From Rhizobium sp. C1 (GTDB lineage Bacteria; Pseudomonadota; Alphaproteobacteria; Rhizobiales; Rhizobiaceae), in assembly GCF_021026335.1 (NCBI RefSeq), contig NZ_JAJNCY010000015.1, positions 1-38,662 of the forward strand: 38,662 bases of DNA. Reading direction: 5' to 3'. A program made the translations under genes and the position numbers. Positions 1 to 38,662 of the stretch are shown here, piece by piece (within the stretch, counting starts at the first letter, position 1; each line of letters opens with the position of its first letter). The notes under the pieces were generated by a model. That model saw only the letters and a program-made list of their open reading frames with translations, was not told the DNA's origin and searched no databases.

Positions 1-16
1 GCCAACCCAAACGACC

Positions 17-43
17 AAAAACCCGGCCAAAACAGAGGCCGGG
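17..43 (-). terminator. Rho-independent terminator, minus strand
   Basis: A perfect 7-bp GC stem (CCCGGCC / GGCCGGG, 22-28 and 37-43) with an 8-nt loop is followed on the minus strand by five T (plus-strand A17-21). It lies about 240 nt beyond the stop of prmB, the nearest minus-strand gene, and probably ends that transcript. Confidence 0.65.
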
Positions 44-282
44 CTCGATAAGGCACGTCTAACAATCTCCCAGCCGCGAAGACATCGCATTATGCAACGG
101 TCCCACAAGGGGGGAGACGGAAAGACGCGCCCTCCGCCACAAACCGCAGCCTGGAAATAGCCGCCACCCCATGGTGCGCCGCTTGCACGAATGTCGAGAC
201 ACGGGAAACGGGTGCCCCACGGTCCCCCTCCTCCTTGTGGGGAGGGTGGGGAGGGGTCTTTAGCCACGGACGAAGGCGAGCC
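44..282. repeat. Gene-free stretch with GC-rich palindromic repeat remnants
   Basis: No convincing gene is present. Two G/C-run segments, around 100-121 (a CCACAAGGGGGGAGAC-type string) and 220-260 (a CCCCCTCCTCCTTGTGGGGAGG-type string), resemble the imperfect-hairpin intergenic repeats scattered through rhizobial genomes. The second can fold back on itself as an imperfect CCCCTCC/GGGGAGGGG hairpin. The family assignment rests on resemblance only. Copies elsewhere in the genome would be needed to prove repetition. Confidence 0.35.
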
Positions 283-1203
283 TCACTCCACCCCGAGCGC
301 TTCCGCCGTGATCCAGAACACCGAATCCGGCGCATTCTCCGTCTCGATCCACAGAAACTCGAGATGCGGAAACTCGGCTTCGAGAATATCCCGTCCCGAA
401 CCGATTTCACAAAGCAGCCCGCCGCCGGGGTTCAGGTGCTTCGGCGCTTCGGCGAGGATCACACGCACGAGGTCCAGACCGTCTTCCCCGCCCGTATGCG
501 CCATTTCGGGCTCGGCCTGATATTCCGGCGGATAGGCCGCGAAGGTTTCGGCGTCCACGTAAGGCGGATTGGTGATGATGAGGTCGTAGGTGCGGCCGGC
601 GAGCGGCTCGAAGAGGTCGCCGTGATGCAGCGTCACCTGATCCTCGACATCGTGCTCGTCGATATTGATCTTCGCAACTTCCAGCGCGTCTTCCGACAGA
701 TCGACCGCATCCACCGACGCAAACGGGTAGAACTTGGCGGCGAGCACGGCAAGGCAGCCGGAACCCGTGCAGATATCGACGGCGCTTTCGACCAGTTCCG
801 GGTCCGGCAGGAAGGAAGAGCCCTCCTCGCTGCCATATTCGGTGAAGAGGATTTCGCCGATATGCGAACGCGGCACGATCACGCGTTCGTCGACATGAAA
901 GCGCACGCCCTGGATATAGGACCGGCCGGTGAGATAGGCGGACGGCTTGCGGCTCGTCACGCGATCCTCGATCCGCTCGGCCAGCAGCCGGCGCTCGTCG
1001 GGCAGAAGCCGCGCATCGAGAAACGGATCGAGCACATCGATCGGCAGGTCGAGTGAATCGAGCAGCAGGAAGGCCGCATCGTCCGCCGCCGTCGTCGTGC
1101 CATGGCCGTAACTCAGGTCCGCCGCATTGAAGCGCGAGATGGCATAGCGCCAGTAATCGCGAAGCGTCAGGAGGTCGCGGGTGATGTCGTCGATGTTCTG
1201 CAT
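283..1203 (-). CDS. prmB: 50S ribosomal protein L3 N5-glutamine methyltransferase PrmB
   Basis: This 306-residue protein is a class I SAM-dependent methyltransferase of the HemK/PrmA/PrmB group. These enzymes methylate a glutamine side chain; PrmB acts on ribosomal protein L3. The SAM-binding glycine motif DICTGSGCLA is at residues 143-152 and the glutamine-binding NPPY tetrapeptide at 212-215. The N-terminal helical part (1-100) and total length fit PrmB (about 300 residues) better than PrmC, and it has the PrmB-like PRSHIGE segment after the helical domain. It starts at ATG 1203 and shares a 110-bp divergent intergenic region with the pseudouridine synthase, so both neighbours act on ribosome components. 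The L3 specificity is inferred from the family, not visible in the sequence. Confidence 0.88.
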   Translation of the reverse strand: MQNIDDITRDLLTLRDYWRYAISRFNAADLSYGHGTTTAADDAAFLLLDSLDLPIDVLDPFLDARLLPDERRLLAERIEDRVTSRKPSAYLTGRSYIQGVRFHVDERVIVPRSHIGEILFTEYGSEEGSSFLPDPELVESAVDICTGSGCLAVLAAKFYPFASVDAVDLSEDALEVAKINIDEHDVEDQVTLHHGDLFEPLAGRTYDLIITNPPYVDAETFAAYPPEYQAEPEMAHTGGEDGLDLVRVILAEAPKHLNPGGGLLCEIGSGRDILEAEFPHLEFLWIETENAPDSVFWITAEALGVE

Positions 1204-1312
1204 GGTCTTCGCTCGTCGTTTTCTCTCTGGCCGGGCTTGGCTGCAGGGTGTTTCAGGCTTTATGTGAGCGCTGGAAACGGGTCAACCGTGGCATGACTTT
1301 GTGAAGGATGTA

Positions 1313-2125
1313 ATGCGAAGGCCGAACGACAGAAAGCCGCCTGCCCCGCGCCGTGCGCCGGAACCGCGTGATGGAGGCAAGCGTGTTACCATCGCGCGGG
1401 CGCTCTCCAAGCTCGGCTTCTGCTCGCGCACGCAAGCCGAGGCGCTGGTTCTGGCCGGTCGGGTCACGATTGACGGCCGCAACACCACGCAGCTGGAAAC
1501 CTGGGTGGACCTCGCGACGTCGAAGATCGCGGTGGATGGCAAGCCGGTCGCAACGGAAACCTTCGTCTACTACATGTTGAACAAGCCGCGCGGGTTGGTG
1601 ACGACACGCCACGATCCGCAAGGCCGCCCCACCGTCTACGAGTGCCTCAAACATCTCGACCACGCGCATCTCTCGCCCGTGGGCAGGCTCGACAAGGCCA
1701 GCGAAGGCCTGCTGCTCTTCACCAACGACACGGAATTCGCGCAAGCGCTTCTCGATCCGGAAACCCATGTCCCGAAGACTTATCACGTCCAGATCGACAG
1801 CCTCGTTGCGCCGGAAAAGCTCGCCGCCTTTCTCACTGGCGTCGAGCATGACGGGGACCGTCTGCAGGCCCGCCGCGCCGATATCCTGCGCGAGGGCGAC
1901 AAGAATGCGTGGCTGGACATCGAGCTGGACGAAGGCAAGAACCGCCAGATCCGCCGCATGCTGGAAACACTCGACATAGAAGTGCTGCGTCTGGTGCGCG
2001 TGGCGATCGGCGAGCTGCCGCTGGGGGACCTTCCGAAGGGCGAGGTTCGCGCGCTGACCGCCGACGAAGTGCAGGTGCTGCGCACCGCCATCGCCGCGAA
2101 ACAAAAAAGGCCCCGCGCCGGTTAA
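1313..2125 (+). CDS. RsuA/RluB/E/F-family rRNA pseudouridine synthase
   Basis: The product isomerises uridine to pseudouridine in rRNA. An N-terminal S4 RNA-binding domain (about residues 25-75, containing [20 protein letters not shown]) precedes the synthase domain. That domain carries the family motif [13 protein letters not shown] with catalytic Asp at about residue 127, and the C-terminal motif [10 protein letters not shown]. Length is 270 residues from ATG 1313, which has AAGGA four bases upstream. An in-frame GTG at 1301 lacks any ribosome binding site and would add only four residues. The family contains both 16S (RsuA) and 23S (RluB/E/F) enzymes, and I cannot fix the target base from sequence alone, so no symbol is given. 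Its 3' end overlaps the terminator hairpin of the convergent clpP gene. Confidence 0.88.
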
Positions 2126-2139
2126 AGCGCGAGACCTTT
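2103..2139 (-). terminator. Terminator of clpP, overlapping the 3' end of the convergent synthase gene
   Basis: On the minus strand an imperfect stem (AAAGG and CGCGC arms separated by a 3x3 internal loop, closing a loop that holds the synthase stop codon) is followed by six T (plus-strand A2103-2108). It sits about 20 nt after the clpP stop. Confidence 0.6.
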
Positions 2140-2158
2140 GAATGTCAGATCAAACAGT

Positions 2159-2746
2159 TCAGCCGATTTCGGACTGGCTGGTGATGATCTTGGAAACGAG
2201 ACCATAGCTCTGGGCGTCTTCAGCCGAGAGCCAGTAGTCGCGATCCGTGTCCTTGGCGATCTTTTCGACCGGCTGGCCGGTGGCCGCAGCGAAGATCTTG
2301 TTCAGGCGCTCGTTCATCTTGATGATTTCGCGGGCCTGGATTTCGATGTCCGACGCCATGCCGCGCGTGCCGCCCGACGGTTGGTGCAGCAGGAAGCGCG
2401 TGTTCGGCAGGCAAAGGCGCTGTTCCTTCGGAACCGAAACGTAGATCAGTGCGCCGGCAGATGCGACCCAGCCGGTGCCAATAATCCAGACCTTCGGCTT
2501 GATGAACTTGATCATGTCGTGGATCGAGTCACCCGATTCGACATGACCGCCCGGCGAGTTGACGAAAATCTTGATATCTTCGTCACTGGCAGCGGCCAGT
2601 GCAACAAGCTGCGCGCAAACGCGCTGGGCCAGTTCCTGCGTAATGCCGCCATAGATGAAGATGGATCGCGACTTGAAAAGATTCGCCTCCGCGTCCTTGC
2701 CAAGCGGCTTTTCTGTCTTCTTGTCGTCGTCGTCTTCTTCGTTCAT
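2159..2746 (-). CDS. clpP: ATP-dependent Clp protease proteolytic subunit (ClpP paralogue)
   Basis: This 195-residue serine protease of the ClpP family normally forms a double heptameric barrel fed by ClpA or ClpX. The complete triad is visible: Ser96 in VASAGAL, His121 in FLLHQPSGG and Asp170 in [10 protein letters not shown]. The oligomerisation strand and helix regions ([19 protein letters not shown], 62-80) are also present. The start at 2746 is supported by AGGAAGG eight bases upstream; a longer frame to 3196 runs through the neighbouring gene and is spurious. The N-terminus has no processing propeptide but carries an acidic-lysine stretch (residues 3-13). No clpX, clpA or tig is adjacent, so it is probably one of the extra rhizobial ClpP paralogues and not the housekeeping copy. 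The paralogue number cannot be told. Confidence 0.85.
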
Positions 2747-2870
2747 CGGCAACCTTCCTGTCCAAGTCTGATTCACCCACAGGTAATCGCTTCGCAGATT
2801 GAAGACAATGGCCGAGTGGGAGAAAGCTTCGTGACGCCGGACGAATGGTAAATGAGTTGATGCACGCAAA

Positions 2871-2896
2871 AAGGGGCGAGAGTGACCTCGCCCCTT
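2871..2896 (-). terminator. Terminator after the small secreted-protein gene
   Basis: A perfect 10-bp stem AAGGGGCGAG / CTCGCCCCTT (2871-2880 and 2887-2896) with a 6-nt loop is followed on the minus strand by a T-run (plus-strand A2868-2872). It lies 22 nt past the stop codon at 2919. Confidence 0.85.
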
Positions 2897-2918
2897 TCCG
2901 CCGCGCATGCGGCATTCA

Positions 2919-3266
2919 TCAGTTCTTGGCGTTCGGGTCGCAAGCGTTGTCGCCGGTCTGACACTTCGGCGAAGCATCGGGAGCCGATGGATTGCCCATC
3001 TTGTCCATGCTCTGTGTGCCGGAGGTGCTGTCCATCGCGCCCTTCGTGCCGATGGCACCGGTGGTGCCGGCGTCCGGCGCATTGGGATCGGTCTTGCTGC
3101 AGGCCGTGTCACCAGCGCGGCAATTGGTCGGCATACCCGTCTTCGGATCGACCGGCTTCTGGCCAGACTGGCTGGTACCATCTGCGCTCTGTGCAAAGGC
3201 GGCAGATGCCATCGGCAGGGCGGACATGGATGCGACGATCATCGCGACTGCAATCTTGTTCATCAT
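2919..3266 (-). CDS. Small secreted protein of unknown function
   Basis: This 115-residue protein has a clear Sec signal peptide (hydrophobic residues 5-20, cleavage probably after AAFAQ-S). The mature part is low in hydrophobics and rich in Asp, Gly, Thr, Pro and Ser. It carries two similar Cys-containing units, [19 protein letters not shown] and [15 protein letters not shown], suggesting an internal duplication with a C-x4-GD/GDxAC pattern and possible disulphides. Start ATG 3266 has GGAAGG seven bases upstream. I do not recognise a characterised family. A terminator follows directly, so this is a single-gene unit. A weak match to the general stress (EcfG/RpoE2) promoter pattern lies upstream. 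Confidence 0.7.
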
Positions 3267-3634
3267 GATCTTACCTTCCTTGGTTTTCGCTGAAGGGCGC
3301 AGGCGGCGTCCCTGCCAAGAAAAGTCTTTCAGAGGCGTGATGTTCCGGAGAAAATGTTATATATTTCTCGGGAACATTTTCGATCATTTCTTTTTCCTAT
3401 CGCATGCCGCAGGAGGTGTAAGACAATCGCCATGAAGCCAGAAACGACTTGAATATACTTCGAGGATTCATTGCACGCCCGCAAGTCCCATGTCAAAGCG
3501 CGCCGGGTGCGAACGGGAAAAGGCGCGGGCGAAGCGGAATATTACAGACATTTAATTGCCGCTTGACTCGAAACTTTCACGTCCGCGTCCTACGTCAGGA
3601 GCGTAATCTTCGCGAACTCTTGAAGGAGCCGACC
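3267..3634. other. Divergent intergenic region between the secreted protein and the DUF2076 gene
   Basis: This 368-bp stretch holds no convincing gene. It contains an AT-rich segment (3356-3400), a GGAAC-N17-CTTT pattern read on the minus strand (3321-3346) that could be a stress promoter, and a strong but orphan Shine-Dalgarno string AGGAGGTG at 3411-3418 that is followed only by a six-codon frame (ATG 3432 to TGA 3452). Confidence 0.5.
3321..3346 (-). promoter_or_regulatory. Candidate EcfG/RpoE2-type stress promoter
   Basis: On the minus strand GGAAC (3346-3342) is followed after 17 nt by CTTT. The alphaproteobacterial general stress sigma factor recognises GGAAC-N16/17-CGTT, so there is one mismatch in the -10. 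It would start transcription about 45 nt before the secreted-protein gene. Confidence 0.3.
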
Positions 3635-4477
3635 ATGTCACCCGAGGAACGCCAGTTGCTCAACGAACTTTTCGCCCGCGTCGGCCAGGCTGCCTCGACG
3701 CCGCGCGATCCGGAAGCAGAGGCGATGATCCGTGACGAACTCGCCCGCCATCCTTATGCCGCCTATTATCTCGCCCAGGCCGTCATCCTGCAGGAAAAGG
3801 GCCTTGAGGCCTCTGCCGCCCGCATCGGCCAGCTCGAAGCGCAGGTGAAGGAATTGCAGCAGGGCGCGAGCGCGCAGCAGGCCCAACAACAGGGTCAGCA
3901 GGGCGGCTTCCTCTCCGGCCTCTCCTCTCTGTTTGGCGGCAATGCCCAGGGTCAGGGCGCACAGACACCCCAGTCGCAGCCCGGCCCCTGGGGCCGCTCC
4001 GGCCCGCAGGCTCCGGCCTATGATGGCGGCTATACCCGGGGCGCGGCACCTCAGCCCGGTCCTTGGTCACAGCCGGGCCAGCCTTCACAACCGTCCTACG
4101 CCGCCCCCCAGCAGCCCTCGCGCGGCGGCGGCTTTCTTGCCGGTGCCATGACGACGGCAGCCGGCGTGGCCGGCGGCATGCTGATGGCCGACGCCGTGCG
4201 CGGCCTTTTCGCCCCGCATTTCGGCACCGGCGGTCTGTTCGGCGCCGGCGGTGTGGCAGGAGCCCCCGTTGTTGAAGAAACCGTGGTCAACAACTTCTTC
4301 GACAATGGCAACCAGCCCGGCCAGTCCAACGATTGGCAGAACGGAAACAACGGAACCGAGCAATCCGCACTCGCAGATATGAGCGACGCCACGCAGAACA
4401 CCGATGGCTACGACAATGCCGACTACGATGACTCGAGCTTCGACGACGGCGGCTCCGACGACAGCAATTATGCCTGA
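3635..4477 (+). CDS. DUF2076-family protein
   Basis: This 280-residue protein begins with the DUF2076 signature (SPEERQLLNELFARV, then HPYAAYYLAQAVILQE), a helical segment ending in a short coiled coil (residues 52-75). A Gln/Gly/Pro-rich low-complexity linker (76-150) follows. Next is a Gly/Ala-rich hydrophobic block (about 155-205), then an Asn-containing strand and a very acidic Asp/Ser/Tyr tail (235-280). ATG 3635 has AAGGAG seven bases upstream; earlier in-frame starts have no ribosome binding site. DUF2076 proteins have been described as putative periplasmic ligand-binding sensor-like proteins, but no signal peptide is visible here and the function is unknown. It is transcribed alone and converges on queF. 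Confidence 0.8.
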   Translation: MSPEERQLLNELFARVGQAASTPRDPEAEAMIRDELARHPYAAYYLAQAVILQEKGLEASAARIGQLEAQVKELQQGASAQQAQQQGQQGGFLSGLSSLFGGNAQGQGAQTPQSQPGPWGRSGPQAPAYDGGYTRGAAPQPGPWSQPGQPSQPSYAAPQQPSRGGGFLAGAMTTAAGVAGGMLMADAVRGLFAPHFGTGGLFGAGGVAGAPVVEETVVNNFFDNGNQPGQSNDWQNGNNGTEQSALADMSDATQNTDGYDNADYDDSSFDDGGSDDSNYA

Positions 4478-4485
4478 TATGGTGG

Positions 4486-4506
4486 GAGGGCGGTTAAGCC
4501 GCCCTC
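4486..4506. terminator. Hairpin between convergent DUF2076 gene and queF
   Basis: An 8-bp GC stem GAGGGCGG / CCGCCCTC (4486-4493, 4499-4506) with a 5-nt loop lies in the 27-bp convergent gap and touches the queF stop codon. There is no T-run on either side, so it is a weak candidate. Confidence 0.4.
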
Positions 4507-4969
4507 AGCCTCTCCCGCGATAGGTCGGCACGCCCTGATCCGGCAGCCACACGCCCTTCGGCGGTTCGCCGGTCTGCCAGAACACGTCGATCGGGATGCC
4601 CCCGCGCGGATACCAGTAGGCCCCGATGCGCAGCCATTCCGGCTCCAGGAGGTCGATGATGCGCTTGGCGATATAGACCGAGCAATCCTCGTGAAACGCT
4701 CCGTGATTGCGGAAGGCGAAGAGGAAGAGCTTCAGCGACTTCGATTCCACCAGCCACTTTCCCGGAACGTAATCGATCACGATATGCGCGAAATCGGGCT
4801 GCCCGGTCATCGGGCAGAGTGAAGTGAATTCGGGCGCGGTAAAGCGCACGACATATTTCGTGCCCTCGTTGCCGTTCGGCACACGCTCCAGCACCGCCTC
4901 TTCCGGCGTCTTCGGCGCTTCGACGGCAGCGCCCAGCTGCGTCAGACCCGAAACATCGGTCTTGCTCAT
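4505..4969 (-). CDS. queF: NADPH-dependent 7-cyano-7-deazaguanine reductase QueF
   Basis: QueF reduces preQ0 to preQ1 in the synthesis of the tRNA nucleoside queuosine, in the cytoplasm. At 154 residues this is the short, single-domain (type I) form. The catalytic Cys52 lies in [11 protein letters not shown] with the general acid Asp59. The QueF motif ESKSLKLF (75-82) binds NADPH, and the substrate-binding His-Glu pair is in AFHED (91-95). The gene stands alone, minus strand, 17 nt downstream of the CDF transporter gene, and may be co-transcribed with it; no other queuosine genes are in the window. Confidence 0.93.
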
Positions 4970-4986
4970 CTTCTTGTTCCTTCTTG

Positions 4987-5919
4987 TCAGACCCGTTTCT
5001 TCAGCGGCTTGTGGGCGGCGATATTCACGCGCACCCCATGCGGCTTCTCACCCTCGGGCTCTATATGAATAGCAATGCTCGCGCCGGAAATCACCTGGTG
5101 CAGCGCATTCTCGATCCGGTCGCAGATATCATGGGCTTCCCCGACCGGCATGCTCTCAGGCACGACAAGATGAAAATCGATGAACACGGCCGGGCCGGCG
5201 CGGCGGTTGCGCAGATCGTGGACACCCAGCGAACCGGCCGCATTTTCGGCGATCGCCTTCTTGATCGCCTCGTCCTCTTCCGCCGTCACCGCGCGGTCGA
5301 GCAGGCCATTGACCGACTGGGAGACAACCTTCCAGCCCTCGAAGAGAATATTGATCGCCACGCCAATCGCCATCAAGGGATCGAGGATTGTGTAACCCGT
5401 CAGTGTCGCGAGAATCAGGCCGATGATCACGCCGGCCGAGGTCACGACGTCGGAGAACACATGCCGCCCGTCGGCCTTCAGCGCCGGCGAATGATGCTGG
5501 ATGCCGACCTTGATGAGCAGCCAGGCCCAGACGGCGTTGATGATCGCTGCCACCCCGTTGATCACCAGGCCCAGCACTGGCGCATCCATGGCGGCAGGAT
5601 GCGCCAGATGGCCGACAGCCTCCCAGACGATCATGACCGCCGCGATGATGATCAGCATTCCCTCGACGACCGCCGAGAGATATTCGGCCTTGTGATGCCC
5701 AAACTGGTGATCGTCATCGGCCGGCTTCTGCGCATAGCTGATCACGCCATAGGCTATGGCCGCCGCAATCACGTTGACGGTCGATTCCATCGCGTCGGAC
5801 AGCAGGGCCACCGAGCCGGTGACGTACCAGGCAAGCGCCTTCAGTCCCATGACGAAAAGGGAAAGCGGAATGCCCCAGAAAGCAATACGGCGGATCAGGC
5901 GGGATGTCTCGGCATCCAT
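4987..5919 (-). CDS. Cation diffusion facilitator family metal exporter (FieF-like)
   Basis: This 310-residue inner-membrane transporter of the CDF family uses proton exchange to export divalent metals (Zn, Fe, Mn, Co or Cd depending on the member). Six hydrophobic helices span about residues 12-200, followed by a cytoplasmic ferredoxin-like domain (about 210-305). Metal-site candidates are Asp42 in LLSDAMES and the His153-x3-Asp157 pair in RHVFSDVV. The family motif [15 protein letters not shown] lies at 73-87. The start at 5919 has an AAAGGGG string upstream; a frame extension to 6027 lacks support. Position four after Asp42 is Ser rather than Asp, so the binding site differs from E. coli FieF and the metal cannot be predicted. 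Confidence 0.85.
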
Positions 5920-6166
5920 GGCTCTGCCCCTTTCAATGATGTGTTGAGTTGCCGCGACATATCCGGCCATGCCCGAAAGAGCAAGGCGCAAATGAAAAGA
6001 ACACAGAAATTTCCCTTTATTCTCCAAGACTTAGCGTAAGCTATACTTTCACAGCACAAGCTATATTCGAAGGCCACGCCACCCATTTGATACATGTCAA
6101 CGAGCGGTGGAACGGGCCGCGTAAACTGGCCGCTCGACCAAAGACACCGAGGCACGAGGCGTTCCC

Positions 6167-6442
6167 ATGGCTGAGCTTGAGACGATCCGCAAGGAACTGG
6201 AACAGCTGCTCAAAGAGGTAAAATCTCTTCAGACTGACGCGGCAGGGCCCGCCGCTCCCGACGCCCGGGAAATGGAACGGGCACCCCAGGCCGAGCCGGA
6301 CGCCGACGCACTTGCAGAACTCCAGAATTTTCTCGTCTCGAAGGCCGGCGAAGCCGAGAGCACCATTGAAGATCACCCCCTTGCCGCCATGGCCGCCGCC
6401 TTCCTTCTGGGGCTGACGATCGGCCGTATTGCTCTCAGATAG
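6167..6442 (+). CDS. Small membrane-anchored DUF883/ElaB-YqjD-like protein
   Basis: This 91-residue protein has an amphipathic, charged N-terminal helix (residues 1-22), an acidic Ala/Pro linker and a single C-terminal transmembrane segment (HPLAAMAAAFLLGLTIGRIALR, described as residues 69-91). This is the layout of ElaB/YqjD/DUF883 proteins, which in E. coli anchor ribosomes to the inner membrane in stationary phase. ATG 6167 has GAGG seven bases upstream. The next gene follows after 10 nt and also encodes a small membrane protein, like the yqjD-yqjE pair. The ribosome role is only an analogy. Confidence 0.65.
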   Translation: MAELETIRKELEQLLKEVKSLQTDAAGPAAPDAREMERAPQAEPDADALAELQNFLVSKAGEAESTIEDHPLAAMAAAFLLGLTIGRIALR

Positions 6443-6452
6443 GAACGCCATC

Positions 6453-6935
6453 ATGCGTGTAGACAGCCTTATCCAGTCGCTGAAAGTGTTGATCCGGATC
6501 GATTCCGTGATTGCGGATCTGAAATTCCGCGCGCGCCTGTCACAGATCGCCCTGCTCGCGGTCGCCCTCGTCATCGGAGCATTCGGCCTCATCATGCTCG
6601 GGATCGCCGGCTTCCAGTTCCTCAAGGATCTCTGGGGGCCGGTCATCGCTGCACTTGTCGTCGCCGCTGCCAGCTTCTTTCTCGCGCTTCTGCTGGTGCT
6701 GATCGCCGGAGCGCAAAAGCCGGGCAAGGAATTGCAGCTCGCGCTGGAACTCCACGCCACCGCGCTCGACGCCCTGATCACCGAAGCCAAATCCGCCACC
6801 GGGGATCTGACGCTTGCCGGCAATCTTCTGCGCGGTCGTTTCGACTCCTCGCTGATCGGCCTCGTTGGCCCGCTTGCCACCCTGCTCCTGCGCGCCCTGC
6901 GGCGGAAGGGGACAAGCACAGTGGAAAAAGCCTGA
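6453..6935 (+). CDS. Phage-holin-like superfamily small membrane protein (YqjE-like)
   Basis: The 160-residue product has two adjacent transmembrane helices (about residues 30-57 and 63-90) forming a hairpin. It is flanked by a short cytoplasmic N-terminus and a C-terminal amphipathic region ending in a basic tail. This matches the Phage_holin_3_6/YqjE type, which in bacterial chromosomes is not phage-linked. The preferred start is ATG 6453 (AGGA about nine bases upstream); it sits just after the stop of the DUF883-like gene, so the two form one operon. No endolysin or phage gene is nearby. Confidence 0.7.
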   Translation: MRVDSLIQSLKVLIRIDSVIADLKFRARLSQIALLAVALVIGAFGLIMLGIAGFQFLKDLWGPVIAALVVAAASFFLALLLVLIAGAQKPGKELQLALELHATALDALITEAKSATGDLTLAGNLLRGRFDSSLIGLVGPLATLLLRALRRKGTSTVEKA

Positions 6936-7055
6936 AGCCGCCGGCAGCAGCGGCTCTTGCCGTTGCGCTCAATGTCCGAGCGAATGTGAACAATGAAATT
7001 GTCCTGACGGAAGTATTCTTCGGCCTTCCTCACCAGCCTGGCATGGTCGCCGGGA

Positions 7056-7922
7056 TCACGGTGCCGCCGCCGGTCGAAAACATCCGGCCAGAAACGCGGC
7101 CGCGGCCTCGATGGCCGGTTGCCCCCGCTGGTCTTCATGCCAGCAAAGCCAGACATTGCGGTCGAAGAAGGCTTTCTCCGGATGAGCGTCCACCAGTCCG
7201 AAGCGGCGCCCCAGGATTTCCGGCGCGGCCACCACACCGGCGCCCGCCGCCACCGAAGCCAGCTGAATGGCAAGGTCATTGCTCCGCAGCGCAATGGCAA
7301 AGGGCGGCCCGGCAAGCGACTTCATCCAAGCCTCATGGGGCAGGAGATCGTTGCCTTGGTCGAACAGGACATAGCGATAGGCCGCGAACGCTGTTTCTGC
7401 CGCGTAGGCAGAACTTGCCAGAAAGCGATATCGTAATGTCCCCACCTGCCGGCGGATCAATGTCGGATCGGCGGGCGCGGAAAGCCGGACCGAGATATCA
7501 GCCTCACGACGCGTGATCGACACCGTCTGTACATCGCCCCGCAGCGTGACCTCAAGGGCGGGATGGGCTTGAAGAAACGCCCCAAGGTGCGGCGCAATCA
7601 CTTCGGCCGCAACCAGCGCCGGCGCACTGATGGAAAGAGGCCCGGCGACCTCCGGCCTGATACTCGAGGCCGTGCGCTCCAGTGCATGGACCTCCTCCTG
7701 CATCCGCTGCGCATGCGCAGCGATCCGCAGCCCCGCCTGCGTCAGCACCGTTCGCTTCTGCCGCCGGTCAACGAGCTTGGCACCCAGCGCGTCCTCCAGC
7801 GATGCGATGCGCCGCGCGACTGTGACATGGTCAACGCCCAGCCGCTTCGCCGCCGCCGCCAGAGATCCCCTTTCCTCAAGTAGAAGAAGGAACTTCAAGT
7901 CATCCCAGTTCAGCATGTTCAT
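7056..7922 (-). CDS. LysR-family transcriptional regulator
   Basis: The 288-residue protein has an N-terminal winged helix-turn-helix (residues 3-62: LAAAAKRLGVDHVTVARRIASLE) and a type-2 periplasmic-binding-like effector domain (about 90-285). It diverges from a DUF2798 membrane-protein gene with 95 bp between the start codons, the usual arrangement for a LysR regulator and its target. No clear ribosome binding site was found. ATG 7922 and ATG 7916 are both possible; I chose the first. The effector is unknown. Confidence 0.85.
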   Translation of the reverse strand: MNMLNWDDLKFLLLLEERGSLAAAAKRLGVDHVTVARRIASLEDALGAKLVDRRQKRTVLTQAGLRIAAHAQRMQEEVHALERTASSIRPEVAGPLSISAPALVAAEVIAPHLGAFLQAHPALEVTLRGDVQTVSITRREADISVRLSAPADPTLIRRQVGTLRYRFLASSAYAAETAFAAYRYVLFDQGNDLLPHEAWMKSLAGPPFAIALRSNDLAIQLASVAAGAGVVAAPEILGRRFGLVDAHPEKAFFDRNVWLCWHEDQRGQPAIEAAAAFLAGCFRPAAAP

Positions 7923-8017
7923 ATATTCACATTGAAAGAGATAATTATGGGAATTTTGCACATATCAGCGCGGAGGTACAGTGTGCCTGTCATTCAATCC
8001 CACTGAGGAGACACCCA
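7923..8017. promoter_or_regulatory. Divergent LysR / DUF2798 control region
   Basis: This 95-bp AT-rich region separates two outward-reading genes. It contains the short palindrome ATAATTAT near 7941-7948 and T-N11-A patterns that could serve as LysR sites, but such short matches are not diagnostic. A GAGGAG ribosome binding site for the DUF2798 gene lies near 8004-8009. Confidence 0.4.
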
Positions 8018-8293
8018 ATGCACACCGCAGTTTCCAGACACGGCCGCATCAGAAAGCTGCCGCACCATGCCACCCACATCGTCTCGCCGATGATCCTCTC
8101 CCTGATGATGTCGGGACTTGTGTCCGCCGCAGCGACATACAGCGCCGTCGGCTTTGCGCCCGATCTCGGCGCCCGCACCCTTGGTGCATGGATGATCACC
8201 TATCCGATCGCCTTCCCGGCAGCGATCGTCGCAGTGCCGATCGTCCGTCGCATCGTTTCGCTGATCGTCGAGGCTCCGCCGGCCAAGCGGTGA
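8018..8293 (+). CDS. DUF2798 small membrane protein
   Basis: The 91-residue protein has two transmembrane helices (about residues 22-45 and 55-82) joined by a short loop with GARTLGAWMITYPIAFPAA, the DUF2798 pattern. A basic N-terminus (RHGRIRKLPHH) suggests the N-terminus is cytoplasmic. A strong GAGGAG ribosome binding site precedes ATG 8018. Function is unknown; the divergent LysR gene probably controls it. Confidence 0.75.
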   Translation: MHTAVSRHGRIRKLPHHATHIVSPMILSLMMSGLVSAAATYSAVGFAPDLGARTLGAWMITYPIAFPAAIVAVPIVRRIVSLIVEAPPAKR

Positions 8294-8303
8294 GCCCGAA
8301 TGC

Positions 8304-8333
8304 AAAAGGCGGCGCCCCTGCCCGGGGCACCGC
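8304..8333 (-). terminator. Terminator of trpE(G)
   Basis: A 10-bp stem with one mismatch (8309-8318 against 8324-8333) and a 5-nt loop is followed on the minus strand by TTTT (plus-strand A8304-8307), about 30 nt past the trpE(G) stop. It also lies 15 nt after the DUF2798 stop and could act on both strands. Confidence 0.55.
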
Positions 8334-8365
8334 ATTTGATGATTGAAGAGCTTGATGGCGAGGGC

Positions 8366-10555
8366 TTACGCCGCCTTCACCTTCGAGCGCTTGGCGAGAT
8401 GCGCCACAACATTCTCGATCATCCGCATGCCGGCATCCTGCCCCAGCGTCATGATCGATTCCGGGTGGAACTGCACGGCAGCCACCGGCTCCTTGGCGTG
8501 TTCGATCCCCATGATCGTGCCATCCTCGCTTTCGGCCGTGATGATGAAATCACGATCGAGCGTCGCCGGATCGGCGAAGATGGAATGGTAGCGGCCGACA
8601 GTCACTTCCTTGGCAAGGCCCGAGAAGACCGTGCCGGCTTCCAGCACGCGCACGCGCGACGGCTTGCCATGCATGGGGATCGCAAGCTGGCGCAGTTCAC
8701 CGCCATAGGCCTCCGCCAGCGCCTGCAGGCCGAGGCAGACGCCGAAGATCGGTAGCTTGCGCGCCCGCGCCTTCTTGATCGTCGTCTCGCAGTCGAAGTC
8801 CTTCGGGCTGCCCGGTCCGGGCGACAGCACCAGCAGGTCCGGATCGACCTTGTCGAACACCTCGTCCGCCACCGGGGAGCGCACGGTTGTCACCGTCGCA
8901 CCCGTCTGGCGGAAATAATTGGCCAGCGTATGAACGAACGAGTCCTCGTGGTCGACCAGCAAGATCTTCACGCCGACCCCCACCTTGGCGACGTCACGGC
9001 CGGCCTTGCCGGTATTCCCGGCCTTTGCATCGCGGATGGCTGCAATCATGGCAGATGCCTTCAGTTCGGTTTCGGCCTCTTCTTCTTCCGGGTTGGAGTC
9101 GTTGAGGAGCGTGGCCCCTGCCCTGACTTCCGCAATCCCGTCCTTGATGCGCACCGTGCGCAGCGTGAGACCGGTATTCATGTCGCCATTGAAGCCGACC
9201 ATGCCGATCGCGCCGCCATACCAGGCGCGTGGGCTCTTCTCATGCGCCTCGATGAAGCGCATGGCCCAGAGCTTCGGCGCACCGGTCACGGTCACGGCCC
9301 AGGCATGCGACAGGAAGCCGTCGAAGGCGTCCATGTCTTCGCGCAGACGCCCCTCGATATGATCCACCGTGTGGATGAGGCGCGAATACATCTCGATCTG
9401 ACGGCGGCCAATGACCTTGACCGAACCGGGCTCGCAGACGCGGCTCTTGTCGTTGCGATCGACGTCCGAGCACATGGTGAGTTCGGACTCGTCCTTCTTG
9501 GAGTTCAAGAGCTTCAGGATCTGCTCGCTATCGGCAATCGCATCCTCGCCACGCTTGATCGTGCCCGAGATCGGGCAGGTCTCGATGCGGCGGCCGGTGA
9601 CGCGCACGAACATTTCAGGCGATGCGCCGACCAGATATTCCTGGTTGCCGAGATTGATGAAGAAGGAATAGGGCGACGGGTTGATCTCCTTCAGCCGCCG
9701 CGAAATCTGCGAGGGCTTGCTATCGCAGCGTTCCATGAACTTCTGCCCCGGCACGACCTCGAAGAGGTCGCCACGGCGGAAGCTTTCCTTCGCCTTGGTC
9801 ACCAGCTTGGCATATTCGCCCGGATGATGATCGCCGCGCGGCGGGATCGTGTCGGTCGGCTTGAACGGGTCGGCGGGAATATCCCACGGCTTGCCCTTGG
9901 TCGTTGCGCCATTCTTCTCGAAATCGTAGCGGTCAACCCAGGCCTTGGCGGAATAATTGTCCACGACGAGGATTTCGTCGGGCAGGAAGAGCACCATGTC
10001 GCGCTGGTCGGCCGGGCGTTCGAGCTTCAGGTTGATGGCATCGAACTGGAAGGCCAGATCGTAGCCGAAGGCGCCGTAAAGACCGAGGCTCGAATCCTCT
10101 GCCGAATGGAAAAGATCGGTGATGGCCCGCAGCGCCGTGAACACCGTCGGCATCTTGGAGCGCTCTTCTTCCATGAAGACGCGGGTCGGCGGCAGGATGG
10201 TGAAGTCGAGACGGCGCGCCGCCTTGGCGTCGATCTTGAGGTCGGCAACCGTCGCCAGACGCTCGGCGATCATCTCGAGGATCACTTCGCCACGACCGTT
10301 AAAGGCCTCGACCCACATCGTGCGCCCGTTGCAGGAAATGCCGACCGGCGGATCGGCCACGGCGGTGTCCCAGCGCGTATAGCGGCCCGGATATTCGTAG
10401 TTCGAGGACAGAACCGCCCCGCGCCGCTCGTCCAGCCTGTCGATATAGCTGGAGATGGCGTTCTCGTAAGGCACTTCGCGACGCTTGCGGGAGACTATGA
10501 CCCCGCCCTTCGTCACATACTGTTCGGAACCGTCATCCAGAACACGCGTATTCAT
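8366..10555 (-). CDS. trpE(G): Fused anthranilate synthase TrpE(G)
   Basis: This 729-residue fusion combines both subunits of anthranilate synthase, the first enzyme of tryptophan synthesis (chorismate plus glutamine to anthranilate). Residues 1-510 are the TrpE chorismate-binding component, with [31 protein letters not shown] and the TVDHIEGRL region near the active site. From about 530 the TrpG class I glutamine amidotransferase shows the oxyanion motif [10 protein letters not shown], nucleophile Cys in [15 protein letters not shown] and the His-Glu pair in QFHPES. Fused trpE(G) is typical of Rhizobiaceae and stands apart from the other trp genes, as here. AGAGGA precedes ATG 10555 by five bases. 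Expression is governed by the trpL attenuator immediately upstream. Confidence 0.96.
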
Positions 10556-10600
10556 GTCGTCCTCTTCTTCCGTTCAGCCCCAATTCCAAACGGCACATAC

Positions 10601-10634
10601 AAAAAAAGCCGCCTGGAATTTTCCGGGGCGGCTT
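10601..10634 (-). terminator. trp attenuator terminator
   Basis: On the minus strand, AGCCGCC...GGAA pairs with TTCC...GGCGGCT (one side bulged), followed by seven T (plus-strand A10601-10607). The first arm can instead pair with GGCGGC just after the trpL stop (antiterminator), and that segment overlaps one (GCCAGTT) that pairs with the Trp-codon region (AACTGG). This gives the complete 1:2, 2:3, 3:4 choice of a classical attenuator. Confidence 0.9.
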
Positions 10635-10673
10635 CAGCGTTTGCTTGACACAACAACTGGCAATGGCCGCCTT

Positions 10674-10718
10674 TCAGCGAGCCCACCACCAGTTAGCGAT
10701 CGTCAGAGCGTTTTTCAT
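10674..10718 (-). CDS. trpL: trp operon leader peptide TrpL
   Basis: This is a 14-codon frame, ATG to TGA, encoding MKNALTIANWWWAR with three consecutive Trp codons, located 120 nt before trpE(G). Ribosome stalling at the Trp codons under tryptophan shortage frees the antiterminator and allows trpE(G) transcription. The length and the WWWAR ending match rhizobial TrpL peptides. No Shine-Dalgarno sequence precedes the ATG, and the predicted transcription start coincides with it, so the mRNA is probably leaderless. In Sinorhizobium meliloti the released leader RNA (rnTrpL) and the peptide act in trans; whether that holds here is inference. Confidence 0.93.
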   Translation of the reverse strand: MKNALTIANWWWAR

Positions 10719-10726
10719 GGTCGGGA

Positions 10727-10755
10727 TTGTTACAGCGACGCGGGCTGACTGGCAA
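10727..10755 (-). promoter_or_regulatory. Sigma-70 promoter of trpL-trpE(G)
   Basis: On the minus strand the -35 TTGCCA (10755-10750) and -10 TAACAA (10732-10727) are separated by 17 nt. The A of the trpL ATG lies nine bases after the last base of the -10 (eight bases between), so transcription should begin at or next to the start codon. Confidence 0.7.
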
Positions 10756-10847
10756 GGGCCGTTTTTCGCCTCGAAACTGCCATCGGAACCGGATCTGCAA
10801 ATGACGCGTTAAGGCTTCTGATCTTCATCTCCATCCTCGGAGGTACG

Positions 10848-11828
10848 ATGGTGCAAGGACGTATCATTCTGCTGGCCCTGGCGTTTGCCAGCCTCAACGG
10901 ACTTGCGGCGAAGGCCGCCCCGCCAGCGCTCCCCACAGAAGTCCCCCTCCCCGGTGATAAGGTGCCCGTGCCGGAGACGCGGCCGGACACTGCGCCCGCA
11001 TCGCCGCCGATCCCGGAAGAAAAGCCTAAGGAGCGACCGGACGCTGCCAGCGAGACCAAGACCCCGGTCCCGGCAACCACGCCTGAGGACAAGAAAGACA
11101 GCCCGAAGTCCGAAGACAAACCGAAGGCGCCGGAAGAAGACACCGGCCCCGCCAAACCGGAACCCGAAAAGGCGGGTGAGCCCAAGGATAGGTCCGACAA
11201 GAATAGCGAAACGAAGGAGGCTCCCACCGAACCAAAAGCGGAAGTCCCGCCCGTCGAGAAGGAAGACCCGGAAGCCTATGCCGCCTGCCTGTCTCGTCTC
11301 AAGGACGCCGGCATCGACTTTTCGGAAGCAAAGCCGATCGATGACGGCAATGGCTGTGGCATCGACAAGCCGCTCACCGTGCGTAGCGTCCTGCCCGGCA
11401 TCAAACTGGAGCCCGAAGCGACCATGCGCTGCGAGACGGCAGAAGCCCTGACCCGCTGGACGAAAGCCATCGTCATTCCCTCGGCCGAACTCGCCTTCGG
11501 ACCGAAGGCTTCGCCGATCGTCCAGGTAAACCAGGCCACCAGCTATGCCTGCCGCAACCGCAACCATGCCGAAAGCGGCAAGATCTCGGAACATGCCCAC
11601 GGCAACGCCATAGACATTGCCGGCTTCACCTTCTCCGATGGCAAGACGTTCGTAATCGAGCCGCGAGAGAAGGACTCCACGCTGACTGGCGCGTTCGAAC
11701 GCGCCATCACCGCGTCCGCTTGCCTCTTCTTCACGACGGTTCTCGGCCCGGGCAGCGATGCGGCGCATGAAACCCATCTCCACCTCGACGTGATAAAACG
11801 CAAGGGCGACTTTCGGTACTGCTGGTGA
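10848..11828 (+). CDS. Secreted extensin-like C-terminal domain protein
   Basis: The 326-residue product has a signal peptide (residues 1-23), a long Pro/Glu/Lys-rich unstructured linker (about 25-145) and an extensin-like C-terminal domain (about 145-326). That domain contains SEHAHGNAIDI (about 245-255) and THLHLDV (about 308-314). These His/Asp motifs recall the zinc-binding motifs of LAS-type D,D-peptidases such as MepA, so a murein-hydrolase fold is likely, though activity is unproven. The name extensin-like comes from the Pro-rich linker in the family. Conserved Cys residues (YAACLSRL, GCGID, MRCETA, YACRNR, SACLFF, YCW) may form disulphides. ATG 10848 follows a CGGAGGT ribosome binding site. 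Confidence 0.82.
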   Translation: MVQGRIILLALAFASLNGLAAKAAPPALPTEVPLPGDKVPVPETRPDTAPASPPIPEEKPKERPDAASETKTPVPATTPEDKKDSPKSEDKPKAPEEDTGPAKPEPEKAGEPKDRSDKNSETKEAPTEPKAEVPPVEKEDPEAYAACLSRLKDAGIDFSEAKPIDDGNGCGIDKPLTVRSVLPGIKLEPEATMRCETAEALTRWTKAIVIPSAELAFGPKASPIVQVNQATSYACRNRNHAESGKISEHAHGNAIDIAGFTFSDGKTFVIEPREKDSTLTGAFERAITASACLFFTTVLGPGSDAAHETHLHLDVIKRKGDFRYCW

Positions 11829-12086
11829 ACCCGTCAGCGTCCCCCCGCCTGATCGGGCAACCCCTCTCTGAACACACCTATATATATACTTTTAGATATC
11901 ACTAACTTTAGGGATAATTGCAGGAATCCTGCCCCTGTGGCGATTGTGGTTAACAGATTGATTAGAATTTTAGACAAATCTTTCACAACATGAAATTGCA
12001 CATCCGAATGTTTCGATCCTGTTGCACGGGCCGGGACAATGCGGGCCGCGGCTGGAAACCGCCGTATTTTGAGAGGATGGACTGCC

Positions 12087-13928
12087 GTGAACCTCACCAT
12101 TTCCCGGAGCCTGATGGCCTTTGCTTGCGTTTTGACGGTCGCTTTCGTCGCAGCCTTCGCAACCATGGGATATACGCTTCAGAAGGTCCGAATTCAGGGA
12201 CCCGCCTATAGGGAGATCATTGATGCCAAGGATCTGATCGCCGACATCCTCCCGCCCCCGCTCTTCGTGGTCGAAGCCTATCTGCACGCGACAGAAGCCG
12301 TCATTCACAATGAAATGACCGATGGCAACATCAAGCGGATCGGCGAGCTCCAGAAGGAATTCGACACCCGCTACGCCTTCTGGGAAGGCTCCGACATCCC
12401 TCCCGAAATCCGGAAGCTGGTCACCAATGACATCCGCCAGACCAGTGCAGGCTTCTGGGCGGTGATGAACAAGGAGGCGCTCCCCGCGCTGAAACAGCCT
12501 AACGCGAATATCACCATGCGCGCATTCGACCGTTTGCGCGACACGTTCAATGCCCAGAAGGAAGCCGTCGATCGGCTCGTGACAGAATCGTCCAACTATC
12601 TCGCCACCCGCGAAAAGACAGCGCAGCGGGACGCTATCCTGTTCACCGTCCTCGCATCGAGTGCCGCGGCTGGTGCACTGGCGGTCCTTTGGGCAGGCCT
12701 CGCGATCTTCAGGCGCCGGAGCATCGTGCCCGTCCTCGAAATGTCAGCCTATCTCGATCGCCTGACGGCAGGTGACCATCAGCAGGAGGTGCCGTTCTCC
12801 AGCAGAAAAGACGAAATCGGCGCCATGGCGTCAGCGATTGCCGTCCTGCGCAGTGCAAGCCTTGAAAGGCGCGCGCTGGAGGAACAGGCCGCACGCACAC
12901 GCACGCTTTCCGACCGGGAGCGCGCTGAACATGCCGCCGAGCAGGCCCAATATGCCGCCGATCTGACACATATTGTCACGGAACTCGGAAACGGTCTGAA
13001 GCGGCTTGCCGACTTCAACATAGAGACGACTCTGGAAAGGCCGTTCAAGGGTGAGTATGAAACCCTCCGGCACAATTTCAATGCCTCGCTGGCCGCCTTT
13101 CAGCGGGTCCTGGCCAATATTCTCGCGAAATCCCAGGAAATCGAGGTCAGTGCCCAGACGCTCGGAACCTCGGCCGATCAGCTGGCACGGCGGACGGAAC
13201 AGCAGGCTGCAGCGCTCGAAGAGACCGCGGCTGCGCTCGAGGAAATCACCACCAACGTCCACAATGCGACAGAACGTACGGCGGCCACGCGGGCTCGTAC
13301 CGGCGATGCGAAGACCAACGTGACCTCGTCTGCCGGTATCGTCCAGAATGCCATTGTCGCCATGGCCCGTATTGAGGAAGCATCCGCGCAGATATCAAAG
13401 ATCACCAGTGTGATCGACGAGATCGCCTTCCAGACCAATCTTCTGGCACTGAACGCCGGCGTCGAGGCGGCCCGCGCCGGCGATGCCGGCAAGGGTTTCG
13501 CCGTGGTTGCCCAGGAAGTCCGCGAGCTTGCGCAGCGCTCCGCCCGGGCGGCGCGGGAAATCGCCGAACTGATAGACCGCTCCAATCGTGAAGTGGCGGG
13601 CGGCGTTGATCTGGTGCGGCAGACGGGCGACGCGCTTTCGGCCATCGAATCCCATATCACCGCCATAGCCGACGACATCGACGGCATCGCCGTCGCCTCC
13701 CAGGAACAATCGCTCGGTCTTGCCGAGATCAACACGGCCATTGGCCAGATGGACCAGATCACCCAGCAGAATGCGGCGATGGTCGAGGAAACCACGGCCG
13801 CAACCCATGCGCTGGCACAGGAAGTCGACGGATTGGTCAATCTCGTGGGGCAGTTCGTGCTGAACCGCCAGTCCGCGTCACCGGGCGCGCGCGCCTCCTC
13901 TGCATCCAGGAGATCCGTGGCAGCATGA
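12087..13928 (+). CDS. Membrane methyl-accepting chemotaxis protein
   Basis: This 613-residue chemoreceptor has TM1 (about residues 8-29), a periplasmic helical sensor region (about 30-182), TM2 (183-208), a HAMP domain (206-259) and a second HAMP-like stretch before the cytoplasmic coiled coil. The highly conserved CheA/CheW-contacting tip ([20 protein letters not shown]) is near residue 443. GTG 12087 is preferred because GAGAGGA lies about ten bases upstream; the ATG at 12039 in the same frame lacks one and would add a non-hydrophobic leader. The ligand is unknown. Unlike the two other MCPs in the window, its C-terminus (SRRSVAA) has no W-x-x-F pentapeptide for CheR/CheB docking. Confidence 0.9.
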
Positions 13929-13944
13929 CCGGGTCGAACCGGCT

Positions 13945-14613
13945 TCAGAGCTTGGAATGACGAATGGCCAGGAGGGACTTTGTCAGGAGCATGAAGCGTT
14001 CCGTCTCGATGGTGGCGTCGGGAAACAGATGCGCCATCTGACGCGTGTCCAGCATGTCGGCGTCCTCGGCATATCTCATGGCTTCATCGAGATCGGATGT
14101 CTTCGGATAGAAGCCGGTGCGCATCATCATGTGGACCCGGTAGGAGACGGTCCTTGGCAGCCAGTGCAGGAAGGCAAAGCGCGAATGCGGATCGATCGGG
14201 AACCAGAAGTTCGGAGTCTGGATCATGTAGCTCGGCGCCAGACGTCGCGCCTCCTTTGCAAAGGCAATCTTGTTCGGCCAAAGCCCCACGTGCTCGATCA
14301 CCGAGTTGGAAAAAACGATGTCAAAGGCATTGTCTTCGAATTCCGGCATCGCGCAGGCATTGCCGGCCCTGACGATGACCGGCAGCCCCGGCGTGTCGGT
14401 CTGTTGGACCTCCGCCAGGTTGACACAGGTAATCGTCAGGTGCTCGAAATCGAGCAAATCGCGCCAGACACTCCAGAAGCCCGTAGTTCCTCCCATGTCC
14501 AGCAGCCTGCAATGGCCCTTGGCGGCAACGTGGTCGGCAATCATGCTGTTCAGTCGCGCAACGCGTCGCCTGCGGAACACGTTGTTCTGTGAAACGGGAG
14601 ATATGTTGAACAC
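13945..14613 (-). CDS. Class I SAM-dependent methyltransferase
   Basis: The 222-residue protein has a Rossmann methyltransferase core: motif I LLDMGGTTGFWSVW, an acidic strand-2 region (TCVNLAE), AGNACAMPEFEDNAFDIVFSNSVIEHV for motifs II-III (the Methyltransf_11 pattern) and a C-terminal helical extension. The segment SPVSQNNVFRRRR precedes the core. The start is uncertain: GTG 14613 has AGAGGG five bases upstream, while GTG 14652 (13 residues longer) has none. The substrate is unknown. It lies between two chemoreceptor genes but is not a CheR, as it lacks the CheR N-terminal helical domain. Confidence 0.8.
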   Translation of the reverse strand: MFNISPVSQNNVFRRRRVARLNSMIADHVAAKGHCRLLDMGGTTGFWSVWRDLLDFEHLTITCVNLAEVQQTDTPGLPVIVRAGNACAMPEFEDNAFDIVFSNSVIEHVGLWPNKIAFAKEARRLAPSYMIQTPNFWFPIDPHSRFAFLHWLPRTVSYRVHMMMRTGFYPKTSDLDEAMRYAEDADMLDTRQMAHLFPDATIETERFMLLTKSLLAIRHSKL

Positions 14614-14755
14614 GTGCACCCTCTTGCTTTGCCGGTATTTTCCACTTGGCACGAAGTAGATCGCTACGGCAAGCCGTTACTTCATAAGGGGAACATATCA
14701 GTCCATTCGTTTACAAAAGATGCCCCGAAAAGATTAAGGCACGCTAAAATACGCA

Positions 14756-14782
14756 ACCGCTCCCAGCAAGGCTGGAAGCGGT
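14756..14782 (-). terminator. Terminator of the soluble MCP gene
   Basis: A 12-bp stem ACCGCTCCCAGC / GCTGGAAGCGGT with one mismatch and a 3-nt loop is followed within a few bases on the minus strand by a T-rich stretch. It separates the MCP stop (14825) from the methyltransferase start. Confidence 0.7.
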
Positions 14783-14824
14783 CTGAATATTTGAAATCGG
14801 CAAATCCGGCCGAGCCGATATGGC

Positions 14825-16633
14825 TCAGAACTCTTCCCAATCCGAGACTGCGGCGCTGGCCGCCCCGCCGGTTGCGAAGGACTTTGCAACCTTGTTGGCG
14901 AGTTGCCGGGCCGGCGACTGAGCCGGACGCGACGTCGGGGTGGCGGCCTGCGGGCCGCGTGCCGGCACGGCGCGTCGTGTGGCCTGTGCTGCCCCACGGG
15001 TGCGGAACTGCTGCAGCAATGCCGCGAGCTGTTCGGCCTCGGTGGCAAGCGTGGCGCTCTGCGCGTTGGACTCTTCAACCATCGCCGCATTCTGCTGCGT
15101 ACCCTGGTCCATGCTGTTGACGGCCGCGTTGACTTCCTTGAGGCCGGTGGCCTGTTCGCGCGCCGCATCCACGATGGCGTTGACGTTGCGGTTAATGTCC
15201 TGAACCTGCACCACGATGTCCGACAGCGCCGCACCCGTGCGTCCTACCAGTGCCACACCCTGCTTGACCTGATCGCTCGACTTGGTGATCAGCGACTTGA
15301 TTTCCTTCGCCGCATTGGCAGACCGCTGCGCCAGTTCGCGCACTTCGGTTGCGACAACGGCGAAGCCCTTGCCCGCATCGCCGGCACGCGCGGCTTCAAC
15401 ACCGGCGTTGAGCGCGAGAAGGTTGGTCTGGAAGGCGATTTCGTCGATCACGCCGATGATATTGGCAATCTGGCCGGAGGAGTTCTCGATGGCGCTCATG
15501 GCCTCGATGGCTTCCTTGACCACCTCGCCGGAGCGCTCCGCATTTTCGCGGGTCTTGGCCACCAGCTGACCGGCCTCTTCGGCGCGGCGGGAAGAATCGG
15601 CCACCGTGGTCGTGATCTCTTCCAGCGCAGCGGCTGTCTCTTCGATCGAAGCAGCCTGCTGCTCGGTGCGTTTGGACAGCGAGTCTGCTGCCGAGCGCAC
15701 TTCCTCGGCGCTGGACGAAATGTTGTTGGCATTGGCACCGATCGAGTTGATCGCGGCCTCAAGCTGCTTGACGGAATCGTTGAAGTCGTGGCGAAGGCGC
15801 TCCAGGTTCTGCGGGAACGGCGTATCGATCTGCTGGTCAAGATTGCCGGCTGCCAATTCCTTCAGCCCATCGCCCAGCGTCGTAACCGCATTCACGCGGT
15901 CGGTCACCTCGGTCGCGAACTTCACGACCTTCATGACCTTGCCCTTCTCGTCCAGGATCGGATTATAGGACGCCTGCAGATAGACCGGCTTGCCGTTCTT
16001 GGCATAGCGCACGAACTCGTCGGCGCGGAATTTTCCCTCGCGCATATCGCGCCAGAAATCCTGGTAGGCGGCACTGGCGGCATAGTCCTTGTCGACGAAC
16101 ATGCTGTGGTGCTTGCCAACGATTTCGTTGAGCGAATAGCCCATCGACTTTTGGAAATTTTCGTTCGCCGTCATGATGGTGCCATCTGGGGTAAAGCTGA
16201 TGACAGCCTGGACGCGGGAGATCGCTTCCATCTGATTGCGATAGTCGTTGTTGAGCAACCGTTCCTTGGCATTCGCCCATTCGACCACGAAACCTTCAGA
16301 CTTGCCGCCCTTCATCAGCGGGGTGACGAGGAGATCGAAGGAGTGAGCCCCCACGCGGATTGTCGCACTGTGCGGCTTGGTCAGCTTGACCAGCATGTCG
16401 CGCTGGTAGGTCGGATTTTTATGAAAGACGTCGATATTGGCGCCCAGCAGCGTTTCCATCGAGAAGCGGGGCAATTCCGCTTTCAACTCGGCCTCGACCT
16501 CCGAAAGAAGGGACATCACCGCCTTATTCATATAGGTGATCCGGAGATCAGCATCCGCGATCATCACGTTCGCGCGCAAAGTATCGATTGCCCGCATCTT
16601 TGCAGTGGACAAGCCAGAATTCATTCCAAACAT
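14825..16633 (-). CDS. Soluble double-PAS methyl-accepting chemotaxis protein with CheR/CheB tether
   Basis: This 602-residue chemoreceptor has no transmembrane segment. Two PAS domains occupy about residues 12-120 and 138-250 (the second with [16 protein letters not shown] and the PAC-type FATEVTDRV). A short HAMP-like linker and the MCP signalling domain follow, with tip [20 protein letters not shown] near residue 396. The last five residues are DWEEF, matching the x-W-x-x-F pentapeptide that recruits CheR and CheB to receptors. The start at 16633 is supported by GAGGGG about eight bases upstream; the frame continues to 16693 but overlaps a palindrome. It likely senses an intracellular cue such as redox or a bound cofactor; the ligand is unknown. 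Confidence 0.93.
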
Positions 16634-16651
16634 CGAAAGCCCCTCATACCC

Positions 16652-16668
16652 GGGACAAGCCTTGTCCC
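16652..16668. promoter_or_regulatory. Perfect palindrome upstream of the soluble MCP gene
   Basis: GGGACAAG-C-CTTGTCCC is a perfect inverted repeat with 8-bp arms and one central base, ending 18 nt before the MCP start codon. It could be a repressor operator or a 5'-leader hairpin next to the ribosome binding site. There is no T-run, so it is not a terminator. Confidence 0.5.
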
Positions 16669-16995
16669 TAGTTATGAAGAATCTTGCATGCATTCATTAA
16701 CGATTTCTGAAATGTTTCATCCGCGCGCCAACCCGCTCGTCAGAATTAGGGATAGAGCTACGGAGTTTGTCCGATTCTGGATCATTCAAGGTTTCATTTT
16801 TTCTACACAACAAGAATGCAGTGCATAAATTTAGAAATATATAATTCTCTCAAAAAGAATATCTACAAAGAACCATGTATCAAAAGTAGAAAACCCGGAC
16901 CCAGGCTGTCATTGCACCGCACAAGGGCGTGAACTATCTATAAGCCAGTCACCGGCGGTTTCGACCAGCCGGGATGCCGGGAAGGGACAAAATCG
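16669..16995. other. Divergent intergenic region, MCP / DUF2333
   Basis: No gene is seen. The stretch includes a notably AT-rich segment (about 16790-16890) in an otherwise GC-rich window, suited to hold the divergent promoters. I could not single out a convincing -35/-10 pair. GAAGGGA before 16996 is the ribosome binding site of the DUF2333 gene. Confidence 0.4.
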
Positions 16996-18117
16996 ATGCT
17001 GGATCCGATCATCACGTTTTTCGAAACGATTATCCTGAACCTCGGTCGGTTCCTGGGCCGGGTGGCATCGGCAGTAGTCTGGCCGTTTCGCCGGGCGACG
17101 AACTGGCTGTTGAACCGGCATTGGATGATCAAGGGGCCGGTGGCGCTGGCCGTGGTCCTTCTGATAGGTCTCTATGGCCATTTCATCTGGCAAACGCAGG
17201 TCTGGACCAACTTCAATCCCGGTTTCATTGAAGCCTACAAATATCCCTCCCGCGAAGCGCCGGCTGGGGCGACGCTGACGAGCAAGCCCGATGGCACGCC
17301 GCAGACTTGCCAGCCATCGGCGGTCACGCAGGCCTCTATCGATCTCACGGATTTCAATGTGAACCAGAACGCCTGGATCTCCTCCATGATCCTCTACAAG
17401 CTGGGCTTCTTCGGCATCGATTGGGACCATACGCCCTTTCTCGATAACAAGGCGAATTTCCAGCGTGGCGTGAACGAATCCGTGCGCCGCGCCACCGTCG
17501 AGCTCGTCGATTCGCTCGGCCGCATGCGCGGCACATCAGGTATCAACAGTAATCTGCAGAACGCGCGCTCGAAAATGCAGTATGGCGAGGAGAACTGGTA
17601 CTGGAGCCTCGATCCGTTCGGCCCGCTTACGCCAACGCCGAAACAGTATCGCTCCGCGATCAAGGATCTGAACAACTATAATGGCGAGCTTTCCAGCTGC
17701 TCCGCGACTTTTGACGCGCGCGCCGACAATCTGCGCGACTTCCTCGATCGCATTGCAAGTTCTCTCGGTTCGACCTCAGACATTCTGCGCGAACGCTCCG
17801 AAAATCATGGCGGCGGCTGGTTCGACACGCGTGCCGACGACCGCTTCTGGTTCGCCTATGGCCAGCTCTACGGCTATTACGCCATCCTGACCGCCACGCG
17901 GGCCGACTTTGCGAATGTCGTCAAGGAACGCAATCTCGGCCCGCTTTGGGACCGGTTGCAGGGTCAATTCAAGTCGGCGCTGAAAATTCAGCCCGCCATC
18001 ATATCGAATGGCGCCGAAGACGGCTGGATCATGCCGACCCATCTCGCCACGATGGGCTTCTATGTGCTCCGGGTCCGGTCAAACATTCAGGAAATCCGTG
18101 ACGTCCTGGATCGCTGA
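16996..18117 (+). CDS. DUF2333-family membrane-anchored protein
   Basis: The 373-residue protein has one N-terminal transmembrane segment (about residues 45-63) after a basic, amphipathic leader, and a large domain presumably in the periplasm. The conserved DUF2333 core includes FFGIDWDHTPFLDNKANFQ, VELVDSLGRMRGTS and the C-terminal GWIMPTHLATMGFY. The function of the family is unknown. GAAGGGA precedes ATG 16996 by about ten bases. It converges tightly (15 bp) on the PAS gene pair and diverges from the soluble MCP gene. Confidence 0.85.
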   Translation: MLDPIITFFETIILNLGRFLGRVASAVVWPFRRATNWLLNRHWMIKGPVALAVVLLIGLYGHFIWQTQVWTNFNPGFIEAYKYPSREAPAGATLTSKPDGTPQTCQPSAVTQASIDLTDFNVNQNAWISSMILYKLGFFGIDWDHTPFLDNKANFQRGVNESVRRATVELVDSLGRMRGTSGINSNLQNARSKMQYGEENWYWSLDPFGPLTPTPKQYRSAIKDLNNYNGELSSCSATFDARADNLRDFLDRIASSLGSTSDILRERSENHGGGWFDTRADDRFWFAYGQLYGYYAILTATRADFANVVKERNLGPLWDRLQGQFKSALKIQPAIISNGAEDGWIMPTHLATMGFYVLRVRSNIQEIRDVLDR

Positions 18118-18132
18118 TCCCGTGGTGAAGCA

Positions 18133-18603
18133 TCACTCTGCCGCGGGAATTTCGTGGCAAATGCCGATGATCTCACCGCCACCATTCGCCTTGTCGCGGT
18201 AACGGCCGATGACGCGAACGAACCTGTATTGCCCGGCATCGCCGCTAGCGACCCGCATGACGAACAGATAGGAACCCTTCTCGCGGACACTCGTCTCGAT
18301 CAACTCGAGCGCCAGATCGTGATCCTCCGGATGTATAGCCTTCGACGCAATGCCGAAATCGATCGGGCCTTCCGTTTCCGGCAAACCAAACAGGCGGCAG
18401 GCTTCGGCGGAGCAGAAGGTCAGTCCGGCTTCCAGATCCGACCGCCACACCCCGATCGCAATCTGCCTCTGCAGAAGACGAATAATATCCCCGTCGCTCA
18501 TGTCGAGATAGGCAGGCAAGGGTCCCGGGGAGCCGTCGTTCGTCAGTTCATAATAGAGGTTCAAGCTTCGGCGCTCCGGTCGAGAATGAAAGAGGGTTTC
18601 CAT
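18133..18603 (-). CDS. Single PAS-domain protein
   Basis: The 156-residue protein consists essentially of one PAS domain (about residues 38-152, PAS_3-like). The core begins QIAIGVWRSDLEAGLTFCSAEACRLFGLP, with a HPEDHDLALELIETSVREKG helix and a PAC-type RFVRVIGRYRDKANGGGEIIG end. There is no output domain, so it must act through a partner. It is the second gene of a two-gene unit, 21 nt after the gene starting at 19089. Confidence 0.75.
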   Translation of the reverse strand: METLFHSRPERRSLNLYYELTNDGSPGPLPAYLDMSDGDIIRLLQRQIAIGVWRSDLEAGLTFCSAEACRLFGLPETEGPIDFGIASKAIHPEDHDLALELIETSVREKGSYLFVMRVASGDAGQYRFVRVIGRYRDKANGGGEIIGICHEIPAAE

Positions 18604-18624
18604 CGTCGCATGACATTGCGAGGG

Positions 18625-19089
18625 TCATGCGGATGCATCGCGCGCGCTCGACTCTGCGAACGCCACCTGACGAAGCGGTTTGAAACATTCGAAGGAAACG
18701 CCGATCAGGCCCTGCGATCCGTCCGGCTGCGGCGTGGCGCGCGCGATGGATACGAAGTCCCTCACCGGACCATCATCGACGGGCATGGAATAATGTACGA
18801 TGGCGGGCGCTTCGGATTCCAGCGCGCTGAAAATCCGCTCCCGCACCTGCGCGCGCTTCACGTCGCTCATCTTGCCCTGAAAAGATGTCAAACCATCCTG
18901 TTCGACAGCTTCGACCTCGTCGCCGGGTCCGCGGAAATTTCCGAAAATGCGGAAGTCTTTACCATCGAAGCGCCAACAGTTGATGAGAAGCCACTCGGAA
19001 AAACAGGAGACGATCTCCCGCTCGGACATCCCGACCTTCGCCGCGTCCAGCATCAACTGCTGGAACGCGTCGTCCTGTTCGTCTCGCAT
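18625..19089 (-). CDS. Hypothetical protein, possibly PAS-like
   Basis: The 154-residue product from ATG 19089 begins with a helical segment (residues 1-45) including EREIVSCFSEWLLINCWRFDGKDFRIFGNF. A segment that looks like the second half of a PAS/PAC fold follows (RERIFSALESEAPAIVHYSMPVDDGPVRDFVSIARATPQ, residues about 83-121, ending GLIGVSFECFKP). I do not recognise a named family. Its frame extends to 19224, but the upstream part has no likely start. It is followed closely by the PAS gene, so the two proteins may act together. Confidence 0.6.
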   Translation of the reverse strand: MRDEQDDAFQQLMLDAAKVGMSEREIVSCFSEWLLINCWRFDGKDFRIFGNFRGPGDEVEAVEQDGLTSFQGKMSDVKRAQVRERIFSALESEAPAIVHYSMPVDDGPVRDFVSIARATPQPDGSQGLIGVSFECFKPLRQVAFAESSARDASA

Positions 19090-19323
19090 GCAATGGCCCC
19101 CGCCCTCACTGCCGAAGATCTGCAACCGACGGGTCGCGACCTGACAAATTTTATCGAAGCCTATCGCGGCTTCCCCCTGAACTGCTACAATATCTGGCAA
19201 GACGCCGACAAGATAAATTCGCAAATAGTCATATGTTCATGACCAGCAGATAGCAAAACCGTCAGGAGTCGGCAAGGTTGGATGGACTGCCGGACCAGCA
19301 CCGCCGCTCCGGCTTGTACCATC

Positions 19324-19701
19324 TTACTGCGGGTTCTTAAGATAGGCGATCAGATCCGCGATGTCCTGCGGTGTCTTGAGACCTGCAAAGGCCATCTTCG
19401 TTCCGGGAACAAGCTCCTTCGGATTCGGTAGATAGGCCGTGAGCTCTTCCTCGGTCCAGGTCTTGCCGGCGCCGAATGTCTTCATGCCGTCGGAATATTT
19501 GAAATCGGGAAGCGATGCGACCGGACGGCCAACAACGCCCTGCAGGCTCGGCCCGACCTTTGCCTTGGCGTCGGTCGCGTTATGACAGACCATGCAATTC
19601 TTCTTGAAAACCTGCGCGCCCTTGGTCGCGTCGCCATCGGCGAGCGCCGCACCCGCGCTGGCGGTGACTGCAACGGCAGCCATCAGCATGCGAACATCCA
19701 T
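19324..19701 (-). CDS. Class I c-type cytochrome
   Basis: This 125-residue periplasmic electron carrier has a signal peptide (residues 1-22, cleavage after ALA) and the heme-attachment motif CMVCH (36-40). The axial Met is probably Met103 in VPGTKMAFAGL, and the ending DLIAYLKN is typical of the c2/c550 family. AAAGGA stands six bases before ATG 19701. The gene is alone, with no oxidase or cytochrome bc gene beside it, so the electron partners cannot be inferred. Confidence 0.9.
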   Translation of the reverse strand: MDVRMLMAAVAVTASAGAALADGDATKGAQVFKKNCMVCHNATDAKAKVGPSLQGVVGRPVASLPDFKYSDGMKTFGAGKTWTEEELTAYLPNPKELVPGTKMAFAGLKTPQDIADLIAYLKNPQ

Positions 19702-19800
19702 ATTCAATCCTTTCAGACCTCGATTGAGCCCAGCCTGCCCTCCGGACAGTCCCGGGCATACTCTCGTACGTCACGCATCGTGCCTTTGCATTGACCGACA

Positions 19801-20382
19801 TCAAGTCTCTTGCATTTTGTCATCCCAATGAAGGCGGCAAAAGGACACATATTTCTCGTTGCCACCCACCTCGATTTGCGCGCCGTCCTTGAGCACCCTG
19901 CCCGCCTCGTCCTGCCGCACGACCATGGTGGCCTTGCGCCCGCAATGGCAGATGGTGCGCACCTCGCGCAGCTCGTCGGCGATCGCGAGGAGCTCTTGCG
20001 ATCCGGGAAACAGCTTACCGCGGAAATCGGTCCGGAGCCCGTAGGCCATGACCGGAATGTTCAGCCGGTCCACGACCCGTGCCAGCTGCCAGACCTGCTC
20101 GGGCGTCAAAAATTGCGCTTCGTCGATGAAGATGCAGGCAATCGGACCGTCTTTCAGCAGCTCCTCGATCAGCAGCTTCAGGTCATCCTGCGCCTGAAAC
20201 GGGATCGCATCTGCCGACAGCCCGATGCGCGAGGAAACGCGCCCCCTGCCCGCCCGGTCGTCGAAGGCGGCAATTAGGATCACCGTGCGCATGCCGCGTT
20301 CCTGATAGTTATACGACGCCTGAAGCAGCATGGTGGATTTGCCCGCATTCATCGTCGAGTAACTGAAATAGAACTTCGCCAT
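19801..20382 (-). CDS. tdk: Thymidine kinase (type II)
   Basis: This 193-residue enzyme phosphorylates thymidine for the salvage of dTMP. The P-loop STMNAGKST is at residues 9-17, and the Walker B-like FIDEAQFL carries the catalytic Glu. The lasso loop and Zn-binding Cys/His residues appear as ICHCGRKA and FCRLHW. Start ATG 20382 has GAGGG about six bases upstream; the frame continues to 20520 but that part does not resemble the family. Length is close to E. coli Tdk (205). It diverges from choX. Confidence 0.93.
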
Positions 20383-20656
20383 GCTGCCCTCGCGATCTGC
20401 CGGAACTTGACGCCGGACCGCCATCATCCTGCGCCATCCCTTGCCTCCGCAGGCCTGCCAAAGCCAACCGGGCAGCTTCGGAAACCACAGTTTTTTTGAC
20501 CAGTAACCCCTTTGCGACATTTATATTGGGATTTGCGAAGACGGCTGCGCGCCAGAAGGACTCAGCCCGAATAGGGCCTTGAACTGAGCGAAAATTGATG
20601 CTTCGCTGACACCGAGGATGATTGATACACCTCATCCATAAGAGGGAGAACTCCAT

Positions 20657-21610
20657 ATGAAGCGTTCCATTTTGAAGTCAACGGCCGCCGCCGTGTTCGT
20701 GCTTGCCGCAGCGGCGTCGGGCACCGCACAGGCAGCCGAGCCGGCAAGCTGCGGCAATGTCAACGTCGCCCAGGTCAGCTGGACCGATATCCAGGCGACG
20801 ACCGGCGCAGTCGAAACCGTGCTTTCCGCGCTCGGCTACAAGGTCGAAGTGAAGGAACTGGACCTGCCGATCATCTATACCGGCCTTGCCAACAAGCAGC
20901 TCGATTTCTTCGTGGGCAACTGGATGCCCTCCTCCACGCAGATCGTAAAGCCCTTCACCGACGCCAAGACGGTCGATACCGTCCGCGCAAACCTGGAAGG
21001 CGCGAAATACACGCTTGCGACCAACGAATATGGCGCAGCCCTCGGCATCAAGGATTTCTCCGACATCGCCAAGCACAAGAAGGAGCTTGACGGCAAGATT
21101 TACGGCATCGAGCCCGGCAATGACGGCAACAAGAACGTCCTGGATATGATCAAGAATAACAAGGACGGCCTGAAGGACTTCAAGCTGGTCGAATCCTCCG
21201 AACAGGGCATGCTTGCCCAGGTCAGCAAGCTCGACAAGGCCAAGAAGCCGGTAGTCTTCCTCGGCTGGGCTCCGCATCCGATGAACGTCAAGTACAAGAT
21301 GACCTATCTCACCGGCGGCGACGACACGTTCGGCCCGAACTTCGGTGGTGCAACGGTGTATACGATGGCGCGCGCCGGCTATGTCGCCGAATGCCCGAAT
21401 GTCGGCAAGTTCCTCAACAACCTCGTATTCAGCCTGCCGATGGAAAACGAGATGATGGAATCCATCATGGACAAGGGCATGCAGGGCAAGGATGCCGCCA
21501 AGGCTTGGCTGAAGGCACATCCGGATGCGGTCAAGCCCTGGCTCGCGGGCGTGACCACCAAGGACGGCGGCGACGCCGATGCGGCGGTCAAGAAGGCCCT
21601 GGGCCTCTGA
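20657..21610 (+). CDS. choX: Choline ABC transporter substrate-binding protein ChoX
   Basis: This 317-residue periplasmic binding protein has a signal peptide (1-26, cleavage after AQA). The residues lining the choline pocket in the known S. meliloti ChoX structure (W43, D45, W90, Y119, W205) are all present here one position earlier: Trp42, Asp44, Trp89, Tyr118, Trp204. Choline and possibly acetylcholine are thus the expected ligands. GAGGGAGA precedes ATG 20657. A strong terminator follows before choW, so choX can be made in excess over the permease and ATPase, as usual for binding proteins. Choline uptake in rhizobia feeds glycine betaine and phosphatidylcholine synthesis. Confidence 0.95.
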   Translation: MKRSILKSTAAAVFVLAAAASGTAQAAEPASCGNVNVAQVSWTDIQATTGAVETVLSALGYKVEVKELDLPIIYTGLANKQLDFFVGNWMPSSTQIVKPFTDAKTVDTVRANLEGAKYTLATNEYGAALGIKDFSDIAKHKKELDGKIYGIEPGNDGNKNVLDMIKNNKDGLKDFKLVESSEQGMLAQVSKLDKAKKPVVFLGWAPHPMNVKYKMTYLTGGDDTFGPNFGGATVYTMARAGYVAECPNVGKFLNNLVFSLPMENEMMESIMDKGMQGKDAAKAWLKAHPDAVKPWLAGVTTKDGGDADAAVKKALGL

Positions 21611-21625
21611 TCAAGAACTTTTCCG

Positions 21626-21652
21626 AAAGGGCGGCTCTGCCGCCCTTTTTTT
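21626..21652 (+). terminator. Intercistronic terminator between choX and choW
   Basis: A perfect 10-bp stem AAAGGGCGGC / GCCGCCCTTT (21626-21635, 21639-21648) with a 3-nt loop leads into a seven-T run (21646-21652), 16 nt after the choX stop. About 200 nt of non-coding sequence follow before choW. The terminator would end most transcripts after choX. Confidence 0.88.
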
Positions 21653-21851
21653 GTTTCAGCTGCTTTTCTGTTGGTGCGTTCGCAATTCCCGAGCCGCGAC
21701 CTTCAACTTCCGGCGCATTTGCGTAAACTGGACACATTGGGCCGCATGCCGACAAGACGCCAGACTGAGAACCGGACTAAACAAAAGGCAAAAAGAGCAA
21801 CAAGCTCGGGAGCGGAAACCCGGCCAACCACACCAAAAAAAGGGGAACCTG

Positions 21852-22745
21852 ATGGACTGGCTCCACAGCTGGCTACTGGACGATAACAACAAGATCATGA
21901 TCGGGCGGGGCGCCAAGGTCGTGGTGGACTGGCTGACGACAAATCTCGGCGGCTTTTTCGACATGGTCTCGGTGGTGCTGCAAAGCTGCATCGACGGCAT
22001 TCTCTGGCTGCTTCTCGGGAAGTTTGTCGAGGATACTGCCATTGCGCCCTACTATCCCTTCATCACGATTGCGGCCTTCTGTCTGATCGCTTGGGCCGTG
22101 CGCCGCAAGTTCGGCGTCGTCGTGCTGACGGCGGTCGGCATGCTGCTCATCTACAACCAGCGCTACTGGACCGAAGCGATGGAAACGCTGGCGCTTGTTC
22201 TGGCCGCCACCGGCGTGTCCATGGCCATCGGCGTGCCCCTCGGCATCCTGGCTGCGCGCCGGCCATGGATCTACGCTGTCCTGCGCCCGATCCTCGACCT
22301 GATGCAGACGATCCCGACCTTCGTGTACCTCATCCCCGCCCTGATCCTCTTCGGACTCGGAGCTGTTTCCGGCCTCGTCGCAACGGTCATCTTTGCGATC
22401 CCGGCGCCGATCCGCCTCACCCGCCTGGGCATCATCTCGACACCCCCCGCCCTGATAGAAGCCGCGCAGGCCTTCGGCGCAAACCCTGTGCAGATCCTCA
22501 CCAAGGTGGAACTGCCCTTCGCGCTCCCGCAGATCATGGCCGGCATCACCCAGACGATCATGCTGTCGCTCTCCATGGTGGTCATCGCCTCGATGGTCGG
22601 CGCGGAAGGTCTCGGCACATTGGTTCAGCGCGCGCTTGGCCAGATGAACGTCCCCATGGGCTTTGACTCCGGCATGTGCATCGTCATCCTCGCGATCGTG
22701 CTCGACCGCATCTTCAAGTTCTTCGACGAAGGAGAAACGGCATGA
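21852..22745 (+). CDS. choW: Choline ABC transporter permease ChoW
   Basis: This 297-residue inner-membrane permease has about six to seven transmembrane helices and the binding-protein-dependent transport motif (EAAQAFGANPVQILTKVELPFALPQIMAGI region, EAA loop at about residues 205-225). It belongs to the ProW/OpuAB group. The N-terminus MDWLHSWLLDD with ATG 21852 has AGGGGAA upstream; the frame extends into choX without support. Its stop overlaps the choV start (ATGA), so the two are translationally coupled. Confidence 0.94.
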   Translation: MDWLHSWLLDDNNKIMIGRGAKVVVDWLTTNLGGFFDMVSVVLQSCIDGILWLLLGKFVEDTAIAPYYPFITIAAFCLIAWAVRRKFGVVVLTAVGMLLIYNQRYWTEAMETLALVLAATGVSMAIGVPLGILAARRPWIYAVLRPILDLMQTIPTFVYLIPALILFGLGAVSGLVATVIFAIPAPIRLTRLGIISTPPALIEAAQAFGANPVQILTKVELPFALPQIMAGITQTIMLSLSMVVIASMVGAEGLGTLVQRALGQMNVPMGFDSGMCIVILAIVLDRIFKFFDEGETA

Positions 22746-23782
22746 CGGCTGTCAGCTTCGACAATGTGAGCATCATCTTCGGCAACAACCCAGGCCGCGC
22801 TCTGAAGATGGTCGATGAGGGCCGCACCCGCGACGAGATCGGCAAGGAAACCGGCCTTGTCCTCGGCGTCGCCAATGCCAGCCTGACGATCAACGAGGGC
22901 GAAATCCTCGTCCTCATGGGCCTCTCCGGCTCCGGCAAGTCGACGCTGCTGCGCGCGGTCAACGGGCTGGCTCCCGTCGTGCGCGGGGATGTTGCCGTCA
23001 AGACCGATACCGGCTCCCTCAATCCCTACAAGACATCGAGCAAGGCACTGCGCAACTTCCGCATGCACACAGTCTCGATGGTGTTCCAGCAGTTCGGCCT
23101 TCTCCCCTGGCGCACCGTTGCCGAGAATGTCGGGTTCGGCCTGGAACTCGCAGGCGAGCCGGAAGCAGCGCGAAAGGCCAAGGTCGCCGAGCAGCTGGAA
23201 CTCGTCAATCTGGCGCAATGGGCAAACCGCAAGGTCAACGAACTGTCGGGCGGCATGCAGCAGCGAGTCGGTCTTGCCCGCGCGTTTGCCACCGGCGCGC
23301 CGATCCTGTTGATGGACGAGCCCTTCTCCGCCCTGGACCCGCTGATCCGCACCCGTCTCCAGGACGAGCTGCTGGAATTTCAGCGCAAGCTGAAGAAGAC
23401 CATCATCTTCGTCAGCCACGATCTGGACGAAGCCTTCCGCATCGGCAACCGCATCGCCATCATGGAAGGCGGGCGCATCGTCCAGTGCGGTACGCCGCAG
23501 GACATCGTGAAGAACCCGATCAACCAGTATGTCTCTGATTTCGTTCAGCACATGAACCCGATCATGATGCTGACGGCCAGCGACGTGATGAAACCTGGCG
23601 CCGCCGATAGCGGCTCGGTTGTCGGCACGGTGCAGCCCGACGCACCGCTGAGCACGGTACTCGACGCCATGGCAAAGACGCCCGGCGTCACCGGCGTTGT
23701 CGAGAATGGGGCAGTCATCGGCACGATTTCCCCCCAGGATATTCTCGAAGGCCTGACACGCCACCGCCGCCGTGACGACTGA
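22742..23782 (+). CDS. choV: Choline ABC transporter ATP-binding protein ChoV
   Basis: This 346-residue ATPase of the ProV/OpuAA type energises choline import. Walker A is GLSGSGKST (about residues 60-68), the Q-loop lies in FQQFGLLPWR, the signature is LSGGMQQR, Walker B is ILLMDEPFSALDP and the switch His is in FVSHDLDEA. After about residue 270 a short CBS-like regulatory tail follows (GVVENGAVIGTISPQDILEGL), shorter than a full CBS pair. It starts in an ATGA overlap with choW. Confidence 0.94.
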   Translation: MTAVSFDNVSIIFGNNPGRALKMVDEGRTRDEIGKETGLVLGVANASLTINEGEILVLMGLSGSGKSTLLRAVNGLAPVVRGDVAVKTDTGSLNPYKTSSKALRNFRMHTVSMVFQQFGLLPWRTVAENVGFGLELAGEPEAARKAKVAEQLELVNLAQWANRKVNELSGGMQQRVGLARAFATGAPILLMDEPFSALDPLIRTRLQDELLEFQRKLKKTIIFVSHDLDEAFRIGNRIAIMEGGRIVQCGTPQDIVKNPINQYVSDFVQHMNPIMMLTASDVMKPGAADSGSVVGTVQPDAPLSTVLDAMAKTPGVTGVVENGAVIGTISPQDILEGLTRHRRRDD

Positions 23783-23816
23783 GACGTAGTCTCTTCTGCA
23801 AATAACCGACCTTCGG

Positions 23817-23846
23817 GGCCGCTCCTCCACAGGGAGCGGCCTTTTC
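23817..23846 (+). terminator. Terminator of choWV
   Basis: A 9-bp stem GGCCGCTCC / GGAGCGGCC (23817-23825, 23833-23841) with a 7-nt loop is followed by TTTT, 35 nt past the choV stop. Confidence 0.85.
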
Positions 23847-23951
23847 CGTTTTATCCGTCGCCCCGGTTTCGGATTGCCCTAAGACTGTATACAATATACC
23901 AAGGCGGCAACCGCTATCTGCGCGGGCGGACAAGGGACGGGAGCATGAGCC

Positions 23952-24605
23952 ATGAGCAAGAACGACAAGCCGGCCATCCTCCAGGAAACGGACGCACAGG
24001 CGCGCAGCCAGGCCCGCGAACTCATTCTCACGGCGCGTTTCGCCGCAATCGCGGTGATTGATCCCGACACCGGCTATCCGAATTCCAGCCGCGTTCTGAC
24101 CGCCACCGACGGAGCGAGCCGACCGATCATTCTGGTCTCGCGTCTGGCCGCTCATACGAAGGCGCTGCTGGCCGTGCCCCGCTGCTCGCTGCTCTTCGGC
24201 GAACCCGGCAAGGGCGATCCGCTTGCCTGGCCGCGCATCAGCCTGCAATGCGATGCGCTGCCAGTGGCCCCGGAGGATCCGGAGCGGCTGTATTTGCGCC
24301 AGCGCTTTCTGCGGCGCCACCCGAAGGCGGCGCTCTATGTCGACTTTCCCGATTTCCTCTTCTTTCGCCTCAGCCCCGTCGCGGCAAGCCTCAATGGCGG
24401 TTTCGGGCGCGCCTATGCCCTGACCGCAGATGACTTTCGCATACCCGAAAGCACCACCGAACTGACAGCGGAGCGCGAGAATCAGCTTGTCGCCACGGCG
24501 GAATCAAACGGGCTGATTCCACAGGGCGGCCGGCTATCGTCCGTCGAACCCGGTTGCATCGTGGTCGAAGAGCGAGGAATACAGCGAATAGTAATATTTG
24601 GTTAA
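23952..24605 (+). CDS. HugZ-like, PPOX-fold flavin/heme protein
   Basis: This 217-residue protein belongs to the pyridoxamine 5'-phosphate oxidase-like split-barrel family related to HugZ/HutZ heme-utilisation proteins. Family stretches are ARFAAIAVIDPDTGYPNSSRV, ILVSRLAAHTKAL, WPRISLQC and DFLFFRLSP followed by LNGGFGRAYALT. The C-terminal part (170-217) resembles a truncated DUF2470 domain, which in HugZ supplies heme contacts. ATG 23952 has GGGAG nine bases upstream. No heme transporter (hmu/hug) is adjacent, so heme degradation is only one option; a general FMN-binding role is possible. Confidence 0.75.
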   Translation: MSKNDKPAILQETDAQARSQARELILTARFAAIAVIDPDTGYPNSSRVLTATDGASRPIILVSRLAAHTKALLAVPRCSLLFGEPGKGDPLAWPRISLQCDALPVAPEDPERLYLRQRFLRRHPKAALYVDFPDFLFFRLSPVAASLNGGFGRAYALTADDFRIPESTTELTAERENQLVATAESNGLIPQGGRLSSVEPGCIVVEERGIQRIVIFG

Positions 24606-24634
24606 TTATATGATAAAAAACAAGAATTTTCCCA

Positions 24635-24676
24635 ATTTCAGAACAACCTGAAATATTTCTATAGCGATATATATCG
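24635..24676. promoter_or_regulatory. AT-rich palindromes upstream of the ArsR-type gene
   Basis: Two perfect inverted repeats lie in a 170-bp AT-rich gap: ATTTCAG-N6-CTGAAAT (24635-24654) and the 12-bp palindrome CGATATATATCG (24665-24676), about 100 nt before the regulator start. ArsR-family repressors usually bind such AT-rich dyads in their own promoters, so these are operator candidates. The first could also end the HugZ-like transcript. Confidence 0.4.
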
Positions 24677-24774
24677 ATATCCAAAAGTGATTTGTTGGTT
24701 TATAATCGCACGAGGCGCGCATCTCGTCCTTACGCGAACCCAACGAACTAGGATCTCGGCGGAAGTATATTTTG

Positions 24775-25086
24775 ATGAATCTGGACAACCTTTACACGAA
24801 TTCTAACGCAGCCGCACTCATCATGTCGGCATTGGCTAACCAGAAACGGATATTGATCCTCTGCAATTTGGTTCAGGGTGAGATTGCCGTTGGCGCGCTG
24901 GCTGAAAAGGTTGGCCTGAGCCAGTCCGCCCTTTCCCAGCATCTGTCGAAACTGAAGGCTCTCAACCTCGTCAAGACGCGCCGATCCGCCCAGACGATCT
25001 ACTATTCCAGCCCCAATCCGCAAGTTCGCACCTTGCTGACGACGCTGGACGCACTCTACGTCCCGGAGGCGCTGAAAAGCGCCTGA
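24775..25086 (+). CDS. ArsR/SmtB-type winged-helix regulator
   Basis: The 103-residue protein is a single ArsR-family winged helix. It contains SALANQKRILILCNLV, the recognition helix VGLSQSALSQHLSKLKALNLV (residues about 45-65, given here as 21 residues in two helices) and the beta wing VKTRRSAQTIYYS. It lacks the metal-binding CxC motif in helix 3 (GALAEKVG instead), so it resembles the non-metal NolR-like rhizobial regulators more than ArsR or SmtB. ATG 24775 is chosen; a TTG one codon earlier is less likely. Its own promoter region carries candidate operators, and a strong terminator follows. Confidence 0.82.
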   Translation: MNLDNLYTNSNAAALIMSALANQKRILILCNLVQGEIAVGALAEKVGLSQSALSQHLSKLKALNLVKTRRSAQTIYYSSPNPQVRTLLTTLDALYVPEALKSA

Positions 25087-25137
25087 TCCACGGCCATCAA
25101 CCGGCGCAGCGAACCGAGATGCCACGGCTTCCGCGAA

Positions 25138-25168
25138 CGCGGCATGCATTGCATGACCGCGTTTTTTG
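25138..25168 (+). terminator. Terminator of the ArsR-type regulator gene
   Basis: The stem CGCGGCATGC / GCATG-A-CCGCG (25138-25147, 25151-25161; one bulged A) with a 3-nt loop is followed by six T. It is 50 nt past the stop codon. Confidence 0.85.
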
Positions 25169-25232
25169 TTGTCGAGGCCCAAGGCAGGTGCGGATGAACT
25201 TTGAACGCGACGACGCGCCCGGTCACGCGCTG

Positions 25233-25344
25233 TTCTGGAGCATTTCCGCGTCTCACTGAAACATGGAAATTCTCCATCTTTTTGTTTTTGCAAAATTCCG
25301 AACGCAAAACCGGTTTCCACCTTCGGCTCGGAATTTCTCTGAGA
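25233..25344. repeat. Rhizobial-type two-hairpin intergenic repeat (degenerate)
   Basis: The first half folds by pairing GGAGCATTTCC with GGAAATTCTCC. The second folds by pairing AATTCCGA with TCGGAATT. Between them is the linker CTTTTTGTTTTTGC. This order (GAGCATTTCCGCG..., TTTTTGTTTTTGC, then a fold-back ending in GGAATTnCTCT) closely resembles a roughly 110-nt intergenic element I know to be common in Rhizobium/Agrobacterium genomes. The copy looks degenerate in its first hairpin loop. Only one copy is in this window. Confidence 0.6.
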
Positions 25345-25380
25345 AGATATGGATGGGGAAAGCCGACTGGGCTCGGGAAA

Positions 25381-25434
25381 TAATTCGCCTGAGCGAGACG
25401 ATGGGTGCGTTCATCATGTACGCTCAGGCGATTA
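25381..25434. repeat. Long inverted repeat / candidate structured RNA
   Basis: CGCCTGAGCG (25386-25395) and CGCTCAGGCG (25421-25430) are perfectly complementary, extended by TAAT/ATTA outside with one bulge. Inside, GATG can pair with CATC. The result is a roughly 54-nt extended hairpin without a T-run. It may be a protein-binding dyad or part of a non-coding RNA. Confidence 0.5.
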
Positions 25435-25660
25435 TCATTGCCGCCGGTTACGTTTCCATGCCGACCGGTCCGCTTTGCCCTCGACCAGTCAACGTGCTCG
25501 GAACAGGTTCCGTGAAACGTCGGAAAGAGCACCAATGGAAATGGTACCTTCGATCTTGGATCATCACTTGCTAATCTTGCGCGAGCCTGTTGGAGAATTT
25601 CCGCCGCACGGCAGCGTGATCGTCCATCAAAAAAGATCATGAACCCCGTTTTTTCGCTGG

Positions 25661-25689
25661 CTTGACGCAAGGGGACGCGCTGATAATTT
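25661..25689 (+). promoter_or_regulatory. Candidate promoter of the omega-aminotransferase gene
   Basis: CTTGAC, 17 nt, TAATTT fits the rhizobial sigma-70 pattern (CTTGAC-N17-CTATAT) well in the -35 and weakly in the -10. It lies about 70 nt before the start codon. Confidence 0.4.
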
Positions 25690-25757
25690 GATCAACCGAT
25701 AAAGAACATGACGCCGGATCATCGACGCCGAACTTCCCTTGAGGAGACTTGAAGAAC

Positions 25758-27089
25758 ATGTCCAACCGCACGACCGCGAAACCGAACGACCTCAGCGCCT
25801 TCTGGATGCCGTTCACGGCCAACCGCCAGTTCAAGAAGGAGCCTCGTCTGTTCGTCGGCGCGAAGGACATGCACTACACGACGCATGACGGCCGCAGCGT
25901 ACTCGACGGCACCGCTGGTCTCTGGTGTGTCAACGCCGGTCACTGCCGCCCGAAGATCACCGAAGCGATTGCACAGCAGGCCGGCGAACTAGATTATGCC
26001 CCCGCCTTCCAGCTGGGCCATCCGAAGGCCTTCGAGCTTGCCTCGCGCCTTGTCGATATCGCGCCGGAAGGCATGGAGCATGTGCTCTACACCAATTCCG
26101 GTTCTGAATCGGTCGAGACAGCACTGAAGGTGGCGCTTGCCTATCACCGCGCCAAGGGCGACGGTTCGCGCACCCGCCTCATCGGCCGCGAGCGCGGCTA
26201 TCATGGCGTCAACTTCGGCGGCATCTCCGTCGGCGGCATCGTGTCCAACCGCAAGATGTTCGGCACGCTGCTGACCGGCGTTGACCACATGCCGCACACC
26301 CACCAGCCGGCGAAGAACGCCTTCTCGCGCGGCATCCCGGACCATGGCGGGGTCGACATCGCAACCGAACTGGAACGCATCGTCACGCTGCATGACGCCT
26401 CCACCATTGCCGCCGTCATCGTCGAGCCCGTTGCTGGCTCCACCGGCGTTCTCATCCCGCCGAAGGGCTATCTCGCCAAGCTGCGTGAGATCTGCACGAA
26501 GCACGGCATCCTGCTGATTTTCGATGAAGTCATCACCGGCTTCGGCCGCCTCGGCGCCCCCTTTGCCGCTCAGTTCTTCGACGTGAAGCCGGACATCATC
26601 ACCACCGCCAAGGGCCTCACCAACGGTGTGATCCCGATGGGCGCCGTCTTCGTGACGAAGGACATCCACGATGCCTTCATGACCGGTCCGGAACATCTCA
26701 TCGAGTTCTTCCACGGCTACACCTATTCCGGCAATCCGATTGCCTCGGCGGCAGCGCTTGCCACGCTCGACACCTACAAGGAAGAAGGCCTGCTGACCCG
26801 CGCCGCAGAACTCGCCCCGTACTGGGAGGAGGCACTGCATTCGCTGAAGGATTGCCCCAACGTCATCGATATCCGCAATGTCGGCCTCATCGGCGCCATC
26901 GAACTCGCCCCGATTGCCGGCGAACCGACGAAGCGCGCCTTCACGGCCTTCCTCAAGGCTTATGAGAAGGGCCTCCTGATCCGTACGACCGGCGACATCA
27001 TCGCACTGTCGCCGCCGCTCATCATCACCAAGGCACAGATCGACGAACTGTTCGACAAGCTGCGCGACGTGCTGATGAACAATATCTAA
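25758..27089 (+). CDS. Class III omega-amino acid aminotransferase
   Basis: The 443-residue PLP enzyme of the omega-amino acid:pyruvate (beta-alanine:pyruvate) transaminase group moves amino groups from non-alpha amines to pyruvate. The Schiff-base Lys285 lies in TTAKGLTNG, the PLP pyridine-binding Asp256 in FDEVITGFGR, the phosphate-binding NSGSESVETALK loop at 113-124 and the RGYHG motif at 146-150. GAGGAG precedes ATG 25758 by 11 bases; a TTG three codons earlier lacks proper spacing. The preferred substrate (beta-alanine, taurine, putrescine-type amines) cannot be read from sequence. It is transcribed alone behind a long gene-free region and ends at a strong terminator. Confidence 0.92.
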   Translation: MSNRTTAKPNDLSAFWMPFTANRQFKKEPRLFVGAKDMHYTTHDGRSVLDGTAGLWCVNAGHCRPKITEAIAQQAGELDYAPAFQLGHPKAFELASRLVDIAPEGMEHVLYTNSGSESVETALKVALAYHRAKGDGSRTRLIGRERGYHGVNFGGISVGGIVSNRKMFGTLLTGVDHMPHTHQPAKNAFSRGIPDHGGVDIATELERIVTLHDASTIAAVIVEPVAGSTGVLIPPKGYLAKLREICTKHGILLIFDEVITGFGRLGAPFAAQFFDVKPDIITTAKGLTNGVIPMGAVFVTKDIHDAFMTGPEHLIEFFHGYTYSGNPIASAAALATLDTYKEEGLLTRAAELAPYWEEALHSLKDCPNVIDIRNVGLIGAIELAPIAGEPTKRAFTAFLKAYEKGLLIRTTGDIIALSPPLIITKAQIDELFDKLRDVLMNNI

Positions 27090-27123
27090 CCGGCAGGGTC
27101 TATCCATTCACAACATGCGAAAA

Positions 27124-27148
27124 CGGCCCCGTCTCGGGGCCGTATTTC
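27124..27148 (+). terminator. Terminator of the aminotransferase gene
   Basis: A perfect 8-bp stem ACGGCCCC / GGGGCCGT with a 5-nt loop is followed by ATTT, 35 nt past the stop. Confidence 0.75.
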
Positions 27149-27273
27149 GTCGATCTCCGATGTGCCGGAACTAGGCAGTAAATCACAGGTAGCAACAATT
27201 TTACCAATTCTCTTCGCCCGACCTTAAACACTCTGCGGTATTTCAGCACGATAGTATCGGCGGAGTTTTGAAC

Positions 27274-28647
27274 ATGTTGCCCGGATTTTTTAGGGACAAG
27301 GCAGGTAATTTCGGTATTTTGACGGCCTTGCTGATCGTCCCGATCATCGGTGTCGCTGGACTTGCCGTCGATTACACGAACGCGCTTTCGATCAAAGCGA
27401 AGCTCCAGGGCGCCGGCGACGCCGCAGCACTTGCCGCCATTTCAAGCTCCTCCCCCGGCATGCAGGCCGCCTTCGCCATGAAGGGCGACGGGACGGTTCC
27501 GATTGCGGAAAGCGACGCGAAGGCATTCTTCCGGGGCCAGTTGCAGAATGTGAAGGGCTATACCGTCGATTCCGTCGACGCCAGCATCGTGAAGACCGGC
27601 AAGAGCATGAGCTCCGTCGTCAACTACAAGGCGACGATACCGACCTATCTTTCGAAAATCCTCGGCCAACCGGTCATCAAGGTCGCCGGCCGCGCCACGG
27701 CGGTCTACGAGGTCGCGACGTATCGCAATTTCTATCTCCTTCTCGACAACACGCCATCCATGGGCATCGCCGCCTCGCAAACAGACATCGACAAGATGAT
27801 CAGCCTGACCAAGGCGAGAGACAAGCGGGTCTACAACATATCGAACTCCGAGGGATGCGCCTTTGCCTGCCACATCAGGATCACGAAACCAAATGGCAAA
27901 ATAATCGAGGACCCGAACGATAACTACCATCTCGCAACAGACAAGAACAACAAGGTGACAACCCGCATCGACGTCGTTGCCACAGCCACAGCGAGATTGT
28001 TACAGGAAGCATCGGCTAACCGCGGAAACAACAAAAATTTGTACCGCATGGGTGTCTATACATTCGGCAAATCCGCCGAAAACATGCAGCTTCAGGAAGT
28101 CGTCGCTCCGACAACCGACCTGGAGACGGCCGCCGACACCGCCAAGGCGAAGGTCAATCTCATGACCATACCGGAGCAGAACTACAACAACGACCAGATC
28201 ACGAGCTTTGACAGTACGCTGGCGCAATTGGGAGCCAAGATGGGCTTTGCCGGCGATGGCAATAGTCTCGCCACACCTCAGAAAATTATCTTCATGGTGT
28301 CCGATGGCGTTGGCGACAGCAACAAGCCCGCGACCTGCACCAAGCCCCTGTCCGGCAGTACCCGCTGCCAGGAACCCATCGATACCAAAGCCTGCGACGC
28401 TCTGAAGAAGCAGGGTTACACGATCGCCATCCTATACACGACATATCTTCCGCTTCCGACAACAGACGCTCAGAATAACACCACATGGTACGGTCTGTGG
28501 ATTGCCCCATTCCAGAGCGAGATCGGAACGCGCATGAAGGCCTGCGCCACACCCGGCCTCTATTTCGAGGCCACGACGCAGGGCATCTCGGATGCGATGA
28601 CGGCGCTGTTCAACAAGATCGTCTCCATGCCGCGCCTCACCGGTTGA
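27274..28647 (+). CDS. TadG-like pilus-assembly protein with VWA-type domain
   Basis: The 457-residue protein starts with a TadE/TadG-type N-terminus: a short basic leader (FFRDKAGNF), one transmembrane helix (about residues 14-33) and the following AVDYTNAL...KLQGAGDAAALAA segment. A von Willebrand factor A-like domain spans about residues 150-450. Its metal site is atypical, DNTPSMG in place of DxSxS. Several Cys pairs (EGCAFACH, ATCTKP, SGSTRCQ) suggest periplasmic disulphides. ATG 27274 has CGGAG eight bases upstream; TTG 27268 is an alternative. The rest of a tad/cpa pilus cluster is absent here, so it is an orphan whose role in a pilus or surface structure is not proven. Confidence 0.82.
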   Translation: MLPGFFRDKAGNFGILTALLIVPIIGVAGLAVDYTNALSIKAKLQGAGDAAALAAISSSSPGMQAAFAMKGDGTVPIAESDAKAFFRGQLQNVKGYTVDSVDASIVKTGKSMSSVVNYKATIPTYLSKILGQPVIKVAGRATAVYEVATYRNFYLLLDNTPSMGIAASQTDIDKMISLTKARDKRVYNISNSEGCAFACHIRITKPNGKIIEDPNDNYHLATDKNNKVTTRIDVVATATARLLQEASANRGNNKNLYRMGVYTFGKSAENMQLQEVVAPTTDLETAADTAKAKVNLMTIPEQNYNNDQITSFDSTLAQLGAKMGFAGDGNSLATPQKIIFMVSDGVGDSNKPATCTKPLSGSTRCQEPIDTKACDALKKQGYTIAILYTTYLPLPTTDAQNNTTWYGLWIAPFQSEIGTRMKACATPGLYFEATTQGISDAMTALFNKIVSMPRLTG

Positions 28648-28684
28648 GACGGCAAGGCATCTCGGAGGCACATCATTGGTGGAT

Positions 28685-28702
28685 GGCGGCTCGGGCCGCC
28701 TT
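28685..28702 (+). terminator. Weak hairpin after the TadG-like gene
   Basis: A perfect 6-bp stem GGCGGC / GCCGCC (28685-28690, 28695-28700) with TCGG loop is followed by only two T, about 40 nt past the stop. Confidence 0.4.
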
Positions 28703-28762
28703 CCCTGCTTTCAGCGGCGCAGATACATCTGTGCCGGACCTAGAAACGAATAGCAGGCAAAC

Positions 28763-29356
28763 ATGGACAAGCTTCCTCCCAACGACGCCGAGATCTTCAT
28801 CCATGTCCGCGTGATCATCGGCATGATCCTGGGCCTCAGCCTCGCCCGGATGATCAACGGTCTGACGCGCTTCATCCAGCACCCCGCCGGCTACAAGACC
28901 GACTTGGTGCATATGACATGGGCAGCCTATGTGCTGGTCTCCATCCCGCATTTCTGGTGGTTCGAGTTCAATCTGCGCCACATGGAGCACTGGAACTTCG
29001 GTATCTATGCCTATCTGCTGACCTATGCGGCGCTGTTTGCCGCCATTTCCGCCCTGCTCTTCCCCGACCAGATCAACGAATACAAAGGCTACTCCGACTA
29101 TTTCGTCTCGCGCCGGCGGTGGTTTTACGGCCTCCTGATCCTGCTGAAACTCGCCGATGTCGGCGACACTTTGCTCAAGGGCACGGAATATTACGCCAGC
29201 CTCGGCGACGCCTATGATGCCCAGCAGGTCATACTCATCGTTGCCGCACTTGCGGGATGCTTCATCCGGGCGCGCGCCTATCACATCGTCTTCGCCGCCT
29301 TCGCCGTCTTTGACCTCCTTGGCTGGATCGCCGCCACCTATTTCCTTCCGACATGA
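28763..29356 (+). CDS. Polytopic membrane protein of unknown function
   Basis: The 197-residue protein has five or six predicted transmembrane segments (about residues 12-32, 48-68, 76-98, 118-138, 150-168, 172-193). Aromatic clusters such as HFWWFEF are present, and a charged loop FPDQINEYKGYSDYFVSRRRWFYG lies between segments 3 and 4 (stated as two overlapping pieces around residues 96-120). No characterised family is recognised. It is probably its own transcription unit, since a hairpin separates it from the TadG-like gene. The ribosome binding site is weak (GCAGGC). Confidence 0.7.
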   Translation: MDKLPPNDAEIFIHVRVIIGMILGLSLARMINGLTRFIQHPAGYKTDLVHMTWAAYVLVSIPHFWWFEFNLRHMEHWNFGIYAYLLTYAALFAAISALLFPDQINEYKGYSDYFVSRRRWFYGLLILLKLADVGDTLLKGTEYYASLGDAYDAQQVILIVAALAGCFIRARAYHIVFAAFAVFDLLGWIAATYFLPT

Positions 29357-29449
29357 TGTCGTCGGCATGCGGCGTTATCATCTCCTTGTCTCAAGGTCAG
29401 AATCGACCCATCATGAGACGAACGAATATTCACGCCGCGGGATCATCAG

Positions 29450-29938
29450 ATGAACGAAATAAATTCCACGGATGAGCAGGACGCCGTACGCCGCCTGGAA
29501 ATCCTTCATGTTCTCGACCAGTGGCAGGACGCCATACAGGGTTTTGATGAGGCCATCGGCAACAAGCTCGGCCTGATCAACGCCGAACACCGCTGCCTGA
29601 AGGCCCTCATTGACGGACCGAAGACGGCAGGCCAGCTTGCGGTGGCTTCCGGCCTGACGCCGGCGGCAGCAACCTCGATGATCGACCGGCTGGAAAAGCG
29701 CGGCTTCGTCGAGCGTCAGCGCGACGAGACCGACCGCCGCAAGGTGGTGGTCGCCATGACGCAGCCCGCCAGCGACACGCTGGACACATTCTACAAGCCT
29801 CTGGCCCATGACGCGGCCGCCATGCTGGCCAATTTCGGCCAGACCGAACTGTCCGTCGTGGAAGCCTTCGTGAAAAAGGCCTTTACGCTCCAGCAGGCGC
29901 ACAGGGAGAGGGTCGTTGCGGAGACCGTCGCCCCTTAA
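29450..29938 (+). CDS. MarR-family transcriptional regulator
   Basis: This 162-residue dimeric winged-helix regulator has the recognition region KTAGQLAVASGLTPAAATSM (residues about 53-72) and the wing DRLEKRGFVERQRDETDRRK with the conserved DRR. Flanking helices form the dimer interface. The start ATG 29450 has only a weak ribosome binding site. tspO follows 83 bp downstream in the same direction and may be a target, but this is only from position. The ligand is unknown. Confidence 0.88.
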   Translation: MNEINSTDEQDAVRRLEILHVLDQWQDAIQGFDEAIGNKLGLINAEHRCLKALIDGPKTAGQLAVASGLTPAAATSMIDRLEKRGFVERQRDETDRRKVVVAMTQPASDTLDTFYKPLAHDAAAMLANFGQTELSVVEAFVKKAFTLQQAHRERVVAETVAP

Positions 29939-30021
29939 GGGACATCCAGCGCCACATAAAGCCGCCGCGCCATGAACCTTTTGGCGCTCTCCCGCGTATT
30001 TCCCACAAAGGAGAGATCAAG

Positions 30022-30501
30022 ATGACGAACACGACCGCGAACAAGCTCCGCCCGCTGCTGGTTCACGCGCTGGCCATTCTTGCCGTTGTAACAGTCGGTG
30101 CGGCGATCGGCCTGACCGTTGGGCCGGACGAGTGGTACCGCTCGCTCGCCAAACCCGTCTTCAATCCGCCGGCCTGGGTCTTCGGACCGGTCTGGACCAT
30201 TCTCTACGTCCTCATCGGCATCGCGTTTGCCCGAACTTTCCTGCGCGATCCAAAAGGCCCGGCCATGCAGATCTGGATCGTCCAGATGCTACTGAACTGG
30301 AGCTGGACGCCGCTCTGGTTCGGGCTTCACATGATGTGGGGCGCGTTTGCCGTCATTGTCGCGCTCTGGCTGTCCATCCTGGCCTTCATCGCCGTGACGC
30401 GGAAATCCGATCCTGTTTCGGCCCTTCTTTTCGTGCCCTATCTCGCCTGGGTCTCCTTCGCCGGCATTCTCAACGGCACTGTGGCCGGGATGAACAGCTG
30501 A
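30022..30501 (+). CDS. tspO: TspO/MBR tryptophan-rich sensory protein
   Basis: The 159-residue membrane protein with five transmembrane helices binds tetrapyrroles such as protoporphyrin; in Rhodobacter and Sinorhizobium TspO modulates stress and pigment or nutrient responses. Family features are WYRSLAKPVFNPPAWVFGPVWTILY (residues about 38-62, shown as two contiguous motifs), the Trp-rich LNWSWTPLWFG in helix 3 and PYLAWVSFAGILN in helix 5. A strong AAGGAGAG precedes ATG 30022. Confidence 0.93.
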   Translation: MTNTTANKLRPLLVHALAILAVVTVGAAIGLTVGPDEWYRSLAKPVFNPPAWVFGPVWTILYVLIGIAFARTFLRDPKGPAMQIWIVQMLLNWSWTPLWFGLHMMWGAFAVIVALWLSILAFIAVTRKSDPVSALLFVPYLAWVSFAGILNGTVAGMNS

Positions 30502-30570
30502 TTGCGCCCTTGTGCTGCGGCCCGCGAGTCTGGTTAAGTCGCGGCAAGACGGTACGAAGGGATAAAAGGC

Positions 30571-32265
30571 ATGAGCGAACTGGAACGGCGCATCGATCAG
30601 GGAACCGGGCGTGAGCATGCGGACATCGTGCTCAAGAACGGCCGCTTCTTCGATCTGGTGACGGGCGAACTCGTCGCATCCGATATTGCCATTTGCGGAG
30701 AGACGATCGTCGGGACATGCGGTGATTACACCGGCAAACGCGAGATCGACATCGCCGGCAAGATCGTCGTGCCCGGCTTCATCGATACGCATCTGCATAT
30801 CGAATCCTCCCTCGTGACCCCGCATGAATTCGACCGCTGCGTCCTGCCCTATGGCGTGACGACGGTGATCTGCGACCCGCACGAGATCGCCAACGTGCTG
30901 GGTACGGAAGGCATCGAATTCTTCCTCGCCTCTGCTGAAGAAACGATCATGGACATCCGCGTCCAGCTCTCCTCCTGCGTTCCTGCGACCCATCTGGAAA
31001 CGGCAGGTGCGGATCTGCCCATCGAGAAGCTTCTGCCCTACCGCAACCATCCGAAGGTCATCGGGCTGGCCGAATTCATGAACTTCCCCGGCGTCGTCTA
31101 CAAGGACCCGGTCTGCATGGCCAAGCTGGAAGCCTTTCAGGGCCAGCATATCGATGGCCACGCTCCTCTCCTCTCCGGCAACGATCTGAACGGCTATCTC
31201 TCCGCCGGCATCCGCACCGACCACGAATGCACCAGTGCTGCCGAGGCGATGGAGAAGATCCGCAAGGGCATGCACATTCTCGTGCGCGAAGGCTCGGTTT
31301 CGAAGGATCTGCATGCGCTGATGCCGATCCTCACGGAGCGGCTCTCGCCCTTCCTGGCCCTCTGCACCGATGATCGCAACCCTCTGGACATCGCCGAACA
31401 GGGCCATCTCGACTATCTGATCCGCACCGCGATCGCCCACGGCGTCGAACCGCTGGCGATCTATCGCGCCGCCTCCATCTCCGCCGCCCGCGCCTTCGGC
31501 CTGCGCGACCGCGGCCTCGTGGCGCCGGGCTGGCGCGCCGACCTCGTCGTCATCGACAGTCTGGAAAACTGCAAGGCCAAGACTGTGTTCGCTGGCGGCC
31601 GCGAGGTCACGGACGCCCTGTTCGCGACGCGCAAGCTGGTCGCCCCGGTCGGGCTGACCAGCGTCAAGGCGCGCACCGTCAAGGCGGCCGATTTCGGCAT
31701 TCCGGCAACCGAAGGTGAAACCTCCGTCATTGGCGTACTGCCCGGCAAGATCATCACCGAGCACCGCCGGTTCAAGCTACCCGTCGATGGCAACCAGACA
31801 ACCGTGGATTTCGAGCGCGACATCCTGAAAGTCGCCGTCATCGAGCGCCACGGCAAGAACGGCAACCATGCCAACGGCTTCGTACAGGGCTTCGGGCTAA
31901 AAAGAGGCGCGATCGCCTCCACAGTCGGCCACGACAGCCACAATATCTGCGTTGTCGGCGCCAATGACGAGGATATGGCAGTCGCCGCCAATCGTCTGTC
32001 GGACATCAATGGCGGCTTCGTCGTCGTTCAGGATGGCAAGGTCACGGGCGAAATCGCGCTTCCCGTCGCCGGCCTCATGAGCCTTGAGCCTTATGAATCG
32101 GTGCGCGACACGCTGCACCATCTGCGACAGGCCGCGATTGCGCTGGGCGCAACGCTGGAAGAACCCTTCCTGCAGTTGGCTTTCCTGCCGCTGCCGGTCA
32201 TTCCGCACCTGAAGATTTCGGATCGCGGCCTGGTCGATGTCGACAAGTTCATGCTGATCGGATGA
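30571..32265 (+). CDS. ade: Adenine deaminase
   Basis: This 564-residue amidohydrolase converts adenine to hypoxanthine in purine salvage. The metal-binding sites are visible in [12 protein letters not shown] (about residues 69-80), [24 protein letters not shown] and CTDDRNP. The C-terminal domain holds [11 protein letters not shown] and [10 protein letters not shown], typical of bacterial Ade. Length is usual for the family. The ribosome binding site is AAGGGAT about 10 bases before ATG 30571. The 3' end overlaps the convergent hybrid-kinase gene by 17 bp. Confidence 0.95.
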
Positions 32266-35200
32266 AGTCGTCCGTGATCTTGGCTTCGCCCGCGACCAGC
32301 GAACGCCAGACATCGATCTTCGCCGCCAGAAGCTCCGGTGTGAAGGGCTTGGGCAGGTAATCGTCCATATCGGCATCGAGGCAGGCGTTGCGGTCGTGGT
32401 CCTGCGTTCTCGCGGTGATCGCGATGATTGGCGTGCGGCGCAGGCCGTCTCTCGCCTCTTCGGCGCGGATCGCCGCCGTCGCCTCGTAGCCGTCGATCTG
32501 CGGCATCATGATATCCATGATCACGATTTCGGGCTTGTGTTTCTGCCACAGCCGCACGGCCTCGACGCCATCGCGCGCGATGCGGAAGCTCAGGCCCAGG
32601 GAACCGAGGATCTGCCGGCACACCAGCGCATTCACCTCATTGTCTTCGGCAACCAGCACGTCAACCGGCTGATCATCGGATATTTCGACAGCCTCCAGCT
32701 CGGCCTCTACAGAAACGCGCGCATCGGCCTGTGCGCCGCGGCGGCGCGCCGCGATAACGTCGCAGAGCGCCCCGAGAAGCAGCGAGCTGCGCACCGGCCG
32801 CTGCAACTGCGCGTCCACTGCAATCTCTGCAACACCTTGAAGGGTTTCTGTCAGGACAGACGTCAACAGAACCACGGCCGTCGCCGCAAAGCGCGGGTCA
32901 GCACGCAGGCGTTCAATGAGCCGGCCGGCCCCGCGCCGCTCAAGCGCACCGCTGACGATGACGATATCGACGTTGATCCCGGCGCCGTCGGCAGCCTCGA
33001 GAACCGCCCAGGCCTCTTCGACACTCTCCACACCGGTCGCGTCAAACTTCCAGCCCGCCAGCATTCTTCCGACCGATTGCCGGGAAACGGCGATATCGTC
33101 CACCAGCAGCACGCGCGCGCCCGCGGCCGGAAAAACATCATCATCCTCTGCGCGCGTTTCCGCGCATTCGAGGGGAAGCGCCACACGGAAAGTGCTGCCG
33201 CACCCGATTTCACTTTCCAGTTCGATCGTCCCGCCAAAAAGCCGCACGAGGCTGACATTGGTCGGCAAGCCGATCCCCAGCCCCTCCATGCGCCCGGCCC
33301 CGTTGTCCGAGGTGCGCGCATTGGACTCGAAAATCACGCGCTGATGCTCCGGCGCAATCCCGCAGCCCGTGTCCTCCACCTCAATGGTCAGTATGCGTCT
33401 GCCCTCGACCCTCGGCCCTGTCGCGAGACGAATTTCCACATGGCCGCGATCAGTGAAGCGAATGGCGTTGGAAACGAGATTGAAGATGATCTGGCGGAAC
33501 CGCAGCGCATCGCCGAAAACCCGCTTCGGGATATCCGGGCCCGGGGAAACGACGACGACGAGGTTCTTTTCCTCGGCCTTCGCCGACAGGATGGATGCAG
33601 TGTCCTCCAGTGCTTCCAGCGGATTGAAAAAGACGGGATGAAGTTCCAGCCGGCCGGAATCGAGCTTCGAAAAGTCCAGAATATCATTGATGAGCGTCAT
33701 CAGCGACTTGGCCGACTTGCTGATGGCGCTCACATAGGTCTTTTGTCGCGGGTCGAGATCTGAGCGAGACAGCAGCTCCGTCATGCTGAGCACGCCGTTC
33801 ATCGGTGTCCGGAACTCGCGGCTGACCGTTGCGAGAAAGTCGGACTTCGCCCGATCCGCCTTCGCGGCGCGGTGCAGCAGGCGTTCCAGTTCTTCCTGTC
33901 GCCGGCGCAACTCCGTCACGTCGGTCACAAGGCCGATCATGCCGCCATCATCCGTTGGCTTGACCTCAAGCCGGATCCAACGTACGCCGCCGATGCAGAA
34001 GCTGATGTCACTGGTCCTGCGGTTCAGGGTGTCCTCGCGAAGCTGCTCCAGCAACGTCAACGGGTCGGCACCGAAATCTCCGCGCGCAGCACAATGGGCA
34101 AAGATTTCGTCCCATCGCCCACCGATGCGGATCATGCCGGACGGCATATCGAGCAAACGCTCAACAGCGCCGTTACACACCAGGACATCGCCATTTGCCG
34201 AAATCATCAGCAGGCCTTGAGCCATACTGACCAGCGCCTTATCCATCAACGCGGCGGTCTCGGCGAGCTTCGCGCGGGCTTCGTCAACAGCGCGGTCCTG
34301 CCGGCGCAACTGGCTGATATTGGTAAACGTCACGACCGCCCGGGCACCGCCAATCTGCTGCCCCTGCATGACGTAGGTATCGCCCGCAGCCGTCGTCACT
34401 TCGCGCAAAGGCAGTTCGCCGGTCGTCAGCATCGCGCGCCAGTTTTCCTTGGCCGCTTCGCGCTGTTCATCCGTCAGGTCGAAGAGTCCTCTTTCGACGC
34501 TGTGATCGATCATGTCGAGGAAACAGTGTCCGACCAGCCCATCAAGCCCGATCCCCGACCACTTTCGCAGAAGATTCTCGTTGGCAAGCTCCACCACCAG
34601 ATCGGCCTGACGGATCACCAGCACACCGGTTTCGATGCTGTTCATGATATCGGAAAGCTGCTGCCAGGCGGCCTGTGCATGATTGCGGGCGTCTTCCAGC
34701 TCCAGTTCGCGTTGCCGCAGGGCCGACATGTCGAGCAGCGACCCCACGATATAGGGTTTGCCGTCCGGCAGAATGGCACGGCTAATGCGTGACAGGATAT
34801 GCGCGCCTTCATCGGCCCTATGCCGCATTTCGGTCTCGCGCACCGAGACCTCTCCCGTCATCAGGACGCGATCATTCTCCTCGATATAGGTATCCGCCTC
34901 CTCGCCGAAAACGCTGCGCTCATCAAAGCCGAGAGCATTGAGCTTCCTGGTCTCGAGAAGCCCCCTCTCCACTTCGTTGGCATAGATCATGATATGGTTT
35001 TCGTCGCGGACGAAGACCGGAACCGGCAAGGCATCGAGCACCGCCTTGTAGAGGCTGACTTCGTCGCGCTGCCGGATCAGCAACGCCTCGCGTTCCTTGC
35101 TGTCGGTGATGTCCAGCCGCAGACCGACGACATAGCCATTCTCGAGCCGGCGGTTGATCAACCTGATCCAGCGTCCGGTTCTCAAGCGTGTCGTGGTTTC

Positions 35201-35920
35201 GAAATACGGCTGACGATAGGCCTCCAGCCGGTCCCGCACCCAGGCCTTGCACGCCCCCTCATCTGCGCCATCGACATCCGGATCGAGACCACGCTCGATG
35301 CCGCGTGTCAGAATGGCCGTCAGCGTCTCGCCACGATGGATCGACCCCATGTATCGCAGATAGATCTGTTCCATCTTGTCGTTGACGAAAGCGACGCGAT
35401 CTTCCGGGTCGATGATCAGAATGCCGGCATCGATATGGGAAAGCGCATTTTTGAGGACGGACAGGAAGGCAGGCTCGTTTTCTTCTTCCGCAGTCGGCAA
35501 AGTTACCACGGCTTCCGGCTCGTCCCCCTCCAGCACCCACCAGGGGGCGGTGGCAGCCGCCAGCATGGGCCGCGCGGGCTCGACATGCTCATAGAGAAAA
35601 ATCTCGCCCGTCTCGCTCACGAACTGCTCGATCTTGAGGCGCTGAACGCGATCGTCGGCGCCGATGGCCAGGTCAAGCTCGGCCTCGTTGCCAAAAACGA
35701 TGGCTTTGCGCTCCATCTCGTCACGCAGGCCATTGGCGGCGGCGTTGCTCAGATCGGCGTCTCGCAAACCGGAAAACGCGTGCGGCTCCATGCGGTAAAG
35801 ACCGGCAAAGGCGGCGCTGACGGCGACATAGCGCAGTTCCGAATCCTTGATGCAGGCAGGAACGCGGGTGCGAGCCAACCTTTGGCACGCCATAGCCAGC
35901 AGATCCACGCCTTGCTGCAC
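32249..35920 (-). CDS. Hybrid multi-PAS histidine kinase-like protein with His-to-Arg H-box and degenerate first receiver
   Basis: This 1223-residue soluble protein has no transmembrane helix. About five PAS domains (roughly 15-115, 155-275, 285-405, 415-535, 545-670) precede a DHp-like segment (690-755), an HATPase domain (800-920) and two receivers (935-1060, 1085-1205). The H-box reads [13 protein letters not shown], so the phospho-accepting His is Arg701 (codon CGC at 33818-33820). The ATP-binding boxes look complete: N-box [11 protein letters not shown]1 DTGCG (850-854), G2 GLGIGL (880-885). In the first receiver the phospho-accepting Asp is Ser990 and the usual Lys is Arg1041. The second receiver is canonical (Asp1136 in [13 protein letters not shown]). 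The GTG start at 35920 has GGGAGA six bases upstream. Autophosphorylation on the usual His appears impossible; the protein may act by ATP-driven conformation or take phosphate from a partner. Confidence 0.9.
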
Positions 35921-36352
35921 CTGGTTTCTCCCGAATCCTTTAGAACTTCCGTTGCTTAACTAGGCACATGGAGCGTTAAAGAATTGGTTAACCATGCCGT
36001 CTTATCTTTAACCGTTGGCGAGTTTCCCGCTGCGATGCAGCATAATCTGCCTGCTCACTTGCCCTTGGTCTTGACATTCAGACCCTTTCATAAGACAAGC
36101 ACTCAGCTTTCCCCTTCCGGCCGCCGCGTGAGCTGGCCGTTGCGACACCTGACAAGGCAAAAAGGCCATCAGGGCAACAGAAGGAAAGGCGCGTTGCATT
36201 GATGCCGGGTTCCACGCCGGCGGCGCTGAAAGCAAAATAACTTAACCCACAAGTTCCCAATTCACGCGGGGTTCTTGACGCGAACGACAACCGCAGTCCG
36301 GTCATGGCGCTGCGGGTTATCGGCGTTTTGCGTCCCCGAAAGGCTGAATACC
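35921..36352. other. Divergent intergenic region, hybrid kinase / DEAD-box helicase
   Basis: This 432-bp stretch has no gene. It contains a TTGACA at 36071-36076 without a well-spaced -10, and a hairpin CCTGA...GGC-AAAAAG-GCC...TCAGG (36148-36173). A GC-rich fold-back lies near 36203-36222. Much of it may be the 5' leader of the helicase mRNA, but no promoter could be fixed. Confidence 0.4.
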
Positions 36353-37795
36353 TTGACTAAATTTTCCGACCTCGGTCTCTCCGCTGGCACATTGCGTACG
36401 CTGGAAGGCATGGAGTTCACCACCCCCACCGCGATCCAGGTGAAGGCGATCCCGCTGGTGCTGGAGCGCCGCGACATCATCGGCCTCGCCCAGACCGGCA
36501 CCGGCAAGACGGCGGCCTTCGGCCTGCCGATCATCGAGCATCTCCTGAACGACAACCAGCGCCCGGAACCCAAGGCCGTGCGCACGCTGATTCTCGCTCC
36601 GACCCGCGAACTGGTCAACCAGATCACCGGCAACCTGCGCGCCTTCCTCAAGGACACCAAGCTGCGCATCGCGCTCGTCGTCGGTGGCGCATCGATCCAC
36701 AAGCAGGCCCAGCTTCTGGCCCGCGGAACCGACATTCTCGTCGCAACCCCCGGCCGCCTTCTCGACCTGTGCAAGCGCAATGACGTCAACCTGACGGCCG
36801 TGCGCTACCTCGTGCTGGACGAAGCCGACCAGATGCTCGACCTCGGCTTCATCCACGACCTGCGCCGCATTTCGAAAATGGTTCCGAAGCGCCGCCAGAC
36901 CCTGCTCTTCTCGGCCACCATGCCCAAGCAGATCGAGGAGCTCGCACAGGAATACCTGACCGACCCGCTGCGCGTCGAAGCCGCCGCCCCCGGCAAGACG
37001 GCCGACAAGATCGAACAGTTCGTCCATCACGTCACCGGCAAGGACCAGAAGACGCAGCTGCTGCGCCAGTCGCTGACCGACAACCCGGACGGTCGCGCCA
37101 TGGTCTTCCTCAAGACCAAGCACAGTGCCGAGAAGCTTTCCAAGCACCTGGAAAACATCGGCTTTGCCGCTGCATCCATCCACGGCAACAAGAGCCAGAG
37201 TCAGCGCGAACGCGCGCTCAAGGCCTTCCGCGACGGTGAAATGCGTGTTCTCGTGGCAACCGACGTCGCCGCCCGCGGCATCGACATTCCCGGCGTGACG
37301 CATGTCTACAACTACGACCTGCCGACGGTCGCCGAATCCTACGTCCACCGCATCGGCCGCACTGCGCGCGCCGGCAAGGATGGCATCGCGATCGCCTTCT
37401 GCGCTCCGGACGAAATCAAGATGCTCCGCGACATCGAGAAGCTGACGAAGATGCCGTTGACGGTCGCCAGCGGCGAGCCGCCGGCGGATGTACGTGGCGG
37501 CAACCAGCCATCGCGTGGCGCAGCGCGCCCGGCCCGCAAGCCGCACCGCAAGGGTCAGGGCCGTCCCCAGCAGGGTGGCGAAGGCGCAGAGGCTCGTGGC
37601 GAACAGAACGCACGTCCGGCCCGCCGTCCGCATGCGGAAGCCGCAGGCGGCGGCGAGCGCAAGCAGGGCAACAACGGCCACCATCAGGCCGGTCGCCCGA
37701 ATGGCGATCGCAACCGCAACGACCGTCCCGGCCAGAAGCGCGGCGGCCCCCGTGGCGGCAAGCCCGGCGGCTACACGCGCGCGGCTCAGGGCTGA
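36353..37795 (+). CDS. DEAD-box ATP-dependent RNA helicase (RhlE-type)
   Basis: This 480-residue RNA helicase likely takes part in ribosome assembly or RNA decay, as RhlE-group enzymes do. Motifs in order: Q motif TPTAIQ (24-30 region), motif I AQTGTGKT (46-53), Ia PTRELV, Ib TPGRLLDL, II DEAD (156-159), III SAT (187-189), V ATDVAARGID and VI HRIGRTARAG. From about residue 385 a Gly/Arg/Asn-rich basic tail follows, a nonspecific RNA-binding extension. The start is probably TTG 36353 (GAAAGG ten bases upstream; the family begins with T-x-F-x-D-L-G-L); an upstream in-frame ATG at 36275 would add residues unlike the family. It ends at a strong terminator. Confidence 0.92.
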   Translation: MTKFSDLGLSAGTLRTLEGMEFTTPTAIQVKAIPLVLERRDIIGLAQTGTGKTAAFGLPIIEHLLNDNQRPEPKAVRTLILAPTRELVNQITGNLRAFLKDTKLRIALVVGGASIHKQAQLLARGTDILVATPGRLLDLCKRNDVNLTAVRYLVLDEADQMLDLGFIHDLRRISKMVPKRRQTLLFSATMPKQIEELAQEYLTDPLRVEAAAPGKTADKIEQFVHHVTGKDQKTQLLRQSLTDNPDGRAMVFLKTKHSAEKLSKHLENIGFAAASIHGNKSQSQRERALKAFRDGEMRVLVATDVAARGIDIPGVTHVYNYDLPTVAESYVHRIGRTARAGKDGIAIAFCAPDEIKMLRDIEKLTKMPLTVASGEPPADVRGGNQPSRGAARPARKPHRKGQGRPQQGGEGAEARGEQNARPARRPHAEAAGGGERKQGNNGHHQAGRPNGDRNRNDRPGQKRGGPRGGKPGGYTRAAQG

Positions 37796-37811
37796 TCAAG
37801 ACGCTATGCGT

Positions 37812-37830
37812 GGCAGCGTAAAACGCTGCC
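37812..37830 (+). other. Small hairpin after the helicase gene
   Basis: A perfect 7-bp stem GGCAGCG / CGCTGCC with a TAAAA loop lies 17 nt past the helicase stop, before the main terminator. There is no T-run; it may protect the mRNA 3' end. Confidence 0.45.
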
Positions 37831-37842
37831 CTTCAAATACAG

Positions 37843-37879
37843 AAGCCCCGGCGTATTTGATCCGCCGGGGCTTTTTTTT
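37843..37879 (+). terminator. Terminator of the DEAD-box helicase gene
   Basis: A perfect 11-bp stem AAGCCCCGGCG / CGCCGGGGCTT (37843-37853, 37863-37873) with a 9-nt loop is followed by eight T (37872-37879). Confidence 0.92.
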
Positions 37880-37926
37880 GTGTCAGGTCAGCCGTCAATC
37901 CGGCCGACCCATGGCCGGAAACGCAA

Positions 37927-38662
<736 letters not shown>

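Follow-up and report, generated by a model that had tools for sequence, protein, structure and literature searches.

Among solved structures, the best match to the hybrid histidine kinase considered here is PDB 6qrj (residues 695-1205, E 8e-55), an entry with the title "Hybrid kinase" that we take to be ShkA of Caulobacter; residues R324, Y338, D369, D370, and R371, as numbered in the ShkA paper, land on matching letters of 6qrj with an offset of 12. As described in PMC7010744, ShkA has the domain order DHp-CA-REC1-REC2, with a pseudo-receiver as REC1 and a canonical REC2, and R324, Y338, and the DDR linker motif are tied to control by c-di-GMP.

Three further systems depart from the ordinary kinase scheme in other ways. 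RetS of Pseudomonas aeruginosa is a hybrid with two receivers that does not autophosphorylate; its REC2 takes the phosphate of another kinase, and it keeps its H box but has a degenerate HATPase domain (as outlined in PMC5992135). The alphaproteobacterial DivL (PDB 4q20) is a PAS-containing kinase with a residue other than His at the phospho-accepting position; in the account of PMC4211667 this residue is a Tyr conserved in homologues with one Ala exception, and the kinase module consists of DHp and CA only. In evolved Corynebacterium glutamicum, a recent mutation made the ordinary kinase ChrS inactive and altered its network, the lesion being a frameshift in the CA domain under laboratory selection (as summarized in PMC9491836). 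Replacement of the His abolishes autokinase activity in CrdS H371A (according to PMC3510030). Among the titles and abstract openings listed in a literature search, none dealt with a natural kinase with a His-to-Arg change; such a kinase may exist in print.

Gene and domain organization

The window is a stretch of 38,662 nucleotides from Rhizobium sp. C1. The kinase gene lies on its minus strand (32249..35920), begins with GTG, is open over 1223 codons, and has syntenic orthologues. Its neighbors are conserved: a convergent adenine deaminase gene (30571..32265, plus strand) shares 17 bases with the end of the kinase gene, and a DEAD-box helicase gene (36275..37795, plus strand) is divergent from the kinase. 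On the minus strand, the coding region consists of a sensor part with several PAS domains (residues 1-680, 33881..35920; Pfam PAS_7, PAS_4, and PAS_8), the DHp (HisKA) domain (residues 681-760, 33641..33880; Pfam HisKA at 691-756, with the HisKA place found in the genome at 33653-33850), the CA (HATPase_c) domain (residues 761-925, 33146..33640; Pfam 803-918), receiver 1 (residues 934-1060, 32741..33121), and receiver 2 (residues 1086-1210, 32291..32665), the two receivers being placed by Pfam and alignment. HisKA scores 67.6 bits against a cut-off of 26.9 and HATPase_c scores 81.1, alongside two Response_reg stretches and several PAS families. With HisKA, HATPase_c, and receiver domains above cut-off in one chain, the protein is a hybrid kinase by domain content; it lacks the other mark of such kinases, the phospho-accepting His of the H box, which the remaining 30 of 31 aligned family members carry.

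Distribution of Arg701

The H box of the window protein reads [10 protein letters not shown] and, as the original prediction stated, has Arg in place of His at position 701 (codon CGC; 33818..33820, minus strand). The nine relatives compared by codon all have CAC, one transition away. The rest of the H-box context (SREFRT) is intact. Within the genus, four syntenic orthologues (70-73% identity, with reading frames guided by tblastn) all have His encoded by CAC; across the 31-member family alignment, Arg occurs once, in the window protein. Two close relatives from a contig scan were taken to be loci already in the set and were counted once, and the 48 other loci from that scan are distant kinases, which were left out of the residue counts (six were used in the structure alignment). 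Arg701 is thus private to the window protein among the relatives compared, which gives it the look of a recent one-base substitution and not of a novel protein type that has become established.

This distribution separates the window protein from DivL, which is likewise a PAS-containing kinase with another residue in place of the acceptor His. The DivL Tyr is kept in homologues (PMC4211667, as above), whereas Arg701 was seen in a single genome and the four syntenic orthologues have His; the window protein also has two receiver stretches, while the DivL module is described without any. Binding of phosphorylated DivK is a further mark of the DivL type. The likeness to ChrS is one of history, a recent mutation in an ordinary kinase, but the lesion here is a missense change at the His and not a frameshift in the CA domain (PMC9491836, as summarized above).

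Receivers and ATP-binding boxes

Receiver 1 is degenerate, with Ser990 (codon at 32951..32953, minus strand) at the phospho-Asp position and Arg1041 (32798..32800, minus strand) at the conserved Lys position, both numbered as originally proposed and read from translation and alignment. Both substitutions occur in five of five clade members, and the other 26 family members have Asp and Lys. These counts support receiver 1 as a maintained, clade-wide pseudo-receiver of a known kind, a small addition to that class. Arg701 and the degenerate receiver 1 have different histories, the one being private and the other common to the clade.

Placed between CA and a canonical C-terminal receiver, this pseudo-receiver gives the window protein the domain order of ShkA; the H box of ShkA, however, keeps its His (SHEFRTP). 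At the positions of ShkA R324, Y338, and D369-D370-R371 the window protein has Thr1024, Gln1038, and Glu-Ala-Glu 1072-1074, and sensing of c-di-GMP by REC1 in the manner of ShkA was rejected, given these residues at the control positions.

Receiver 2 is canonical as claimed, with Asp1136 present (32513..32515, minus strand) and its other residues intact, which is compatible with a predicted acceptor role like that of RetS REC2. The predicted likeness to RetS, as a two-receiver hybrid without autophosphorylation, involves a different lesion: in RetS the H box is retained and the HATPase domain is degenerate (PMC5992135, as outlined above), whereas the window protein has lost the His and its HATPase_c domain scores 81 bits.

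The claim that the ATP-binding boxes are canonical stands for the N box, the D box residues, and the G2 box glycines, which are present, but not for the F box and ATP lid (residues 864-888, 33257..33331, minus strand), which are remodeled in the five-species clade. Phe at 867, Gln at 869, Arg at 876, and Thr at 881 are the residues of 24-26 of the 26 other family members and are replaced in all five clade members. Modeling of residues 675-1223 from nine sequences gave a structure of low quality (mean pLDDT 68.9, pTM 0.40); it places position 701 within the first DHp helix and the ATP lid at low confidence.

Constraint on the kinase core

The window protein has not evolved faster overall: its tip length is 0.24, against 0.22-0.28 for the other four clade members measured from the same fork. 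Outgroup-polarized tests on DHp, CA, and DHp plus CA gave p of at least 0.12 in every one of 12 mutually dependent comparisons. Among the 75 core columns invariant in nine relatives (701 left out), by choice the most constrained of the core, the window protein is changed at one. Over 400 simulated runs, a core unconstrained for at least 10% of the tip stayed at so low a count in no more than 0.25% of runs, and one unconstrained for 5% of the tip did so in 4.5-7.5% of runs.

Some counts lean the other way. Outgroup-polarized changes in DHp are higher in the window protein in all four comparisons (3-4 vs. 0-2), none significantly; private DHp changes number 6 in 72 columns, against 1-2 in 67-68 columns for the others; and whole-gene dN/dS is 0.145-0.187 in the four pairs that include the window protein and 0.110-0.143 in the six other pairs. 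Since the window protein branches off first among the five and synonymous sites approach saturation, its extra private DHp changes and higher dN/dS could arise from these features.

The kinase core shows no clear decay. Either loss of the His is recent or constraint on the core persists, and equal core conservation is expected from a long-kept role other than that of a kinase. The intact frame, originally offered as an argument for maintained function, is no proof of it, because a recent missense change would also leave the frame intact.

Recent loss of autokinase activity as the probable explanation

The locus probably encodes an ordinary PAS-rich hybrid kinase in which, in this one genome, a single transition recently replaced His with Arg and autokinase activity was lost. 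We infer both the loss and its recency, the latter from one strain of the species. In the close relatives, PAS input would most likely lead to autophosphorylation of His701, transfer of the phosphate to Asp1136 of REC2, and passage to an HPt-like partner, with the REC1 pseudo-receiver as a putative regulatory spacer in the working protein. In the window protein autophosphorylation should be gone; by analogy with the described systems, there is perhaps a residual phosphatase activity through Glu702 and Thr705, or use of REC2 as a phosphate sink. If Arg701 is a strain-level null allele, it has little import beyond a hint that the kinase is dispensable.

Alternative explanations

The original prediction of a pseudokinase scaffold or similar role holds in part. 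His in all four close orthologues, and in all 30 aligned relatives, speaks against a conserved pseudokinase; a scaffold, phosphatase, or phosphate-sink role is still conceivable because the kinase core is without clear decay. One form of this idea, possible if rather unlikely, is a species-level pseudokinase retained for phosphatase activity (Glu702, Thr705) and/or as a sink through Asp1136 of REC2, dampening the relay of another kinase as in RetS-GacS. The intact H-box context apart from the His, the CA glycines and N box, the canonical REC2, a core without clear decay, and an ATP lid already unusual throughout the clade are consistent with it, as is the slight lean of the DHp counts toward more change, but the kinase core tests are all non-significant and Arg701 occurs in none of the 30 aligned relatives. 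Precedents point both ways. RetS has phosphatase activity and a REC2 sink (as outlined in PMC5992135), and CrdS H371A retains much phosphatase activity, the half-life of the phosphorylated regulator being 2.6 min with H371A, 0.7 min with wild type, and 53.5 min without the protein; the equivalent change in PleC, however, is stated to have abolished both activities (both in the account of PMC3510030). A search of the same genome for Hpt domains found five places, one of them in a frame of 159 aa and the other four in frames of 744-918 aa, and gave no link to the kinase.

It is unlikely that the protein is a pseudokinase near its birth, in which REC1 and the ATP lid would have been altered clade-wide before the acceptor was lost in one species, with selection maintaining a phosphatase or sink (REC2) to damp a relay not its own, the orthologues of four sister species keeping their His. 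If Arg701 is fixed in the species, the genus would hold a matched set with shared gene order, made up of one presumably inactive protein and four orthologues that carry His, and the step from kinase to pseudokinase would become testable.

A base-call or assembly error at codon 701 is quite unlikely. It would account for a lone transition, seen in one draft assembly of 22 contigs, where all 30 aligned relatives have His; substitution errors in draft assemblies are rare, however, and one on exactly this codon is improbable, the frame is intact, and none of the genome's 37 further HisKA places shows an unexplained loss of His. Autophosphorylation on another His is very improbable: His683, in the DHp region and missing from the four sister orthologues, is a candidate, but it precedes 701 by 18 residues within the first DHp helix and falls outside the H box, and no His aligns at the acceptor position.

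HisKA proteins of the genome

With PF00512, 38 HisKA places in the genome reach E 0.001 or better, and 34 also exceed the curated cut-off. The window protein aside, His stands in 36 of the remaining 37 and Tyr in one; a missing His is uncommon in this genome. The Tyr-bearing protein, encoded elsewhere in the genome, has DivL as its best match among solved structures and gives the genome a DivL-like gene of its own.

Domain organization and signature residues

The hybrid kinase gene (32249-35920, minus strand) is an uninterrupted frame for a 1223-residue product. An adenine deaminase gene converges on it on one side, and a DEAD-box helicase gene diverges from it on the other. Pfam divides the product into a PAS-rich sensor part, a HisKA domain (residues 691-756), a HATPase_c domain (residues 803-918), and two receiver stretches. 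The acceptor position of the H box is occupied by Arg701 (codon CGC, within [10 protein letters not shown]), with Glu702 and Thr705 retained. Receiver 1 (32741-33121) contains Ser990 and Arg1041 at the phospho-Asp and conserved Lys positions, and receiver 2 contains Asp1136. These four residues and the CGC codon are exactly those of the original prediction.

Position 701 among relatives

All six genomes of the same-genus set, the C1 genome included, contain matches at E 1e-120 or better. Full-length orthologues (70-73% identity), with the same neighbour on each side, are found in four of the five other genomes, and all four (the sisters) have His at position 701, encoded by CAC. In the fifth genome (G003), a relative of 37-38% identity adjoins the adenine deaminase gene; it carries His at position 701, and its receiver 1 has Asp and Lys. 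A family search of 297 genomes, drawn evenly out of a larger group, gave matches at E 1e-200 or better in 29, including the C1 genome. When these were aligned with two further sequences, one of which (L089) spans residues 286-1205 only, position 701 was His in 30 of 31 proteins and Arg solely in the window protein; among all sequences read, Arg701 is therefore private to Rhizobium sp. C1.

The idea of a maintained pseudokinase was originally to be tested on the orthologues, and is weakened because they have His. A recent loss-of-autokinase allele is probably the better account of Arg701. Stable repurposing as a pseudokinase, against which the His of the orthologues speaks, is unlikely, though it deserves to be weighed; a base-call error at codon 701 is more doubtful still, and use of another His as acceptor is highly improbable.

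The C1 genome has 38 Pfam HisKA places, 34 of them above the cut-off, in a survey confined to that family. Besides the window gene, the acceptor is His at 36 of 37 places and Tyr at one (L123; G000:C17:361372-361575, minus strand). The top solved-structure match of this Tyr protein is DivL (4q20, E 2.5e-40), and it is a DivL-like pseudokinase of a known kind. The window gene is the sole case of unexplained acceptor loss among the HisKA places found.

Predicted activity

With Arg in place of the acceptor His, the window protein would not autophosphorylate. As reported for CrdS (PMC3510030), the H371A protein has no detectable kinase activity and keeps much phosphatase activity; the half-life of the phosphorylated regulator is 2.6 min with H371A, 0.7 min with wild type, and 53.5 min without the protein, and a conserved Thr or Asn is what counts for phosphatase activity. 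The same source states that this kind of change in PleC abolished both activities. A retained phosphatase role, by analogy to CrdS H371A, is a possibility for the window protein. All inspected positions of receiver 2 are intact, so it could be a phosphate acceptor for a foreign kinase or an HPt protein, in the way that RetS REC2 is described to receive phosphate from GacS (PMC5992135).

Receiver 1

Every member of the five-protein clade formed by the window protein and its sisters has Ser990 and Arg1041, and the other 26 aligned proteins (the outgroup) have Asp and Lys; degeneration of receiver 1 has a history separate from that of Arg701. Pfam detects one receiver stretch in each sister versus two in the window protein. 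A pseudo-receiver between the ATPase (CA) domain and a working receiver is a known arrangement, with ShkA described as the studied case (PMC7010744), and the window kinase shares it. By one account, several percent of receiver domains are pseudo-receivers (PMC12632262).

The acidic residue at the 942-equivalent position, the second of receiver 1, is missing in ten of the 26 outgroup proteins (L087, L095-L097, L100, L102, L103, L107-L109). In the 31-protein tree L102 falls away from the other nine, which group as a single clade, so the residue was lost at least twice, separately from events in the window's clade.

ATP-binding site

The proposal that the ATP boxes are canonical holds for the N box, D box, and G2 box glycines, all of which are present, but not for the F box and ATP lid (33257-33331), which are remodelled throughout the five-member clade and depart from the rest of the family. 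Ser or Asn stands in place of Phe867, Gln869 is not kept, and Gly and Leu occupy the positions of Arg876 and Thr881; at these positions the outgroup residue is common to 24-26 of 26 proteins. HATPase_c scores are 81-91 bits in the clade versus 93-98 in four outgroup proteins, and the lid (fragment residues 193-208, protein residues 867-882) is of low confidence within the CA domain of the structure model. The remodelling is not window-specific. Four clade members have it despite keeping the catalytic His.

Evolutionary rates and constraint

Kinase identity is 70-79% among the five clade members, and 70-73% between the window protein and its sisters, versus 92-98% for the adjoining helicase and deaminase; the kinase gene is fast-evolving within the genus. 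The window tip measures 0.24 in the 31-protein tree, no longer than the paths that lead from the fork at its base to the sisters (0.22-0.28). Support for this fork, which parts the window protein from the sisters, is 89/91, below the tool's star. The stem of the five is very long (1.81), and the tool warns that it meets another long branch.

Outgroup-polarised tests of DHp (residues 681-760), CA (residues 761-925), and both together gave no significant excess of changes (12 comparisons, lowest p 0.12). The window count for DHp is higher in 4/4 comparisons (3-4 vs 0-2), none significant, and for receiver 1 the window is slower in 4/4 (1-3 vs 11-16). Pairwise dN/dS in DHp is 0.04-0.07 in the four window pairs versus 0.01-0.06 in the six others; over the whole gene it is 0.145-0.187 versus 0.110-0.143, which tends to suggest a somewhat relaxed constraint on the window sequence, with earlier branching and near-saturated synonymous sites as an alternative cause inseparable here.

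Nine relatives are invariant at 75 columns of DHp and CA (701 excluded); at these, Ala714Thr is the single window change. A simple simulation without constraint, run at chosen tip dS values of 0.5 and 0.6, predicts this low number of core changes only when the unconstrained stretch makes up about 5% of the tip at most. As the fold by itself can preserve such columns, this conservation fits recent loss and a long-lasting non-kinase role alike and does not separate them.

Other window features also diverge between species (66-80% identity to the window), namely an unknown 162-residue frame (29450-29938), a Tad-like gene (27268-28647), and a nearby TspO gene (30022-30501). A chemoreceptor signalling domain lies at 37927-38583, near the end of the 38662-base contig that the window spans entirely.
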